Of a stretch of DNA of 64,000 nt, positions 1-64,000 are shown in pieces. The DNA comes from Selenomonas sp. AE3005. Its GTDB lineage: Bacteria; Bacillota; Negativicutes; Selenomonadales; Selenomonadaceae. Made by a program: the position numbers and the translations under genes. The stretch's first letter is position 1. Every line of letters begins with the position of its first letter. The DNA is taken from NCBI RefSeq assembly GCF_000686945.1, contig NZ_JMME01000001.1, forward strand, positions 310,001-374,000. The letters run 5' to 3'. The notes beneath the pieces were generated by a model. That model was given only the letters and a program-made list of their open reading frames with translations, ran no database searches and was not told the DNA's origin.

Positions 1-55
1 TAACTTCTATGTATGCTAATATATTTTTTGTCAGCAACGCATTGTGGTTGCTAAC

Positions 56-142
56 GCCGGCGTGGCGGAATTGGCAGACGCAGCAGACTCAAAATCTGCC
101 GTTGGCAACAACGTATCGGTTCAAGTCCGATCGCCGGCACCA
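56..142 (+). tRNA. tRNA-Leu (CAA anticodon)
   Basis: The 5' acceptor strand GCCGGCG pairs with CGCCGGC at 132-138, followed by discriminator A and an encoded CCA (140-142). The anticodon stem GCAGA/TCTGC encloses loop CTCAAAA, giving anticodon CAA. A long variable arm, as expected for tRNA-Leu, lies between the anticodon and T arms. A terminator follows directly. The DNA after it looks accessory, so this tRNA could have served as an integration target, but I found no integrase or duplicated tRNA end. Confidence 0.95.
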
Positions 143-155
143 CTTGTAAATCAAG

Positions 156-186
156 GCTCCGTGAGATTTTCACGGGGCTTTTTTGT
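156..186 (+). terminator. Rho-independent terminator of tRNA-Leu
   Basis: The stem GGCTCCGTGA/TCACGGGGC with a short loop is followed by a T6 run, 14 nt after the tRNA CCA. Confidence 0.85.
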
Positions 187-312
187 TGTATTTTTTTAGG
201 GGATTGACAGCCAGTTGACAGCCACCAGAATTTAATCGGTAGAGTCAAATTTATTTACTTACCCCCATATTTTTATAGGGGTAAGTAAATTTAGGTATTG
301 TTTTAATTTCCT

Positions 313-540
313 ATGCATTTATGTTCAAAAGACTGCTTATTTATAATACGCAGAGATATCAAAGACTACCAACGCATAATCAACCTGCCACGCCCCGAAC
401 CACAGAGGCACATACGTATGGCCATGTACAAACGCGCCGCCCAATTCGCCCCCTTTGCCGCCTTGACCGGCTATGAAGAAATAGTGCAGGCAACGGCCCA
501 GGCTCACGAAAAAGCAGTGGCGGGCGGAGCTGTGTTTTAA
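313..540 (+). CDS. YolD-like small protein, possibly a truncated remnant
   Basis: The 75-residue frame carries the segment RAAQFAPFAALTGYEE near residues 41-56, preceded by a DYQRIINLPRPEP stretch. From memory this is the hallmark of YolD-like proteins, which in Firmicutes usually sit beside a Y-family DNA polymerase (UmuC/DinB) gene. No polymerase gene is next to it here, and the frame ends soon after the core, whereas full members are longer. The ATG at 313 has no good Shine-Dalgarno site and the first 15 residues do not look like the family, so the true start is uncertain. It is probably a leftover of a lost mutasome operon. Function is inferred from sequence pattern only. Confidence 0.45.
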   Translation: MHLCSKDCLFIIRRDIKDYQRIINLPRPEPQRHIRMAMYKRAAQFAPFAALTGYEEIVQATAQAHEKAVAGGAVF

Positions 541-547
541 GTATGAT

Positions 548-598
548 AAAAGGTGCTGTGATATATAATGCTTTTGTATTTCATCAAAGCACCTTTTT
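548..598 (+). terminator. Hairpin with T run after the YolD-like frame
   Basis: AAAAGGTGCT (548-557) pairs with AGCACCTTTT (588-597) across a 30-nt loop, and the distal arm ends in five T. The large loop makes it a weaker candidate than the others in the window. Confidence 0.5.
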
Positions 599-707
599 GA
601 TTTTGACAACTTACTTCGGTAGTAGTCTGCAGCTTGCTATCTTCTTTAAGAAGCGATATCAACGCTGTCTCAGATTTCATTTAAGGGATCAACATTAGAA
701 GTTGTGT

Positions 708-980
708 CTATGTAGCCCCAAGGTTTATTTTTGGCACATCAGGCGGTGGAGGATAAATGCACCCTCCTGTTACGATTTACATAATCTCAACCGTAAGTTC
801 TTTCTTATCCATCATTTTTATCATCTCCATCCTTGATTCTCTGTCAATAACCGGATTTAGTTCATTCGGGATGATCACATCATCCCAGGAAGAACCCGGG
901 GGATCCCCCAGGGGGGGCGTCTCAATTCCGCCGGCAATCATTTCCATTTCCATAATCTCCAGTTCTTTCTTGTCCATCAT
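708..980 (-). CDS. Tandem double-glycine-leader peptide gene, second copy interrupted by a stop
   Basis: On the minus strand an ATG at 980, preceded by AAAGGGG at good spacing, opens a frame beginning MMDKKELEIMEMEMIAGG, followed by a Pro/Gly-rich segment (ETPPLGDPPGSSWDD). Leader-like acidic/Met-rich sequence ending in GG is typical of bacteriocin or RiPP precursors cleaved by C39-peptidase transporters. The same frame runs into a second leader (MMDKKELTVEIM, start at 815) and stops at TAA (779-777). Past that stop, still in frame, come IVTGG and CIYPPPPDVPK, ending at TAG (710-708). The two leaders align without gaps, so the TAA replaces one codon of a second precursor. No transporter or modification enzyme is nearby. 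The first copy looks intact and the second looks broken. Confidence 0.45.
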
Positions 981-1154
981 TTTTGACAACCCCTTTCCGG
1001 TAAGCTTAGTTGACTATGTTTACCTTTGCCTATACATACGCTTGATAAAGTCAAGTATTACATTTTTTTCTCCTGCACTACACACTTTTCGCTTTCGGGG
1101 ATATAAAGAACAGAAAGCAAAAACAACACTTAAAGATGTGAGGAGGAAAATAAA

Positions 1155-1511
1155 ATGGAAAAGAAATTCATGAATAAGATGGACAATATGGAATTGGACA
1201 TGGTAGTTGGCAGCTTTGATTACGGGTATGGATCTGGTAAGAATATTTGGGTAGATGGCAAAAAGTACTATGTCGTGTATAATCGTACTCTCAACCAGAA
1301 TGAGTTTTATGATTACTCTAAAGGTGATGTGACAAGACAAATGATTCAGTGGAATCTTGATTGTGGGGAAACACAAATTCGCTATTACAATCAAAGAGTT
1401 GGTGATCTTACGGCCAGTGTGCGGGATGAAGCAAGGTCACGTGGAATGACAAGAAACAAGGTTGCCGTTCGACCGATGACTCGTCTCCCCGGAGTAGGTT
1501 CTGCCGGTTAA
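1155..1511 (+). CDS. Small secreted-peptide candidate with GG/GS-type leader
   Basis: The start at 1155 has an excellent Shine-Dalgarno site (GAGGAGG, 9 nt upstream). The 118-residue product begins MEKKFMNKMDNMELDMVVGSF, a leader closely related in style to the minus-strand peptides just upstream (MDKKELEIMEMEMIAGG), with GS in place of GG. The mature part (about residue 20 on) is Tyr/Gly-rich at first (DYGYGSGKNIWVDGKKYYVVYN), has a single Cys and ends in a basic tail rich in Arg and Pro. I do not recognise a family for the mature part. Together with its neighbours it suggests a small island of exported peptides next to tRNA-Leu. A terminator follows at 1552. Confidence 0.55.
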   Translation: MEKKFMNKMDNMELDMVVGSFDYGYGSGKNIWVDGKKYYVVYNRTLNQNEFYDYSKGDVTRQMIQWNLDCGETQIRYYNQRVGDLTASVRDEARSRGMTRNKVAVRPMTRLPGVGSAG

Positions 1512-1551
1512 GACTCTGAAAAAGACGTTCAAATTAGATTTCTCAATAGGC

Positions 1552-1581
1552 AGAGGGCATATCATAAGGTATGCTCTCTTT
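1552..1581 (+). terminator. Terminator after the leader-peptide gene
   Basis: AGAGGGCATA pairs with TATGCTCTCT (one G-T pair) around a short loop, followed by a short T-rich stretch. Confidence 0.6.
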
Positions 1582-1676
1582 GCTATATGTGTAAATATAT
1601 GTTCTGTGTCCAGCACTATAACGAAAGGATTTTTATGTTCGTTTATAGAATACATATTCAAATATAGGGGAAACGA

Positions 1677-2717
1677 ATGGACGAGAAATCTAACACGTTT
1701 GGATTAGGCGATAATAAAGCAGGTGGGAAAATGCTGGATAGGGGCTTGTTTTTGGCGTTACAAGGCTTGCCGGCTGTTGGCAGGAATGAAGTGCTTACAC
1801 TATTGGCCGGGCCGGAACGAGGGAGCAGAGTGCTGTTGTCTGACGGAAAAATCTTATGGCAGCATGGTACAGGGGATTTTTTTCAGCAGGTTAACGATTC
1901 GGCTGCGGTTTTTGTTGACCCGGTGCCAGCGAATAAGGAATTGGTCATCTGCGGTGCCGGCCATGTGGCGCTGGCGGTGATTACTTTGGCCCGGATGGTG
2001 GATTTCCATATTACGGTGATTGAAGACCGTCCGGATTACGCAGAGAAGGCGTGTGCGGCAGGGGCAGATAAAGTAATTGTTGAAGACTTTGGCAAAGCGT
2101 TGGCCAGGATTCCGGGAGGAGCTAATTATTATTTTGTGGTTCTGACACGGGAACATCAATATGATGAAATCTGCCTTAGAACCATTTTACAAAAAGATTT
2201 TGCCTATGCCGGTGTTATGGGCAGCAGGCGCAGGACAGAGCTATTGCGGCAAAGTCTTATTGCCGCAGGTGTTCCAGCAGCGGCAGCAGCTCAACTGCAT
2301 GCGCCGATTGGCCTGGACATTGGCGCGGAGACGGAAACGGAAATCGGTGTGGCGATTGTGGCCGAACTGATAAAAAATGGGAAGGCTGGCAATTTTCCGG
2401 CCAAACTCGTTACAGCTGCCTTGCAGGCAAGCGAGCCGTTTGTGTTGGCGACCATCATCCGCCGCAGTGGCTCGGCACCACGAAATGTCGGCACTAAGAT
2501 GTTAATATTTGCTGATCATATTGTGGCAACTATCGGCGGTGGCATCCTGGAAACAAGGATTATCAGCCGGGGACGGCAGATGCTTATGGAAAAAGATACG
2601 CACGATGTTTGGGAACAAGTGGATATGCGTGGTGATGATGCAAGGGGCGGGCATATGGTATGCGGCGGTATTGTCGATGTGTTATTGGAGTATGTGAACC
2701 CGGCAAAGAACCGCTGA
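1677..2717 (+). CDS. XdhC/CoxI-family molybdenum hydroxylase maturation factor, permuted domain order
   Basis: XdhC-type proteins bind molybdenum cofactor, promote its sulfuration and insert it into xanthine dehydrogenase-like enzymes. Residues 86-232 form the Rossmann domain usually at the C-terminus (VICGAGHVA at 90-98; IGLDIGAETETEIGVAIVAEL at 211-231). Residues about 253-343 form the XdhC_CoxI domain usually at the N-terminus (IRRSGSAPRNVG at 261-272, MVCGG at 327-331). The order is therefore reversed relative to the common fusion. It is the first gene of a five-gene Mo-hydroxylase operon, 12 nt ahead of the Mo subunit. The ATG at 1677 has AGGGG upstream; an internal ATG at 1731 also has a plausible AGGTGGG site. 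Confidence 0.85.
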   Translation: MDEKSNTFGLGDNKAGGKMLDRGLFLALQGLPAVGRNEVLTLLAGPERGSRVLLSDGKILWQHGTGDFFQQVNDSAAVFVDPVPANKELVICGAGHVALAVITLARMVDFHITVIEDRPDYAEKACAAGADKVIVEDFGKALARIPGGANYYFVVLTREHQYDEICLRTILQKDFAYAGVMGSRRRTELLRQSLIAAGVPAAAAAQLHAPIGLDIGAETETEIGVAIVAELIKNGKAGNFPAKLVTAALQASEPFVLATIIRRSGSAPRNVGTKMLIFADHIVATIGGGILETRIISRGRQMLMEKDTHDVWEQVDMRGDDARGGHMVCGGIVDVLLEYVNPAKNR

Positions 2718-2729
2718 GGAGGGAAAGTC

Positions 2730-4844
2730 ATGGAAGATATCAGTAAAGCCGTTGAGCGTAAGGACCATCGGTTAAAGATGTCCGGGCGGGCAGAATATAC
2801 ATGTGATAAACGTATGGAGGGTATGCTCTATTCTGCATTTGTCCGCTCGGAAATAGCGCATGGCCGGATTTTGGATATAAAGCTGCCTGTTCTGCCTGAG
2901 GGGTATGTGGCGGTAAGCGGTCATGACCTGTATGACAATCATCTGCCTGTCATTACGGATGAACATGAACAGCCCATCTTTGCTATTGATGAAGTCTGCT
3001 TTGTCGGGGAGGCAATTCTCATGCTAGCCGGGCCTGATTTGCAAAAAGTCCGGCGTCTTTGCCGGGAAACGAAAGTGGTTTATGAGGAACTGCCCGCTGT
3101 GCTGACGCTGGATGAGGCCACAGAAACGGCCGCGCATTATCATTATCACAAGGGGGATGCAGAGGCTGCTTTTGCGCAAGCGGCGCAGGTGGTCGAGGAA
3201 GTTTTCACTACCGGGTATCAGGAGCAGGCCTATCTGGAAGTGCAGGGCATGGTGGCACAATGGGACGCAGAGAACAGGAAAATGCACGTCTTCGGTTCGA
3301 TGCAAGCGCCGTATCATGTGAAAAATGCTGTGATGCGCGTGCTGGGGCTGGACGCAGAGCATGTCCGTGTGGTGCAGGAAGTTACGGGCGGCGGTTTTGG
3401 CGGCAAGGAGGATTATCCCTCACTGATAGCTTGTCAGGCGGCGGCAGCGGCGAAGAAAGCCGGGGCCCCGGTTCGTGTCGTCTATGATCGCCGGGAGGAT
3501 ATGACGGTTACAACCAAACGTCATCCGAGCAGGGTGCGCTATGCCGCAGCTTTGGACGCGCAACATCGCATTATCGCGCTCAAGGCCGATATCTGTCTTG
3601 ATGCCGGAGCCTATCCGGGATTGTCCAGCGTAGTGCTGCAGCGTTCGTTAAACGTAGCGGCCGGTGTTTATAAAATTGATAATCTCGATGTTGATGGGCG
3701 GGCGGTCCTCACCCATACAGTGTCCAATGGTGCTTTTCGTGGCTTTGGCGCTCCCCAGGTTTTTTTTGCTATAGAATCGCTAATGAATCATCTGGCAGCT
3801 AAGGTGGGGATGACACCACTGGCGTTCCGGCAAATGCATATGGTGCAACAGGATAACGATACGGTGACCGGCGGCAAGTTCCATTATTATGTTCCCCTTC
3901 CTGATTTACTGGCCAAGGCAGAGGAAATGTCTGACTATAGCCGCAAATACGCGGCCTATTCACAGCCGCAGCAGGGACGGTACCGCAAAGGCATTGGCCT
4001 GTCTTTGTTCATGCATGGCTGTGGCTATACCGGTTCTGCGGAAAAGGATTTCTTGCGCCCACGTGTCATATTGCGCAAATATGCAAATGATACGGTGGAA
4101 ATACTGTGCGGCAGTGTGGATATCGGTCAGGGCCTTAAGACGACGTTTAGTAAGATTGCTGCGGTGGTCTTGGACCTGCCACTGGAGCGTGTTATCTTCC
4201 ACAATCCGGATACCGACCGTGTGCCGGATTCCGGGCCGACAGTGGCCTCGCGCTCTATTATGATCGTGGGGAAACTGGTGGAGCGGGCGGCAAAGAAACT
4301 GAAGGCCGTCTGGGAAAGCGGCAAGGAGCAGGAAACAGTGGCTGACTACGAATCACCTGAGCTGATTCCTTGGAATTTGGCTAAATTCAACGGCGATGCT
4401 TACCCCGCGTATTCCTGGGGAGTCAATGTCGTTGAACTGGAGGAAGACTGCCTGACCGGAATGACGAAATTGCTTGGAGTTTGGGGTGTATTTGATGTGG
4501 GCACGGTTATCGACAACACCGTAATGCTGGGCCAGGCTGAAGGCGGCATACTGCAGGGAATCGGCTATGGTTCCATGGAAAAGATGGAATCAGCAGCGGG
4601 GAAAATCCGTCAGACCAGCTTTACTGATTATATGATTCCCACGGCTATGGATACGGTACCGAATCAAATTGCCTTTGTTGATAATTATTATGAGTATGGC
4701 CCCTTTGGTGCCAAGGGGGCAGGCGAACTGACTCTGCTGGGCGGTGCACCTGCTTATACAGCTGCAGTTGAGCAGGCCACGGGCAAGTCTTTTCATGCCA
4801 TTCCGCTGACGCCGGAGCGTATTCTGGCGGCACAGCAGAAATAA
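2730..4844 (+). CDS. Molybdopterin-binding subunit of a xanthine dehydrogenase/aldehyde oxidase-family enzyme
   Basis: This is the catalytic Mo subunit, which hydroxylates a purine, aldehyde or related N-heterocycle at the Mo-MPT centre and passes electrons to the iron-sulfur and FAD subunits encoded next. Visible family motifs are GGFGGKEDYP (221-230), GAFRGFGAPQ, the VDIGQG cofactor-binding stretch, and the terminal GAKGAGE whose Glu666 is the expected base. At 704 residues it is somewhat shorter than the roughly 750-780 typical of the family, with the shortage appearing between the central and C-terminal Mo-binding parts. The Shine-Dalgarno GAGGAGGG precedes ATG 2730. The substrate cannot be read from sequence; XdhC and MocA-like neighbours support a cytoplasmic Mo hydroxylase, possibly MCD-containing. 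Confidence 0.9.
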   Translation: MEDISKAVERKDHRLKMSGRAEYTCDKRMEGMLYSAFVRSEIAHGRILDIKLPVLPEGYVAVSGHDLYDNHLPVITDEHEQPIFAIDEVCFVGEAILMLAGPDLQKVRRLCRETKVVYEELPAVLTLDEATETAAHYHYHKGDAEAAFAQAAQVVEEVFTTGYQEQAYLEVQGMVAQWDAENRKMHVFGSMQAPYHVKNAVMRVLGLDAEHVRVVQEVTGGGFGGKEDYPSLIACQAAAAAKKAGAPVRVVYDRREDMTVTTKRHPSRVRYAAALDAQHRIIALKADICLDAGAYPGLSSVVLQRSLNVAAGVYKIDNLDVDGRAVLTHTVSNGAFRGFGAPQVFFAIESLMNHLAAKVGMTPLAFRQMHMVQQDNDTVTGGKFHYYVPLPDLLAKAEEMSDYSRKYAAYSQPQQGRYRKGIGLSLFMHGCGYTGSAEKDFLRPRVILRKYANDTVEILCGSVDIGQGLKTTFSKIAAVVLDLPLERVIFHNPDTDRVPDSGPTVASRSIMIVGKLVERAAKKLKAVWESGKEQETVADYESPELIPWNLAKFNGDAYPAYSWGVNVVELEEDCLTGMTKLLGVWGVFDVGTVIDNTVMLGQAEGGILQGIGYGSMEKMESAAGKIRQTSFTDYMIPTAMDTVPNQIAFVDNYYEYGPFGAKGAGELTLLGGAPAYTAAVEQATGKSFHAIPLTPERILAAQQK

Positions 4845-4859
4845 GCAGAGGTGGAGAAC

Positions 4860-5327
4860 ATGATAGATTTTATATTAAACGGCAAAAAATGCACAAGTCA
4901 GCTGCCGCCGCAGAGCCGCCTGCTGGACGTATTACGGGAAGAATTTGGCCTTACGGCCCCCAAGGAAGGCTGCGGCGAAGGGGAATGTGGTGCCTGTGCT
5001 GTGCTGGTGGACGGGATGCTTTGGAATTCCTGTATCACTCCCTTGGCCAATGTGCAGGGGAAAAGCGTGCTTACGCTGGAGGGGTTCCGTGATACGGAAA
5101 AATACAAGCTGCTGGAAAAATGTTTTGGTGAGGCTGGGGCTGTGCAATGCGGTTTCTGTACACCGGGAATGATTATGGCGGCCGAGGCCCTGCTCAGAAA
5201 GAATCCCCATCCGCAGGAGGCAGACATACGCGAGGCGATTTCGGGCAATCTCTGCCGCTGCACAGGTTATAATATGATTATCAAGGCTATCCGCATGGCG
5301 GCAGAAAAGGGGGCAGGATTATGGTGA
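4860..5327 (+). CDS. [2Fe-2S] subunit of the molybdenum hydroxylase
   Basis: This subunit carries two [2Fe-2S] clusters between the Mo centre and FAD. The N-terminal plant-ferredoxin-type cluster motif is CGEGECGACAVLVDG with a further Cys in WNSC. The C-terminal alpha-helical domain has QCGFCTPGM and CRCTGY. Length (155 residues) is normal. I chose ATG 4860 because AGAGGTGG lies 6 nt upstream; the GTG at 4851 falls inside that site. The end overlaps the start of the FAD subunit by 7 nt, indicating translational coupling. Confidence 0.92.
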   Translation: MIDFILNGKKCTSQLPPQSRLLDVLREEFGLTAPKEGCGEGECGACAVLVDGMLWNSCITPLANVQGKSVLTLEGFRDTEKYKLLEKCFGEAGAVQCGFCTPGMIMAAEALLRKNPHPQEADIREAISGNLCRCTGYNMIIKAIRMAAEKGAGLW

Positions 5328-6163
5328 AGACCTATATGCCATGTTCTGTGCTCGAGGCTTTGCGTCTGAAACAGGAGGCACAGTCAGAGGCAATTTTTGT
5401 AGCTGGCGGTACCGATATCATGCCGTCTGGCCGGACAGCTCCTGTGCTGATTTATCTGCAGGGGCTGACAGAACTGCAGGAAGTGTCAAAATTTGATGGC
5501 GTTCTGCGTATCGGGGCTGGTTGTACCTATACACAGCTTATCGGGGACGAACGGATTCCGAAAATTTTGCGAGAGGCCATGCACGAGATTGCGGCCCCTG
5601 CTATCCGCAACGTAGGCACGATAGCCGGAAATATCTGTAATGCCTCCCCGGCCGGGGATACATTGCCGCTGCTCTATGCCATGGATGCCGTGATAGTGAT
5701 GGGGAGTCTGGATGAACAAGGACAGCTCAGGACACGCAAGCTCGGTATTGAGGCGTTTATCCAGGGCGTCCGCAAGATTACCCTGGAACCGTCGGAAATG
5801 GTTCTGGCTGTGGAGATTCCCTGCAATTCTTATGAGCAGATGACGAAATTGCAACGGTACAAAGCAGGCGCCCGAAAAGCGCAGGCTATAGCGAAACTTT
5901 CCTTTGCCGGCATCTGCAGGGTGGAAGATGATGTTCTGCAGGATGTACGCCTTGCCTTTGGGGCTGTAGGGGCAACAGTAATCCGCAGCCGGAAACTCGA
6001 GGCAAAACTTAAAGGCCTGACTTTGACGGAACTGGCAGCAAGGCGAACGTCAATTGTACAGGAATATGGAGAGTTATTGCGGCCTATCGATGACCAGCGT
6101 TCTACCGCTGATTATCGGCGGCAGGTATGTCTCAATCTCTTGGAGGATTTCCTGAGCTTATGA
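5321..6163 (+). CDS. FAD-binding subunit of the molybdenum hydroxylase
   Basis: This is a FAD_binding_5/CO_deh_flav_C-type subunit that takes electrons from the iron-sulfur subunit to NAD or another acceptor. Family features are AGGTDIMP near residues 28-35 and IRNVGTIAGNICNASPAGDTLP near 95-117, both FAD-contacting loops. The 280-residue length is typical. It overlaps the preceding gene by 7 nt and the following MocA-like gene by 4 nt (ATGA). Order in the operon is maturation factor, Mo, Fe-S, FAD, MocA-like. Confidence 0.9.
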   Translation: MVKTYMPCSVLEALRLKQEAQSEAIFVAGGTDIMPSGRTAPVLIYLQGLTELQEVSKFDGVLRIGAGCTYTQLIGDERIPKILREAMHEIAAPAIRNVGTIAGNICNASPAGDTLPLLYAMDAVIVMGSLDEQGQLRTRKLGIEAFIQGVRKITLEPSEMVLAVEIPCNSYEQMTKLQRYKAGARKAQAIAKLSFAGICRVEDDVLQDVRLAFGAVGATVIRSRKLEAKLKGLTLTELAARRTSIVQEYGELLRPIDDQRSTADYRRQVCLNLLEDFLSL

Positions 6164-6747
6164 AAACCGGGGCATTGATACTGGCAGCAGGTTTATCCTC
6201 CCGTATGAGAGCGTTTAAGCCAATGCTGGAACTGGCAGGAAAAACGCTGGTAGAACACGTCATTGGTCATTTTAGGCAATTTGGCTGTGAATATATTTTT
6301 GTAGTGACTGGCAGGGACGCGCAGATTCTGGAGTCATTTTTGACGGAAAAATTTCCTGGTCAGATAGACTTTGTACGCAATCCGGACTACGCAACAAGCG
6401 ATATGTTTACATCAGTGAAACTGGGCTTAAAAGCTCTGCCGGAAGATTGTACCAGTATTTTCCTGACACCAGCAGACGTGCCATTGTTTGATGCAGCGCT
6501 GCTAACACAGATGGACGCGGTTGCCGCGCCAGTTGTACGTCCTTCTTATAAAGGAAAGGCCGGTCATCCCGTGTTGCTGCGAAAAAATGTATGGTGCGGC
6601 ATTTTGTCCTATCAGGGTGAAGGGGGCTTGAAGGGCGCATTGCAAACAGCGCAGCAGGCGTTCGTGGAGGCTGCCTCCGCAGGTATTCTGCTCGATGCTG
6701 ATACGCCGGAGGACTTGCAGCGGCTGCGAGAATTCCTGGGCAGATGA
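6160..6747 (+). CDS. MocA-like molybdenum cofactor nucleotidyltransferase
   Basis: This MobA-like NTP transferase (195 residues) has the nucleotide-binding loop LILAAGLSSRM followed by KPMLELAGKTL, and a TPADVP metal/substrate motif. In the MocA family the enzyme adds CMP to Mo-MPT to make MCD for xanthine dehydrogenase-type enzymes, which suits its place as last gene of this operon. Assignment as cytidylyl rather than guanylyl transferase is by context. ATG 6160 is chosen because GGAGG lies about 10 nt upstream and it overlaps the FAD-subunit stop by ATGA; a longer frame from 6127 would overlap more. A strong terminator follows. Confidence 0.82.
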   Translation: MKTGALILAAGLSSRMRAFKPMLELAGKTLVEHVIGHFRQFGCEYIFVVTGRDAQILESFLTEKFPGQIDFVRNPDYATSDMFTSVKLGLKALPEDCTSIFLTPADVPLFDAALLTQMDAVAAPVVRPSYKGKAGHPVLLRKNVWCGILSYQGEGGLKGALQTAQQAFVEAASAGILLDADTPEDLQRLREFLGR

Positions 6748-6756
6748 ATTACGACT

Positions 6757-6810
6757 AAGAAGGGGCTGGTGCACTTTATAAATGTGCACCAGCCCCTTCT
6801 TAATGCTTAT
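6757..6810. terminator. Bidirectional terminator between the Mo-hydroxylase operon and the esterase
   Basis: A perfect 18-bp stem (6757-6774 with 6784-6801; inner arm GGGGCTGGTGCAC) with a 9-nt loop separates two convergent genes. A T8 run follows on the plus strand. Confidence 0.92.
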
Positions 6811-6821
6811 TTTTTTTACAA

Positions 6822-7682
6822 TCATAAGGCGTTCTTTGGCGCTGAAATAATTTTTAGCTGCTTATGGAAATAATCAGCAACGAGTTTTACGGCGCCGGCG
6901 GTATCTTTGGTAAAGCCATGGTCCTCCTGCGGGAGCAGTTTTACTTCGCTGTTAAAATATATACGCTGATAGCGCAGGCTGTAGGTGTAGGGAACCACAG
7001 TATCATGAAGTCCATGCAGCATATAAGCCGGCCCCTGATATTGGGCGGCAGTTTCATAAATCGGTAACTGCTGCGCGGTTTTAACGTAATTGGCACCAAG
7101 TTTCAGACCGTCAAAAATATCCACGGCTGCAGGAAGGTTGATTACATCATACTGCTTGCCGAATAGTATGCCGCGAATGGCATCTTCACGCAGAACGGCA
7201 GCAGGTGCCATAAGCGCCAGACTTTTTACCTTTTGTGTCCCCAGAATACCTGCTGTCATACTGGCAACAACACCGCCCTGCGAGTGGCCGGCAAAGGAAA
7301 TAGAGGTAACGCCCGGAAGTTTGGCGGCGTATGCATACACCTTTTTGGCGTCCTCAATTTCATTGGGGACGGTCATGTCCTGAAAGCGTCCCTCACTCTT
7401 GCCGTGGCCGTTGAAGTCAAAGCGGAGGGAGGCAATGCCATCTTTTTCCAAGGCATCGGCCAAGCCTGTGAGCAAAGCATGTTCTTTATTAGCAGTGAAC
7501 CCATGCATGATGATGACCAAGGGATAGTTTTTCTGCTGGCTGGGCGTCTGCAATACACCTGCTAACTTACCGTGGTCACCGTCAATAGTGATATCCCTGC
7601 TTTGTGCCAGGGCAGAGTGGCTGCTGCCCAGCAGGCTGATAGTTATCGCCCCCAGCAGGGCCAAACTTTTTAAACTAATCAT
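6822..7682 (-). CDS. Secreted alpha/beta hydrolase, feruloyl-esterase-like
   Basis: The 286-residue product starts with a clear signal peptide (hydrophobic core about 5-18, cleavage near SALA-Q), so it acts outside the cytoplasmic membrane. The alpha/beta hydrolase triad is visible: Ser134 in GHSQGG, Asp227 in GLHDTVVP and His255 in EDHGFT. The oxyanion region is MHGFTANKE. The overall pattern resembles cinnamoyl/feruloyl esterases of rumen and gut Firmicutes, which release hydroxycinnamates from plant xylan, but substrate is an inference. GGAG precedes the ATG. A minus-strand promoter lies at 7715-7743. Confidence 0.82.
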   Translation of the reverse strand: MISLKSLALLGAITISLLGSSHSALAQSRDITIDGDHGKLAGVLQTPSQQKNYPLVIIMHGFTANKEHALLTGLADALEKDGIASLRFDFNGHGKSEGRFQDMTVPNEIEDAKKVYAYAAKLPGVTSISFAGHSQGGVVASMTAGILGTQKVKSLALMAPAAVLREDAIRGILFGKQYDVINLPAAVDIFDGLKLGANYVKTAQQLPIYETAAQYQGPAYMLHGLHDTVVPYTYSLRYQRIYFNSEVKLLPQEDHGFTKDTAGAVKLVADYFHKQLKIISAPKNAL

Positions 7683-7714
7683 TGAAACATCTCCATTCCT
7701 AAATATATATACTT

Positions 7715-7743
7715 ATTATAATGCCGGCAAAAAATAGTATCAA
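7715..7743 (-). promoter_or_regulatory. Sigma-70 promoter for the esterase gene
   Basis: On the minus strand -35 TTGATA (7738-7743) and -10 TATAAT (7715-7720) are 17 nt apart, about 30 nt upstream of the esterase ATG. Confidence 0.75.
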
Positions 7744-7909
7744 ATAAAACGTAAATTAAATGCGAACCATTGCCTAAAAGCGGGGAATGGTGCTACAATG
7801 TGCTTGCAAACAAGTGTATTTCCTGCTGTAAAATGCTTGAATGCGACTGCGATTTTTAGTAACATAGGAACAGAGAAGATTATAGTGACAATAGATAGGG
7901 GACTTTGGG

Positions 7910-8098
7910 GTGGATTGGTTAAAAAAAGCAATCAAGCCGATCGATGTACTGATTGCCTTAGCAGGTATATATTTACTGGTTTTTAGAATTGACTATCAGA
8001 ATATGGATACTCTCGATAAGGTATACTTAGGGTGTTTTGGCTTTTGGTTTCTGCTGTTGGGGATTAGATGCCGTATCTATTGGAAAGGACAACAATGA
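7910..8098 (+). CDS. Small two-helix membrane protein
   Basis: This 62-residue frame starts at GTG 7910. It has two likely membrane segments (about 11-26 and 39-53) separated by a short polar stretch with DYQNMDTLDK, then a basic tail. Its stop overlaps the ATG of the HAD phosphatase by ATGA, which supports real translation. I know of no named family. The Shine-Dalgarno site is modest (TAGGGGAC). Confidence 0.5.
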   Translation: MDWLKKAIKPIDVLIALAGIYLLVFRIDYQNMDTLDKVYLGCFGFWFLLLGIRCRIYWKGQQ

Positions 8099-8898
8099 CG
8101 AAGGCTATTTTTTTTGATATCGATGGTACGCTAATCAACATTCGTAAGCACCACACCAAAATAACACTGCCGGTAAAAAGAGCAATTCAGGAATTACGGG
8201 CAGCCGGGCATCATACTTTCATTGCCAGCGGCCGTCCCTGGGCTTATTTGGACCCCGAGCTTACGGAATCGGGACTTTTTGACGGTTTTGTCATCATGAA
8301 CGGCGCCGTGGTCATTCTGGACGGGGAAGTAATTTTCCGTCAGGACATGCCGGCAGAAACAATCCGGGATATGGTGAAACTCGCGGAGGCCAAGGGCGTT
8401 GAGTACATTTTGGAAAGTCATCCTTACGTCTACTTGCGTGAAGAGTTTAAGGGGCTGGAAAATGTTTATCGCAATATAGATATTGATGTTGAGAAATTCG
8501 TGCGGCAGTTTGACCTGTCAAATGTCAAAGCCGGCAAACTGGAGTTTCTCTGTGATACACCGGGCGCTGACGGCTTATTTGACAAGCTATTGTCCTGGCC
8601 GGGGGTAACAGGGCTTATTGACCCGACGCTGCTGAAATATATGGAATTATATGCGGCGGACATTTCCAAAGCTACCGGCATACAACGGGCTTTAGAATAT
8701 ATGAACATCTCCATAGAAAACAGTTATGCCTTTGGGGACGGTCTTAACGATTTGGAAATGATGGGGACGGTAGGACACGCTCTGGTGATGGGCAATGCCG
8801 GGCCGGAGTTAAAGGCTTTGGCCGAACATGTTCTGCCGACGGTGGACGAGGACGGCGTGGCCGAAGGAATTTACCGTTACATTCTGAAAAGGCTATGA
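8095..8898 (+). CDS. Cof-type HAD-IIB family phosphatase
   Basis: The protein opens with the HAD nucleophile motif FFDIDGTL (Asp10, second Asp12), followed by the motif II region IASGRPW. The C-terminal FGDGLNDLEMM carries the Mg-binding acidic residues. Length (267) fits Cof/YbjI-type sugar-phosphate or flavin/PLP phosphatases of the cytosol; the substrate cannot be told. ATG 8095 is preferred: GGAAAGGA lies upstream and it overlaps the stop of the small membrane protein by ATGA. Confidence 0.88.
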   Translation: MTKAIFFDIDGTLINIRKHHTKITLPVKRAIQELRAAGHHTFIASGRPWAYLDPELTESGLFDGFVIMNGAVVILDGEVIFRQDMPAETIRDMVKLAEAKGVEYILESHPYVYLREEFKGLENVYRNIDIDVEKFVRQFDLSNVKAGKLEFLCDTPGADGLFDKLLSWPGVTGLIDPTLLKYMELYAADISKATGIQRALEYMNISIENSYAFGDGLNDLEMMGTVGHALVMGNAGPELKALAEHVLPTVDEDGVAEGIYRYILKRL

Positions 8899-8906
8899 GG
8901 TGAATT

Positions 8907-9845
8907 ATGCGAAATAAACTAGGTATGATTCTGGGGCTGGTATTACTAATTACCAGTCTGCTGACGGGCTGTGGCGCGCCAAACGCGGCAAACCAGCCGG
9001 CAGCGCAGAACGAAGAAAAAGCCGCCAGCGCTGACAAAAACAAAGAGCTTACCGTAACCATGCTGAACGTGGGGCAGGGAGACGCAATTCTCATCAAAAC
9101 TGCGGAACAGACGGTGCTTATTGATACCAGTGATTTGGACGAACAGGAAAAACTGCGGGCAGAGTTGAAAAAAGCGCAGGTTAAACGCATTGATAAACTT
9201 ATTCTGACACATCCGCATGCTGACCATATTGGCGGCGTGGATGGTGTAGTCCTTAAAGACTACGAGGTTGGCGAAGTTTATGACAACGGAATGCCGTCCA
9301 AATCCAAGTTATACCTTAACTATATGAAAAAACTTAAGCAGAAAAATATTCCCCGTCATGCCCTGACAGCCGGAGATGTTCTTGACTTGGGCGGCGGTGT
9401 GAGCTTTAAGGTACTGTCACCACCTAAAGATGTTGTAGAAAAAGGCAGTAAGAGCACGGATAATCATGATCCGAACAATGAGTCGGTGGTTGGCAAGCTG
9501 ATTTTTGGTAATTTCTCCATGATGTTTACAGGTGATGCTGAACAGCAGGCGGAAAAAGTCATGGTCGATAATTTTGCCGGTGATTTGCGCAGTACGCTGT
9601 TAAAAGCCGGGCACCATGGCAGCAAGACATCTTCCTCGGCAGCGTTCTTACGGGCCGTACAGCCGGAAGGTGTTCTGATTTCCTGCGGTGCCGGCAATGA
9701 CTACGGTCATCCGCATAAGCAGACCATGAAAAAATATCAGTCGTTGAAACTGAAAATTTACGAAACAGACCTAAATGGTACCATCGTGGTAACCTCCGAT
9801 GGTAAAAGCTATAAAATCAAGCCGGAAAGAGGGGACGCACAATGA
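8907..9845 (+). CDS. ComEC/Rec2-like metallo-beta-lactamase-fold lipoprotein
   Basis: The N-terminus is a lipoprotein signal with lipobox LLTGC (Cys22), so the protein is anchored to a membrane surface. The hydrolase domain has THPHADHIGG, a following GHHGS motif and FTGDAE, all metal ligands of the MBL fold as seen in the competence-protein ComEC C-terminal domain. Stand-alone secreted versions are common in Firmicutes; nuclease or phosphodiesterase activity on extracellular substrates is a family-level inference. It overlaps the DUF3006 gene by 4 nt, a pairing I recall as recurrent. Confidence 0.85.
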   Translation: MRNKLGMILGLVLLITSLLTGCGAPNAANQPAAQNEEKAASADKNKELTVTMLNVGQGDAILIKTAEQTVLIDTSDLDEQEKLRAELKKAQVKRIDKLILTHPHADHIGGVDGVVLKDYEVGEVYDNGMPSKSKLYLNYMKKLKQKNIPRHALTAGDVLDLGGGVSFKVLSPPKDVVEKGSKSTDNHDPNNESVVGKLIFGNFSMMFTGDAEQQAEKVMVDNFAGDLRSTLLKAGHHGSKTSSSAAFLRAVQPEGVLISCGAGNDYGHPHKQTMKKYQSLKLKIYETDLNGTIVVTSDGKSYKIKPERGDAQ

Positions 9846-10042
9846 TTTCCGCTTATATTGACCGCTATGAGGGCAGCCTGGCGGTACTGTTGCTGGGGGA
9901 CGATATGAAAAAAGTCAATTTCCCCCGGGAATATCTCCCTGCTGAGGCAGGCGAGGGGGACTATATCAAAATAGATATAGCCCTGGATGAAGAGGCCAAT
10001 GAAAAAGCGGCCCAAGAGGCATTGGAACTCCTCAGGGAGTAA
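9842..10042 (+). CDS. DUF3006-family small protein
   Basis: This 66-residue acidic protein begins MISAYIDRYEGSLAVLLLGDD and contains VNFPREYLP and GDYIKI. This matches the small DUF3006 family from memory, an OB-like beta-rich protein usually encoded right after ComEC-like MBL hydrolases, as here (ATGA overlap). Its function is unknown. Confidence 0.75.
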   Translation: MISAYIDRYEGSLAVLLLGDDMKKVNFPREYLPAEAGEGDYIKIDIALDEEANEKAAQEALELLRE

Positions 10043-10055
10043 GGAGGCAGACTTA

Positions 10056-11102
10056 ATGAATAACGTATTCCGCTGGGCAAGTTTGGTGGGCGTTTTAGCA
10101 GTTGTATTGATGATGCTGCCCTTCAAAGCAGAGGCAGCCAGTCAAAATGAATTAAATTATTTTCAAACTAGTAATGTCGAAGTTGAAGGACGTAAAGCCT
10201 TGCGTATCGAAATAGGTATGACAGAGGAAAATCCTGACTATAAAGTCACGGAAATGACTTTTTTGCGCCGGCAGCTGATTATTGATATGAAAAATACCCG
10301 TCAGGGCAAGCTGAGGGACAATATTGCTCTAAAAGGCAATTTAGCGAAAAAGGTTAATCTGGAAAAACAGGGCGATAATCTGCGTGTCAGCATAGATTTT
10401 GTCAATGAGGTAAACAGCAATAATTACCGTATCAGCACGCTGCCAGCCGAACGGCGCAGCAAGAAACCGTTCCGTATAGTCATTGAGGTGCTGGAACCAG
10501 GTGAAGGCAGCGATATCAATGCACCGGGAATTAAGGGCAAGACCATTGTCGTTGACCCGGGACATGGCGGCAGCGACAGTGGTGCTGTAGGGCCTACAGG
10601 TGTAAAAGAGAAGAGTGTTTCCCTGGCTGTGTCCAGGAAGGTCCAAAATCTCCTGACGAAGGCCGGAGCCAAAGTAATCATGACGCGCACGACCGATGTG
10701 GATGTTTATGGCGTCAACGCTACGGACAGGCAGGAACTGCAGGCGCGCTGTGATGTTGCTAACCGCGTTCCGCAGACAGCCTTGTTCTTATCGATTCATT
10801 GTAATGCTTTTTCCAATCCGTCGGCTCATGGCATGGAAACATATTATGCCGCAGGTTCTGGCCGGGGCCAAAAGCTGGCAGCATATTTAAATGACGAGCT
10901 GGCTAAAGCGGGCGGCCTGTTCAACCGTGGCGTGAAAACCGCTAACTACTATGTACTGCGTCATACCAGCATGCCGGCCTCCCTGGTGGAACTGGCGTTT
11001 ATTACTAACCCGCGTGAGGAAAAACTGCTGAACAGCGATGCTTATCAGAATAAGCTGGCCAAAGCCATTGTGCAGGGCATTGTCCGTTATTTCCGCGGCT
11101 GA
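10056..11102 (+). CDS. N-acetylmuramoyl-L-alanine amidase (AMIN + Amidase_3)
   Basis: This exported peptidoglycan amidase removes stem peptides from glycan strands. A signal peptide covers about residues 1-27 (LPFKAEA-A). A beta-rich AMIN-like domain spans about 30-150. The zinc amidase domain starts at IVVDPGHGGSDSGA, continues with E in KEKSVSLAV, SIHCNAF, and ends with the catalytic Glu region LVELAFITNPREE. ATG 10056 follows AAGGAGG by 9 nt and has a proper signal sequence; a longer frame from 9987 would not. It is 13 nt after DUF3006, part of a cell-surface gene run. Confidence 0.92.
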   Translation: MNNVFRWASLVGVLAVVLMMLPFKAEAASQNELNYFQTSNVEVEGRKALRIEIGMTEENPDYKVTEMTFLRRQLIIDMKNTRQGKLRDNIALKGNLAKKVNLEKQGDNLRVSIDFVNEVNSNNYRISTLPAERRSKKPFRIVIEVLEPGEGSDINAPGIKGKTIVVDPGHGGSDSGAVGPTGVKEKSVSLAVSRKVQNLLTKAGAKVIMTRTTDVDVYGVNATDRQELQARCDVANRVPQTALFLSIHCNAFSNPSAHGMETYYAAGSGRGQKLAAYLNDELAKAGGLFNRGVKTANYYVLRHTSMPASLVELAFITNPREEKLLNSDAYQNKLAKAIVQGIVRYFRG

Positions 11103-11121
11103 TTTATAGGGAGATGATTAG

Positions 11122-11715
11122 ATGAAAAAAATGCGTTACATGCTGCTGGCGATGTTGGCACTTATCCTGCTATGCGTCCCCGGCTGTGACAATAAACAGA
11201 ATAATGCCGGCGATGTAAGCAGCAAATCCGCCATTACAGCGGAAAAGGGCAGTTCGCCGCAGACGGTTACGCCGGAGGCGGAAAAGACACAGACTAACGG
11301 CAAACTGACCATCAATGTTTACTATCCTGATGAACAGGGCATGAAACTGGTGGCCGTTAAGAAAACCGTTAAACTGGGCAATGATGATAAGTATACTGCC
11401 GCCCTCAAGGCCTTGATGTCCGGTACCAAGGAAAAAGGTTTGGCAACAATTGTACCCAAGCAGGCTAAAATTAAGAGCGTCAAGGTTAAAGACGATACAG
11501 CTTATGTAGATTTTGACGAAAATCTGGTCAAGAAGTTCATTGGCGGTTCCACCGGTGAAGAAATGCTGGTAGGTTCCCTCGTCAACACCCTGACGGAGTT
11601 CAGCGAAATCAAAAAAATCCAGATTCTCGTAGAAGGGAAAAAGATTGATTCCCTGGCTGGTCATTTTGACCTGACAAAACCGGTTGAGAGAATGACGAAT
11701 CTTATCAAAAAATAA
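11122..11715 (+). CDS. GerMN-domain lipoprotein
   Basis: The product has a lipoprotein signal ending at VPGC (Cys22), a Ser/Thr/Lys-rich linker, and a GerMN domain from about residue 65: INVYYPDEQGMKLV, KYTAALKALMSG and YVDFDENLVKKF. GerMN is named after the spore-germination protein GerM but is widespread in non-sporing bacteria next to amidases, as here. A role in peptidoglycan turnover is inferred from the neighbouring AMIN amidase, whose stop is 19 nt upstream. Terminator follows. Confidence 0.85.
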   Translation: MKKMRYMLLAMLALILLCVPGCDNKQNNAGDVSSKSAITAEKGSSPQTVTPEAEKTQTNGKLTINVYYPDEQGMKLVAVKKTVKLGNDDKYTAALKALMSGTKEKGLATIVPKQAKIKSVKVKDDTAYVDFDENLVKKFIGGSTGEEMLVGSLVNTLTEFSEIKKIQILVEGKKIDSLAGHFDLTKPVERMTNLIKK

Positions 11716-11732
11716 TACTAAACGGGTTTAAG

Positions 11733-11763
11733 GACGCGCAAAAAACTTGTTTTTTTGCGCGTC
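11733..11763 (+). terminator. Terminator of the cell-surface gene run
   Basis: GACGCGCAAAAAA pairs with TTTTTTGCGCGTC around CTTG. Its right arm overlaps the -35 of the trigger-factor promoter. Confidence 0.8.
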
Positions 11764-11775
11764 TTGTGTTATGAT
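11747..11775 (+). promoter_or_regulatory. Candidate promoter of tig
   Basis: -35 TTGTTT (11747-11752) and -10 TATGAT (11770-11775) are 17 nt apart, about 87 nt upstream of the tig ATG. Confidence 0.55.
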
Positions 11776-11861
11776 ATGAAAAGTATGGCATATTGTCGGC
11801 AGCAGTCTGGCGAACGTATGCCTGCGCATGATTTAGATAATACAGGAGGTCATCCCAGACA

Positions 11862-13148
11862 ATGAAAGTTACTGTAGAAAATGGTGAAAACCAGCAGGTT
11901 ACTCTGACTATTGAGGTTGAAGCAGCAGAGGTTTCCAAGGCAACTGAGAAGGCTGTAAAGCGTCTCGGCAACCGTGTAAATATTCCCGGATTCCGCAAGG
12001 GCAAAGCTCCGCGCAAAATCATTGAGCGCAATGTAGGCATGGAAGCTATCATGCAGGAAGCATTCGACATCGTTGCTCCCAAGGCATTCGCTGATGCTCT
12101 GGAAGAACAGAAGATTGACCCGGTAACCCGTCCGGACATCGACATCGTTACCCTCGAAGAAGGCAAGGATCTCGTGTTCAAGGCTACGGTTACCCCGCGT
12201 CCGGAAGTTACCCTGGGCGAATACAAAGGCCTGAAAGTAGAAAAGAAGGTTGCTGAAGTAACTGACGAAGATGTGGAAAAGCAGATTAAGACTTTCCAGG
12301 ACCGTCAGGGCAAGATGGTAGACGCTCCGGAAGGTTCCGCTGTTAAAGACGGCGACTTCACGACGCTGGACTTTGAAGGTTTCGTAAACGGCGAAGCATT
12401 CGAAGGCGGCAAGGGTCAGGACTACCCGCTGCAGATTGGTTCCGGCAGCTTTATCCCGGGCTTTGAAGATCAGCTCATAGGCGCTAAGATTGGCGAAGAA
12501 AAAGAAGTAAACGTGAAGTTCCCGGAAGAATATCATTCCAAGGAACTGGCTGGCAAAGATGCTATGTTCAAGTGCACTATCCGCAGCATCAAGCAGAAGG
12601 AACTGCCGGCTATCGATGATGAACTGGCTAAGAAAGTCAGCAAGTTTGAAACGATTGCTGAACTTCGTGCTGATGTTCGCAAGAACCTGGAAGAAAATGC
12701 TCAGCGTCAGGCTGAAAACACGCAGCGCACTGAGGCTATCGAGCAGGCTACCAACAACATCACTGTTGACATTCCGGCTGTGATGATTGACAACCGTGTA
12801 AACGCTATGATTCAGGAAATGGCTATGCGTCTCGAGCAGCAGGGCATGAACCTGGAAATGTACCTGCAGTATGCTGGCACTGACCTGGCTAAGATTCGCG
12901 AAGACTATCGTGAAACGGCTGAAAAGAACGTTAAGACTGACTTGATGCTGGAAGAAGTAGCTAAGGTTGAAAATATCAAAGTTGAGGCTAAGGACCTTGA
13001 CGCTGAAGTTGCTGGCATGGCTGCCGCTTATGGTGCTACGCCGGTACAGATTCAGAAAATCATTAAAGAGCAGGGTCGCGTTGGCGATTTGGCTGCTACC
13101 GTACTCCGCAAGAAGACGGCACAGTTCATCATTGACAACATTGCCTAA
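11862..13148 (+). CDS. tig: Trigger factor
   Basis: Trigger factor is a ribosome-associated chaperone and peptidyl-prolyl isomerase acting on nascent chains. The N-terminal ribosome-binding signature is visible as GNRVNIPGFRKGKAPRKIIE (residues about 36-55). The FKBP-type PPIase domain is around 160-245 (DGDFTTLDFEGFVNGEAFEGG, GSFIPGFEDQLIG). A helical C-terminal substrate cradle follows. Length (428) is normal. The Shine-Dalgarno is AGGAGG with ATG 11862. It heads the classic tig-clpP-clpX-lon block. Codon choice is strongly biased, as for highly expressed genes. Confidence 0.97.
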   Translation: MKVTVENGENQQVTLTIEVEAAEVSKATEKAVKRLGNRVNIPGFRKGKAPRKIIERNVGMEAIMQEAFDIVAPKAFADALEEQKIDPVTRPDIDIVTLEEGKDLVFKATVTPRPEVTLGEYKGLKVEKKVAEVTDEDVEKQIKTFQDRQGKMVDAPEGSAVKDGDFTTLDFEGFVNGEAFEGGKGQDYPLQIGSGSFIPGFEDQLIGAKIGEEKEVNVKFPEEYHSKELAGKDAMFKCTIRSIKQKELPAIDDELAKKVSKFETIAELRADVRKNLEENAQRQAENTQRTEAIEQATNNITVDIPAVMIDNRVNAMIQEMAMRLEQQGMNLEMYLQYAGTDLAKIREDYRETAEKNVKTDLMLEEVAKVENIKVEAKDLDAEVAGMAAAYGATPVQIQKIIKEQGRVGDLAATVLRKKTAQFIIDNIA

Positions 13149-13175
13149 TAATTCCCTGCGTATGGGGGTATTCCA

Positions 13176-13787
13176 ATGAGTTATGTACCAATGGTCGTTG
13201 AACAATCTAACCGCGGCGAACGGGCTTATGATATATATTCCCGTCTGCTGAAGGACAGAATTATCTTCCTCGGCGGTCCGATTGATGATAGCGTGGCTAA
13301 TGTTGTTGTAGCCCAGCTCCTTTTCCTGGAGTCTGAGGACCCGGATAAAGATATTTATCTCTACATCAACAGCCCCGGCGGTGTTGTTACTGCCGGTCTG
13401 GCTATCTATGACACCATGCAGTATATCAAGCCGGACGTTTCGACGATTTGTATCGGTCAGGCTGCCAGCATGGGAGCTGTGCTCCTTACTGCTGGTGCCA
13501 AAGGCAAGCGTTTTGCTCTGCCTAACGCCCGTGTTATGATTCACCAGCCATTAGGTGGCGCACAGGGCCAGTCCACGGATATTCAAATCCAGGCCCGTGA
13601 AATTCAGCGTATCCGCGAAACCATCAATGATATCTTTGTGGCCACAACCGGCAAAGACAAGGATGCCATCAATACTGATACGGAACGCGATAATTTCATG
13701 ACAGCCCAGGAGGCCAAGGCCTATGGTATTGTGGATGAAGTAATTACCCGTCCCAAACGGACGAAAAAATCTGACGCAAACGATTGA
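13176..13787 (+). CDS. clpP: ATP-dependent Clp protease proteolytic subunit
   Basis: This is the barrel-forming serine protease that degrades unfolded substrates delivered by ClpX. The catalytic triad is visible as Ser98 (GQAASMGA), His123 (MIHQP) and Asp172 (TERDNFM). Length (203) matches ClpP. It sits 27 nt after tig and immediately before clpX, an order conserved in many bacteria. Confidence 0.97.
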
Positions 13788-13798
13788 GGGGTGATGTC

Positions 13799-15070
13799 AT
13801 GTTGAAGTTTGGGGATGAGAAAGGCCAGCTCAAATGCTCCTTCTGTGGTAAAACCCAGGAACAGGTACGTAAGCTGGTAGCAGGCCCTGGCGTCTATATC
13901 TGTGATGAATGTATTGAACTGTGCAATGAAATCATTGAAGAAGAGTTCAGTGACGAAGCAGAGGTAGAGCTGAAGGACGTCCCGAAACCGAAGGACATCC
14001 GGGCTATACTTGACCAGTATGTTATCGGTCAGGATGACGCGAAAAAAAGCCTCTCCGTTGCCGTCTACAATCACTACAAGCGCATAAATATGGGACTGGC
14101 CAAGAGTGAGGATGTGGAACTGCAAAAGTCCAATATTCTCATGCTGGGACCTACCGGCAGCGGTAAAACCCTGCTGGCTCAGACTTTGGCCAGAATTCTC
14201 AATGTGCCCTTTGCCATTGCCGACGCCACGGCACTTACAGAGGCCGGCTATGTGGGTGAGGACGTAGAAAATATCCTCTTAAAACTCATTCAGGCTGCTG
14301 ATTATGACGTGGAAAAGGCGGAACGCGGTATCGTCTACATCGACGAAATCGATAAGATTGCCCGCAAATCGGAAAATCCGTCGATTACCCGTGATGTTTC
14401 CGGCGAGGGCGTGCAGCAGGCACTCCTGAAGATTCTCGAAGGCACGGTGGCCTCCGTACCGCCGCAGGGTGGCCGCAAGCACCCGCATCAGGAGCTTATC
14501 CAGATTGATACCACCAACATTCTCTTCATTTGTGGTGGTGCCTTTGACGGTATCGAAAAGGTCATTGAGGCCCGTTTAGGCCAAAAACAGATGGGCTTTG
14601 GTGCCGATATCAAGTCCAAGCGGCAGAAACGCAATGTGGGCGAGTCCCTGAAAAAGATTCTGCCGGAGGATTTGCTCAAACACGGGCTTATCCCCGAGTT
14701 TATTGGCCGTGTGCCTGTAGTTGTAACCTTGGAATCCTTGGACGAAGATGCTCTTATCAGCATTCTCACCAAGCCGAAGAACGCACTGGTAAAACAGTAT
14801 GCCAAACTGCTCGAGCTTGATGGCGTTAAGCTCTCCTTTGAAGATGAGGCTTTAAAACTCATCGCCCGGGAGGCGCTGAAACGCAAGACCGGCGCACGCG
14901 GCCTGCGTTCGATTATCGAAGGTATCATGCGTAATGTTATGTATGATATTCCCTCGATTGAAGGTGTTACAGCTTGTCATGTAACCAAAGAAACGGTAAA
15001 TAATAAAAAAGACCCTGTGCTCACCATCGAAAAGAAAAAGAGGGCTGACAGTGGGGAGGCATCTGCCTGA
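13799..15070 (+). CDS. clpX: ATP-dependent Clp protease ATP-binding subunit ClpX
   Basis: ClpX is the AAA+ unfoldase partner of ClpP. The N-terminal zinc-binding domain has Cys13, Cys16, Cys35 and Cys38. Walker A is GPTGSGKT near residue 120, Walker B is [10 protein letters not shown], and the RGLRSIIE sensor-2 region lies near the C-terminus. ATG 13799 is used because GAGGGGTGAT precedes it and the preceding TTG at 13784 overlaps clpP. Length (423) is typical. Confidence 0.97.
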
Positions 15071-15084
15071 GGGTAGACGCAAAG

Positions 15085-15116
15085 CAAGGCGTTGCAGAGG
15101 GCAGCGCCTTGTTTAA
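15085..15116 (+). terminator. Weak terminator or attenuator between clpX and lon
   Basis: AAGGCGTTGC pairs with GCAGCGCCTT (one mismatch) around AGAGG, followed by GTTTAATATTTT. It would uncouple lon partially from clpPX. Confidence 0.6.
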
Positions 15117-15145
15117 TATTTTAGGATAGAAGAGGAGGGAACCAA

Positions 15146-17449
15146 ATGGCGGAAACACGAACATTGCCATTATTGCCGCTGCGCGGCATGGTAGTATTCC
15201 CTTATATGATGATACATTTAGACGTCGCCCGTGACCGTTCCATGGCTGCTATTGAAGAGGCTATGGTTGAGAATCGCGAAGTGATGCTCACCACGCAGAT
15301 GGATGCGGAAAAGGAAGAGTTTACCCCGCAGGACCTGTATAAAGTCGGCACGGTGGCCGAAGTGCGGCAGGTGATAAAGCTGCCCGGTGACCTGGTCAGA
15401 GTTTTGGTGGAAGGCAAACATCGTGCCTTTATCCATGAGTACCATGAACAGGAAAAATTTGATGTGGTGGACGTGGAAGAATTTCACGACCGTATCGATA
15501 CTTCCCTGAACATGGAGGCCCTGAACCGTGCTGTAGTACATCAGTTCGAAGAATGGGTGCGCATGTCCAAGAAGATTCCACCCGAAACGCTGGTATCCGT
15601 GGCCATTATCGATGATGCCGGCCGGTTGGCTGACCTCATTGCCAGCCATTTGAATCTTAAGGTGGAAACACGCCAGGAACTCCTGGCCGCCATTGACGTG
15701 AAGGAACGGCTCGAAAAACTCTACGCCGTACTTTCCCGGGAAATGGAAATCCTCCAGATGGAAACGAAAATCGGCAAGCAGGTACGCAAGCAGATGGACA
15801 AAATCCAAAAGGATTACTACCTGCGCGAGCAGATAAAGGCCATTCGTCAGGAACTCGGCTATAAAGACGGCAAAGGTGAAGTCGAAGAACTGCTGCAGAA
15901 ACTGCATGAGGGTAACTACCCCGAAGAAGTCTGCAAGACCGTGGAAAAAGAGCTCAGCCGCTTGGAAACCATGAACAATATGCATGCGGAAACCGGCGTT
16001 ATCCGCAACTATGTGGACTGCCTGCTCGAACTTCCCTGGAATGACGAATCCGTGGACAATGTTGACATTGCCGCCGCCAAAAAAATTCTGGACGATGACC
16101 ACTATGGACTCGTGAAAGTCAAAGACAGAATTCTTGACTATCTGGCTGTCCATAAACTGGCCAAGGACCGCAGCGCGCCGATTCTGTGCCTTGTCGGTCC
16201 TCCCGGCGTGGGCAAGACCTCACTGGCGGCGTCTGTAGCCAGAGCTACGGGACGGGAATTTGTCCGGGCCTCCTTAGGCGGTATTCGTGATGAGGCGGAA
16301 ATCCGCGGCCATCGCCGTACTTACGTTGGCGCTATGCCCGGCCGCATTATCGACGGTATCCGCAAAGTGGGTAAGAAAAATCCTGTGTTCCTGCTCGACG
16401 AAGTGGATAAACTGGCTGGCGACTATCGCGGCGACCCGGCAGCAGCGCTGCTGGAAGTCTTAGACCCGGCACAGAATTCCACCTTCAGCGACCATTTTGT
16501 TGACATACCATTTGACTTGTCAAAAGTCTTTTGGATTGTCACGGCCAATAATTTAGGTAATATTCCGCGTCCCCTGCGAGACCGCATGGAGATAATCCAG
16601 CTTTCCAGTTATACCGAAGTGGAAAAACTGGAAATTGCCAAGCGTTATCTGCTGGCCCGCCAGCGGACGCAGAACGGCTTAAAAGCCAAGGATATAACGA
16701 TTGGTGCCGGTGTATTCAATAAAATCATCGCTGATTACACCAGAGAGTCCGGTGTCCGTGAATTGGAACGCGTTATCGGCCAGGTCTGCCGCAAGGCTGC
16801 GCGTAAAATTGTAGAAGGGGAGGAAACTCCCATAAAGATCACCAGGAAAAATCTTATCGATTTTCTTGGTAAGACCAAGTACCATGACACCAAGGCTGCT
16901 AAAAAGCCGCAGGTTGGTGTAGTCACGGGCATGGCCTGGACGGAAGTAGGCGGTACAATTCTGCCGACAGAAGTCACGGTACTGAAAGGCAAGGGCAAAC
17001 TAATCCTCACCGGACAGGTGGGCGATGTCATGCAGGAATCGGCCAAGGCCGGACTTACCTACATTCGCAGCCGTTCCGATAAACTGAAACTGGCCGCAGA
17101 TTTTTACGAGAATGATGATATTCATATTCACCTGCCGGAAGGGGCTATTCCCAAGGACGGCCCGTCAGCCGGCATTACCATGGCCACGGCTATGATTTCC
17201 GCTTTGACCGGACGCAAGGTCAGAAATGACGTAGCCATGACCGGGGAAATCACCCTGCGCGGCCACGTGCTGGCTATCGGCGGCCTGAAAGAAAAGGTGC
17301 TCGCAGCTTACCGCGAAGGCATGAAAACCATCATTCTGCCCAAGGACAACGAAAAAGATATCGAAGATATACCTGAAGTTGTCCGGGAAAAACTCGAATT
17401 TGTGCCCGTAGAATCCATGGACGAAGTTTTAAAGACAGCTTTAGTATGA
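15146..17449 (+). CDS. lon: ATP-dependent protease Lon (LonA)
   Basis: Lon is a soluble AAA+ serine protease degrading damaged and regulatory proteins. The N-terminal LON substrate domain starts at [16 protein letters not shown]. The ATPase has Walker A GPPGVGKT and Walker [12 protein letters not shown]. The protease domain has the Ser-Lys dyad: Ser674 in PKDGPSAGI, and Lys in the [10 protein letters not shown] segment. At 767 residues it is a normal LonA. Start has AGGAGGG upstream. The lon-engB pairing is common in Firmicutes. Confidence 0.97.
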
Positions 17450-17454
17450 TGATA

Positions 17455-17482
17455 AAAAGCCTTCCCGTTTGGGAAGGCTTTT
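17455..17482 (+). terminator. Terminator-like hairpin between lon and engB
   Basis: AAAAGCCTTCCC and GGGAAGGCTTTT form a 12-bp stem around GTTT. It lies just upstream of the engB Shine-Dalgarno site, so it may act as a partial terminator or processing site. Confidence 0.75.
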
Positions 17483-17498
17483 ACAAGGAGATGAGAAA

Positions 17499-18131
17499 AT
17501 GAGCAATGACAAAGAACGGGTTATTATCACCCAGGGCAAATACATCGCCTCAGCTGTCAGAAAGGACCAGTATCCCGAAGAAGACCTGTCGGAAATCGTT
17601 TTTATCGGCCGTTCCAATGTAGGCAAGTCCTCCTTGATAAACTCTTTGACACGTGTCAATAACCTGGCCAGGGTTTCCTCCCAGCCCGGCAAGACGCAGA
17701 CGATTAACTTCTTTGAAGTCGGCATTAAAATCGCTGAGGTAGAGGAGCGCAAAGCCTTTTATCTCGTGGACCTGCCCGGCTATGGCTATGCCAAAACCGG
17801 CAAGGAAAACCGTAAAATCTGGTCAAAATTTATTGAAGAATACTTTCTGACCTCACCGCGGCTGCGTTTTGTCTGTCAGCTGATTGATATTCGTCATGAG
17901 CCCATGGCCTCTGATGTGGACATGTTCAACTGGCTGGTGGACAATGACATTCCCGTGCTGATTATCGCCACCAAGGCTGATAAAATCGGTAAAAACGCCC
18001 GGGCCAAGAATATTGCGGCCATCAAACGCAAATTGGGCATTAAGGAAATTTCGGTTTTGCCGTATTCTTCCCTAAAAAATGAAGGACGTTCAGATTTACT
18101 TGACGTTATCGGTGATTCTTTGTTAGAATAA
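17499..18131 (+). CDS. engB: Ribosome biogenesis GTPase EngB/YsxC
   Basis: This is an essential GTPase acting in late 50S assembly. G1 is GRSNVGKSS (37-45), G3 is DLPGYG (91-96) and G4 is TKAD (158-161). Length is 210. ATG 17499 follows AAGGAG by 8 nt; an upstream in-frame TTG at 17469 lies inside the hairpin and is unlikely. It is the last gene of the proteostasis block. Confidence 0.95.
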   Translation: MSNDKERVIITQGKYIASAVRKDQYPEEDLSEIVFIGRSNVGKSSLINSLTRVNNLARVSSQPGKTQTINFFEVGIKIAEVEERKAFYLVDLPGYGYAKTGKENRKIWSKFIEEYFLTSPRLRFVCQLIDIRHEPMASDVDMFNWLVDNDIPVLIIATKADKIGKNARAKNIAAIKRKLGIKEISVLPYSSLKNEGRSDLLDVIGDSLLE

Positions 18132-18144
18132 TATCAGAGAAATG

Positions 18145-18157
18145 TGAATCTGATTCA
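18145..18157 (+). promoter_or_regulatory. Palindrome upstream of ahbA, possible operator
   Basis: TGAATC-T-GATTCA is a perfect 13-nt inverted repeat 43 nt upstream of the ahbA start in an AT-rich stretch. It could be a site for an iron- or heme-responsive or other dimeric regulator. No specific regulator can be named. Confidence 0.3.
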
Positions 18158-18199
18158 TTTATTTTATTTTACGGAACACCATCGGGAAGAGGGATTATC

Positions 18200-18658
18200 A
18201 TGATGGAACTTACGGCTTTTGACAAGTCATTATTAAACTTGCTGCAGGGAAATCTGCCTGTATGCAGCCACCCCTTTGCCAAGCTGGCCGAGGAACTTGA
18301 CACAGACGAGGAAACAGTCTTAAACCGCCTGCAGGAACTAAAGCAGGAGGGCTACTTGCGGCGGATTGGCACGTTCTTTGACTCCAATAATCTGGGATAC
18401 AAGGGGACACTGGTGGCCTTAAAAGTTGACCCGTCAAAAATGCAGACTGTGGCCGAGTCCATCAACTCGTACCCTGGCGCAACGCACAATTATGAACGCG
18501 AAGGCCGTTATAACCTGTGGTTTACACTTTTGACACCTAATTTGGAAACAGAGCAGCAAATCCTGTCTGAGGTACAGTCCTTAAATGGTGTAGAGGATAT
18601 GCTTAATCTCAAAGCCAACAAGAAATACAAAATCAATGTGCAGTTTAAATTACATTAA
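18200..18658 (+). CDS. ahbA: Siroheme decarboxylase subunit AhbA (Lrp/AsnC-fold)
   Basis: AhbA with AhbB decarboxylates siroheme to didecarboxysiroheme in the alternative heme pathway. The product looks like an AsnC/Lrp protein: an N-terminal winged helix (about 5-60) and a C-terminal alpha-beta domain. It has the family motif RRIGTFFDSNNLGY and HNYEREGRYNLWFTL, where AhbA members place substrate-contacting residues. It is paired, 11 nt apart, with a clear AhbB, which decides against an ordinary transcriptional regulator. The start could be ATG 18200 or 18203. Confidence 0.8.
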   Translation: MMELTAFDKSLLNLLQGNLPVCSHPFAKLAEELDTDEETVLNRLQELKQEGYLRRIGTFFDSNNLGYKGTLVALKVDPSKMQTVAESINSYPGATHNYEREGRYNLWFTLLTPNLETEQQILSEVQSLNGVEDMLNLKANKKYKINVQFKLH

Positions 18659-18669
18659 GGGAGAGCAGT

Positions 18670-19152
18670 ATGACCGCAGAAGATATTACAGAGCTTGATA
18701 AAAATATCATTCGCGTCCTGCAGGGCGATTTCCCTCTGGTGGCTGAACCATATAAGACACTGGCCGAGCAGGCTGGTGTCAGCGAAGAAGTCTTTATGGA
18801 CCGCATTCGGGATATGCAGGCGACGAAAAAAATCCGCAAGATGGGCGCTGTCCTGCGCCATCGTGAAGTTGGTTTCAGTGCCAATGTACTGGTAGCCTGG
18901 GAAGTTCCGGCCGCGCAGCTTGATGAAATCGCCCAAAACATGGCGAAAAGCCCCTCCGTAACACATTGCTACGACCGCAATACCGCACCTGACTGGCCCT
19001 ATAACCTTTATACCATGGTTCATGGCCACAGCCGGGAAGAATGCGAGCAGGTGGTAAAGCAGCTGGGGGAGGCCAACGGCGTCAGCAAGCACGTCATGCT
19101 CTACTCCAAACACGAGTGGAAAAAGACCGCCATGAAATATTTTTGCGAATAA
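18670..19152 (+). CDS. ahbB: Siroheme decarboxylase subunit AhbB (Lrp/AsnC-fold)
   Basis: This is the second siroheme decarboxylase subunit, homologous to AhbA and to NirD/L/G/H of heme d1 synthesis. Characteristic stretches are MGAVLRHREVGFSANVLVAWEVP (about 56-78, the RH pair being family-typical) and THCYDRNTAPDWPYNLYTMVHG (about 99-120). It follows ahbA in an operon with Shine-Dalgarno GGGAG. ahbC/ahbD radical-SAM partners are not in this window, so the pathway must be completed elsewhere. A strong terminator follows. Confidence 0.82.
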   Translation: MTAEDITELDKNIIRVLQGDFPLVAEPYKTLAEQAGVSEEVFMDRIRDMQATKKIRKMGAVLRHREVGFSANVLVAWEVPAAQLDEIAQNMAKSPSVTHCYDRNTAPDWPYNLYTMVHGHSREECEQVVKQLGEANGVSKHVMLYSKHEWKKTAMKYFCE

Positions 19153-19161
19153 ATGATATAT

Positions 19162-19200
19162 AATGACCAAAGGCCCGCGTGCCTTTGGTCATTTTGCTTT
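19162..19200 (+). terminator. Terminator of ahbAB
   Basis: AATGACCAAAGGC pairs with GCCTTTGGTCATT around CCGCGT, followed by a T-rich stretch. Confidence 0.88.
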
Positions 19201-19277
19201 ATTTTACTATAAAAATGTGTTAATATGTAAACAGTGTTTTATTAAAAGTGAAATCTGTTTGTTAGTGAGGGATATTT

Positions 19278-20462
19278 ATGGTAAATGACAAAATGTATGA
19301 ACTTGGTACCAAGAAATCAACTATCCGCACCATCTTTGAATTCGGCCGCAAACGTGCAGCCGAGGTGGGCGAGGAGAATATATACGATTTCAGCTTGGGC
19401 AATCCCAATGTGCCCACGCCGGAATTTATCAAGGAAACCGCCATTGATATCCTGACCAATATGGAGCCCAGCGCTGTGCATGGCTATACCGTCGCCCCGG
19501 GTAATCCCCAGACGCGCGCAGCCCTGGCTGCAAGTGTCAACAAACGTTTCGGCACTGATTACACCGCGCAAAACTTTTTCCTGACGGCCGGTGCTGCGGC
19601 CTCTATTACCATTTGCTTTAAAGCCTTGTTTCAGCCGGAAGATGAATACATCACCTTTGCACCCTTCTTCCCGGAATACCGGGCTTTTGTCGAATCCGTA
19701 GGGGGCAAACTGGTTGTAGTACCTGCCCAGCCGCAGGACTGGCAGATTGACTTTGCCGCCTTTGAACAGCTTGTCACGCCACATACCAAAGCTGTAATCG
19801 TCAATTCGCCCAACAATCCGAGCGGCGCCGTTTACTCGGAGGCCACGATTAAAAAGCTGGCAGAAATTCTGCAGGCTAAGGAAAAGGAATACAATCATCC
19901 CATCTTTATCATTGCCGATGAACCATACCGCGAAATCGCTTTTGAAGGATACACGGTGCCGTATATCCCGAATTACTACGACAATACACTGGTCTGCTAC
20001 TCTTACAGCAAATCCTTCTCCCTGCCCGGCGAGCGTATTGGCTATATCGTAGTGCCGAATAAAGTGGCTGATTTCGGCAAGGTATATGGCTCTATTGCCG
20101 GTGCCGCCCGCGTGCTGACACATGTCAACGCCCCGTCCCTCTGGCAGCTGGTTATCGGCCGCTGTGCCGACAAGCCGTCAGATATCAGCACCTACGTAAA
20201 AAACGGCCAGCTCCTGTATCAGGGCCTTATCGACGCCGGTTTTGAATGCGTCAAACCGCAGGGGGCATTCTATCTCTTCCCCAAGTGCCTGGAAGAAGAC
20301 GACTACGCCTTCTGTGAACGCGCCAAGAAATACGACCTGCTGCTCGTTCCCGGTGCCGACTTCGGCTGCCCCGGCTACTTCCGCGCCGCATACTGCATAA
20401 AAACTGAAACCATCGAAAAATCCCTGCCCCTGTTCAAAAAACTGGCAGCAGAATACAAATAA
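19278..20462 (+). CDS. PLP-dependent class I aminotransferase (aspartate aminotransferase family)
   Basis: This cytosolic fold-type I aminotransferase has 394 residues. NSPNNPSG (176-183), the PLP-ring-contacting Asp214 in IIADEPY, the Schiff-base Lys245 in SYSKSFSLPGERIGY and a C-terminal Arg (YFRAAY) for substrate carboxylate binding are all present. Family members transfer amino groups between amino acids and 2-oxoglutarate or other keto acids; the exact substrate cannot be assigned. It is monocistronic between two intergenic regions. GC content is high at the end, then drops sharply into the polysaccharide locus. Confidence 0.88.
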   Translation: MVNDKMYELGTKKSTIRTIFEFGRKRAAEVGEENIYDFSLGNPNVPTPEFIKETAIDILTNMEPSAVHGYTVAPGNPQTRAALAASVNKRFGTDYTAQNFFLTAGAAASITICFKALFQPEDEYITFAPFFPEYRAFVESVGGKLVVVPAQPQDWQIDFAAFEQLVTPHTKAVIVNSPNNPSGAVYSEATIKKLAEILQAKEKEYNHPIFIIADEPYREIAFEGYTVPYIPNYYDNTLVCYSYSKSFSLPGERIGYIVVPNKVADFGKVYGSIAGAARVLTHVNAPSLWQLVIGRCADKPSDISTYVKNGQLLYQGLIDAGFECVKPQGAFYLFPKCLEEDDYAFCERAKKYDLLLVPGADFGCPGYFRAAYCIKTETIEKSLPLFKKLAAEYK

Positions 20463-20567
20463 CTTTATATCAGTGTTGATATTTAGTTTATAGCAGCCAA
20501 GTTTTTAGGCGAATAGTTAATTTACAAATAATGTTTTCGCTGATATTTATTATTTTATGAAAAAAAC

Positions 20568-20597
20568 TTGTTTGGCATAGAGTATATATGGTATCAT
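20568..20597 (+). promoter_or_regulatory. Candidate promoter of the Wzz-like gene
   Basis: -35 TTGTTT (20568-20573) and -10 TATCAT (20592-20597) with an 18-nt spacer lie about 63 nt upstream of ATG 20660 in an AT-rich intergenic region. Confidence 0.45.
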
Positions 20598-20659
20598 ATA
20601 TAGGTGTGTACAGGAGGTTTTCTGTTGCATAAATAAAATGAAAGCGGAGAAATGGCATA

Positions 20660-22021
20660 ATGGAAAATAGTCAGGAAGAAGCAATTGATTTAGGCAGATT
20701 GATGCAAATAATATATGACCGCCGTAAAATAGTCGGCGGCATTGTCGGAGGCTGCACAGCTTTAGCACTTATTGTGTCACTGGTCTTACCCAAAACATAT
20801 GAATCAACCACGTTAGTTCAGACACGCAGTGCCGGCAAAGACATCGGTGGTGCGGCAGCTATGGCTGCGGCTATGGGTATAAGTATAGGTGGCAGTTCGT
20901 CGGCAGGTTCCCCATTAAATTATATTGAACTGATGAAGTCCCGTGCTGTTTTAGAGCCGGTTATTGACAAGCTGGAGTGGCCTGACGAAAAGAAAAAGCC
21001 AGATGCTAAAGGTTTTGCCAAGTCTGCACTTAAAATAGAAAATACCAAGCAAACTAATTTGATAACGGTTACGGCAACAGGAAAAACGCCGGAAGAGGCG
21101 CAGATGATAAGCCAAGGTGTAGTGGATAATTTTTTGGCTATGCAGACTGATATGAATAAGCAGACGCAGAGCATATTGGTTAAGTTCCTCAATGAACGAA
21201 TTTCTGATGCTAAAAAGGATTCTGATGAAGCAGCCACTAAACTTGCCGTTTATTCCAAGGAGCATAATATTTATGCACCTGATGAACAGGCTCAGCTTTT
21301 GATGACTAAATTAGACGTTTATGATAAAGCGATTAGCGATACAATTGTTGAGCAGAAATCTGCACAGGCTGAATATGATGTAGCTACGGCTAAAATAGGT
21401 CAGCAAAGTTCAAGCGCTCGTGCATATAACATTAGTGATAATGCTGTAGTACAAAAAATTCGTTCAGCTATCGTAGAAAAACGTATAGAACTGGTAGGTT
21501 ATCAGCAACAATTTACTGATGAACATCCCAGTGTTGTAAAGGCTAAAGAAGAATTAGATAATTTAAACAGTCAACTAGTATCTGAGGTTAATGCTGCTGT
21601 TAATTCCAGTGGTGCGGCTAGTTTAAGTACTACTAATGCAACGCTTCTCAGCAATCAGGCGGTAGCTGAAGCTAAGGCTAGTGCGGCTAAAGCTAGCGAA
21701 GCTGCATTAAGGGAAAAGAAATCTGAAAAAGAAACTGAAATGGGAAATTTCCCAGAGGCTGCGATGAATTTTATGCAGCTGAAAAGTGATGCTAAGCTGA
21801 AAGAAGAAGTGTATCTCAATCTGGTTAAGGAATGTGAAAAGGATAAGATTCAGGAAGCCATGGAGTCCATGGACATTCAGGTTATTGATCCGGCTAATCT
21901 TCCTGATGAAGACAGACCGTCAGGCCCACGAAAAAAACTGATAACTGCTATCGGTTTTGTTATCGGGTGCCTAATTAGTTTTGGATATGGATTGATTTGT
22001 TACAAACGCGAAGAAGCATAA
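20660..22021 (+). CDS. Wzz/GumC-like polysaccharide chain-length regulator
   Basis: The protein (453 residues) has the polysaccharide co-polymerase plan. A first membrane helix lies around residues 27-48 (IVGGIVGGCTALALIVSLVLP), a long periplasmic coiled-coil domain rich in Ala/Lys/Glu follows, and a last helix lies around 428-447 preceded by a Pro-rich PDEDRPSGPRKK segment. Such proteins set chain length together with Wzy. There is no fused or adjacent tyrosine kinase. It stands alone between a promoter and a strong terminator, separated from the rest of the locus by the recombinase. Its Shine-Dalgarno is GCGGAG. Confidence 0.85.
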   Translation: MENSQEEAIDLGRLMQIIYDRRKIVGGIVGGCTALALIVSLVLPKTYESTTLVQTRSAGKDIGGAAAMAAAMGISIGGSSSAGSPLNYIELMKSRAVLEPVIDKLEWPDEKKKPDAKGFAKSALKIENTKQTNLITVTATGKTPEEAQMISQGVVDNFLAMQTDMNKQTQSILVKFLNERISDAKKDSDEAATKLAVYSKEHNIYAPDEQAQLLMTKLDVYDKAISDTIVEQKSAQAEYDVATAKIGQQSSSARAYNISDNAVVQKIRSAIVEKRIELVGYQQQFTDEHPSVVKAKEELDNLNSQLVSEVNAAVNSSGAASLSTTNATLLSNQAVAEAKASAAKASEAALREKKSEKETEMGNFPEAAMNFMQLKSDAKLKEEVYLNLVKECEKDKIQEAMESMDIQVIDPANLPDEDRPSGPRKKLITAIGFVIGCLISFGYGLICYKREEA

Positions 22022-22027
22022 AATAAT

Positions 22028-22080
22028 AAACGGGGCTGTGCATAGGTGAGAAATCACTTTATGCACAGCCCCGTTTGATT
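22028..22080 (+). terminator. Strong terminator after the Wzz-like gene
   Basis: AAACGGGGCTGTGCAT (22028-22043) pairs perfectly with its complement at 22061-22076, with a smaller inner hairpin, followed by a T-rich tail. Confidence 0.9.
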
Positions 22081-22134
22081 TTCCGCTTTATGAATTATGT
22101 ATATAGGTGGGGACTAAAATCTATATATTCATAG

Positions 22135-22740
<606 letters not shown>

Positions 22741-22741
22741 C

Positions 22742-22783
22742 AAAAAGGGCATCCTTGCTAACCAAGCAAGGATGTCCTTTTTG
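22742..22783 (+). terminator. Terminator of the recombinase gene
   Basis: AAAAAGGGCATCCTTGC (22742-22758) pairs with GCAAGGATGTCCTTTTT (22766-22782), ending in five T. Confidence 0.9.
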
Positions 22784-22794
22784 TCTATGTCATG

Positions 22795-22818
22795 TGTCAT
22801 AAAGTATACTTTTTGATA
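22795..22818. repeat. 24-nt near-palindrome, copy 1
   Basis: The half-site TGTCATAAAGTA is followed by its imperfect complement; the copy differs from copy 2 (22951-22974) at two of 24 positions. It lies 11 nt after the recombinase terminator. It could be a recombinase crossover site or an operator of the ribbon-helix-helix protein downstream. Confidence 0.8.
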
Positions 22819-22900
22819 CTCCTAAAAATTGCATTGCAAACAATCAATTTTCTCCTCTGAGTCTCAAAAAGTCCTTTCCGAGAAGAAAATCGCAAAAAAA

Positions 22901-22930
22901 TTAGACATAAGCTGCGCTCTTTGCTATAAT
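22901..22930 (+). promoter_or_regulatory. Promoter of the main polysaccharide operon
   Basis: -35 TTAGAC (22901-22906) and -10 TATAAT (22925-22930) are separated by 18 nt. The promoter lies between the two 24-nt palindromes, and the second palindrome would fall just downstream of the expected start of transcription (about 22937). Confidence 0.65.
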
Positions 22931-22950
22931 GAGTTTTGTGATATTCACGG

Positions 22951-22974
22951 TGTCAAAAAGTATACTTTTTGACA
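22951..22974. repeat. 24-nt perfect palindrome, copy 2
   Basis: The half-site TGTCAAAAAGTA followed by its exact reverse complement makes a perfect palindrome with central TA. It is 32 nt upstream of the RHH gene and repeats copy 1 at 22795-22818, 156 nt apart start to start. Confidence 0.9.
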
Positions 22975-23006
22975 AAAGTTACATTGCAAGATAAAGGAGA
23001 AATAGT

Positions 23007-23180
23007 ATGTTCCAAGTGCGCCAAACAGAAGAAATGATAAACAAAACTTTCCGGCTCCCTCGAAATCTGCTAGAAGAACTGACTAAGGTAGCTGAATCTG
23101 AACAGGTATCAGTAAATAATCTTGTGCGTCAATGTTGTGAATACGCATTGAGCAATATGAAAAGTACCTTACAAAAATAA
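23007..23180 (+). CDS. Small ribbon-helix-helix (Arc/MetJ-type) DNA-binding protein
   Basis: This 57-residue gene begins at ATG 23007 after AAAGGAG. The product MFQVRQTEEMINKTFRLPRN continues into a helix-turn-helix-like stretch LLEELTKVAESEQVSVNNLV. The pattern of a short beta-strand (NKTFRLP) then two helices with a turn at SVNN is the Arc-type RHH fold. It is the first gene after the palindrome-bracketed promoter and ends 12 nt before the initiating glycosyltransferase, so it is probably co-transcribed and may autoregulate the operon through the palindromes. The fold call is by eye. Confidence 0.75.
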   Translation: MFQVRQTEEMINKTFRLPRNLLEELTKVAESEQVSVNNLVRQCCEYALSNMKSTLQK

Positions 23181-23192
23181 GAAGGGAATTGC

Positions 23193-24614
23193 GTGACATT
23201 GACTTTGGAATCGACGAACAATTCTATAAGCCAAAAGGCTAGACGATATTTTACACCGTTACTATTTATGGCAGGGGACTATATGGCTATCTTAGCCACA
23301 GGCAGTTTGGTCATAAAACTTTACGGTCTGTCATTAAACAGCAGCTACATTTATCTATGGCTGCCGCTGACGTTTATCATCTTCCTGGCTCAAAACAGGG
23401 CTTATACGGCAATGCAGCCCTTTATCTACACTGTACGTAGTATTTTCTACGCCGTGACATATGGGCTACTGGCTTGCGTAGTGGCTATTTACTTCTTCAC
23501 AGACTGGCAGGCGGCAAGGTCGTTTTTTGTCGTGTTCTGGCTAGTGGCGCTCATATTGTTATGGCTGGAGCGCTTTGCAATTAGCTTGTGGCTGAAACGT
23601 GCGCATCACCTTTACGAAGAAATAATTCTTGTGGGGGCCGGGAGAACAGCGGAAAGGACACTACACTTCTTTCAGGATGATTTGGGGTACCGTTACCATG
23701 TGACTGGCATGATAGATGACAACCCAATTTCTGCAAAACTGGTAAACAAATATCCAATCTTCGGTAAAGTCTGCGAAGCAGAACAGATTATTAAGGCATA
23801 TAAGTGTCAGACTGTGATTATAACCGCGCCAGGGATGGAGAAGGAAAAAATACAGAAACTAATTGTAAGTGTACAGCCTCTTGTACGAAATTTGGCATAT
23901 GTACCTGACTTAATTGGGACACCAATGATAGGTGTAAAAGCACAGGTGCTTTTTACAGAAGAAATACTAATGCTCCATATGCATAATAATCTTGCTGTAA
24001 GACGTAATAAAATCTATAAACGTGTCTTTGATTTGATTTGCTCTATAGCCGGTGGCCTTTTAATATTGCCTATACTTTTGTTGGTGACTATATTAGTAGC
24101 TATAGACAATCATGGAAACGTGATTTTTGCCCACCGACGCGTTGGTAAAAATGGTAAAGAATTCCCCTGTTATAAGTTTCAAAGTATGATTCCAAACGCG
24201 CAAGAGAAATTGGAAGAATACCTTAAGACAAACCCTGAAGCTAGAAAAGAGTGGGAAGAAAGTTTTAAGCTGACTAATGACCCCAGAGTGACAAGATTAG
24301 GGGCATTCCTCCGAAAAACGAGTCTTGATGAATTGCCACAGTTATGGAATGTAATCAAAGGTGATATGAGCCTTGTCGGCCCACGGCCAATAGTGAAAAA
24401 AGAAATCGAACGCTATGGCCCGTATTTTAGAGAATACTCTATGGTATTGCCAGGTATAACAGGCATGTGGCAAGCAAGTGGCCGCAGCGATACAACCTAT
24501 GAAGAACGCGTGGCTATGGATACATGGTATGTAAGAAATTGGTCAGTATGGTTGGATATTATGTATTTGGCAAAGACTTTTCAAGTAGTGTTTTTGGGGA
24601 AAGGCGCATATTGA
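23193..24614 (+). CDS. Undecaprenyl-phosphate sugar-1-phosphate transferase (WbaP/WcaJ-like)
   Basis: This is the initiating enzyme of the glycan, transferring a sugar-1-phosphate from a UDP-sugar to undecaprenyl phosphate at the inner membrane. It has 473 residues. Several N-terminal membrane helices (about 20-130) are followed by a cytoplasmic Rossmann-like CoA_binding_3 domain (VGAGRTAERTLHFF, about 147-160). The C-terminal sugar transferase domain (about 277-473) has the reentrant helix KRVFDLICSIAGG and the catalytic KTSLDELPQLWNVIKGDMSLVGPRP region. It starts at GTG 23193 after AAGGGAA. It opens the chain of glycan genes after the RHH gene. Confidence 0.9.
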   Translation: MTLTLESTNNSISQKARRYFTPLLFMAGDYMAILATGSLVIKLYGLSLNSSYIYLWLPLTFIIFLAQNRAYTAMQPFIYTVRSIFYAVTYGLLACVVAIYFFTDWQAARSFFVVFWLVALILLWLERFAISLWLKRAHHLYEEIILVGAGRTAERTLHFFQDDLGYRYHVTGMIDDNPISAKLVNKYPIFGKVCEAEQIIKAYKCQTVIITAPGMEKEKIQKLIVSVQPLVRNLAYVPDLIGTPMIGVKAQVLFTEEILMLHMHNNLAVRRNKIYKRVFDLICSIAGGLLILPILLLVTILVAIDNHGNVIFAHRRVGKNGKEFPCYKFQSMIPNAQEKLEEYLKTNPEARKEWEESFKLTNDPRVTRLGAFLRKTSLDELPQLWNVIKGDMSLVGPRPIVKKEIERYGPYFREYSMVLPGITGMWQASGRSDTTYEERVAMDTWYVRNWSVWLDIMYLAKTFQVVFLGKGAY

Positions 24615-24621
24615 AAAAAGG

Positions 24622-25767
24622 ATGAGAATAGAAGACTTTATGGATAAGCAAAAGCCTATACGTGTGTTACAAATTATTGGTATTGTTTGTGGTGGTGGTG
24701 TAGAAGCGGTTATCATGAACTATTATCGAAATATAGATAGAACAAAAGTACAATTTGATTTTGTTATTGATGGCTATGAAAGATCTCTCCTGGATAAGGA
24801 AATAGAAAGTTTAGGTGGACGTGTATATCATGTAGAACCTTATAAGAAGAATATTTTACGATATATGAGTCAGATTTATCATATTGTAAAGGGAGGTCAA
24901 TATAGTATAGTACATTCTAATATGAATACACTATCTATATTTTCACTATTTCCTGCATGGCTGGCTGGAGCAAGATTACGAATCCTGCATAATCATTCTA
25001 CGGCGGTACAAATTGAAGGGATGCGTACACTGATGAAATATATTTTGCGACCCTTTGCGCCATTGTTTGCAAATCATTATGTGGCATGTTCCGAAATAGC
25101 TGGAAAATGGATGTACGGAGAGAGGGCTATGACTTCGGGAAAAGTCGTGGTTTTCAAAAATGCGATAGACGTAGAAAAATACTCTTTTGACATACAAAAG
25201 CGTTCAAAATTACGTGAAAGTATTGGACTGACATCAGAGCAAAAGGTAATTGGACATGTAGGCAGATTCGTTTTTCAAAAAAATCACTCATTTCTATTGG
25301 ATGTCTTTGCAGAAATAGCTAGGCATGATGACAAAGCGGTTTTGATTTTGATAGGAGATGGGGAATTATGCTGTGAAATGAAATCTAAAGCTGGCAGACT
25401 GGGGATTTTAGATAAAGTTAAATTTTTAGGCTTGAGAGCAAACGTGGCGGATTTATATAATGTTATGGATGTTTTTGTACTGCCTTCCTGGTATGAGGGA
25501 TTGCCGGTAGTTTCAGTGGAGGCTCAAGCAAACGGATTGCCGTGTGTTATTTCTGATAAAGTTTCCATAGAATGTTGTCTGACAACTTCTGTGCGTTTTA
25601 TGTCATTGGAGGCGGGGGTAAAATGCTGGTCAGAGGCTATAGTTGATATGTCATGTGAGCGTAATAATCGGTCAGTTGAGCAATTACGTGAAAATTGCTT
25701 TGATATCAGCAGTGAAGGAAGAAAATTATTAGATTGGTATAGGGGTATAAAAGAATCATTAGGATGA
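24622..25767 (+). CDS. Glycosyltransferase family 4 (GT-B)
   Basis: This 381-residue GT-B enzyme resembles EpsF-type transferases. The N-terminal acceptor domain has a glycine-rich loop (GIVCGGGVEAVIMNYYRNI). The donor domain has GHVGRFVFQKNHSFLLDVFAEI and the nucleotide-sugar signature SWYEGLPVVSVEAQANGLP with a catalytic Glu. It probably adds a sugar after the initiating residue; donor is unknown. AT-rich composition begins here. The start is either ATG 24622 or ATG 24640 (MDKQKPIRVLQIIG); neither has a clean ribosome site. Confidence 0.85.
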   Translation: MRIEDFMDKQKPIRVLQIIGIVCGGGVEAVIMNYYRNIDRTKVQFDFVIDGYERSLLDKEIESLGGRVYHVEPYKKNILRYMSQIYHIVKGGQYSIVHSNMNTLSIFSLFPAWLAGARLRILHNHSTAVQIEGMRTLMKYILRPFAPLFANHYVACSEIAGKWMYGERAMTSGKVVVFKNAIDVEKYSFDIQKRSKLRESIGLTSEQKVIGHVGRFVFQKNHSFLLDVFAEIARHDDKAVLILIGDGELCCEMKSKAGRLGILDKVKFLGLRANVADLYNVMDVFVLPSWYEGLPVVSVEAQANGLPCVISDKVSIECCLTTSVRFMSLEAGVKCWSEAIVDMSCERNNRSVEQLRENCFDISSEGRKLLDWYRGIKESLG

Positions 25768-25970
25768 GGGGAAGAATATCCATGACTATTGAAATATTAA
25801 TCGAAAAATCAATTGTGTTTGAGTGCATGGAGATGTGTATATAATGGACTAATTTAAATAATAATAGAGAATTTCTATGGAGTTTTATGCGGATGCTTTA
25901 GAGGGCGGTAAAGATGCTTAGATGATACATAAATTAAAGACGTTAATTTGACTTATAAAGGCTGTATAAT
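25768..25970. other. AT-rich gap with possible decayed sequence
   Basis: Only short broken frames are visible in these 203 nt. It separates a glycosyltransferase from the polymerase and may mark a recombination junction. Confidence 0.3.
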
Positions 25971-27272
25971 ATGATAAAAAATAATATATCAAGAAATTGG
26001 TTTTTTTGGTGGGGATTATTTTTTCCTATGCCAGCATTGGCTTTTGGCTTAGGAGATTATAAAGTAGGTGCTGCGAATTTTATATTACTATGTATTGTTT
26101 TAAAGAAAATAGTGGAGAAAATTCGTTCGAAAAAACTGATAAATCGAATATATACGTTACACTTTGCTTTTGCTATAAGTATTGTATTTACAATGTGTGT
26201 TACTGTTCTTACGATGAAGAATGATTGGATGGTAAAGGCATTTGGATTTGAAATTAAAATGATATTCTTCTTGTTTTGTTTTATTTTTTTGTTTAATAAT
26301 GAAGAACTAAAGAAGAATAAAATGTTTTTTTTTGAGGGGTTATTTTACGCAAGTGTGATAAATTTAATTTGGGGATGGGCCCAAATGTATTTTGGATATA
26401 TTCAAGGGATAAATATTAATAAAGTGGTTTTTGGGGAACTTTTAGGAATAGATGCGGGAATCAATTGGGATCAAAGTGTAGCTCATAACATTGTTTATAG
26501 AATTTCTGGATTGTCATGGGAAACAGCTAGTTTCGCAATAATTGAGATAATAGGGTTAATTTTAACTAAAAATTATTATTTACGTGTAATTATAATTTTA
26601 ACGCTACTTGCATCTACATCAAAAACAGCAATTATACTAATGGCCGTTCTATTTGTTTACTGGCTATATCAAAAACTTAAATTTATTTTTTATAAAGAAT
26701 ATATATTTTTAAGGAAAAAAGAGATATTTAAAATTACAGTGATGTTGGCACTTATAATAGGAGTTGTAAGTTGCTTTAGTGATTTTGCATTTGATTACTT
26801 TCAAAGGGCGATAGATTTAGGATTACTTGTAATTGAATCATTAACAACAAATACGAATGCTTCAGCTAATGTACATAAAATGTATTATGAAAAAGTAGTA
26901 TACATTTTAGATAATTCAAGTATATATAATTGCCTGTTTGGTTATGGTATGTTCACTGCAGGTTTTCCTTATACGCAAAATAATTTGATTGCGTTTAATG
27001 GCGTATGGAGCCCAGAAACAGATGTGATAACAATACTTATAGGCAATGGAGTTATTGGTTTTATAATATACTATTTAATTTTAGCTAAAGGTTTTTTAAA
27101 AGCGGAAGATTATATTGACAAGAAATTTATATTAGTTCAAATAATTGGCGGTATAACCTATTTGTATTGTCAGGGATGGATGATTCCATTATTTATGATT
27201 ACTTTATCTAATCTTGGAAATAATGATAAAAATCCATTGAAGATAACGAATAATTGCAGGGGGGGCATATAG
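25971..27272 (+). CDS. Wzy-like O-antigen/exopolysaccharide polymerase
   Basis: The 433-residue protein is hydrophobic throughout, with about 10-12 predicted membrane spans. It has a large periplasmic loop (about 275-350: SLTTNTNASANVHKMYYEKV) before GYGMFTAG and SPETDVITILIGNGVIGFIIYY, the layout of Wzy/O-antigen ligase proteins. These polymerise flipped repeat units at the outer face of the inner membrane. Sequence-specific motifs are weak, as is usual for the family. GC content is very low (around 30 percent by eye), unlike the flanking chromosome, suggesting transfer. Confidence 0.75.
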   Translation: MIKNNISRNWFFWWGLFFPMPALAFGLGDYKVGAANFILLCIVLKKIVEKIRSKKLINRIYTLHFAFAISIVFTMCVTVLTMKNDWMVKAFGFEIKMIFFLFCFIFLFNNEELKKNKMFFFEGLFYASVINLIWGWAQMYFGYIQGININKVVFGELLGIDAGINWDQSVAHNIVYRISGLSWETASFAIIEIIGLILTKNYYLRVIIILTLLASTSKTAIILMAVLFVYWLYQKLKFIFYKEYIFLRKKEIFKITVMLALIIGVVSCFSDFAFDYFQRAIDLGLLVIESLTTNTNASANVHKMYYEKVVYILDNSSIYNCLFGYGMFTAGFPYTQNNLIAFNGVWSPETDVITILIGNGVIGFIIYYLILAKGFLKAEDYIDKKFILVQIIGGITYLYCQGWMIPLFMITLSNLGNNDKNPLKITNNCRGGI

Positions 27273-28393
27273 TGCATATATTAGTAAATTACACAGGTCG
27301 TACTGGAGGTGGAACTGGTGGTGGAGCTGATTATGCCTATAAAATGACTCGAGAACTTTGCAAACTGGGACTGGATGTATCAGCAATTGTTTCCAAGCAA
27401 GCAGATAATTTATCTGATTGGCAGAGCTTACCTTTAAGAAAATTGGTACAGATAGATACCTATACGAATAAGTGGCAATTTTTATATAGAAGTGTATGGT
27501 TTAAACTAAGAACCAGGCGAAGTTTAAAGTTGGCATTCTACGATGAAAAAATCGATTATCTCTATGTGCCTATGATTACTTATTGGTCATATTGGATAAA
27601 TGATATATTTCCACATGTAAAACAAATATTGACCTTACATGATCCTGTAGTACATAGTGGGGAAAGTCGTATAAATAGGCGATTGTTTATGAACGTTCAG
27701 CGTATCATAACTGCAGATAAACTGATAATTCTAAGTGAGTGTTTTCGTGATTTTACTGAGAAAACATATAAAAAAAAATCTGATGATGTTTTGACAATAC
27801 CGTTACCATCAATTGACATACCAACAGGAAGTAGAAATATAGGCATTAGATATGATGATAACAAGATAAATTTTTTGTTCTATGGGCGTATCGAGGCTTA
27901 TAAAGGATTGCATGTACTAGCGGCAGCTTATAGAAAAGTGACCCAAAAGTATAATAATGTAGCACTAACAGTGGCTGGCAGTGGAGATTTTTCTGATTAT
28001 CAAGCAGATTTCGATACATTGCAAAATGTTACAATTATTAACAGATGGATAAATATGGATGAAGTAGAGAATCTTTTTAAAGGAAAGCGAATTATAGTGC
28101 TCTTGCCATATCTTGATGCTACACAATCCGGCGTAACGAGTATTGCAATGTTATACCACGACTTGGTTATAGGGACAAATTCAGGCGGGTTATCAGAACA
28201 AATACAACATAAAAAAACTGGATTATTAGCTAAGCCAGGAGATGCTGAAGATTTGGCTAATAAAATGATTTGGGCTATTGAGCATAAAGACGAGTGTAAT
28301 AGTTATATAGAGTGTGCATATAAAAAAGCGAAGAAAATGACATGGGCTAATGCTGCTAAAAAGCTTCTAGCCTCACTGGATAACATTAGCTAG
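27272..28393 (+). CDS. Glycosyltransferase family 4 (GT-B)
   Basis: This GT-B enzyme starts at GTG 27272, overlapping the polymerase stop by one base and preceded by AGGGGGGG. The N-terminal loop TGRTGGGTGGGADYAYKMTREL binds the acceptor/donor interface. The donor half has FLFYGRIEAYKGLHVLAAAYRKV, LTVAGSGDF and LPYLDATQSGVTSIAMLYHDLVIGTNSGGLSEQI. Length is 373 residues. Donor sugar is unknown. A TTG at 27254 is possible but overlaps more. Confidence 0.83.
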   Translation: MHILVNYTGRTGGGTGGGADYAYKMTRELCKLGLDVSAIVSKQADNLSDWQSLPLRKLVQIDTYTNKWQFLYRSVWFKLRTRRSLKLAFYDEKIDYLYVPMITYWSYWINDIFPHVKQILTLHDPVVHSGESRINRRLFMNVQRIITADKLIILSECFRDFTEKTYKKKSDDVLTIPLPSIDIPTGSRNIGIRYDDNKINFLFYGRIEAYKGLHVLAAAYRKVTQKYNNVALTVAGSGDFSDYQADFDTLQNVTIINRWINMDEVENLFKGKRIIVLLPYLDATQSGVTSIAMLYHDLVIGTNSGGLSEQIQHKKTGLLAKPGDAEDLANKMIWAIEHKDECNSYIECAYKKAKKMTWANAAKKLLASLDNIS

Positions 28394-28451
28394 TTTTATA
28401 ATATTTTTTAAATTGATGAATGTGTAAGTATTTTGCTTATAATGTGATTGC

Positions 28452-29366
28452 ATGGAGTGTAAAACGATTGTGAATTATAATATAACCAGTAAATTTAGAA
28501 TGATGGCTATTATGATAAACTATAATGGGTATAAAGACACATTAGAAGCTGTTAGTAGTCTACAACAATCTAGTATTAAGTGTGATATTTTAATTGTTGA
28601 TAATAATTCAGATAACCATGAAGGAAAAAGGTTAAAGGAATCATTGCAAAATATAGTTGTGTTATGCAGTAAGAAGAATTTAGGTTTTTCAGGCGCTAAT
28701 AATCTTGGTATTTCGTTTGCATTAAAGAATAATTATGACTATATATTGTTAATCAATAATGACACTACGGTCGCTGATAACATGATAGAAGAACTGTTAA
28801 AAGAGTCTGAATATAATGTTGTAGTTTCACCAGCAATGTATTATTATTCATCACCTAATAAATTATGGTTTTGCGGAGGGAAACTAAGCAAAATAACTGG
28901 TAGAGTATGTCATTATCATAAAGAGATGAAAGAACCTTTTTATTGCTCTTTTTTGACTGGATGTTGCTGGCTAGTGCATAATAGCATTTTTCGTAAGGTT
29001 GGTAATTTATCAGAAGAATATTTTATGTACTGTGAGGACACAGATTTTTGCATACGCTTAGCTATACATAATATAAGAATGAAGGTAGTTCCAAAGGCAA
29101 AGCTTTGGCATAAATGTGGCATGTCAAGTACTACAGGTTTTTCAGAGTATTATATGGCTAGAAATAATTTTATTAATTTGAGAAAATATAAAGAATTTTA
29201 TTCTTGGTGTGCTGTTTATATTGCTGTTTTTTACTATATTTTAAAAATTTGTCGATTTATATTATATAGACATTCTGAATGGAGAGCCATAGTATGGGCG
29301 TTGTTGGATGCTTATCATGGGCGTATTGGAAAAACAGATAGAGATTTTACTGCTATTGATTCATAA
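28452..29366 (+). CDS. Glycosyltransferase family 2, rhamnosyltransferase-like
   Basis: This GT-A enzyme has 304 residues. It has the GT2 N-terminus IMINYNGYKDTLEAVSSL, DILIVDNNSDN, NLGFSGANNLGI and the metal-binding DxD-like LLINNDTTV. GCCWLVHNSIFRKVGNLSEEYFMYCEDTDFC is the typical C-terminal acceptor region of WbbL-like rhamnosyltransferases, followed by one or two hydrophobic helices. The start is uncertain: ATG 28452 or ATG 28500 (MMAIMINYNG). Composition is AT-rich. Confidence 0.82.
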   Translation: MECKTIVNYNITSKFRMMAIMINYNGYKDTLEAVSSLQQSSIKCDILIVDNNSDNHEGKRLKESLQNIVVLCSKKNLGFSGANNLGISFALKNNYDYILLINNDTTVADNMIEELLKESEYNVVVSPAMYYYSSPNKLWFCGGKLSKITGRVCHYHKEMKEPFYCSFLTGCCWLVHNSIFRKVGNLSEEYFMYCEDTDFCIRLAIHNIRMKVVPKAKLWHKCGMSSTTGFSEYYMARNNFINLRKYKEFYSWCAVYIAVFYYILKICRFILYRHSEWRAIVWALLDAYHGRIGKTDRDFTAIDS

Positions 29367-29496
29367 ATATCAAGAAAATATGATGGATTTATAGGATTAT
29401 AATGAGAAATTATCGTAACGGATACAACAATATTGTTTGTGTTCCATCTTGATTATTAGATGGGGATATATTCATGATGAGTACATGGAGGATTTT

Positions 29497-30501
29497 ATGA
29501 TTATAACCAGAACACCTTTTCGAATGTCTTTTTTTGGCGGTGGAACGGATTTAGCTTCTTTTTATGAGGAATATGGTGGTGCTGTATTATCATCGACATT
29601 TGACAAATATTGTTATGTAAATGTGCGGCATTTACCTCCTTTTTTTGATTATCGCACACATTTGACATATTCAAAACAAGAAAAAGTCAATACAGTGAGT
29701 GAAATTACTCATCCTTTGATTCGTGAGGCCATACGTTTTTTGGATATTCGTGAAATTCGCTTGTTATATGATGCTGACTTGCCGGCGCGAACAGGGCTAG
29801 GTACAAGTAGTTCCTTTGCTGTGGGGATGCTCAATGCTTTTTACGCATTGAAAGGCAAACAGGTGGATAAAAAGCGGCTGGCAGATGAGGCCATTTATTT
29901 GGAACGGGAAATGTGCAAGGAAGCTGGCGGTATTCAGGATCAGATCGCGGCGGCTTATGGTGGATTGAATAGAATCGATATGGATCGTCATGGCTACACA
30001 GTGAAACCGATTGTAATATCTAATCAGCGTAAGCGTGAGTTAAATGATCGTCTGATGTTGTTTTTTACAGGGTTTACACGCTTTTCTGCAGATGTACAGC
30101 AGAAAAACAGTCAAAGTATGCCAGACAAAATTAAGCAGCTTCTGCGTATGAAGGATATGGTTAATGAAGCTGAGCGAATTTTGATTTCCAAGGGTAGTCT
30201 GGATGATTTTGGTCTGTTACTGCATGAATCCTGGCAACTGAAGCGTGGTTTGTCTTCAAGTATTTCAACTAATGCGATAGATGCAGTTTATCAAAAGGCC
30301 ATGGAGGCTGGTGCTTCAGGGGGGAAGTTGCTTGGCGCTGGCGGTGGCGGATTCCTGCTTTTTTATGTGGAGCCGGAAAAACAGTCGGCTGTGCGTAAGG
30401 CTTTGCGTGATTTGTTATATGTGCCATTTATATTTGAAAATACCGGTACGACTGTAGTGCATTATACTGCAGAGGAGTATGAATTAGAGGAAAATAAGTG
30501 A
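29497..30501 (+). CDS. hddA: D-glycero-alpha-D-manno-heptose 7-phosphate kinase
   Basis: This GHMP kinase makes heptose 1,7-bisphosphate in the GDP-D-glycero-D-manno-heptose pathway. It starts MIITRTPFRMSFFGGGTDLA, diagnostic of the heptose-kinase/FGGGTD branch. The GHMP phosphate loop is LPARTGLGTSSSFAVG (95-110), and the C-terminal motif is GGKLLGAGGGGFLLFY. ATG 29497 follows GGAGG by 6 nt and gives 334 residues; the longer frame from 29437 lacks support. It overlaps hddC by 4 nt. The partner enzymes GmhA and GmhB are not in the window. Confidence 0.88.
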   Translation: MIITRTPFRMSFFGGGTDLASFYEEYGGAVLSSTFDKYCYVNVRHLPPFFDYRTHLTYSKQEKVNTVSEITHPLIREAIRFLDIREIRLLYDADLPARTGLGTSSSFAVGMLNAFYALKGKQVDKKRLADEAIYLEREMCKEAGGIQDQIAAAYGGLNRIDMDRHGYTVKPIVISNQRKRELNDRLMLFFTGFTRFSADVQQKNSQSMPDKIKQLLRMKDMVNEAERILISKGSLDDFGLLLHESWQLKRGLSSSISTNAIDAVYQKAMEAGASGGKLLGAGGGGFLLFYVEPEKQSAVRKALRDLLYVPFIFENTGTTVVHYTAEEYELEENK

Positions 30502-31214
30502 AAAATTTATTAACGAAAGAAGCTATAGTTTTGGCTGGCGGTTTTGGAACCCGCTTGCGTCAAGTAGTTTCGGATGTGCCCAAGCCTATGGCTTCGATAG
30601 ATGCTAAAGGTACTCCGTTTTTGACGTTAGTACTTAAACAATTAGTCAAGCAGGGGGTTGAGAAGGTTATTTTGTCTGTTGGATATATGGCCGAAGTTAT
30701 TCAACAATTTTTTGGTAATTCCTATGCTGGGATGACTTTGCTATATTCTGTTGAAGATGAACCATTGGGTACAGGCGGTGCAGTGAAAAAAGCCATGACT
30801 TTATGTACAGGTGATCTTGTCTTTGTGTTGAATGGTGATACTTACTTCGACGTTGATTTTGTAGAGATAGAGCGGCAGCATCGAAAGACTGGGGCGGATT
30901 TTACGCTGGCAGCCCGTGAAATGTCTGATTTTGACCGCTATGGTGCTTTGGTGATGACCGAAGATGATAAGGTAATCGCCTTTTTGGAAAAAAAATACTG
31001 CGATCACGGATTTATTAATGGTGGTATCTATTGCATGGAAAGAACACTTTTGTCTGATATGGATAAGAAGACTTTTTCTTTGGAAAAAGATTTTTTAGAG
31101 AATAGAATAGATTTTCTTCATATCGTAGCATATAAATCGAATGGTTATTTTATAGATATTGGTATACCTGATGATTATCAGCGAGCTAGAAAATATTTTG
31201 GAAGGGAAAATTAA
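30498..31214 (+). CDS. hddC: D-glycero-alpha-D-manno-heptose 1-phosphate guanylyltransferase
   Basis: This sugar-nucleotidyltransferase (238 residues) activates heptose 1-phosphate with GTP. It starts at GTG 30498, overlapping the hddA stop (GTGA). The nucleotidyl-transferase signature is IVLAGGFGTRLRQVVSDVPKPMA (about 9-31), with LNGDTYFDVD for metal binding and FINGGIYCM. Specificity for heptose is inferred from coupling with hddA; alone it could pass for a mannose- or glucose-1-phosphate transferase. Confidence 0.85.
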   Translation: MKNLLTKEAIVLAGGFGTRLRQVVSDVPKPMASIDAKGTPFLTLVLKQLVKQGVEKVILSVGYMAEVIQQFFGNSYAGMTLLYSVEDEPLGTGGAVKKAMTLCTGDLVFVLNGDTYFDVDFVEIERQHRKTGADFTLAAREMSDFDRYGALVMTEDDKVIAFLEKKYCDHGFINGGIYCMERTLLSDMDKKTFSLEKDFLENRIDFLHIVAYKSNGYFIDIGIPDDYQRARKYFGREN

Positions 31215-31289
31215 GTCGTTCACCGAAATAACGAATAATAATTATTTTGAGTATGTTTTACGTGTTGCGAGGGAGGGGAATCTTTGTCT

Positions 31290-32420
31290 ATGAAAAAAGG
31301 GTATTATATTTTTTGTGGCACCAATAATGATTTACAAAACGGGTCTTCTGGCGTTATGAAAAAAATGCAAAGACAAGTAGACGTATTAAATAATTATTTT
31401 GATACGGAATTTATAACTATTAATGAGCCTGAAAACTATCATAGAGGAATTGTAGATAAAATATTATTTAGGCTACCAAGTGTTTCATATCCTAGAGATT
31501 ACATTCAAGCTGTTAATTATATGGATTCACCAGATTTTATATATATTAGAAGAACAATGGCAGATAAAAATTTTATCGAATTTCTGTCTGCGCTACGTTC
31601 GAAATTTCCGGCTTGTAAAATAATCATAGAAATATTCACTTATCCATATGAAAAAGATGAATTTGATTCTTGGAAGTTGAAGCCTTTTATTTATAAGGAT
31701 AGAAAATACCGAAAGTTTTATAAGAAATTTATTGATAGATTCACTACGTATTCCCCAGATAAAGAAATATTTGGCGTATCAACAATAAATATTATGAATG
31801 GCATTAATACTAAAGATGTTGAGCCCATTAAGCCTTCGGAACATGATGTTAATATACTAAATTTAGTTTTTGTTGGATATATGCAAAAACATCATGGGTT
31901 AGAAAGACTTTTAAGCGGAATGTATAATTATTATAGTAAAACTCAAAAGAAAAAGGTTGTTTTTCATATGGTAGGAGATGGCCCGGAGCTTGATAAGTAC
32001 AAGGCTATGGTGGATAAACTATGTTTATCTGATTATGTTATAGTATACGGACCTAAAAAAGGAAAAGAGCTTGAGAATATTTATAATCAAGCAGATGTAG
32101 CTGTAGATTCTCTTTCACTTTATAAAGCAGGGCTTGATTGGTTGAGTTCCTTAAAATCGAGAGAATACTTAGCAAAAGGCTTACCAATAGTATCAGGATG
32201 TAGAACGGATGTGTTTGAAAAATACCAATGTGATTATCATGTGGATTTTGCAAATGATACAACCCCACTTGAAATTGAGAGAATTGTTAACTGGTATTAT
32301 GATTTGTCAAATCAATTTGTCAACAAAACAGAGATGACTAAGGCAGTACATGAATATGCAGTAGAACACTTAGATAGTTCTGTGGTTATGAAGCCAGTGG
32401 TGGATTACATCTATTCTTGA
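31290..32420 (+). CDS. Glycosyltransferase, GT-B fold (family 4-like)
   Basis: This 376-residue protein has a GT-B donor half: NLVFVGYMQKHHGLERLLSGM, VVFHMVGDGPELDKYKAMVDKL, VIVYGPKKGKELENIYNQADVAVDSL and LKSREYLAKGLPIVSG. Instead of the usual E-x7-E it shows SLKSREYLAKGLP, seen in some GT4 enzymes. The donor is unknown; neighbouring hddAC make GDP-heptose a candidate. ATG 31290 lies 11 nt after GGGAGGGG; TTG 31284 lies nearer and is an alternative start. Confidence 0.75.
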   Translation: MKKGYYIFCGTNNDLQNGSSGVMKKMQRQVDVLNNYFDTEFITINEPENYHRGIVDKILFRLPSVSYPRDYIQAVNYMDSPDFIYIRRTMADKNFIEFLSALRSKFPACKIIIEIFTYPYEKDEFDSWKLKPFIYKDRKYRKFYKKFIDRFTTYSPDKEIFGVSTINIMNGINTKDVEPIKPSEHDVNILNLVFVGYMQKHHGLERLLSGMYNYYSKTQKKKVVFHMVGDGPELDKYKAMVDKLCLSDYVIVYGPKKGKELENIYNQADVAVDSLSLYKAGLDWLSSLKSREYLAKGLPIVSGCRTDVFEKYQCDYHVDFANDTTPLEIERIVNWYYDLSNQFVNKTEMTKAVHEYAVEHLDSSVVMKPVVDYIYS

Positions 32421-32475
32421 TAGTTAAAATTAAAGGCATATAAACATTATTGTGAACGTGAATGCGAGGAATTAG

Positions 32476-33453
32476 ATGAATAGTTTATTTTTGAGCTATG
32501 TAACTAGTCTTTATTATACAAAAATTAAGCCTAGATTTTCTAAAGCACCTGTGCTTGCTAGATTTAGACCATTTATGTATAAAAATCGAATTGTTTGTAA
32601 CAAAAATGAGGCTCATTCTATGATTGCCAGTTTTTTGGAAAGTGGCAGACCATGTATGATAGCGAGATATGGATTTACAGAGGCGCAATTGCTCGGAAGA
32701 TTTTATATGAAATATACGCTTGGTTTTGATCTGGCTAGGCAGTATAAAAGAGTATATGGATGGCTTTATGATACTGCGGGATTCTTTTCAAAGAATCATA
32801 AGAGAGTTGAAAGTGATGTTGATAAATTTTGCAATTTAATGATTGATGCAAGTAAGAATGTTGATGTTATTGGTGCCCACTGCGGAATGTTAGAAGATTA
32901 TGTCATTAATAAATGTTGTCCGAACGATGTAAATATTACATTATTTGATAATTTAGCAATATTCATAGCTGATAAAAGTTGGGGGAGGTGTTTAAAAGGA
33001 AAGCGGGTATTATTAGTTCATCCTTTTGCAGACACAATACAGCGACAATACAAAAAACGTATGTCTATTTGGGGGGGGCGTACTGACATATTGCCTGATT
33101 TTGAGCTGTTAACCTATAAAGCTATTCAAACTATAGCTGGGAATAATGTTGAATTGTATGAAGACTGGTTTACTGCTCTCGATATAATGATTAATGATAT
33201 CAAAAAGATTGATTTTGATATTGCTATAATCGGTTGTGGCGCTTATGGATTCCCTTTAGCATCGGAGATAAAAAATATGGGGAAGAAGGCTGTACACTTG
33301 GGAGGTCAAACACAGGTCATTTTTGGAATATTAGGCAAAAGATATGACAGCAGTCCTGCTCTTCAAAAATATATTAATGAAAGTTGGGTAAGACCTGACG
33401 AGACTGAAAAACCTAAAAATTATAAAGATGTTGAAGGTGGCTGTTATTGGTGA
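32476..33453 (+). CDS. GT-D-like (DUF1792-type) putative glycosyltransferase
   Basis: I recognise no named enzyme, but the 325-residue protein shows a two-part pattern seen in polysaccharide loci. It has PCMIARYGFTEAQLLGR near residue 60, KGKRVLLVHPFADTIQRQYKKR in the middle, and DIAIIGCGAYGFPLASEIKNMG and KAVHLGGQTQVIFGI near the end. The GCGAYG and HLGG stretches suggest a Rossmann-like nucleotide-sugar site, and the whole resembles the GT-D fold (DUF1792) by eye. It is soluble with no signal peptide. It sits between a GT4 gene and the uronic-acid genes. Confidence 0.55.
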   Translation: MNSLFLSYVTSLYYTKIKPRFSKAPVLARFRPFMYKNRIVCNKNEAHSMIASFLESGRPCMIARYGFTEAQLLGRFYMKYTLGFDLARQYKRVYGWLYDTAGFFSKNHKRVESDVDKFCNLMIDASKNVDVIGAHCGMLEDYVINKCCPNDVNITLFDNLAIFIADKSWGRCLKGKRVLLVHPFADTIQRQYKKRMSIWGGRTDILPDFELLTYKAIQTIAGNNVELYEDWFTALDIMINDIKKIDFDIAIIGCGAYGFPLASEIKNMGKKAVHLGGQTQVIFGILGKRYDSSPALQKYINESWVRPDETEKPKNYKDVEGGCYW

Positions 33454-33561
33454 ATCATTTCAAAGTGTCATACATGTGTAAATGGATTGTTGCTTGTGTA
33501 ATAATTATCAGGTTCATGTTTTAATTAACGTAAAAATAATAAGGGGATTGGTGTTTTTTTA

Positions 33562-34890
33562 ATGAATTTTAGTAATATTTATTTAGAACTTATTGCCGGT
33601 CAGGCGAAGCTGGCTTTGGTGGGCTTGGGCTATGTTGGCATGCCTATTGCGGTTGAGTTTGCCAAGCATGTTCCGGTGATTGGTTTTGATATCAATGAAA
33701 AACGCATATCTGAGTACAGAAAAGGTATAGATGCTACCAACGAAGTGGGGGCAGCTATTGCACAGACTACAGTGGACTTTACAGCAGATGCATCTCGTTT
33801 GAAGGAGGCGCGGTTTATCATTGTGGCGGTGCCGACACCTGTTAATGAGGATACCACGCCAGATTTGCGTCCCATCGAAGGTGCAGCACGTACAGTTGGC
33901 GAAAATTTGTCTCCTGGTACGATAGTAGTATTTGAGTCAACAGTATATCCTGGCGTTACGGAAGATATATGTATACCTTTGATTGAGCAATACTCTAGAC
34001 TTAAATGTGGTGTCGATTGGAAAATTGGCTATTCTCCTGAACGCATCAATCCCGGTGACCGGGTGCATACGCTGACTTCTGTGGTCAAGGTGGTATCTGG
34101 AATGGATGAGGAATCGTCTAGAGAAATTAAAAAGGTTTATGACATTATCATCAAAGCCGGAACTCATCCTGTATCTACAATCAAGACAGCAGAAGCAGTC
34201 AAGGTTGTAGAAAATAGTCAGCGGGATATTAATATTGCTTTTGTTAATGAAGTGGCAATGATGTGCGATCGAATGCATATTGACACAGCAGAAGTTATTG
34301 AAGGAATGAATACCAAGTGGAATGCACTGGGGTTTCGTCCTGGCTTAGTAGGTGGTCACTGCATAGGGGTAGATCCATATTATCTGACCAACGCTGCCGA
34401 AAAGCTAGGTTATCACAGTCAGATTATCCTGAATGGTCGTAAGGTAAACGACAGTATGGGAGCTTATGTAGCAGATGCCGCCATTAAGCAGATGATAGAA
34501 GCTGGTATGGCACCGAAAAAAGCTACGGTTCTGATTTTGGGCATCACATTCAAGGAAAATTGTCCTGATACCCGGAATAGCAAGGTGGCAGATATTATCA
34601 ATCGTTTGCAGGAATTTGAGATCGATCCAGTTGTTGCTGATTCCTGGGCAGATTCTGATGTAGCTAAAGAGGCTTATGGTGTTGATTTAGTGCCTGCAGA
34701 TGACTTGCCGAAAGCGGATTGTGTGATTGTGGCAGTCGGACATAAAGAATATCGTAGTATGTCCATGATGCAGCTGAAAAAACTCTTCAAACCGGAACTT
34801 TCTGATAGCGAAAAAGTGCTGATTGATGTCAAGAGCCTTTACCGCAAAGATGAGTTAGAGGCTTCGGGAATGCGCTACTGGCGTTTGTAA
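33562..34890 (+). CDS. UDP-N-acetylhexosamine 6-dehydrogenase (WbpO/TviB/WbpA family)
   Basis: This NAD-dependent enzyme oxidises C6 of a UDP-HexNAc to a uronic acid. The Rossmann loop is VGLGYVGMPIA (20-30), the SPERINPGD segment begins at 158, and the catalytic Cys267 lies in GGHCIGVDPYYL. The 442 residues resemble the WbpO/TviB branch, whose TviB members act on UDP-GlcNAc. The four genes that follow are the rest of the UDP-2,3-diacetamido-2,3-dideoxy-mannuronic acid route, so UDP-GlcNAc is the most likely substrate. The AT-rich trend of the locus weakens from here. Confidence 0.87.
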   Translation: MNFSNIYLELIAGQAKLALVGLGYVGMPIAVEFAKHVPVIGFDINEKRISEYRKGIDATNEVGAAIAQTTVDFTADASRLKEARFIIVAVPTPVNEDTTPDLRPIEGAARTVGENLSPGTIVVFESTVYPGVTEDICIPLIEQYSRLKCGVDWKIGYSPERINPGDRVHTLTSVVKVVSGMDEESSREIKKVYDIIIKAGTHPVSTIKTAEAVKVVENSQRDINIAFVNEVAMMCDRMHIDTAEVIEGMNTKWNALGFRPGLVGGHCIGVDPYYLTNAAEKLGYHSQIILNGRKVNDSMGAYVADAAIKQMIEAGMAPKKATVLILGITFKENCPDTRNSKVADIINRLQEFEIDPVVADSWADSDVAKEAYGVDLVPADDLPKADCVIVAVGHKEYRSMSMMQLKKLFKPELSDSEKVLIDVKSLYRKDELEASGMRYWRL

Positions 34891-34906
34891 TGGGGGGAAG
34901 TAGAAC

Positions 34907-35986
34907 ATGAAATATGCATTAATCGGTTGCGGTCGTATAGCTACGAATCATATCAAGGCGGCCGTAAATAATAAGCTGAAGATTGCGGCAGTCTGTGACA
35001 TTGTGCCGGAGAAAATGGAAGAACTGCTGTCTAAGCATGAGCTGGCGCAGGATAGCAGTATTGTCCGATTTACGGATTATAAGGAAATGCTTACGGCAGT
35101 CAAACCGGATTTTGTCAGCATTGCCACGGAATCCGGCAAGCATGCGGAAATCGCGCTGTACTGCATAGACAACGGCATTCATGTGATTATCGAAAAGCCG
35201 ATGGCCATGAGTATGAAAGATGCGGATGAGATTGTCCGCCGTAGCAAGGAGCAGAATGTCAAAGTAGCGGCCTGCCATCAGAACCGCTTCAATGTAGCGG
35301 TACAGAAAATGCGGCAGGCCGTGGAAGGCGGCCGCTTTGGTAAGCTCTCCCACGGTTCCATTCATGTGCGCTGGAACCGCAACCATGGTTACTATGACCA
35401 GGCAAAATGGCGGGGCACCTGGGCACAGGATGGCGGCGCCCTGATGAATCAGTGCATCCATGGCATCGATCTGTTCCGCTGGATGTTAGGCGGCGAAGTG
35501 GACACCATCTACGCCCAAACCCGCCAGCAGTTCCATGATTATCTGGAATGCGAGGACTTGGGCATGGCGGTAGTGACTTTCAAAAACGGGGCTATCGGCA
35601 CCATCGAAGGAACGACCAATGTCTATCCGCAGAATCTCGAAGAAACCCTGTACCTTTTCGGTGAAACCGGCACGGTAAAGCTGGGAGGCAAGTCCACTAA
35701 TAACATCGATGTATGGGATTTTGCCGATGAAACGGAATCCGATCAGGCTAACAAAGGTCTGGAAGAAGCAACCAGCAATGTCTATGGCAATGGCCATACT
35801 AGCCTGTTCGCCGATATGATGGATGCCATCCAAAATGACCGCGCTCCTTATGTGGATGCGGAAGCTGGCCGCAACGCTGTGGAGATGATTTTGGCCATCT
35901 ATAAATCCGCCGCCACCGGCCAGCCGGTAAAACTGCCGCTCCAAGATGTGGCATCCACGGATTTTATAGGGAGATTTGACCGATGA
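34907..35986 (+). CDS. Gfo/Idh/MocA oxidoreductase, WbpB-like 3-dehydrogenase
   Basis: This NAD-dependent oxidoreductase (359 residues) has the N-terminal Rossmann loop IGCGRIATNHIKA and the catalytic EKPMAMS motif (about 97-103). A WRGTWAQDGGALMNQCIHGIDLFRW segment holds the catalytic His/Asp region. In the WbpB/WlbA role it oxidises C3 of UDP-GlcNAcA to the 3-keto sugar, setting up transamination by the DegT enzyme downstream. It is 16 nt after the dehydrogenase and overlaps the epimerase by 4 nt. Its GC content is markedly higher than that of the glycosyltransferases upstream. Confidence 0.83.
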   Translation: MKYALIGCGRIATNHIKAAVNNKLKIAAVCDIVPEKMEELLSKHELAQDSSIVRFTDYKEMLTAVKPDFVSIATESGKHAEIALYCIDNGIHVIIEKPMAMSMKDADEIVRRSKEQNVKVAACHQNRFNVAVQKMRQAVEGGRFGKLSHGSIHVRWNRNHGYYDQAKWRGTWAQDGGALMNQCIHGIDLFRWMLGGEVDTIYAQTRQQFHDYLECEDLGMAVVTFKNGAIGTIEGTTNVYPQNLEETLYLFGETGTVKLGGKSTNNIDVWDFADETESDQANKGLEEATSNVYGNGHTSLFADMMDAIQNDRAPYVDAEAGRNAVEMILAIYKSAATGQPVKLPLQDVASTDFIGRFDR

Positions 35987-37062
35987 AAATTTTGACAGTA
36001 GTAGGTGCAAGGCCACAGTTTATTAAGGCCGCGGTGGTATCCCATGTCCTGCGGCAAAAGCATACGGAAATACTGGTACATACCGGCCAACATTTTGACT
36101 ATAACATGAGCCAGCAGTTTTTCGATGAACTGGATATTCCCGCGCCGGATTACAATCTGGGCATCAGCGGCGGCAGCCATGGCGAAATGACGGGCAAAAT
36201 GCTGATGGAGATTGAAAAAGTGCTGGTCAAGGAACAGCCGGACTGGCTGCTTCTTTATGGCGATACCAATTCAACCCTAGCAGGCGCCTTGGCGGCGGCC
36301 AAGCTCCATATTCCCATCTGCCATGTGGAGGCGGGAACCCGTACCCATAGCCGTACCAACCCTGAGGAAATCAACCGCATCTGCACCGACCATGTGTCCA
36401 GCCTTTTGCTGGCCAGCACCCAAAGCGGCATGGAGGATATGGCAAAGGAGGGGCTTGCCGGACGTGGCCAGCTGGTGGGCGACCCCATGTACGATGCCTT
36501 TATCCAGTACAGCGGCAAGAAAAATATCGCCGATATCGAATTGCAGCTCTTAAACGGCGGCACAGCCCGGGTGCCGGAAAAGTATTGTTACTTGACCTGT
36601 CACCGTGAGGAAAACACCAATCGGGATGAGGATTTGCAGGAGATTTTCAAGGCCATGGAGAGCCTTGATATGCCGGTAATTTATCCCGTCCATCCGCGAA
36701 ATCATGCAAGAGCCCTGCGCCTGGCAGAGAAAATGCTGCTGACCAATATCATCCTGGCCCAGCCAGTGGGCTATCTCGAAAGTGCCTGCCTGGTCAAACA
36801 TGCCCAGTGCGTTGTCACAGATTCCGGCGGCTTGCAGAGAGAAGCGTTCTTTGCCGGGAAGAAGTGCGTGACCATACTGCCCTTTGTCGTCTGGGCTGAA
36901 ACTATGGTGGGGAATCGCAATAATTTAGCGTCTCCGAAGGCCGAAGATATTTTAGCAAAATTGCAATTGCCACAAACAATAGATGAGGATTATCAGCCTT
37001 TTGGTGATGGGAAAGCATCTGAGAAAATTGTAGCAGCCATGGAAAATGCGGAAAGGAAGTAA
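35983..37062 (+). CDS. UDP-N-acetylglucosamine 2-epimerase family (WbpI-like)
   Basis: This non-hydrolysing 2-epimerase (359 residues) starts MKILTVVGARPQFIKAA. It has HTGQHFD, GDTNSTLAGALAAAKLHIPICHVEAGTRT, HREENT and TDSGGLQREAFF, all UDP-HexNAc 2-epimerase motifs. In context it most likely converts UDP-GlcNAc(3NAc)A to UDP-ManNAc(3NAc)A (WbpI role) rather than making plain UDP-ManNAc. It overlaps the WbpB-like gene (ATGA). Confidence 0.85.
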   Translation: MKILTVVGARPQFIKAAVVSHVLRQKHTEILVHTGQHFDYNMSQQFFDELDIPAPDYNLGISGGSHGEMTGKMLMEIEKVLVKEQPDWLLLYGDTNSTLAGALAAAKLHIPICHVEAGTRTHSRTNPEEINRICTDHVSSLLLASTQSGMEDMAKEGLAGRGQLVGDPMYDAFIQYSGKKNIADIELQLLNGGTARVPEKYCYLTCHREENTNRDEDLQEIFKAMESLDMPVIYPVHPRNHARALRLAEKMLLTNIILAQPVGYLESACLVKHAQCVVTDSGGLQREAFFAGKKCVTILPFVVWAETMVGNRNNLASPKAEDILAKLQLPQTIDEDYQPFGDGKASEKIVAAMENAERK

Positions 37063-37067
37063 CGATA

Positions 37068-37649
37068 GTGGTAAATGAAAAAGAATATTTCGCGCATGAA
37101 ACGGCAGTGGTAGATAATGGTGCAAAAATTGGCAAGGACACGCATATCTGGCATTTTTCGCATGTAATGGGCGGTGCAGAAATCGGTGAAGGCTGCAACT
37201 TGGGGCAGAATGTCTTTGTTGCTAACGATGTAAAAATCGGCAACAAGGTCAAGATTCAAAACAATGTCAGTGTGTATGAAGGCGTGCAGTTGGAGGATTA
37301 CGTGTTCTGCGGTCCCAGTATGGTATTTACGAATGTGCGCACGCCGCGTTGCGAATATCCGCGCAATACATCAAAGGATTATGCAGATACCATTGTTAAA
37401 CGTGGCGCAAGTATTGGCGCGAATGCGACGATTGTTTGTGGTACAACCCTGGGTAAGAATGCTTTTGTAGGCGCAGGTTCTACGGTAACCAAGGATGTGC
37501 CGGATTACGCTATGGTGTATGGCAATCCCGCCAGAATCAAGGGGTATATGTGTGCCTGTGGCGATACCATCGTGGATGCTAATGCGAAGGAACTGCATTG
37601 CGACCGTTGTGGTGTGCATGTGAAATTAAATAAAGAAGGTGCGAAATAA
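37068..37649 (+). CDS. UDP-sugar N-acetyltransferase with left-handed beta-helix (WbpD-like)
   Basis: The hexapeptide repeats (GAKIGKDTHIW, GEGCNLGQNVFVANDVKIGNKVKI, GASIGANATIVCGTTLGKNAFVGAGS) form a left-handed beta-helix acetyltransferase. In the WbpD role it acetylates the 3-amino group using acetyl-CoA. After the helix comes CACGDTIVDANAKELHCDRCG, a four-Cys pattern (two pairs) that looks like a zinc ribbon, an addition not in the minimal WbpD. Start is GTG 37068 after AGGAAG; 193 residues. It abuts the DegT gene at 37650 with no gap. Confidence 0.85.
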   Translation: MVNEKEYFAHETAVVDNGAKIGKDTHIWHFSHVMGGAEIGEGCNLGQNVFVANDVKIGNKVKIQNNVSVYEGVQLEDYVFCGPSMVFTNVRTPRCEYPRNTSKDYADTIVKRGASIGANATIVCGTTLGKNAFVGAGSTVTKDVPDYAMVYGNPARIKGYMCACGDTIVDANAKELHCDRCGVHVKLNKEGAK

Positions 37650-38744
37650 ATGATTCCTTTCGTAGATATGGCCGCACAGCAGGCTTCTATTAAAGATGAA
37701 CTGGACAAGCGGCTGGCGGATGTGCTGGCTTCGGGCAAATTTATTCTTGGCCCCGAGGTCAAAGAATTAGAAGAAAAACTAGCTGACTATGTGGGCACGA
37801 AATACTGTATTACCTGTGCCAGCGGTACGGATGCTTTGCAGATTGCCTTGATGGCTTTAAACATTGGTGCTGGTGATGAAGTGATTACCACGGCATTTAC
37901 TTATATTGCCACAGGTGAAGTTATTGCTCAGGTCGGTGCAACGCCAGTATTCGTGGATATTGACCCTGTGACCTATAATATTGACCCGTCAAAAATCGAA
38001 GCAGCCATCACGGATAAGACAAAAGCTATTATTCCGGTCAGTCTTTATGGTCAGTGCGCAGACTTTGACGAAATCAATGCCATTGCGGAAAAACATAATC
38101 TCGCCGTAATCGAAGATGGTGCGCAGAGTTTTGGCGCGACTTATAAAGGAAAACGTTCCTGTGGGCTGTCTACCATTGGTTGCACCAGTTTCTTTCCGAC
38201 TAAGCCGTTAGGCTGTTATGGGGATGGTGGTGCTATCTTTACCGATGATGAAAACCTGGCCAAGGCTATGGACCAGATTCACCGTCATGGTCAGGACAGA
38301 AGATACCATCATATTCGCATGGGCTTGAACAGCCGTCTGGATACGTTGCAGGCGGCTGTCTTACTGGCAAAAATGACGAAGTTCGATGAAGAAATTAAAC
38401 GTCGGGAAGAAGTGGGTAAACGTTATACCAGCCTGTTCAAGGACATTAAAGGCGTAAAAACGCCGACCGTCAAAGATGACAATACTTGCGTTTATGCCCA
38501 GTACACCATCGTAGTGGAAAATCGTGACGAATTGCAGGCTAAGCTAAAGGAAAAAGGTATTCCAACCGCGGTACATTATCCGATTCCCTTGAACAAACAG
38601 CCTATCTTCGAAAATATGAGCCATGTAGGCGCGATTCCAAATGCCGAATATGTGGCAGAGCATGTAATCAGCTTACCTATGAGTGCATGGTTGAAGGATA
38701 AAGATATGGATTATATTGTGGAGGCTATTAAGGAATTGGTTTAA
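37650..38744 (+). CDS. DegT/DnrJ/EryC1-family sugar aminotransferase (WbpE-like)
   Basis: This PLP enzyme (364 residues) has ASGTDALQIALMAL, IEDGAQSFGATYKGKRSCG and the Schiff-base Lys185 in SFFPTKPLGCYGDGGA. In the WbpE role it aminates C3 of the UDP-3-keto-GlcNAcA made by the WbpB-like enzyme, using glutamate. With the four preceding genes it completes a full set for UDP-2,3-diacetamido-2,3-dideoxy-D-mannuronic acid. It ends with a hairpin shared with the convergent HicAB unit. Confidence 0.88.
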   Translation: MIPFVDMAAQQASIKDELDKRLADVLASGKFILGPEVKELEEKLADYVGTKYCITCASGTDALQIALMALNIGAGDEVITTAFTYIATGEVIAQVGATPVFVDIDPVTYNIDPSKIEAAITDKTKAIIPVSLYGQCADFDEINAIAEKHNLAVIEDGAQSFGATYKGKRSCGLSTIGCTSFFPTKPLGCYGDGGAIFTDDENLAKAMDQIHRHGQDRRYHHIRMGLNSRLDTLQAAVLLAKMTKFDEEIKRREEVGKRYTSLFKDIKGVKTPTVKDDNTCVYAQYTIVVENRDELQAKLKEKGIPTAVHYPIPLNKQPIFENMSHVGAIPNAEYVAEHVISLPMSAWLKDKDMDYIVEAIKELV

Positions 38745-38755
38745 GGGTATAAAAA

Positions 38756-38780
38756 TTGACGGGTCATTTTGACCCGTCAA
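38756..38780 (-). terminator. Shared hairpin between wbpE-like gene and hicB
   Basis: TTGACGGGTC and GACCCGTCAA form a 10-bp stem around ATTTT. The T run is on the minus-strand side, so it chiefly terminates hicAB. A degenerate copy of this segment recurs next to the hicB remnant at 51.4 kb. Confidence 0.7.
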
Positions 38781-38789
38781 GAATTATGC

Positions 38790-39173
38790 TTATGCTGTAT
38801 GGAAGGCATCGTTGCGGGAAAGAAGGTACATGCAATACTGATTCATGCTGATGCCCTCGCGTTTGGCGTGTTCAGCAAGTGCTTTGTGAAGCCCTTTGGG
38901 AATACGGAGTTTGAACTGCCCGGAATATTGATTGACTGTTTCTTCCGTAGGCTCGGGGATATCAATACCATCTTCAAGAGCAGATAATAGCCACTCGCGT
39001 TTTGCATCTTCGGCATTGCGGGCAACAGAATCCAATGTTTCGCCGCAGGTAATGCAGCCGGGAAGCTCCGGATAGCGGGCACCATAGCCGCCTTCAACAG
39101 TATCCGGTATGATTTCTAATTTATAAGGAAGGGCGAGATAGTAGTCAATCGTTTTTGTCTGCTTCATCTTCAT
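38790..39173 (-). CDS. hicB: HicB-family antitoxin
   Basis: HicB neutralises the HicA mRNA interferase and represses the operon. The N-terminal partial RNase-H-like domain shows DYYLALPYKLEIIPDTVEGGYGARYPELPGCITCGET. The C-terminal DNA-binding part is RHH-like: QFKLRIPKGLHKALAEHAKREGISMNQYCMYLLSR. Its start overlaps the hicA 3' end by about 29 nt; ATG 39173 or 39167 are both possible. A decayed near-copy of its C-terminal part lies at 51409-51546. Confidence 0.85.
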   Translation of the reverse strand: MKMKQTKTIDYYLALPYKLEIIPDTVEGGYGARYPELPGCITCGETLDSVARNAEDAKREWLLSALEDGIDIPEPTEETVNQYSGQFKLRIPKGLHKALAEHAKREGISMNQYCMYLLSRNDAFHTA

Positions 39174-39405
39174 CAATCCTTTCGATGGTCTCTTTGACCA
39201 AAATGATGTAAATACGCTTGATGGGCTCGTGAGTAGGAATGGTTATGCTGTTATAACCTTCCTTACGAAAAGTAGCATGGCTGCTGCCGCCATGGGGAAA
39301 CTTTAGCGTGTAGCCGTAGGATAAAAGGACTTTCTTAACTTCGTCAAAACGCAGTCCTTTGTCTAAGTTTTTGATGCGTTGCAGAAGTTTGTCGAATTTG
39401 GACAT
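39145..39405 (-). CDS. hicA: HicA-family toxin (mRNA interferase)
   Basis: HicA is a dsRBD-like ribonuclease that cleaves mRNA. At 86 residues it has the family order MSKFDKLLQRIKNLDKG, FDEVKKVLLSYGY, then HGGSSHATFRK with catalytic His43. It is encoded first in the operon, as usual for hicAB. Upstream lies a strong minus-strand promoter. The gene pair separates the uronic-acid genes from the following surface-modification genes. Confidence 0.85.
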   Translation of the reverse strand: MSKFDKLLQRIKNLDKGLRFDEVKKVLLSYGYTLKFPHGGSSHATFRKEGYNSITIPTHEPIKRIYIILVKETIERIDEDEADKND

Positions 39406-39427
39406 GGTAACACCTCGATTTATGTTT

Positions 39428-39457
39428 ATTATACCGTGGTGTTATATATGGTGTCAA
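39428..39457 (-). promoter_or_regulatory. Promoter/operator of hicAB-1
   Basis: On the minus strand -35 TTGACA (39452-39457) and -10 TATAAT (39428-39433) have an 18-nt spacer. TGGTGT occurs twice, 12 nt apart (39437-39442 and 39449-39454 on the plus strand), within the promoter, a likely HicB operator. Confidence 0.8.
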
Positions 39458-39514
39458 TGAGAACTTCGGAAGGAAGAATAAAGTTCTCAATAGCAGAGAA
39501 AGTGCAATGGCGTG

Positions 39515-39725
39515 AGTGGTGTTAGTCTGACTCCGATACCCATATCTTCATGCGGGATTGGTGGTTGGATGCAGAGTCATGCCACACTTTCTCTATACAA
39601 AACAAAATTGCATGGTTTTGATGTGATTGCTCAGCCTATATTTACGCCCAAATTGGGCTCGTATCAAACGGCCAAACAAATTTTACAATTTGCTATGGTA
39701 TGGCAAGCAGGTCGTAGCAAACCTA
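39515..39725 (+). pseudogene. Decayed fragment of a FemAB/GNAT-like gene
   Basis: One frame reads IFMRDWWLDAES and another reads QPIFTPKLGSYQTAKQ. These match PIYSRDWWLDAVA and the PPLTQKLGPWLSY region of the intact gene just downstream, in the same order and spacing. The frame shift between them and the loss of the rest show a degenerate paralogue remnant. Confidence 0.6.
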
Positions 39726-39746
39726 ATCTAAGTGGAGGAGATTATT

Positions 39747-40727
39747 TTGACGAGCAAGGAAAGATACCGCAAGTTATGTGCGGAGGAGCCGAGCATACCC
39801 ATATATTCACGGGATTGGTGGCTGGATGCAGTGGCACCTGGGGGATGGGATGTCGTGACGGTGGAGAAGAATGAAAAAATCATCGCTGCTATGCCCTATG
39901 TAACGGCAAAGAAGTATGGATTTACCCGTATTGTTATGCCGCCGCTGACGCAAAAGCTGGGCCCGTGGCTTTCCTATCCTGCTGGTCAGAAATACTCAAA
40001 GAAACTGGATTATGAGAAAAAGACTTTTAATGAATTGATTGAAAAGCTTCCAATGGTGGATGCATTCCATCAGAATTTTGACTACCGCATTGAAAACTGG
40101 TTGCCCTTTTACTGGCAGGGATTTTCGCAAAGTACCCGCTATACCTATGTACTAGATGACCTTAGTGATATGGCGGCCGTTGAAAAAGGCTTTGCTCATG
40201 CTAAGCGGCAGAATATCAAAAAGGCTTTGGATAGCAGTTTGACGGTGAAATTTGACTTGTCAGCGAAAGCATTTTATCAGCATCATCAAATGACACTGGG
40301 GAAGCAGAATCTGTATGACAAGTCAGTGAGTTACAGTTTTGAACTATTCCAACGGATTTATGATGCTTGCTACGCCCACAATGCTGGGAGGACGATTTAT
40401 GCTGAAGATGTGGATGGTCATATTCAAGCAGCACTTTTTGTGATATGGGATGAGAATAGCGCCTATGACCTTATTAGTACTATTGATCCAGATTACCGCA
40501 AGTATGGCGCAGCAACGTTATTAGTTTGGGAAATGATAAAGTTTGTGGCCGACAAGACAAAGCGGTTTGATTTTGAAGGCAGTATGATTGAGGGCGTGGA
40601 AAATTCCTTCCGCAAGTTTGGGGCGAAGCAATATCCTTACTTCAATATCAGTAAAATATATAACAAGCGGCTGAAAGGCTTGCATCATTTGAAAGAAGTT
40701 CTTCGCATATTAAGAGGGCGAAATTAA
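39747..40727 (+). CDS. FemAB/GNAT-fold transferase of cell-envelope type
   Basis: The 326-residue product resembles the acyl-CoA N-acyltransferase fold of FemAB-like and polysaccharide-locus proteins. It has RDWWLDAVAPGGWDVVTVEK, PPLTQKLGPWLSYPAG near the N-terminus, YVLDDLSDM, and a C-terminal GNAT-like half with YDLISTIDPDYRKYGAATLLVWEMIKF and FDFEGSMIEGVENSFRKFGA. Such proteins transfer amino acids or acyl groups to lipid-linked sugars; the substrate here is unknown. I chose TTG 39747 because GGAGGAG lies 7 nt upstream. The next gene overlaps by one base. Confidence 0.7.
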   Translation: MTSKERYRKLCAEEPSIPIYSRDWWLDAVAPGGWDVVTVEKNEKIIAAMPYVTAKKYGFTRIVMPPLTQKLGPWLSYPAGQKYSKKLDYEKKTFNELIEKLPMVDAFHQNFDYRIENWLPFYWQGFSQSTRYTYVLDDLSDMAAVEKGFAHAKRQNIKKALDSSLTVKFDLSAKAFYQHHQMTLGKQNLYDKSVSYSFELFQRIYDACYAHNAGRTIYAEDVDGHIQAALFVIWDENSAYDLISTIDPDYRKYGAATLLVWEMIKFVADKTKRFDFEGSMIEGVENSFRKFGAKQYPYFNISKIYNKRLKGLHHLKEVLRILRGRN

Positions 40728-42100
40728 TGTTAGTTATTCATTGCAATAATAATTTTCGGCCAGAACGGGAATATATTTTGTCTTGTATATTCCATGACTT
40801 TTGGCAGGTGGATTATGAAATAAAATACGAAAAACGATCGGATATAGAAATAGAGTTTGCTGATATGCGGCTATATGTTGCAGATACCTTTCTGCAAATG
40901 CGGGAAGATGACTGGCTGACTTTGACAACGCTGCCTCAGCAGCCCTTGGCGCACGTAATGGTGCCGGAAGAATATGATACTTGTGTGACGGATAGGGACT
41001 TGCCGGTAATTTATGGTGGTTCTAGTGCGAAGTTGTTCGCACCGGATGATAGGCATTGTACATTAGATATTTTCGGTTCGGCGCTGTTCATGCTTACCCG
41101 TTACGAAGAAGTAGTGAAAAAAGAGCGGGATGCATTGGATAGATTTTCAGCTATGGATTCATTGGCGTATCAGGAAGGATTCTTGGAACGACCCATCATC
41201 AATGAGTATTTGGAAATTCTGTGGCAGTGGCTAAGTAACCATTTCCCAGAGTTGAAGCGGAAAGAACGGCAGTTTGCGATTATGCCCACACATGATGTGG
41301 ATAATCCCTTTTGGAGCCTGGGAGTTAATTGGTATCATCGCGGACGAATGTTGGCAGGAGATATTCTGAAGCGGCGGGATTTTTCGCTGGCAAAAGAACA
41401 TCTTGGCTATATAGCCAATGCTGTCAGCGGAAAATATGCCGCTGACCCGCACAATACCTTTGACATGATTATGGATATCAGCGAAGAACATAATCTGACC
41501 AGTCATTTCTACTTTATGACGGCTCAAGGAAGGGACGATAAGGATGGCAATTATGACATCATGCACCCGGAGGTTAGGAAACTGGCTTGTAGAATGATGG
41601 AACGGGGACACAAAATAGGGATACATCCTGGCTTTGGAAGTAAGGATACGGCGCAGCTTATCAAGAATGATACCGACAGACTGCGGCGGATGATTGCAGC
41701 AGAAAAAATTCCCGTGGATAGCTTCGGCGGCCGCCAACATTATCTGCATTGGAGTGCACCACATACTTGGCAGTATTATGAGCAGGCAGGGATAATTTAC
41801 GATACCACGCTGAGTTATGCCGACCATATTGGTTTTCGCTGTGGGATTTGCTATGAATACCCCGTGTACAATGTGGCAACCCATGAGCAATATAGTCTGC
41901 ATGAATATCCGCTGGCGGTGATGGAATGCAGCGGATTGGCGGAGCGGTATATGAATCTTTCCTATGAGGAAATGCTGAAAAGGTGCCGGGTGCTAAAAGA
42001 TAAGGTTAAGAAGTATCAAGGCATTTTTGTGATACTGTGGCATAATACCAGCTTTATGACGGAGGACGATGTAGTGTGCTATCGAGGAATTTTGGCATGA
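40727..42100 (+). CDS. Polysaccharide-deacetylase-like protein with DUF7033-type N-terminus
   Basis: This 457-residue cytosolic-looking protein has an N-terminal domain of the type found before NodB-like deacetylases in polysaccharide loci (LDIFGSALFMLTRYEEV). A NodB-like half follows with MPTHDVDNPFW (the metal Asp motif) and GHKIGIHPGFGS (the His-x3-His-like motif), and a final VILWHNTSF. It could deacetylate a sugar on the glycan precursor. Deacetylase activity is inferred. It overlaps both neighbours (TAATG and ATGA), so the three modification genes are translationally coupled. Confidence 0.72.
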   Translation: MLVIHCNNNFRPEREYILSCIFHDFWQVDYEIKYEKRSDIEIEFADMRLYVADTFLQMREDDWLTLTTLPQQPLAHVMVPEEYDTCVTDRDLPVIYGGSSAKLFAPDDRHCTLDIFGSALFMLTRYEEVVKKERDALDRFSAMDSLAYQEGFLERPIINEYLEILWQWLSNHFPELKRKERQFAIMPTHDVDNPFWSLGVNWYHRGRMLAGDILKRRDFSLAKEHLGYIANAVSGKYAADPHNTFDMIMDISEEHNLTSHFYFMTAQGRDDKDGNYDIMHPEVRKLACRMMERGHKIGIHPGFGSKDTAQLIKNDTDRLRRMIAAEKIPVDSFGGRQHYLHWSAPHTWQYYEQAGIIYDTTLSYADHIGFRCGICYEYPVYNVATHEQYSLHEYPLAVMECSGLAERYMNLSYEEMLKRCRVLKDKVKKYQGIFVILWHNTSFMTEDDVVCYRGILA

Positions 42101-42675
42101 ATATTATAAGGAAGATCATTAACTCTAGCCATTATGTGCTAAAATATTGCATTTTTGTCCGCAATATCAGTATAGTCTATGCTATCGATTCGGTAGGTTA
42201 TAGCCCTCGATACAGCGCGGATGTGCGCCATGTTACAGCAGAGAACGTGGGCGATGCCGGAATTTTTCAGGCAGATCATTACTTGCAAAGTTTTCATGAA
42301 TTTTTACAACGAGGAGATGAGGGGTATTATGCCTATCTGGATGGCAAATGTGCCCACCGTTCCTGGGCTCTTCATAATGGTGTGATGGATGTGGACATTT
42401 TCTATCATCGTCAGCTGAAGGAAAATGAAGTTTTTATCCATTGGTGTGAGACAGCAGATTGGGCGAGGGGACATAATCTGTATCCTGCAACGTTGGGGCA
42501 GATTATTGTCGATAATCCCGGTAAGCGAGTGTGTATATCTGTAAATAGAAATAATGTAGCATCCAGAAGAGGGATTGAAAAGGCAGGGTTTGAATTGCAG
42601 GAAAAAGTAACAACTACAGTGGTGTTAGGTATGAAATGGACATCTATAGAAAACATAGCGACTAATGTGTACTGA
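42097..42675 (+). CDS. GNAT-family acyltransferase
   Basis: This 192-residue protein has a GNAT-like C-terminal half. ARGHNLYPATLGQIIVD corresponds to the acetyl-CoA binding helix, and ISVNRNNVASRRGIEKAGFELQ is the classical motif B end. The N-terminal portion is divergent. Start ATG 42097 overlaps the deacetylase stop (ATGA) and follows GAGGAA. It probably N- or O-acylates a sugar of the surface glycan; substrate unknown. Confidence 0.68.
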   Translation: MNIIRKIINSSHYVLKYCIFVRNISIVYAIDSVGYSPRYSADVRHVTAENVGDAGIFQADHYLQSFHEFLQRGDEGYYAYLDGKCAHRSWALHNGVMDVDIFYHRQLKENEVFIHWCETADWARGHNLYPATLGQIIVDNPGKRVCISVNRNNVASRRGIEKAGFELQEKVTTTVVLGMKWTSIENIATNVY

Positions 42676-42744
42676 GGGGGACGTCTATATAAAGAAATTT
42701 TATGTACCGTATCTTGATATACAGATCAAAGCAAGTGAAGTAGC

Positions 42745-42840
42745 ATGAAAAAGTTACACATTATCATTATTGCGCAAGGCGTGTCATTCATAATACAGCC
42801 ACTGATTGATTCAGATAAGGAGGGAGGGGCAGATTGCTAA
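42745..42840 (+). pseudogene. Fragment ORF between GNAT and flippase genes
   Basis: A 31-codon frame begins MKKLHIIIIAQGVSFIIQPL and looks like the first strand-helix of a Rossmann-type enzyme (perhaps a formyltransferase-like protein), cut off after about 25 residues. It contains the flippase ribosome site. Probably a deletion remnant. Confidence 0.35.
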
Positions 42841-44150
42841 GAAATATTCTGACATTGTTGACAGGCACTCTGTTTGCTCAGGCGGTAACGATACTGGCGT
42901 CACCTATTCTCAGTCGCTTGTACAATCCTGATGATTTTGGAGTATCGGCTTTATATGCAGCATTAGTGGGAGCTGGGACTATTGTCGCTACAGGGAGTCT
43001 GGAGTTGGGAATATTGTTGCCTCGACAGGAACGAACAGCGTATCATGTGGCAATGGCAAGTGTTATTTGTAGTTTTGCTTTTGGAATTATCTCTTTTAGT
43101 ATTGTATGTTTGCTGCATGATGAGATATGTTTGTGGCTTAACAATCCTTATTTTGATGTTTGGCTTTATTTGGTGCCGTTTGGAATTGTAATATCTGCGG
43201 TGTCAGGTGTTATACAAAATTGGATCAATCGGCATAAGGAATACAAACTAATGACTTCTGTGCGAATGGCACAATCTATGATAACAGTAGGGCTTAATCT
43301 TATACTTGGAATGAGGAAGTTTATTACTGGAGGCTTAGTAATTGGTGCGTTTGTTGGTAGCTTGGCTGGTGTGATGTTGTTATGGAGCCATGTTCGACAA
43401 AATGTGCATGATTTTGTTTTGAATCGAAGTAAACTATTGGGGGTTATAAGTAGGTATAAGGATTTTCCTCGATATAATATGTTTTCACAGCTGCTCAATA
43501 ATTTATCAGCATCTTTGCCAGTATTTATGTTAGGCATATTTTTTTCCCCAGAAGTAGTCGGCTTGTTTGCTATGGCTAATCGATGTGTGAGTTTGCCGAT
43601 GTCCGTAATTGGCGGTAGTACAGCACAAGTATATATTCAACAAAGTGCTGAATTACGTTGGCAACCGGAAAAACTGCGCAATCTTACTGAATCAGTGTTC
43701 AGCAAATTGCTAATGTTATCTATGTTGCCTTTTACCGTTTTATTTGGCTTTGGGGATTATATTTTTGCTTTTGTATTTGGCGATAATTGGAGAATCGCGG
43801 GAGAGTATGCTCAAATACTTTGTCCTTGGCTGGTGTTTGTATTTATCGGTTCACCTATATCATCACTACTGTTGGTATTGGATAGACAAAAGGAGAGCCT
43901 GATTTTTAACGTGTCAATCTTTATCTTGCGTATGCTGGCTTTTGTGGTGGGCGGATATTATATGGCAGATGCAGAAGTAACGTTGATGTTATATAGTGGC
44001 GTAGGATTTTGTATGTGGGTAGGTTTGCAGGGGTACATTCAACGGTTAGCAGGTATTCCGTTGGGAAAATCAGTAAGGGAAATTTTGTTGTATATTGTTG
44101 TTCCGTTTGTGGCTGTATGGTTGCTGAGAATCTTATGTTTTAGATTATAA
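42834..44150 (+). CDS. Wzx-like polysaccharide flippase (MOP superfamily)
   Basis: This 438-residue multi-pass membrane protein has about 12 predicted helices. The N-terminus LTLLTGTLFAQAVTILASPILSRLYNPDDFG is characteristic of Wzx/RfbX transporters that move undecaprenyl-linked repeat units to the outer leaflet. PMSVIGGSTAQVYIQQSAEL and the ILCPWLVFVFIGSPISSLLLVLDRQK segment are also family-like. Start is TTG 42834, 8 nt after AGGGAGGGG. It complements the Wzy and Wzz proteins of the locus. Confidence 0.87.
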   Translation: MLRNILTLLTGTLFAQAVTILASPILSRLYNPDDFGVSALYAALVGAGTIVATGSLELGILLPRQERTAYHVAMASVICSFAFGIISFSIVCLLHDEICLWLNNPYFDVWLYLVPFGIVISAVSGVIQNWINRHKEYKLMTSVRMAQSMITVGLNLILGMRKFITGGLVIGAFVGSLAGVMLLWSHVRQNVHDFVLNRSKLLGVISRYKDFPRYNMFSQLLNNLSASLPVFMLGIFFSPEVVGLFAMANRCVSLPMSVIGGSTAQVYIQQSAELRWQPEKLRNLTESVFSKLLMLSMLPFTVLFGFGDYIFAFVFGDNWRIAGEYAQILCPWLVFVFIGSPISSLLLVLDRQKESLIFNVSIFILRMLAFVVGGYYMADAEVTLMLYSGVGFCMWVGLQGYIQRLAGIPLGKSVREILLYIVVPFVAVWLLRILCFRL

Positions 44151-44165
44151 ATTGGAGTGAAAAAA

Positions 44166-45776
44166 TTGCTGGAATTACATTTAACGAATAATCGAGCGTT
44201 TGCGTGGCAGCAGGCCGGGAATGTGTGGACTAAGGGGTTTTTGTTTGCATCGAACGGACGGCAATATGTAGGCGTGGATTTACCGGAATTCTTTTTAGGT
44301 ATTGAAACGGAACAAGACTTTGCTGAAAGGCTTCGTGAGGCTAATGGCAGCTTTTGTGTAGCAGTAAAAACTGCTAATGGTTATATGGTGGCTGTTGACC
44401 GTTTGCGGTCGATGTTGATGTTTGTGGCGCAGCGTGATGGACGTATTATTATTGGCGATGATGCTAATGCCTTGCGAGATAAGTTAGGGCTGGACGAATC
44501 TGATTTGGATGCCTTAAAGGTGGAGGAGTTGCGTCAATCTGGTTATACAGTGGGCAGTCATACAATTTACAAAAGTATAGCTCAACTGTGTGGCGGTGAG
44601 TATGCAGTGATAACGGAAAACAACTATTCTATCAATTATTATTACGAGCATACGCATGGCAATTTTATGACGATCAGTAAGGCAGACGCATTTCAGCAGT
44701 TGGATGGTATATCTGAGCGGATGTTTAAGCGGCTGATTGAGTCTGTAGATGGACGACAGATTGTTGTGCCTCTTAGTGGTGGTTATGATTCCCGATATAT
44801 TGTGGCATGGCTTAAAAAGTTGGGCTATGAAAATGTATGCTGCTTTACCTATGGGCGCAGGGATAGTTTTGAGGTACAGATTTCCCATCAAGTGGCAAAA
44901 AAACTTAATTATGAATGGCATTTTGTAGAATATACTGATGAAACATGGCAATCGATATTTGCCGAGGAATGGCGGTCGTTTTATGAATACTCCGGGCAGT
45001 TAAGCCAGCTACCTCATTGTCAGGATATTTATGCTATTAAGACTTTGCTGGAGCGGGGAATTATCCATAAGGATTCTGTGGTGGTACCGGGATATTGTGG
45101 TGATGTGCTTGGGGGAAGTTTTTTAGTCGAGGATAAGACATTAGTGGAGATTAGTAAAACTGGATTGGCAATGTATATCAATAAATGTCATTTCAACTTT
45201 ATGCAACCTACAAATTTGACCGCTATGGTAGTAGCAGATATAGAATCAGATATATTAAAAGACATTTCAGTTTTAGATTCTTTTAATTCCGAGATGGAAG
45301 AGTGGCTGACAAAACATCGCTGGTCAAAGTTTATTGTCAATGCCTTACGCGGCTATGACTACTTTGGCTTGGAATGGCGAATGCCACTTTGGGATAACGA
45401 ACTTATGGAATTTTGGTATCGTGTACCAAATGAACATAGGAGCCGGGTCACTTGGTATGATGAATATTTGTTGACTGGTGTTTTTAAAGAATATGACATT
45501 GATATTGTAAAAGATATGCCTGCACCGCAAAGCCTAGTTGTTTCGAACATCAAGCGCTTAGTGAAAAAATCGCCATTAGGAAATGAGGCGAGGAAATTGC
45601 ATACCTATATAAGACGGAAATTGGGTAAGGTTCAGGATTTTAATCAAACCAGCAGTATCTGCAATTACATAAAGAATGATTCCAGAGTAACAGGTACAGA
45701 GAATATTGCTGATCCGAATAATGTTAATGCATTTTTGGTACAGTGGTATTTGCAGAAAATAATAGAATATCACTGA
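44166..45776 (+). CDS. Asparagine-synthetase-like amidotransferase of the glycan locus
   Basis: The C-terminal half is an asparagine-synthase PP-loop ATPase (VVPLSGGYDSRYIVAWLKK, motif near residue 205; DYFGLEWRMPLWDNELMEFW). The N-terminal half has the glutaminase-fold outline (GSFCVAVKTANGYMVAVDRLRSMLMFV) but no Cys at position 2, so it cannot use glutamine by the standard mechanism. Proteins of this type in O-antigen loci (WbpS/WbpG-like) amidate uronic acids. Given the uronic-acid genes upstream, amidation of a diacetamido-uronic acid is a reasonable inference. TTG 44166 follows GGAG by 8 nt; GTG 44157 is the alternative. Confidence 0.78.
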   Translation: MLELHLTNNRAFAWQQAGNVWTKGFLFASNGRQYVGVDLPEFFLGIETEQDFAERLREANGSFCVAVKTANGYMVAVDRLRSMLMFVAQRDGRIIIGDDANALRDKLGLDESDLDALKVEELRQSGYTVGSHTIYKSIAQLCGGEYAVITENNYSINYYYEHTHGNFMTISKADAFQQLDGISERMFKRLIESVDGRQIVVPLSGGYDSRYIVAWLKKLGYENVCCFTYGRRDSFEVQISHQVAKKLNYEWHFVEYTDETWQSIFAEEWRSFYEYSGQLSQLPHCQDIYAIKTLLERGIIHKDSVVVPGYCGDVLGGSFLVEDKTLVEISKTGLAMYINKCHFNFMQPTNLTAMVVADIESDILKDISVLDSFNSEMEEWLTKHRWSKFIVNALRGYDYFGLEWRMPLWDNELMEFWYRVPNEHRSRVTWYDEYLLTGVFKEYDIDIVKDMPAPQSLVVSNIKRLVKKSPLGNEARKLHTYIRRKLGKVQDFNQTSSICNYIKNDSRVTGTENIADPNNVNAFLVQWYLQKIIEYH

Positions 45777-45950
45777 TTGTCCTAAACGGGGGATACGATT
45801 CATAAAGTGTTAATGCATTTTTTATGAGTTCTTTAATTTATTTTTCGATAAATTAGTCATTTCCACTATTTTATAAATTGATGTGCTTTAATAAAATGAA
45901 TTTGAAATTTTATATATGTATAATTAAATTCTTAGCAGGGAGGTATATAG
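45777..45950. other. AT-rich intergenic region
   Basis: No frame or clear promoter spacing is visible in these 174 nt. TATAAT-like strings occur near 45919, with GGGAGG at the end serving the next gene. It marks the border of the polyprenyl-pentose-like module. Confidence 0.4.
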
Positions 45951-46823
45951 ATGGGCGACATAATAATGTCGGTGGTACAGGAAATGCGCCCCAGTCAGTG
46001 GACAAAAAATATGTTGGTTTATGCGGCGTTACTTTTTGGCGGTAGTTTGTTTGCTGAGAATAAGCTGTTACTGACGACAGTTGCTTTTGGGGCGTTTTGC
46101 TTAGCTAGTAGTGGTGTGTATTTTGTTAATGATATTGCTGATGTAGAGAAGGACAGGTTGAATCCGAAAAAATGTAAACGACCGATTGCAGCAGGTAAAA
46201 TTGACATGCCAATTGCGTGTGTCTGCGCGGTGCTTTTGTTTACGGGGGGGGGATATCTTTCTTATACAGTAAATGAAGGTTGTTTTTCTTTGCTTGCAGT
46301 ATATGTGCTACTGAATATTGGTTACACGTTTTACCTCAAACATATTGTTATTATTGATGTGATGATTATTGCGGCTGGGTTTGTTATAAGGGCTGTTATG
46401 GGGGCGGTGGCCATAGGGGAAGATATGACCATGTGGTTTTTACTGTGTGTGATGTTTTTGTCTCTGTTTCTTGCCTTGGGGAAACGGCGGCATGAACTTG
46501 TGGCCTTGGAAGATAACAAAGTTGCTCAGGGACGAAAGGTCTTGCAATTTTATAGCGTTGACCTTATTGACCAATTTATGACCATCGCCACAACAGCATT
46601 GCTTATCTGTTATGCCCTTTTTACCGTAGATGTCAATACTAAAAACCATGAAAGCATGCCTTATACTGTGCCGTTGGCGTTATATGGCATGTTCTACTAC
46701 CTCTATGTGGTGCGGGTGAAGCATGGTGGTGGCGCACCGGATGAAGCATTATACAAGGAAAAGCCAATAATGGCTGTAGTTCTTCTGTACTTAGTCAGCA
46801 TTATTGTGATTCGTAACTTGTGA
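45951..46823 (+). CDS. UbiA-family prenyltransferase, decaprenyl-phosphate phosphoribosyltransferase-like
   Basis: The 290-residue protein has about nine membrane helices and the UbiA Asp-rich motif NDIADVEKDRLNPKKCKRPIAAG (about 61-83), plus YLKHIVIIDVMIIAAGFVIRAVMGA as a second motif region. The N-terminus MRPSQWTKNMLVYAALLFG is characteristic of the branch containing mycobacterial Rv3806c, which joins PRPP to decaprenyl phosphate. It is first of a tight five-gene set with a PAP2-like protein, an SDR, a small transporter and a GT-C protein, which fits a polyprenyl-phosphoryl-ribose or -arabinose pathway. Confidence 0.82.
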   Translation: MGDIIMSVVQEMRPSQWTKNMLVYAALLFGGSLFAENKLLLTTVAFGAFCLASSGVYFVNDIADVEKDRLNPKKCKRPIAAGKIDMPIACVCAVLLFTGGGYLSYTVNEGCFSLLAVYVLLNIGYTFYLKHIVIIDVMIIAAGFVIRAVMGAVAIGEDMTMWFLLCVMFLSLFLALGKRRHELVALEDNKVAQGRKVLQFYSVDLIDQFMTIATTALLICYALFTVDVNTKNHESMPYTVPLALYGMFYYLYVVRVKHGGGAPDEALYKEKPIMAVVLLYLVSIIVIRNL

Positions 46824-46835
46824 TGGGGGAAATTT

Positions 46836-47207
46836 ATGAACTTTGTTAATTTTATATTGGTTCTTGCAGGAGTACTGTTAAATGCTGCGGCTCAATTATG
46901 CATCAAGCAGGGAATGAATATTATTGGTAACATTTCGCTGGATACTGGAGCTGTTTTAGCAATGATTCTTAGAGCAGCTACAAATCCATATATTATTGCA
47001 GGCTTGACGTGTTATGTAATTTCCGTACTGGTTTGGATGGTCGTTCTTTCTAAAGTTGAAGTAAGCTTGGCTTATCCTTTTTTGAGCATTGGCTATATTG
47101 TTACTGCTTTCGTGGGTTATTTTTTTATGGGCGAAACTTTAGGGCTGTATAAGATACTGGGAATCGTTACGATTTGTGCAGGTATCGGCATTATGTTCAA
47201 GGCATAA
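46836..47207 (+). CDS. Small multidrug-resistance/EamA-type four-helix transporter
   Basis: This 123-residue protein has four predicted helices. It starts with the SMR-like pattern FILVLAGVLLNAAAQLCIKQGM and ends with LAYPFLSIGYIVTAFVGYFFMGETL and KILGIVTICAGIGIMFKA. It resembles ArnE/ArnF, which flip undecaprenyl-phosphate-aminoarabinose. In this operon, flipping of a polyprenyl-phosphoryl-pentose is the natural hypothesis. It is 12 nt after the UbiA gene. Confidence 0.8.
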   Translation: MNFVNFILVLAGVLLNAAAQLCIKQGMNIIGNISLDTGAVLAMILRAATNPYIIAGLTCYVISVLVWMVVLSKVEVSLAYPFLSIGYIVTAFVGYFFMGETLGLYKILGIVTICAGIGIMFKA

Positions 47208-47220
47208 GGGGGATTATTTA

Positions 47221-48198
47221 ATGCGTTATGTAGTAGTGGGTGGTAATGGTTTTGTAGGATACCACTTGGTGAAAGAGTTGTTGACAACAGGTGAAAACAT
47301 TGTTGTTTTAGATACGTTGCGACCCAAAGCGGATATTCAAGATAAAATTGTGTATCAGGAAATGGATATTCGTAATCAGAAGGCTGTGGACAGCTTTGCG
47401 TTTACTCCTGACGATGTGGTGGTACAGTTAGCTGCAAATCAGTATCATGTCAAGGTGCCCCAAGGGGAAAAAGCAATGCATGACTATTTCTTTGGTACAA
47501 ATCTTGTTGGTACGCAAAATCTATTGGTGTCAATGGAAAAGCAAGGCTGTAAAAATATGATTTTCTTCAGTACAGATATGACTTATGGTAAGCCACAATA
47601 CTTGCCAGTAGACACTAAGCATCCGCAAGTGCCGTTTGGTTACTATGGTGCTAGTAAAAAAGCTGCTGAAAAGGTATGCCGTCAGTATCGAGAAAAAGGA
47701 TTTAACATTACAATTTTCCGTCCACGCATGATTTTGGGGCCAGGAAGATTAGGAATTTTAGCCAAATTATTTCGGCTGATGGATTATAATTTGCCAGTAC
47801 CACTTATTGGCAAGGGCAAAAACTGTTATCAGATGGTATCGGTATTTGACTGTGTACAGGCCATTATAAAATGTGTTGAGCATGGCATACCTAATCGTGA
47901 ATATAATCTGGGTTCCGATAATCCGCCGACGGTTTATGAGCTTTTGCATGATGTAATATATGATGTCGGCTCACATTCCTCCCTGATTCGTACAAACGGA
48001 AAAATGGTAAAAACGATATTAGCTGGAATGGGGCACTTAGGAATTTCTCTCATGTATCGGGAACAATATGAAATTGCTGATGAGAATTATATTCTTGATA
48101 TTCAAGCAACCAAAGATGAGCTTGGATGGCATCCTCAGTATAATGACAAGGATATGTTATATTCGGCTTATGAAGCATATAAAGGGGCGGGCAACTGA
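47221..48198 (+). CDS. Extended SDR-family NAD(P)-dependent epimerase/dehydratase
   Basis: This 325-residue enzyme has the N-terminal GGNGFVG cofactor loop, the D-x2-N-like DIRNQKAV and LAANQY segments, the catalytic FFSTDMTYGKP and YYGASKK (Tyr-x3-Lys), and FRPRMILGPGRLG. It acts on a nucleotide- or lipid-linked sugar. In the mycobacterial arabinose pathway the 2-epimerisation uses DprE1/DprE2, where DprE2 is an SDR; here a DprE1-like flavoprotein is absent, so the exact step is open. ATG 47221 follows AAGGGGG. Confidence 0.78.
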   Translation: MRYVVVGGNGFVGYHLVKELLTTGENIVVLDTLRPKADIQDKIVYQEMDIRNQKAVDSFAFTPDDVVVQLAANQYHVKVPQGEKAMHDYFFGTNLVGTQNLLVSMEKQGCKNMIFFSTDMTYGKPQYLPVDTKHPQVPFGYYGASKKAAEKVCRQYREKGFNITIFRPRMILGPGRLGILAKLFRLMDYNLPVPLIGKGKNCYQMVSVFDCVQAIIKCVEHGIPNREYNLGSDNPPTVYELLHDVIYDVGSHSSLIRTNGKMVKTILAGMGHLGISLMYREQYEIADENYILDIQATKDELGWHPQYNDKDMLYSAYEAYKGAGN

Positions 48199-48602
48199 TG
48201 ATTTATGTCTTAATACCTTTTTTGTCATGGTGCATAGCAGGCTGTTTGAAATTTGTGATTAACTGCCTGCGCTTCGGGCGCAAGGCGAAGTCAATGATTG
48301 GCTATGGTGGTTTTCCAAGCACCCATACTACTATAATGTCATCAGTGGTATTCTTTGCAGGATTTAAAGAAGGATTTACTACACCATTGTTTTCCATAGG
48401 GTTAGGGGCATTGTTAGTATTGGTTATTGATGCTCATGGATTGCGCCGCAAGGTGGGAGAACAAGCAAAAATCTTGAATGAGTTGCAGGATGATATAGCT
48501 TTGCGGGAAAGTATGGGGCATAGCTGGGGAGAAATCTTTGGCGGCCTGATATTAGGAATAGCAATCGCATATTGGAGCAGTATTTTATCGGGGGAAATAT
48601 GA
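48198..48602 (+). CDS. DUF212 (divergent PAP2) family membrane protein
   Basis: This 134-residue protein has about four helices and GYGGFPSTHTTIMSSVVFF and SMGHSWGEIFGGLILGI, the split phosphatase motifs (SxH and later H) of the divergent PAP2/DUF212 family. As a lipid-phosphate phosphatase it could remove the 5-phosphate from a polyprenyl-phosphoryl-5-phosphoribose, as Rv3807c is proposed to do beside Rv3806c. The start overlaps the SDR stop and its end overlaps the GT-C gene (ATGA). Confidence 0.82.
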   Translation: MIYVLIPFLSWCIAGCLKFVINCLRFGRKAKSMIGYGGFPSTHTTIMSSVVFFAGFKEGFTTPLFSIGLGALLVLVIDAHGLRRKVGEQAKILNELQDDIALRESMGHSWGEIFGGLILGIAIAYWSSILSGEI

Positions 48603-50266
48603 AACTAAAAACATGGCGACAATTAAAATTTTGTTACGCGATTATTCTGTTATCGATTATCCTATACTTAATGAGACCATTTTTCTCGGTAGAAATAACA
48701 GACGAGGTTTTTGCAGTTTCGGAAATATACAATTTTTCACAAGGTAATATTCCCTTTATGGATGTATGGACAGCTCAAACGGGAGCTTGGTTTTTTACCC
48801 CGTTTTTGAGTTTATATATGTATCTTAATGGTGGCTTAGATGGAGTGGTCTTGTATTTTAGGATTTTGTATGTAATAGTAGCTTTCTCGTTAGTGATAAT
48901 CACTTATTATTGTTTGAAGCATCAAACTGTTTATGATGATAAAATACCTTTTTATACGCTAGTGCCTATATTGTTGCTAGTTCCATATTCTACGTTCATG
49001 TGGTCGTATAATTATTTTTTGAGTTATTCCCATTATTTGGCTGCTGTATTATTATTTACGATAAATAATAATGAGCGGGAATATGGTAAATATTGCTTGA
49101 TGGGAAGCATCATGGGGATTGGATGCTGTGGCTATCCGCCGATGATTATTTCTGCTTTTTTGCTAGCTGTGCCAATTTACTGGAAGCACCGTCGTACTTA
49201 TGGTAAATATCAAATGATGGCCTATCTGGTATCAGGAATGACGATTGGGAGTTTGTTCCTGTTATATATTTTTAGTCATGGCAGTTTGGAACAATTTTCA
49301 TTGGCATGGGAAGCAATCATGCACTCTCCGCATGAGGAGGGGAAGGTTTTCGGTTTAAAAGGAATTTTACAGATTTTTGTAAAACCTTTTTTGAGTAAAG
49401 ACCTATTTTTTATATATTTGCTTGTCGTATGTGGTGTAGTTTGGCATTGGCGAAAGACAGATAGTTTTTTTAGGTATTGCTGGTATTTGCTTTTTGCTAT
49501 TTGGCTTTGTACATACTCTACTCATCCAATGTATGTTTCCCTTGTTATATTAGTATCGATAACTTTTTGCTACTATCTGTGCAGCAAAAGAAGGTTTGTG
49601 GAAAATATGGGAATGTCAGTATTAACATTTGTATTAGGAGTGCTGGTTTACTGCATTTCCTCGGATAATATGAGTATTATAGTGGCCATTGGTGTTTTGG
49701 GCTCTTTGGCAATGTTTTTGTCAATTATATATTGGTGGCAAATGTACCGTGAAGAAATATTAACGGAAAAAATATTTCATATTGGACTGGCAATGTTATG
49801 TTTATCAGTTCTTAGCTCATATACTTATGTTTATCGTGATGTACATCCTTGGCAGGTTGAAGCGAAAGTTGAGTCTGGGATTTATAAAGGGTTGTACACG
49901 ACCAATGCTCGTAAACAGTATGTGGAAACTGTTGAGAAATTTGTAAACTTTAATGTCGCGCATGAAGATAAAATTTGTACTACTTGTTTAGCACCTTATG
50001 TTTATCTTATGGCTGAAGCTAAATGTTTTACACCATGGACGTGGGATAGTCAATTCTTAGCCAGGGGGAAGAAGAATGCAAAGCCGTTAATAAGTTGGTT
50101 TGAGGCCAAGGGCGAGTTGCCAGATGTATTTATTGGTGTGTCATGGAAGGGATATGAATATCCTAATGATGCAATCGAGATAAACAGGTTTATGAATGAA
50201 AATGGATATAGACTGGTGGCAGAAGATTATATTAATGGCGAGCGTATTTGGTGTTGGCGGCGTTGA
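48599..50266 (+). CDS. GT-C-type membrane glycosyltransferase candidate
   Basis: The 555-residue protein has about 11-13 membrane helices and an acidic motif in its first extracytoplasmic loop (FSVEITDEVFAVSEIYNFSQG), where GT-C enzymes such as ArnT, PMT and arabinosyltransferases carry catalytic Asp/Glu. A soluble C-terminal part follows (about 430-555). Such enzymes use polyprenyl-phosphate sugars outside the membrane, which fits the preceding four genes. It closes the operon. I do not recognise a specific named homologue. Confidence 0.7.
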   Translation: MKLKTWRQLKFCYAIILLSIILYLMRPFFSVEITDEVFAVSEIYNFSQGNIPFMDVWTAQTGAWFFTPFLSLYMYLNGGLDGVVLYFRILYVIVAFSLVIITYYCLKHQTVYDDKIPFYTLVPILLLVPYSTFMWSYNYFLSYSHYLAAVLLFTINNNEREYGKYCLMGSIMGIGCCGYPPMIISAFLLAVPIYWKHRRTYGKYQMMAYLVSGMTIGSLFLLYIFSHGSLEQFSLAWEAIMHSPHEEGKVFGLKGILQIFVKPFLSKDLFFIYLLVVCGVVWHWRKTDSFFRYCWYLLFAIWLCTYSTHPMYVSLVILVSITFCYYLCSKRRFVENMGMSVLTFVLGVLVYCISSDNMSIIVAIGVLGSLAMFLSIIYWWQMYREEILTEKIFHIGLAMLCLSVLSSYTYVYRDVHPWQVEAKVESGIYKGLYTTNARKQYVETVEKFVNFNVAHEDKICTTCLAPYVYLMAEAKCFTPWTWDSQFLARGKKNAKPLISWFEAKGELPDVFIGVSWKGYEYPNDAIEINRFMNENGYRLVAEDYINGERIWCWRR

Positions 50267-50454
50267 TTAATGATTGATTATGAATCGTGGAATTATTTGA
50301 GGAGGTGATGTTTGTATGTAACTGCAAAGTAATACAGTGTACTCTGCTATAATGATGTATATGACAGACTGAGCATTATCTTTTCAGGCATTGCTGAGCG
50401 TGGCGAGTTCAATGCCGCATATATCAGTATCAGGAAACGCGAAAAGTTGCCAAT

Positions 50455-51033
50455 GCACAAGCGTTTCTGTCAGGATTTAGTGGAGCCCTGCTTTCGGACG
50501 GATATCAGGGCTATAATAGCGTAGACAACGTCAATCGCCTTGGAGGCTGGCCTCATGCGCGCCGTAAGTTTGTCGATTCACTTCCGCAGAAAAAGGAAGG
50601 AGCTGCCGATACGGTTGCTGGTCAAGGCGTCCTCAAGATAAACAAATTGTTTGAGATTGAGGATAATCTTCGGAATTGTAGCCCTGCTGAGTGACAAAAA
50701 CAGCGAAAGTTTCAGTCAAAACCAGTGATTGAGGATTTCTTCACGTATATTGAGTCCAAACGGGATATTGTATTGCCCAAAGGGAACCTTGGCAAGGCTA
50801 TTAGTTATGCTATAAATCAGAAATCGGAGCTCACCTCATTTTTAAAGGATGGAAATGTTCCAATCCATAACAAAGCCTGCGAACGAAGTGTTCGTGCATT
50901 CTGCATTGGCCGCAGAGCCTGGCTTTTTGCAGGATCGCCCAAAGGTGCAGATGCCAGCGCGTATATATACAGTCTTGCAGAAACAGCTAAAGCGAACGGA
51001 AGGATTTTATGGGAATTGGTACCATCCAGATGA
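50455..51033 (+). pseudogene. IS66-family transposase remnant
   Basis: One frame reads AFLSGFSGALLSDGYQGYNS and VNRLGGWPHARRKFVD, then hits TGA at 50692-50694. It continues with KPVIEDFFTYIESKRDIV, IHNKACERSVRAFCIGRRAW and LFAGSPKGADASAYIYSLAE. These are the DDE-domain and C-terminal motifs of IS66 transposases. The 5' part, accessory orfs and inverted repeats are missing, and the 3' end fuses to another gene fragment near 50999. Confidence 0.85.
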
Positions 51034-51322
51034 TTTGCAGCAGAAGTTTAATAAGATTAGCGACTATTGCCGTGAGCAAGGGATAGAGTTGGTGTTTGTA
51101 TTTCCGCCAACACATATTGATTTGCAAGAAAGAGTGGCAGATTTTTGCTTAACGGAATATTATCGAAATTATAAACAGGAAATTCGTCAGCTGGGATGGA
51201 AAGTATATGATTTTGATGTACCTAATGAATTGACAGTGAACAGGCTGTTGTATAAAGACCCATATCATGCAGGGAAAGAAGTAAAGGAAAAAGTTGTACT
51301 TGATGTGTGGGAAGATAAATAG
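50999..51322 (+). pseudogene. C-terminal fragment of a DltD/AlgJ-like (SGNH-type) protein cut by the IS66 remnant
   Basis: From about 50999 the frame reads FYGNWYHPDDLQQKFNKISD, GIELVFVFPPTHIDLQERVA and VYDFDVPNELTVNR, then LLYKDPYHAGKEVKEKV. This looks like the end of an SGNH-like O-acylation partner protein. Upstream of this point the frame is only out-of-frame transposase, so the N-terminal two thirds are gone. Confidence 0.55.
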
Positions 51323-51408
51323 AGAACTAGAGCCATGATATGAACGATGTTTGTTGTTCTGACCTTAACTTAATGAAATTGGTCAATTTGCCCCGTCAAT
51401 AATTGTAC

Positions 51409-51546
51409 TTATGTAGTATGAAATGCATCGTTGCGTGAAAGTAGGTACATACAATACTGATTCATACTGATACCTTCGCGTTTGGCGCATTCCTAAAGTG
51501 CCTTGTGAAGTCCTTTAGGAATGCGGAGTTTGAACTGGACAGAGTA
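51409..51546 (-). pseudogene. Decayed copy of hicB (C-terminal part)
   Basis: On the minus strand the frame reads YSVQFKLRIPKGLHKAL, a stop, then ECAKREGISMNQYCMYLLSR and NDAFHTT. This is nearly the same as the end of the intact HicB at 38790, apart from the TAG. The downstream flank also resembles the hairpin at 38756-38780. No hicA copy is present beside it. Confidence 0.88.
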
Positions 51547-51572
51547 TTAGTTTCTTTGAGGAAATATGATTC

Positions 51573-51917
51573 ATGATTGATGTTAATAATAAATTGCTCG
51601 AATGGCGCGAGTTTTATGGGTATAAACAAAAACAGGTTGCGGAAGCTATAGGCGTCAATCGTACTACATATGCAAATTATGAATGTGGCAGGCGTTCTCC
51701 GGACATAGATGGGTTGGTCAGGTTGGCCAGGTTCTATGGGATTTCTCTTAACGAGTTGGTAGGTTGTAATACAAGTGAATCTGACAACATGGTTTTGCTG
51801 CCTCGTGACAGGCAACTGTTGGAGAATTTTCATAAGTTATCTGACATAAAGCAAAGGGCCTGCTTAGCCCATATGAAGCTTGATGTAGAGTTGGATTTTG
51901 AATTTCGTGACAAATAG
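51573..51917 (+). CDS. XRE-family transcriptional regulator
   Basis: The 114-residue protein begins with a Cro/C1-type HTH: LLEWREFYGYKQKQVAEAIGVNRTTYANYECGRRSPDIDGLVRLARFYGISLNELVG in outline (residues about 7-63). A C-terminal tail follows (LLPRDRQLLENFHKLSDIKQRACLAHMKL). Targets are unknown. It sits among degraded genes and is followed by a remnant of a second HTH gene. Confidence 0.85.
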   Translation: MIDVNNKLLEWREFYGYKQKQVAEAIGVNRTTYANYECGRRSPDIDGLVRLARFYGISLNELVGCNTSESDNMVLLPRDRQLLENFHKLSDIKQRACLAHMKLDVELDFEFRDK

Positions 51918-51937
51918 TGGTATTAACTTAGGCAAGT

Positions 51938-52045
51938 ATGACAAGGGGGAAGGTGCTGCCTAAGTCAGAAGATATTGCCAGGCTCGCCAGCTTCTACGAA
52001 ATGAGCGTGGATGAATTTTGGATGCTTAATGGAATAGTGTTATAA
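51938..52045 (+). pseudogene. Remnant of a second Cro/C1-type HTH gene
   Basis: A 35-codon frame reads KVLPKSEDIARLASFYEMSV followed by DEFWMLNGIVL, which matches the second half of an XRE HTH domain (compare PDIDGLVRLARFYGISLNELVG in the intact gene just upstream). The recognition helix and everything before it are lost. Confidence 0.6.
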
Positions 52046-52074
52046 CAAGGCATTAAAAGTAAGGAGGGATTTGC

Positions 52075-52167
52075 ATGCGCAAGAAGATTGTATCGGCAGC
52101 AGCTATGGCAGATAATAAGGCTATTCATGACTGGCTGATGAAGGAAATGGCAGCACAAGCCAAATAA
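52075..52167 (+). CDS. Small 30-residue peptide ORF
   Basis: An ATG at 52075 preceded by AAGGAGGG at ideal spacing opens a 30-codon frame starting MRKKIVSAAAMADNKAIHDW and ending in KEMAAQAK. It is predicted helical and is followed at once by a strong terminator (52174). The signals around it suggest real expression; function unknown. Confidence 0.45.
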   Translation: MRKKIVSAAAMADNKAIHDWLMKEMAAQAK

Positions 52168-52173
52168 GCAAAC

Positions 52174-52222
52174 AAGCCGCTGAATTAACGGGCTGTATGT
52201 CCTGTTAGTTCAGCGGCTTTAC
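52174..52222 (+). terminator. Terminator after the 30-residue ORF
   Basis: AAGCCGCTGAATTAAC (52174-52189) pairs with GTTAGTTCAGCGGCTT (52204-52219) with one G-T pair; the tail is T-rich but short. Confidence 0.75.
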
Positions 52223-52231
52223 TTTGCCATC

Positions 52232-52513
52232 ATGAGATTTTTCGGGTTAATAAAAGGATATGTCTTACTTTTATTGCATTATTTTTATTCGATATTATTT
52301 GTAGTTCGTATTTTCCAGAAAATAGTCTGGAAGTTTAAGCCGCCAACTGAATTTGGCGTAGGGCATTGGAAGCACCCTTATGATGATATAATGACTTGGG
52401 GAGTAAAGGCAGTGTTAGATGCCGACTTTGCACTGAACAAATTCCTTGGTAAAAGCGGTTTACGCTTGCCTGGCTTATCGGCATTAATGATTGGTACGGT
52501 ATCCTGGTTATAG
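52232..52513 (+). CDS. Hypothetical protein with one N-terminal membrane helix
   Basis: The 93-codon frame begins MRFFGLIKGYVLLLLHYFYS with a hydrophobic segment (about 5-27), then a polar part with FGVGHWKHPYDDIMTWG and a C-terminal Gly/Leu-rich stretch. There is no clear Shine-Dalgarno site before ATG 52232. It converges on the minus-strand ORF with 6 nt overlap. I recognise no family. Confidence 0.35.
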   Translation: MRFFGLIKGYVLLLLHYFYSILFVVRIFQKIVWKFKPPTEFGVGHWKHPYDDIMTWGVKAVLDADFALNKFLGKSGLRLPGLSALMIGTVSWL

Positions 52514-52798
52514 AGATCCGTTTTTTATCATATTTTGAAGTCTTGGGTCATATTTTGCGAATTTGTGTAACTCTTCGTTTGTGGGCCAACGATATCCATT
52601 CATAAGGTAATTACACCAGTCGTAAACGTCATAGTGCATGACATATTGTGCGCCGCCATATTCACGGCATTTTTCTATAAGTCCGCTATTACGGATAAGA
52701 TTTTTTCGTTCTTCGCGAGATATGCCACGTTCCTTGAGAACAAGCATAATCGTACCAAAGAATTTTTTTACTTCAATACGAAATGATGAAAATAGCAT
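52508..52798 (-). CDS. Hypothetical 96-residue protein
   Basis: A good ribosome site (AAAGGTGG) precedes ATG 52798 on the minus strand. The product is hydrophilic, starts MLFSSFRIEVKKFFGTIMLV and ends in a Trp/Tyr-rich region (YDVYDWCNYLMNGYRWPTNEELHKFAKYDP). Its single-domain size and location in the accessory strip suggest a mobile small gene; no family recognised. Confidence 0.45.
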   Translation of the reverse strand: MLFSSFRIEVKKFFGTIMLVLKERGISREERKNLIRNSGLIEKCREYGGAQYVMHYDVYDWCNYLMNGYRWPTNEELHKFAKYDPRLQNMIKNGSL

Positions 52799-53096
52799 TT
52801 ATAATTCCACCTTTCTAATATTTGATATGTGATTAATAGCGTCTTTGATAACATTATATCACTATATTATGGCAAGAAAAAGTTAAATCATAAAACGTTT
52901 TCAAAGGTAATGGAGCTGCCATCGTCAGCAAAGCTGAATATAGCAGGATGGAAAATATATAAATCCTTCATATTGAGTACTCCAAGCGGCAGACACCTTG
53001 TGCGAAGAAATTCGACGGGAGGGCGTTATATGGTAGAAAGCATGAAAACATGGTATAATATGGTAGTCTAACTATATACACAATAAGAATCGAAGT

Positions 53097-53124
53097 CAAT
53101 ACCCTAATGGTGTTGGCTTTTTCT
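53097..53124 (+). terminator. Hairpin with T run upstream of cstA
   Basis: CAATACC pairs with GGTGTTG around CTAAT and is followed by GCTTTTTCTT. It is a short stem, so a modest candidate. Confidence 0.5.
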
Positions 53125-53145
53125 TATTATATTTAGGTTTACAAG

Positions 53146-53174
53146 TTGACACATATTTATAATAGTGTTATTAT
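53146..53174 (+). promoter_or_regulatory. Promoter of cstA
   Basis: -35 TTGACA (53146-53151) and -10 TATTAT (53169-53174) have a 17-nt spacer, about 70 nt ahead of ATG 53245. Confidence 0.75.
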
Positions 53175-53244
53175 ACTCATTGTACATAAATGTCTAGTGG
53201 AATAGCACTTATATTATTCCATTTCTTGAAGGAAGGTCTTATTT

Positions 53245-54921
53245 ATGAATGGTTTAACACTAGTGGGCTTTGCCCTGGTGGCCTTTGTGGCTGCTTATTT
53301 CCTGTACGGGCGTTGGTTGGTGCGGACATGGGGAATTGACCCGACAGCTAAAACGCCTGCACAAATGTACGAGGATGGGGGAGATTTCGCTCCGGCATCA
53401 CGGTTTACAGTTTTTGCACATCAGTTTTCTTCGATAACTGGGGCCGGGCCTGTGACTGGGCCTATTATTGCGGCTATGTTCGGTTGGGCACCGGCTATGC
53501 TTTGGCTGCTGGTAGGCGGCATTTTCTTCGGTGCGGTACAGGATTTCACGGCTCTGTATGCGTCAGTTAAGAATCAGGGCAAGAGCATGGGTATGCTGAT
53601 TGAACAGTATGTCGGTGCTGCCGGCAGACGGTTATTCCTGTTGTTCTGCTGGTTGTTTACTTTACTGGTTCTGGCAGCGTTTGCTGATATCCTGGCCAAT
53701 ACGTTCAACGGCTTTACCAAGGCTGGTGCGTTAAATGTTCCCGGGGCTCAGGCAGCTACTATTTCTTTGTTATATATTGTTGTAGCTATGGGCTTTGGCT
53801 TTTTTATCCGCCGTTTTGAGCCGTCCGGGATTGTAAAACTGCTCGTGGCTATTGTATTGGTTGTGGCAATGTTTGCAGTAGGAATGGAGTTCCCGCTGTA
53901 TCTTGATGCTAACAGCTGGCGTTATGTTACTTTTGGTTATTGCTTTATTGCTTCGGTACTGCCCATGTGGCTGCTGATGGAGCCGCGTGATTATCTGAGC
54001 TCTTTCCTGCTTCTGGGTATGGTATTTGGTGGTGTAGTAGGAGTGCTGGTTGCCAATCCGGTCATCAATATGCCTGCCTTTGTTGGTTTTACGGTTAAAG
54101 GTCAGTCTTTGTTCCCAATTCTCTTTATCACGATTGCCTGCGGTGCTGTGTCCGGTTTCCATAGTCTGGTTTCTTCCGGTACTTCTTCCAAGGCTATTAA
54201 AAATGAACGTGATATGCTGCCGGTTGGCTATGGGGCAATGCTTGTTGAATCCCTGCTGGGTGTGGTCGCTCTGGTAATTGCCTGTGCAGCTGCCAGCAAT
54301 GGTACTTTGCCGCAAGGGACGCCGTTCCAGATTTTTGCTGGTGCTATCGGCGGTTTCTTCCAGATGTTCGGTCTGCCGGCTGCAGTTTCGGCCTGCATTA
54401 TAACCATGTGCGTGTCTGCACTGGCCATGACGACAATTGACTCAGTGGCCCGTATCGGCCGTATGTCCCTGCAGGAACTGGCAGCGCCGAGCGAAGGCCA
54501 GGAGGGAACCCCTGTAGAAAAATTCCTGATGAATCAGTATGTAGCAACGATTATTACCTTGGTACTGGCTTATGCATTGTGCCTGGCAGGTTATATGAAT
54601 ATCTGGCCGTTGTTCGGGGCAGCTAATCAGTTGTTGTCAGCATTGGTACTGATTTCCTTGGCATTGTTCCTCAAAACCACGGGACGTACGGGCTGGATGT
54701 TATATGTACCGATGACGTTTATGTTCCTGGTGACCATGAGTGCGCTGGTACTCAGTGTAGTTGGGATTGTCGGCAAATTGTCTGCAGGAAACTTTGTATT
54801 GATGGTGGACGGCTTACAGCTGGTGCTGGCAATTGCGTTGATGACATTGGCTGTCTTGGTTGCTAAACACTGTGGCAGCGGCTTGCTGAAGTCTGACGAG
54901 CCTGAGACTGTAACGGAATAA
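53245..54921 (+). CDS. cstA: CstA-family peptide/pyruvate transporter
   Basis: This 558-residue inner-membrane protein has about 14-16 helices. Family motifs are the N-terminal YGRWLVRTWGIDPTAKTPA, then FAHQFSSITGAGPVTGPIIAA, GAVQDFTALYASVKNQGKSMG and GFHSLVSSGTSSKAIKNERD. CstA/BtsT proteins take up peptides or pyruvate, often under starvation. The short type lacks the long C-terminal extension of E. coli CstA. It stands alone with its own promoter, marking return to normal chromosome. Confidence 0.92.
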   Translation: MNGLTLVGFALVAFVAAYFLYGRWLVRTWGIDPTAKTPAQMYEDGGDFAPASRFTVFAHQFSSITGAGPVTGPIIAAMFGWAPAMLWLLVGGIFFGAVQDFTALYASVKNQGKSMGMLIEQYVGAAGRRLFLLFCWLFTLLVLAAFADILANTFNGFTKAGALNVPGAQAATISLLYIVVAMGFGFFIRRFEPSGIVKLLVAIVLVVAMFAVGMEFPLYLDANSWRYVTFGYCFIASVLPMWLLMEPRDYLSSFLLLGMVFGGVVGVLVANPVINMPAFVGFTVKGQSLFPILFITIACGAVSGFHSLVSSGTSSKAIKNERDMLPVGYGAMLVESLLGVVALVIACAAASNGTLPQGTPFQIFAGAIGGFFQMFGLPAAVSACIITMCVSALAMTTIDSVARIGRMSLQELAAPSEGQEGTPVEKFLMNQYVATIITLVLAYALCLAGYMNIWPLFGAANQLLSALVLISLALFLKTTGRTGWMLYVPMTFMFLVTMSALVLSVVGIVGKLSAGNFVLMVDGLQLVLAIALMTLAVLVAKHCGSGLLKSDEPETVTE

Positions 54922-54953
54922 AAGAGTCCTTTCGATAAATATAAGATAAGGAA

Positions 54954-54985
54954 AAGCCCCTCGGTAGCTACTCCGAGGGGCTTGC
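54954..54985. terminator. GC-rich hairpin between cstA and the peptide locus
   Basis: AAGCCCCTCGG pairs with CCGAGGGGCTT around an 8-nt loop. The plus side serves cstA, while the better U-rich tail is on the minus side, which suits the antisense RNA. Confidence 0.88.
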
Positions 54986-55010
54986 TTATTGATAGCTTTT
55001 ATTAACCTTT
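54984..55010. repeat. 27-nt repeat, copy A (antisense RNA side)
   Basis: GCTTATTGATAG (54984-54995) is joined directly to CTTTTATTAACCTTT (54996-55010). Both blocks recur at 55109-55120 and 55124-55138 over the peptide start codon, separated there by ATA. Confidence 0.9.
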
Positions 55011-55033
55011 AGCTATTTATATTATACCATATC

Positions 55034-55062
55034 TTGCAAATTTGACAAGGATAATATAAAAT
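55034..55062 (+). promoter_or_regulatory. Candidate promoter of the hydrophobic peptide gene
   Basis: -35 TTGCAA (55034-55039) and -10 TAAAAT (55057-55062) have a 17-nt spacer. It interleaves with the minus-strand promoter of the antisense RNA. Confidence 0.5.
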
Positions 55063-55082
55063 AAAGCGTGCTGCGGATCATA

Positions 55083-55103
55083 TCCCTCACCGTAGTGAAG
55101 GGA
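55083..55103 (+). promoter_or_regulatory. 5'-UTR hairpin covering the Shine-Dalgarno site
   Basis: TCCCTCAC (55083-55090) pairs with GTG-A-AGGGA (55095-55103) around CGTA, with one bulged A. The right arm contains the start of the AAGGGAGGTG ribosome site, so folding would limit translation. Confidence 0.55.
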
Positions 55104-55108
55104 GGTGA

Positions 55109-55138
55109 GCTTATTGATAGATACTTTTATTAACCTTT
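55109..55138. repeat. 27-nt repeat, copy B (over the peptide start codon)
   Basis: GCTTATTGATAG plus ATA plus CTTTTATTAACCTTT; identical to copy A except for the inserted ATA. It contains the TTG start codon at 55114. Confidence 0.9.
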
Positions 55139-55200
55139 CTTTGTCGGTCGTAGCAGGTGTAATTAGCTACTACATCTGCAAGTGGCTGGATCGGCAGTGA
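55114..55200 (+). CDS. 28-residue hydrophobic peptide, candidate type I toxin
   Basis: TTG 55114 is preceded by a very strong Shine-Dalgarno (GGGAGGTG). The product starts MIDTFINLSLSV, continues AGVISYYICKWLDR and ends in Gln, i.e. one membrane helix with a short charged C-terminus. From memory, small peptides ending in ICKWLDR recur in Firmicutes without an assigned function; this needs a search to confirm. Its start lies inside a repeat that an adjacent divergent RNA would base-pair with, the arrangement of tisB/istR-like type I toxin-antitoxin pairs. A terminator follows at 55242. Confidence 0.65.
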   Translation: MIDTFINLSLSVVAGVISYYICKWLDRQ

Positions 55201-55241
55201 CGCAGCAACAGCACAAATGCTCTGAATAGCTACCAGAGCGC

Positions 55242-55269
55242 AAGCCCGGCCGCATGGTCGGGCTTTTTT
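55242..55269 (+). terminator. Terminator of the hydrophobic peptide gene
   Basis: AAGCCCGGCC (55242-55251) pairs with GGTCGGGCTT (55256-55265) and is followed by T6 in all. Confidence 0.9.
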
Positions 55270-55322
55270 ACTTGTAACTTCCGATAAGTATAAATTATCG
55301 GAAGTAAATAATATAGCAAAAA

Positions 55323-55366
55323 ATAAGAAGAATCCACGGCGTTATTGTCGTGGATTCTTCTTATTA
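55323..55366 (-). terminator. Terminator of hicAB-2
   Basis: A 17-bp stem (55323-55339 with 55350-55366; inner arm AGAATCCACG) lies just past the hicB stop. A second hairpin (ACTTCCGATAA with its complement, 55277-55305) lies further downstream. Confidence 0.8.
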
Positions 55367-55372
55367 TATAAT

Positions 55373-55738
55373 TTATTTTTGAACTGATGTTCTCAAACCG
55401 CCAGCCAATATACTTGTTACCAGTTGATTCAAACTTACGCCTTCGTTTTTTGCACTTAAGGCTAAAGCTCTGTGCAAACTCTTAGGAATGCGCAAATTAA
55501 ATCTGCCGCTATATTCATCATCACTTTGCGGTTCCGGAATAGCAATACCATCTTCTAAAGCTGCTAATAGCCAGTTTTCCTTTGCGTCTTCTAACATTGA
55601 AAGGATTTCTTCTTTTGTCTCGGCTTGTGTGATACAACCTTTTAAATCAGTTATATAACCTACATAGCCTCCTTCTTTAGCGGCAACAATAACTTCCTGA
55701 TAAGGAAGTGACATATAATACTGGAGATCTTTCTTCAT
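55373..55738 (-). CDS. hicB: HicB-family antitoxin (second copy, divergent)
   Basis: This 121-residue antitoxin has the HicB fold signature YYMSLPYQEVIVAAKEGGYVGYITDLKGCITQAET, then EDAKENWLLAALEDGIAIPEP. The C-terminal RHH-like part is RFNLRIPKSLHRALALSAKNEGVSLNQLVTSILAGG. It is only moderately similar to the HicB at 38790, so it is an independent module rather than a recent duplicate. ATG 55738 follows GGAGGGG and lies 2 nt after the hicA stop. Confidence 0.88.
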   Translation of the reverse strand: MKKDLQYYMSLPYQEVIVAAKEGGYVGYITDLKGCITQAETKEEILSMLEDAKENWLLAALEDGIAIPEPQSDDEYSGRFNLRIPKSLHRALALSAKNEGVSLNQLVTSILAGGLRTSVQK

Positions 55739-55740
55739 TA

Positions 55741-55986
55741 TTACCCCTCCTGTGATTCATCCCATAAATCCATTACAGTCTTTACATAAGCCTCTTTTAC
55801 ATAAGGTGCTTTACGTGGTACGGTCAACGGCATGCGGCCTTTCTTTCTATAGGTATAATGACTTGAACCGCCGCGAGGTTGGCTTGCTGTATAGCCCAGA
55901 CTGCGGAGTACTTTATCAATTTCATCAAATGTAACAGTCTTAGGGTTATTGCGTATTTTCTGCAATAATTTTTCCCATTTACTCAA
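55741..55986 (-). CDS. hicA: HicA-family toxin (second copy)
   Basis: This mRNA interferase has 81 residues from TTG 55986. I chose that start because it gives MSKWEKLLQKIRN, aligned with MSKFDKLLQRIKN of the first HicA, and has GAGGTGAG upstream; GTG 55995 is the alternative. The catalytic motif is RGGSSHYTYRKKG with His43. It is first in a two-gene operon with hicB. Confidence 0.87.
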   Translation of the reverse strand: MSKWEKLLQKIRNNPKTVTFDEIDKVLRSLGYTASQPRGGSSHYTYRKKGRMPLTVPRKAPYVKEAYVKTVMDLWDESQEG

Positions 55987-56004
55987 CGGACTCACCTCAG
56001 TTTT

Positions 56005-56033
56005 ATAGTACCATATTTAGTACTATATGGCAA
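56005..56033 (-). promoter_or_regulatory. Promoter/operator of hicAB-2
   Basis: On the minus strand -35 TTGCCA (56028-56033) and -10 TACTAT (56005-56010) have a 17-nt spacer. TAGTACYATAT occurs twice on the plus strand (56006-56016 and 56018-56028), 12 nt apart, across the promoter, a likely HicB operator. Confidence 0.7.
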
Positions 56034-56035
56034 TA

Positions 56036-56069
56036 TAAAACAGGCGCAACCTGTTTTAGGTCACGCCTG
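56036..56069 (-). terminator. Terminator of pnp
   Basis: CAGGCGTGACCT and AGGTTGCGCCTG (minus-strand reading) form an interrupted stem, followed by TTTTATATT on the minus strand. Confidence 0.8.
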
Positions 56070-56084
56070 ATAAAATGTTAAATT

Positions 56085-58154
56085 TTACAGCAGCACTTTA
56101 TGGCTGAGGTTTACACGGCCCTTGTCGTCGATTTCTACGACTTTGACTTCGAGCTGGTCACCAACTTTGACTACGTCCTCCACGTTTTCTACGCGGCGGT
56201 TAGCCAGCTGGGAAATATGGCACAGACCTTCTTTGCCCGGCAGCACTTCGACAAAGGCGCCGAACTTCATAAGTCTGGTTACTGTACCCGTATATACCTG
56301 GCCTACTTCGACTTCACGGACGATATCTTCAATCATCTGACGAGCTTTCTTCATACCTTCTGCATCATTGGAGAAAATGAAGATATTGCCATCTTCATGA
56401 ATATCAATCTGTACACCAGTAGCGTCGATGATACCCTTAACCACTTTACCGCCGGTACCGATGACTTCGCGAATCTTGTCCACCTTAATCGTGATGGTTT
56501 CCACTCGCGGTGCATACGGTGACAGGTCAGCAGCCGGTTTGTCAATGCATTCCAGCATTTTGCCAAGGATAAAGGCACGGCCGCGTTTAGCCTGCTGGAG
56601 TGCCGAGGACAGAATGTTGCGGTCGATACCGGCAACTTTGATATCCATCTGGATAGCCGTTACACCGTTTTCCGTACCAGCAACTTTAAAGTCCATATCA
56701 CCAAGAGCGTCTTCCATGCCCTGGATATCAGTCAGAATGGTATAAGCGTCCCCTTCCTTGACGAGGCCCATGGCTACGCCGGAAACCGGGCGCTTGATAG
56801 GCACGCCGGCCTGCATCAGGGACAAGGTGCTGCCGCAGACAGAACCCATGGAGCTGGAACCGTTGGACTCCAGAATTTCGGACACGAGGCGGATAGTATA
56901 CGGGAATTCTTCCGTGGAAGGAATAACCGGCACCAGCGCGCGCTCCGCCAAAGCACCATGACCGATTTCACGGCGTCCCGGGCTACGGATAGGTTTCGCC
57001 TCACCGACGGAATAGCCAGGGAAATTATAATGATGAATATAATGTTTAGTTGTTTCGGGGCCAAGGCCGTCAATAACCTGTTCATCACTCAGCGGGCCAA
57101 GGGTGGTTACAGTCATAACCTGCGTCTGGCCACGGGTAAAGAGTCCGGAACCATGTGCGCGTGGCAGCAGGCCGACTTCGCAGCTGACCGGGCGCACTTC
57201 TTCAAGGGCACGGCCGTCCGGGCGAATCTTTTCATGGGTAATCATGTGACGCACGATTTCTTTTTCCAAATCATGCAGCGCCATGGCAATTTCCTTATCC
57301 ATTTCAGGATAATCTACAAGGAAGTGTTCCATGGTGTCAGCATTGATATCAGCGATATGGGCATCGCGGTCCAGCTTGTCCGGGTTACGGGTAGCGGCGT
57401 CCAATCTGTCCTTGGCATATTCGCGAATAGCCTGTTCCAGTTCTTCCGGCACGGTAAAGAGTTTCGTAATGCGCTTTTCCTTACCGCAGGCCTGCTGAAT
57501 TTCTTCCTGGAAAGCTACAATGCGTTTGATTTCCTGATGGCCGTACAGAATGGCATCGAGAATGACGTCTTCCGGCAGTTCGTTAGCACCGGCCTCTACC
57601 ATCATCACGGCGTCTTTGGAACCGGCAACGGTGAGGTTCAGCGTGGAAACTTTGCGCTGTTCTTCCGTGGGGTTGATAACGAATTCATCGTTTACACGGC
57701 CGACACGAACACCGGCAATTGGGCCCATGAAGGGAATATCAGACACGCACAAAGCGGCTGACGCACCAATCATGGCTGCCAGTTCCGGAGCGTTATCCTG
57801 CTCCACCGACATAACCGTAGCTACTACCTGCACATCGTTGCGGTAGCCTTTCGGGAATAACGGACGGATAGGACGGTCAATCAGACGGGCACAAAGAATG
57901 GCGTCGCTGGACGGACGGCCTTCTCTTTTTATAAAACCACCGGGAATTTTGCCGGCAGCATACATTTTTTCTTCGTAGTCAACAGTCAGCGGGAAAAAAT
58001 CCACGCCTTCCCGGGGTTCAGCGGACGCTGTGGCTGTAACCAGAACCACCGTATCACCATAACGGACAAAGACAGCGCCATTAGCCTGTTTAGCCAGTTT
58101 GCCGTGTTCAATGGTCAGCTTACGGCCGCCCAGTTCCATTTCAAAACTCTGCAT
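56085..58154 (-). CDS. pnp: Polyribonucleotide nucleotidyltransferase (PNPase)
   Basis: PNPase is a phosphorolytic 3'-5' exoribonuclease of mRNA decay. The 689-residue protein has two RNase PH domains ([34 protein letters not shown] in the first; [25 protein letters not shown] in the second). A KH domain ([12 protein letters not shown]) follows, then a C-terminal S1 domain ([31 protein letters not shown]). It follows rpsO, as in most bacteria. Start ATG 58154 has GGGAGG upstream. Confidence 0.97.
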
Positions 58155-58237
58155 ATATTTGCCTCCCTATAAACTTCTTACGAAGCTAAGTATTCGACAT
58201 ATTTTATATTTATCCTTTATACAGGATGATATACAAC

Positions 58238-58265
58238 AAAAAAGCGGGAAAGATCCCGCTTTTTT
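58238..58265 (-). terminator. Terminator between rpsO and pnp
   Basis: AAAAAAGCGGGA pairs with TCCCGCTTTTTT around a 4-nt loop; symmetric and effective on the minus strand. In other bacteria this site also serves as an mRNA-processing point. Confidence 0.85.
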
Positions 58266-58281
58266 CTCCAGAAATCGCTTA

Positions 58282-58557
58282 TTAGCCAATCGTAGCGCGG
58301 ATGCCGAGCTTAGCGATGATGGAACGATAACGCTCGATGTCCGTCTTGTAGAGGTAGCTGAGGAGACGGCGGCGATGACCAACCATCTTCAGCAGGCCAC
58401 GACGGGAATGATGGTCCTTCTTGTGCTCCTTCAGATGATCAGTGAGATACTGAATGCGAGCAGTCAGTACAGCAATCTGTACTTCCGGGGAACCCGTGTC
58501 ACCTTCGTGAACGGCATACTTCTTCATGATTTCCTGTTTTGCTTCCTGAGTCAGCAT
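58282..58557 (-). CDS. rpsO: 30S ribosomal protein S15
   Basis: This 91-residue protein starts [20 protein letters not shown], followed by [40 protein letters not shown] and a final short helix. It is the standard S15, which binds 16S rRNA helix 22 and often represses its own translation. ATG 58557 follows AGGAGGAG. Upstream frames to 58665 are not coding. Confidence 0.97.
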
Positions 58558-58655
58558 TGTAAAACTCCTCCTATAAATTAAAAATGTCCTGCAGCTAAGA
58601 TAACGTCGGAGTACCTCGCAATCTGAGCTGTGGATTGTGCGAAAACACTTTAGTA

Positions 58656-58684
58656 AGTATAGCACAGCAGCTGATACCTGTAAA
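58656..58684 (-). promoter_or_regulatory. Promoter of rpsO
   Basis: On the minus strand -35 TTTACA (58679-58684) and -10 TATACT (58656-58661) are 17 nt apart. The roughly 90-nt leader that follows has several small inverted repeats and could host S15 autoregulation. Confidence 0.7.
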
Positions 58685-58691
58685 GTAAAAT

Positions 58692-59255
58692 TTACTTAAT
58701 AGCGCATTCCATAAAGACGCGGTCATCGCTGCGGATTTCACCGGACAGGTGCTGATATTCTATGCGCTGCGTCATGTTAGGAATAATCTCATAGCCAAGT
58801 TTCTTATGCGCTGCCAGGGAGGCCTCGTTGATAGTTTTGGTACGGCTTAACATCTTAGGCACGTCAATTTTCTTGCGTAATTCTGACTCCATGTCCGAAA
58901 AAATCTGATGTTTGCGGTAAGCCTTGCCAACACCAACTTCTTCAATGAACCAGTAATCATTGATAGCAAGGCCGTTTTCTGCCGCAATAGCAGCTACGGT
59001 CTCATTCTTAGCCAGGGGTACGGCGGCTAAAAAGCCGGCACAGCGGTATATCTCCTGGTCAAGGCAGAAAATTATAAGCCCTTTATCAGCATAATTTTTA
59101 AAGAGTTTTTCTACCTCTTCTGCCGTAAAATACTCTTCGTATGGCGGTTCGGAAAAACACTCCAAATATGTTTCGAACAGCTGGGTTTTAGCAAACAACT
59201 CTGCCATGGAAACCGGGTTATCGACGGTAATAAATTCTAAATTATTTATCATCAT
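58692..59255 (-). CDS. GNAT-family N-acetyltransferase
   Basis: This 187-residue protein begins [20 protein letters not shown]. It has GNAT-like strands and the acetyl-CoA region [28 protein letters not shown], then [21 protein letters not shown], the usual motif B ending. Substrate unknown. I chose ATG 59255, 6 nt after AGGAG; it overlaps the LysR stop by 14 nt, so the two are probably co-transcribed. A longer frame from 59324 would sit inside the LysR gene. Confidence 0.78.
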
Positions 59256-60153
59256 AAACTCCTGTAGAATCACAAACCAGCGCGGCGTAGTCCTTAATGA
59301 ATTCGACAAACTGGACATCAACATCAGAAAAAGCCTTTTCCCTGCCCCAGTTAAGCGTAATCTGTACGTCCTGCAGCGGTTTTAACTGACGGCGGACAAA
59401 GTTTTTCTCTGCCCGGGTGACAAAATTGGGCAGGATAGATACCCCCATGCCGTTAGCAACGAGCTGCTTTATGGTCTTTATCTGGGACGTACACAGCATG
59501 ATGTTGGGGACAAAACCTGCGTCATTACAGCGCCGGGATACTTCCTGATACTGGAAGGTGCGTGGCTGCTGCATAATGAACTTCTCATCTTTGAGGTCAT
59601 TAAAACTAACGATTTTCTGACTTGTCAACGGATGTGACGACGGCAGGCAGACGCTCATGGAATCACGCATGATGATAAAATTATCTTCCGCGGCAGAGCT
59701 TACTGCGCCCAGCACAATGCCAAAATCCAGTTCGCCCAAGGTCAGTTTATGGCGGACTTCCTCCGAGTCGCTATACTCATGGACATCGAGGTTGATATTG
59801 GGGAAAGACTGCTGAAATTTGGTAAACAGGTCCGGAAAAAGATAGGCCTCTACCATGGGGGGCAGGCCAAACTTTATCGTCCCCTGGTAATCGCTGCGGT
59901 AACGCTGCATATCCTTCAGCGCCACGCCCATATCCCCCATTATTTTCTGGGCATGCAGCAAAAATGCCTGACCGGCCTCCGTGAGATTTACTTTCTTCTG
60001 ACTGCGGTCAATGAGTGTCAGGCCCAATTCGGCCTCAAGTGCTTTGATGGCCTTGGTTACTGAGGGCTGTGATACATGTAGCGATTCAGCGGTACGCGTA
60101 AAGTTTTTCCAATGACTAATCGCACAAAAATACTCCAACTGTCTAAATTCCAT
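59242..60153 (-). CDS. LysR-family transcriptional regulator
   Basis: This 303-residue LTTR has the N-terminal winged HTH MEFRQLEYFCAISHWKNFTRTAESLHVSQPSVTKAIKALE and a C-terminal periplasmic-binding-like effector domain (YQGTIKFGLPPMVEAYLFPDL onwards). It likely controls the overlapping GNAT gene, itself, or both. ATG 60153 follows GGGGAG by 8 nt; GTG 60168 is less likely. The upstream 120 nt are AT-rich and probably hold the operator. Confidence 0.9.
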   Translation of the reverse strand: MEFRQLEYFCAISHWKNFTRTAESLHVSQPSVTKAIKALEAELGLTLIDRSQKKVNLTEAGQAFLLHAQKIMGDMGVALKDMQRYRSDYQGTIKFGLPPMVEAYLFPDLFTKFQQSFPNINLDVHEYSDSEEVRHKLTLGELDFGIVLGAVSSAAEDNFIIMRDSMSVCLPSSHPLTSQKIVSFNDLKDEKFIMQQPRTFQYQEVSRRCNDAGFVPNIMLCTSQIKTIKQLVANGMGVSILPNFVTRAEKNFVRRQLKPLQDVQITLNWGREKAFSDVDVQFVEFIKDYAALVCDSTGVYDDK

Positions 60154-60294
60154 AAAAAGGCTCCCCACACATTTATATAAGTAACATTCAGTCTATGTAT
60201 GTTCCGCTATTTTTCTATCTATGCGAAACTCTTATCTATTCCCTAATATACATTATACTATAACTGAAAGTTTTTGTGGGGAGTTTTTAAATAA

Positions 60295-60329
60295 ATCCCC
60301 TGAATGTCCATGTCAGACACTCAGGGGAT
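60295..60329 (-). terminator. Terminator of ilvD
   Basis: ATCCCCTGAGTGTC pairs with GACATTCAGGGGAT (minus-strand reading) around a 7-nt loop. The T tail is interrupted, so efficiency is uncertain. Confidence 0.75.
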
Positions 60330-60340
60330 AATTAAAAATA

Positions 60341-61993
60341 TTATTTTACTACAGCGCCGGTGCTAGCAGATGTGGTCATACGGGCATAACGGGCCAGATA
60401 ACCATGGTTGATTTTCGGCTCGGGCTGCTGCCAGTTTTGACGACGGCGTGCCAGTTCTTCATCACTGACGGAAAGTTCCAGTTTGCGGTTGGGAATATCA
60501 ATGATGATTTCATCACCATCTTCAATCAGGGCAATGGGACCGCCCTCCATAGCCTCAGGCGATACATGGCCTACGCAGGCACCCTGGCTGGCACCGCTGA
60601 AACGGCCATCGGTGATAAGACCGACTTTGAGACCGCGTCCCGTGATAACAGCTGTAGGATTGAGCATTTCCTGCATGCCAGGGCCGCCCTTGGGGCCTTC
60701 ATAACGAATGACCACCACATCACCATCGTGAATTTCACCGGCCATAATGGCATCACAGGCAGCCGTTTCCGAGTCATAGCATTTGGCTTTGCCCTTATAA
60801 GTCAGCATATCCTCAGCTACAGCGGAGGCTTTTACTACAGCGTAGTCAGGCGCCAGATTGCCTTTGAGGATAGCAATGCCGCCCTCGTTGCGATACGGTG
60901 CGTCCACAGAGTGGATAACCGTGTTATCTTCGACAGGCGTGTTTTTAATTCTGTCGCCAAGGGTTCCCGTAACGGTCAGTGCGTCAAGATGGAGCAGGTT
61001 TTTCTTGGACAGTTCGTTCATTACAGCGGAAATGCCTCCGGCCTCATTGAGGTCTACCATATGGTGCTTGCCGGCAGGGCTCAGTTTCGCGATATAAGGC
61101 GTACGGCGGGAAATCTCGTCAAAGAGCGGTGCCGGAATCTCAATGCCTACCTCATGGGCGATAGCCGTCAGATGCAGAACCGTATTTGAAGAACCGCCAA
61201 TGGCCATATCTACGGAAATGGCGTTTTCAAAAGCCTCTTTCGTCATGATATCACGCGGACGGATATTCTGTTTTAAAAGCTCCATAACTACTGCCCCGGC
61301 ACGCTTGGCAAGCAGACGGCGGCCACCGGTATAAGCGGCAGGAATTGTACCATTCCCCGGCAGAGCCATCCCCAGCACTTCTGTCAGGGAGTTCATCGTA
61401 TTGGCGGTAAAGAGACCGGCGCAGGAGCCGCAGCCTGGGCAGCATTTAGCCTCCAAATCGGCCATTTCCTCAGCGCTGATATCGCCGGCGGCAAATTTAC
61501 CGGCAGCCTCGAAGGCCTGGCTGACGCTGACATCATGTCCCTTGTAACGGCCGGGCAGCATGGGGCCGCCGGATACTACAACGGCAGGAATATTCAGCCG
61601 GGCTGCAGCCATCAGCATACCAGGAACGACTTTATCGCAGTTTGGAATAAGCACCAGGGCATCAAAGCCGGAGGCCATGGTCACAGCCTCAATGGAATCG
61701 GCAATGAGTTCACGGCTGGCCAGCGAGTATTTCATTCCCGTATGGCCCATGGCGATACCGTCACAGACACCAATAGCCGGAAATTCAATCGGCGTACCGC
61801 CGGCAGCGGCTACACCAAGTTTGGCAGCCTCAGCGATTTCCCGCAGGTGAATATGACCGGGAATTATTTCATTGAAGGAATTGCAAATACCGACCAGCGG
61901 CTTATGCAAATCTTCCGGGCCAAAGCCATTGGCATGAAACAACGAACGATGGGCGCAGCGGGTGGCACCCTTTTTTACATTATCACTCAGCAT
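60341..61993 (-). CDS. ilvD: Dihydroxy-acid dehydratase
   Basis: IlvD dehydrates 2,3-dihydroxy-acids in valine, isoleucine and leucine synthesis using an Fe-S cluster. The 550-residue product has HMPFE-like family order: [38 protein letters not shown] and [20 protein letters not shown] (cluster Cys), and [19 protein letters not shown] near the C-terminus. ATG 61993 follows AGGAGAG. No other ilv gene is adjacent. Confidence 0.96.
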
Positions 61994-62052
61994 ATTTACA
62001 CTCTCCTAAGTTTTGGGATACAAAGCTGTTTACAAGTTTACAACATTACAAC

Positions 62053-62589
62053 TTAAAATTCAATACCCTGCTGGGCTTTAATACCTTTTTGATACGGATG
62101 TTTTATTTCTTTCATTTCCGTTACCAGGTCAGCACGCTCGATAAGGCTGTCGCAGGCATCACGGCCCGTCAGTACCAGGTGCAGTTCAGCCGGACGTAAA
62201 TCCAGCAGCTCCTGCATATCCTGCTCGGTAATAAGCTCATATTTTACGGCATAGTTTATTTCATCGAGAATGATCAAATCCCATTTGCCATTTTTGATTT
62301 CTTCCTTGGCACGCTGCAGGGTTTCCTGGGCTGCGGCTTTATGTTCCTCCTGTGTCGTTGGCCCTTTGTTGGTAAATCCCAGGCCACCCTGGTCAATTTC
62401 GATACGGTCATCAATGTTTTTCAGGGTTTCAATAGTCTTTAATTCTCCATAAGTGCAGCCGCCCTTGATAAACTGCAAAATGAGCACACGGAAACCATCG
62501 CCCCAGGCTCTTATCGCCAGCCCGAGGGCAGCTGTGGTCTTGCCTTTGCCGTTGCCCGTATGTACTATTACTAAACCATGCTTTTTCAT
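62053..62589 (-). CDS. cobO: Cob(I)yrinic acid a,c-diamide adenosyltransferase (CobA/CobO type)
   Basis: This enzyme adenosylates corrinoids using ATP. The 178-residue product has the P-loop HTGNGKGKTTAALGLAIRAWG (10-30), QFIKGG, and DLIILDEINYAVKYELI, all typical of the CobA/BtuR family. It starts at ATG 62589 after GAGGTGAT. It implies cobamide synthesis or salvage. It is divergent from the SGNH hydrolase gene. The cobO/cobA symbol choice is by family, not by tested specificity. Confidence 0.93.
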   Translation of the reverse strand: MKKHGLVIVHTGNGKGKTTAALGLAIRAWGDGFRVLILQFIKGGCTYGELKTIETLKNIDDRIEIDQGGLGFTNKGPTTQEEHKAAAQETLQRAKEEIKNGKWDLIILDEINYAVKYELITEQDMQELLDLRPAELHLVLTGRDACDSLIERADLVTEMKEIKHPYQKGIKAQQGIEF

Positions 62590-62671
62590 TCCACATCACC
62601 TCAAAAATATGCTATACTTATTATAATTACGTTAAAATGTATAAAAATCCTGTCAATGTTGGTGTTATTTT

Positions 62672-64000
62672 ATGAAGAAATTTTTGATATTTTTACTTAT
62701 AACTTTGGGATTTACGGTTTTAGCGGCTTTTATGGCAGAAAAAACCGACGTAATGGGGCTGCGTTCCATGACGCTGCAGACTTCCTTTGATGAACATGAC
62801 GGACACATGGTCTTGTCATGGACACCGCTGCCCTATCCCTGTTTTTATAAAGTAGAAACCTACTCCCCCACTACAGGACTGGTGGAAGGGGAGCCGGCGC
62901 AGCATTTTTGGGGCAGTGGTATAACCATGAAAGCCTCTTATGATGTACCAGCCGGGGCTATTCCCATGAATTACCGGGTTACGGCCTACGGCATGTTTGG
63001 CCCGCTCACGGAACCTTCCGAGCCCATTTTAAACCCGCTGCACACACAGGAAAAACTAAGTCCCGTAACTATTTATCACTATGGACAGAACAATCCGGCC
63101 AGCCTTATGCCCTTCCTTGTCTGGCACAGCGTTCCCAATGCCGTCTGCTATGAGGTGGAACTCTTAAGCGGCAAACCGGCCCAGGAAGGCGGCGTCCTGC
63201 CGGATAAGGCCAATCACCTGGACAGCACACAGCAGATCTTCACCAACGGCTGGCAGGCCGATTTAAAGAAGTACGCCGGCCGCAAATTCATTTACTGGCG
63301 CGTCCGGGCACTCGATATTCACCACCAGCCCATTGGCGAATTCTCACCGGCTGAAGAACTGTATATCGATGCCAGCCTGCCTCAGCCCAATCACCCTTTA
63401 CTCAACGAGTACGACCAAATGCCAGGGTTTACCATGCCGATATATCCCGTTTACCAGTGGATTCCTTTGCATAATATTGCCCGTTATGAAGTAGAGCTTA
63501 TGGTAAAGCCACCTGCGGAAGAAAACAATGGCTTTGCTACGCCTGATGCCGCCTGGCGCAAAGTTGTGGACTCAGCTACAGCCTGCTATGACGAATATCC
63601 CCGTCCTTATGCCGGAGATTATTACTGGCGTGTCCGGGGACTTGATAAGGCCGGCAATCCCATTGGTGTCTGGTCTGACACGGCGCACTTCATTGTCAAG
63701 CAGCAGCCGGAGCGTGTTCCCGTAGCAGTACTGGGTGACAGTATCACCCACGGCGGCGGCGCTGTCTCCAATTCTCCGGCAGCTTTGGAATACAGCTACA
63801 CGACATATTTTGACTTTCCATGTTTGAATCTGGGGCGCAGTGGTGACACTTCCACAATGACCATGCAGCGTTTTGAACAGGATGTACTGCCCTTTAAGCC
63901 ATTGAATCTCATTATTCTTACTGGCACCAACAGCCTCAGGGCACCGAATCTCAATCCGGAAACCATCATCAACGACCTTGAGGCTATCCGTCAGAAGTGT
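62672..64000 (+). CDS. Secreted SGNH/GDSL hydrolase with N-terminal fibronectin-III-like repeats (3' end beyond window)
   Basis: From ATG 62672 the frame is open to the window edge (443 codons). A signal peptide or anchor covers about residues 1-22 (KKFLIFLLITLGFTVLAAF). Two or three beta-sandwich repeats follow, marked by Trp/Tyr-rich ends (FIYWRVRALDIHHQPIGEFS and YYWRVRGLDKAGNPIGVWS). The SGNH catalytic domain begins at VAVLGDSITHGGG (Ser357) and has ILTGTNSLRAP (block III Asn). Catalytic Asp/His block V lies outside the window. The start has no clear Shine-Dalgarno site. Probably a surface esterase acting on carbohydrate or lipid. Confidence 0.8.
   Translation, partial: MKKFLIFLLITLGFTVLAAFMAEKTDVMGLRSMTLQTSFDEHDGHMVLSWTPLPYPCFYKVETYSPTTGLVEGEPAQHFWGSGITMKASYDVPAGAIPMNYRVTAYGMFGPLTEPSEPILNPLHTQEKLSPVTIYHYGQNNPASLMPFLVWHSVPNAVCYEVELLSGKPAQEGGVLPDKANHLDSTQQIFTNGWQADLKKYAGRKFIYWRVRALDIHHQPIGEFSPAEELYIDASLPQPNHPLLNEYDQMPGFTMPIYPVYQWIPLHNIARYEVELMVKPPAEENNGFATPDAAWRKVVDSATACYDEYPRPYAGDYYWRVRGLDKAGNPIGVWSDTAHFIVKQQPERVPVAVLGDSITHGGGAVSNSPAALEYSYTTYFDFPCLNLGRSGDTSTMTMQRFEQDVLPFKPLNLIILTGTNSLRAPNLNPETIINDLEAIRQKC

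Follow-up and report, generated by a model that had tools for sequence, protein, structure and literature searches.

A candidate type I toxin-antitoxin locus of Selenomonas with Fst/par-like logic and an upstream, divergent antitoxin gene

A locus in the genome of Selenomonas sp. AE3005 (2.82 Mb, 25 contigs) is very probably a type I toxin-antitoxin pair that follows the logic of the Fst/par systems with a permuted gene order, the predicted antitoxin gene being located upstream of the toxin gene and read divergently. It lies in the window, a stretch of 64,000 nucleotides of contig C1. A type I locus with a divergent antisense RNA copying the start segment of the toxin had been proposed in a preliminary description; this is the best-supported reading, and the relatives of the locus keep the same parts. 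For the window locus itself, we infer toxicity, the antisense RNA and the contact between RNA loops from the sequence.

All elements named in the preliminary description (repeats, minus-strand promoter, terminator stem, open reading frame and ribosome site) are present at the places given there. The central feature is a repeat of 12 plus 15 nucleotides. In the toxin mRNA (55109–55138, plus strand) its two blocks are split by ATA over the start codon of the peptide, while the second copy, 125 nucleotides upstream, is made up of GCTTATTGATAG and CTTTTATTAACCTTT without ATA (54984–55010, minus strand); the insertion is thus confined to the toxin copy. The upstream copy would form the 5' arm of the antitoxin RNA, and its duplex with the toxin start has a computed energy of -32.6 kcal/mol. 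The longest exact direct repeat within positions 54800–55400 measures 15 nucleotides, a length reached by none of 500 dinucleotide shuffles and by 11 of 500 random 600-nucleotide pieces of the window, pieces overlapping the locus included.

The toxin open reading frame (55114–55200, plus strand) starts with TTG and encodes the 28-residue, single-helix peptide MIDTFINLSLSVVAGVISYYICKWLDRQ. It is preceded by a strong ribosome binding site, GGGAGG (55100–55105, plus strand), which is overlapped by an in-frame GTG at 55105. The toxin promoter, TTGCAA-17-TAAAAT (55034–55062, plus strand), is moderate, with 9 of 12 positions, and a terminator is located at 55242–55265 on the same strand. The antitoxin promoter, TTGTCA-16-TATAAT (55021–55048, minus strand), agrees with the consensus at 11 of 12 positions and has TG ahead of the -10 element. 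The terminator claimed for this strand has its stem (54983–54954), although its U tail is weak (CUUUUCCUUAU), and the terminator scan also calls the stem on the plus strand. An antisense RNA of about 70 nucleotides had been postulated; it is retained as a prediction of about 69 nucleotides (54946–55014, minus strand, with putative ends) that is complementary to the start of the peptide gene.

Both RNAs are predicted to be folded more tightly than shuffled sequences. The toxin mRNA (55068–55272) reaches -77.4 kcal/mol against -59.6 kcal/mol for its shuffles (z = -4.2), and the predicted antisense RNA -25.8 kcal/mol (z = -3.7). In the computed fold the ribosome site is enclosed in a hairpin of the leader (55078–55108, plus strand), as had been suggested, and the segment TGCTGCG at the 5' end of the mRNA (55069–55075) pairs with CGCAGCA immediately after the stop codon (55201–55207). 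This is followed by a 3' hairpin (55219–55239, plus strand), the loop of which contains the word TAGCTAC (55227–55233); the same word is found in the loop of the antitoxin terminator (54965–54971).

From these elements a mechanism can be proposed. The toxin mRNA would be made with its ribosome site sequestered in the hairpin, the segment past the stop codon being paired with its 5' end. The antitoxin RNA, transcribed from the minus-strand promoter at 55048–55021, would make its first contact through its terminator loop, GUAGCUA, with the loop UAGCUAC of the toxin 3' hairpin; its 5' arm would then pair over the start codon, with 12 plus 15 base pairs around a three-nucleotide bulge, and occlusion of the start codon by this duplex would shut translation. 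To judge from the family, the peptide would enter the membrane and stop growth when the antitoxin runs low.

Like the window locus, par/Fst of pAD1 and the chromosomal Fst loci encode a single-helix toxin of about 30 amino acids in which a tryptophan precedes the charged tail and a [PDST]xxxG motif is present, have the ribosome site in a hairpin, and contain oppositely read direct repeats over the translation start (PMC7472228). Their RNAs make contact through the terminator loop (PMC7472228), for which the window has the matching loop words. In the passages searched, that source describes Fst/par loci as conserving convergent promoters together with a bidirectional terminator, direct repeats, and intramolecular pairing that involves both the 5' end and the ribosome site. 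Among these features, the oppositely read repeats and the ribosome-site stem-loop (computed) are present in the window; however, where par/Fst has convergent promoters and one shared bidirectional terminator, the window has an upstream divergent antitoxin and two terminators, so that the loop match needs a second copy of its own.

According to the same source, the tryptophan between the helix and the charged tail is the signature of the Fst/Ldr toxins, with [PDST]xxxG in most members (PMC7472228). The window peptide contains both, as KWLDRQ and SVVAG. In a set of 178 distinct peptides of this type, 163 have the anchor [KRQN]W[LIWF][DEN] between the hydrophobic helix and the C-terminus, 152 of these 163 with at least two charged residues in the tail, and 110 of the 178 have the helix motif. 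The window peptide does not match PF13955, PF13940 or NF033608 of Pfam and NCBIfam. When the best toxin-model matches of 41 family members were scored again with 20 (Pfam) and 10 (NCBIfam) of them, the highest scores stayed below the cut-offs of PF13955 (Fst_toxin; 14.6 versus 36 bits), PF13940 (Ldr_toxin; 23.4 versus 27 bits), NF033608 (NCBIfam Fst; 19.1 versus 26 bits) and NF047374 (CD_typeI_toxin; 23.6 versus 60 bits, with 12.8 bits for the window peptide). At E values up to 1, 23 of the 41 members match CD_typeI_toxin weakly (best 5e-5), six match Ldr_toxin and three the NCBIfam Fst model. PHROG 738, which is of unknown function, is matched by 28 of the 41. The Clostridioides difficile type I toxins behind NF047374 are likewise small membrane peptides, and their antitoxins are convergent, but they are mostly longer with a lysine-rich tail; their long overlapping antisense RNA suggests RNA decay (PMC6563280).

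A further resemblance is found in SpF66 (Rfam RF02442), the Streptococcus pneumoniae sRNA F66/srn502, which is typed in Rfam as an sRNA gene. By our reading, its consensus includes a ribosome site and a small open reading frame with a DxxxG motif and the ending CKWLDGK, similar to that of the window peptide. It is because of this ending that SpF66 was singled out among the weak Rfam matches; permissive matches to His_leader, ctRNA, miRNAs and others were judged to be due to chance. The window scores 22.3 bits against the SpF66 model, for a gathering score of 42, and the full length of the model is matched, at 38.8 bits, by a family locus in another genome (G228). F66 is listed as having Northern-blot support (PMC3395615), its neighbour F67 has an Fst-family annotation (PMC12323649), strain D39 carries three type I pairs with the same annotation (PMC6212727) and a pneumococcal DxxxG clade is listed among the Fst/Ldr toxins (PMC7472228); the literature passages searched do not state that F66 itself is coding. 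Taken with the signature of the family, the SpF66 reading frame, the DxxxG clade and the annotation of F67 indicate that the peptide type probably already belongs to Fst/Ldr. The preliminary description knew of no example of this layout with a peptide ending in ICKWLDR. As to the layout this stands, since no divergent Fst/par-like locus is described in the literature passages searched, in which the string ICKWLD was not found either; as to the peptide it does not, the type being linked to known ones through the SpF66 consensus.

The start-codon repeat was sought in relatives by local alignment of positions -25 to +45 around the start with up to 300 nucleotides on either side, a match being accepted if it spanned the start at p up to 0.01 in 200 shuffles per locus. 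In related genomes, 97 stretches gave 73 distinct loci after removal of eight duplicates and 16 stretches without a fitting start. Sixty-one of these have the repeat (35 downstream of the toxin, 25 upstream, one on both sides) and 12 do not. Among the latter, four (L042, L049, L052, L058) have a repeat that starts 5–11 nucleotides past the start, four narrowly fail at p 0.015–0.02 and at least one (L054) has a wrong start. A second set of 128 stretches from genome and viral contigs gave 115 loci (five duplicates, eight skipped), of which 106 pass: the 83 genome-contig loci comprise 70 downstream, seven upstream, one on both sides and five without, and the 32 viral-contig loci 28 downstream and four without. 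The seven upstream cases are five from Selenomonas (L092, L098, L100, L102, L104), one from Selenomonadaceae (L130) and one from a Lachnospiraceae metagenome-assembled genome (L116). Of 371 starts of other genes in these loci, examined as a control, six pass the test.

The two sets overlap in species and their counts are not independent; together they contain the 178 distinct peptides, 159 of which have the repeat (130 downstream, 27 upstream, two on both sides) and 19 do not. Judged by these relatives, the start-codon repeat is no accident. Loci that keep the peptide and have lost the repeat or the minus-strand promoter, which would speak against the proposed pairing, are not the rule; a strictly upstream repeat is not general either, with 151 of the 178 peptides not of the purely upstream kind. 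The two double-repeat cases are L147 and L014. L147 was considered as an evolutionary intermediate and rejected, its upstream match not being a credible antitoxin when the sequence is read. The repeat is interrupted in all 27 upstream loci and in 129 of 131 downstream loci (131 rather than 130, as duplicates were removed after class selection), the longest perfect run being 16 and 19 nucleotides, respectively. The largest break starts 0 to 14 nucleotides from the start codon in 24 of the 27 upstream and 82 of the 129 downstream loci. The interruption would keep the duplex short, perhaps sparing it cleavage by RNase III.

Promoters accompany the repeat in both layouts. An antisense promoter-like site (9 or more of 13) adjoins the repeat on its right in 27/27 upstream and 122/130 downstream loci, compared with 16–18% of shuffled sequences, at a median distance of 10 nucleotides between the -10 element and the repeat. 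The toxin promoter reaches a score of 9 in 25/27 upstream and 110/130 downstream loci (shuffled, 16–20%). The terminators differ between the layouts. In the downstream class, 121 of 130 loci have a hairpin between the open reading frame and the repeat, and 90 of these 121 look bidirectional, being A-rich on the left and T-rich on the right. In the upstream class, 21 of 27 loci have a hairpin to the left of the repeat, and only four of the 21 are bidirectional by this crude rule. The window antitoxin terminator is one of these four, a score that it owes to two Ts within the stem and a tail poor in T; its plus-strand tail, GCTTATTG, is poor. These counts indicate that the convergent majority has the par layout, while the upstream class as a whole has a split terminator.

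The loop match was compared among upstream loci with one locus per distinct antitoxin loop, after eight of the 27 loci, which lack a scorable antitoxin hairpin, had been dropped. This version supersedes a first test, inflated by near kin, in which 16.8% of swapped pairs shared six nucleotides. Six of the 11 distinct loops share at least five nucleotides with hairpins of their own toxin, as do 4.5% of swapped pairs, and 2 of 10000 permutations reach the observed value; in the other five of the 11 loops the match was not found. Words shared at other loci are TCACTA, TAGCTAA, CCAGCA, TAGCGG and AACCA. With the shared terminator split in two, the loop match would thus be kept in part of the scorable cases; if this retention is real, the terminator's part in stopping transcription is set apart from its part in the first RNA contact, and the loop-contact step becomes directly testable. 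Pairing of the leader with the post-stop segment also recurs, with mean energies of -15.8 kcal/mol for own and -12.0 kcal/mol for permuted partners in 27 upstream loci, and of -13.0 and -10.7 kcal/mol in 130 downstream loci. The mean for own partners is reached in none of 2000 permutations in either class, and own partners are within the best tenth in 9/27 upstream and 34/130 downstream loci.

The antitoxin of zor/orz pairs with the 5' UTR of its toxin mRNA. The preliminary description saw in the window the logic of tisB/istR or zor/orz, which holds as far as a type I system with a divergently read antisense RNA is concerned; the locus is closest to Fst/par, with pairing at the start codon, the loop match, and the tryptophan with SxxxG. 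That the locus is an independent divergent system of the zor/orz or tisB/istR kind, resembling Fst/par by convergence only, is quite unlikely. No Fst model passes its cut-off, and tisB/istR-1 has the same divergent order with a short complementary stretch, but there the RNA pairs with a standby site remote from the start codon, and expression is under SOS control (PMC4147584). In the window no such standby-site pairing in the 5' UTR is found; the repeat covers the start codon. The tryptophan and SxxxG signature, the presence of the same peptide type in the convergent, par-like layout for 130 of the 178 distinct peptides, and the co-occurrence of both layouts in seven of 15 multi-copy genomes, that of the window included, also argue against this origin, which was set aside because most relatives are convergent.

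Still less probable is a harmless small membrane protein, not a toxin, under control of a cis-antisense RNA. In its favour, deletion of chromosomal Fst/Ldr systems has no known phenotype in the passages searched (PMC7472228), and it is from sequence that we infer the toxicity of the peptide. Against it, genomes contain several copies, plasmids and phage contigs have the gene as well, silencing is layered and pairing is confined to cognate partners. Such traits are typical of toxins. Fifteen related genomes have at least two classified copies each, and in these every one of the 45 antitoxin arms finds its best partner in its own toxin, by a median gap of 18 kcal/mol; as the arms were chosen by likeness to that toxin, these energies, like those computed in the loop comparison, are partly circular and support insulation without proving it. 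With cognate-only pairing of several copies per genome, the pairs are candidates for insulated RNA switches.

When the 163 of 178 peptides with the tryptophan anchor are aligned on it, columns -13 to +2 mostly contain 2.3–4.3 bits (one column 1.8) and columns -20 to -14 mostly 0.8–2.3 bits (one at 2.9), so variability is higher in the part of the peptide whose codons also serve as the RNA target. Changes close to the window copy number 10 synonymous and eight nonsynonymous, counts that carry no signal. In our judgement the chances are about even that the start segment is an RNA barcode open to change: with the remainder of the peptide fixed, its first codons could vary, their hydrophobic pattern kept, provided that the antitoxin copy varies too, and a genome could stack many mutually deaf pairs. 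On this view, an antitoxin RNA that bears the start arm as well as the terminator loop has both recognition elements, which would allow its gene to move from behind the toxin to before it, as would have happened several times.

It is highly implausible that the window site is a decayed remnant, with repeats left by recombination and no working RNA pair: such remnants exist (e.g. L004), but the window keeps both promoters, both terminators, the ribosome site, the open reading frame and the loop match. At L004, around position 1501, the stretch between the repeats seems to be lost and the open reading frame directly follows the antitoxin terminator; the glycine of the motif is also changed, and this is a probable natural dead copy.

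The change in gene order that the Fst/par reading implies was traced on a tree built from 31 alignment columns of 130 non-viral peptides, 103 with the downstream and 27 with the upstream layout. The tree needs 15 layout changes at best, at least four of them forced by well-supported branches, a number that is soft as there are only 31 columns and 83 of 127 inner branches are open. Shuffled layouts need 24.8 changes on average and none of 500 as few as 15, so layout is clustered on the tree; the direction of change cannot be read from it. The antitoxin-toxin order could arise by tandem duplication of a convergent pair if the outer toxin and the outer antitoxin were then lost. Tandem toxin genes occur 357–691 nucleotides apart in six other loci. 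The genome of the window has three further Fst-like loci (L261, L262 and L263) with PxxxG, a convergent antitoxin and peptides ending in SYWLNH or NYWLNH; they score 28.1, 27.1 and 24.6 bits, below the Pfam cut-off of 36. One of the three sits in an array on contig C10 (L270:2147-4027), behind a gene that we take to be the flagellar hook gene flgE. By our reading of this array, copies of the last 69–141 nucleotides of the hook gene alternate with whole toxin-antitoxin pairs, with a pair lacking most of its toxin (antitoxin and toxin tail kept) and with an orphan antitoxin. The last 69 nucleotides are present in five copies, the gene's own included, and the array seems to grow by tandem duplication.

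Judged by sequence matches, many relatives of the peptide and RNA pair occur in gut and rumen bacteria. By protein search, 53 of 100 related genomes yield a peptide match at E up to 10, a threshold that also admits chance matches; at the places fetched, at least one gene for such a peptide is preceded by a ribosome site in 34 of the 100, and in 30 the start-codon segment of at least one similar peptide gene recurs nearby. A profile of 41 peptides matches 15 of 398 genomes in an even sample of the phylum (E 0.001). A scan of one genome per species (84,980 species) gives at least 590 candidate stretches with at least 497 relatives; among the 80 matches listed are Selenomonas, Phascolarctobacterium, Veillonella, Lachnospiraceae, Ruminococcaceae, Erysipelotrichaceae and others, one metagenome-assembled genome labelled Muribaculum and, as the nearest named match, Selenomonas ruminantium WCT3 (93%). 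The peptide is also matched by 37 viral contigs, by 19 plasmids (E up to 1; Ligilactobacillus, Aerococcus and Streptococcus among them) and, with the consensus as query, by 12 phage records (E up to 1), two of which, from Rhizobium phages, lie in tail fibre genes and look like chance. Peptides of this kind seem to be encoded by the phage genomes MT838020, PQ006100, PQ006166 and PQ006183 (5.8–8.6 kb). None of the 19 plasmid records, the gene table of which is incomplete, has a gene annotated under the match, and the 41 relatives all stay below the cut-offs of the Pfam and NCBIfam toxin models, so that genes of this kind may often go unnoticed.

In the window, the locus is flanked on one side by cstA (53245–54921; Pfam, 487 bits) and on the other by a hicBA pair (55995–55373, minus strand). 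A cstA match is present in all 21 other genomes of the genus; in the 18 of these with about 1.5 kb of sequence behind the gene, the remaining three being cut there by contig ends, the peptide is absent from that place. HicB exceeds its Pfam cut-off, while HicA is narrowly under it (22.8 versus 27 bits). A type II toxin-antitoxin pair (55373–55995) thus directly adjoins the candidate type I locus, and beyond it lies what is presumably a polynucleotide phosphorylase-like gene (56085–58154). Between the toxin terminator and hicB, an inverted repeat of 32 nucleotides with 81% complementarity (55307–55380) resembles a plus-strand terminator.
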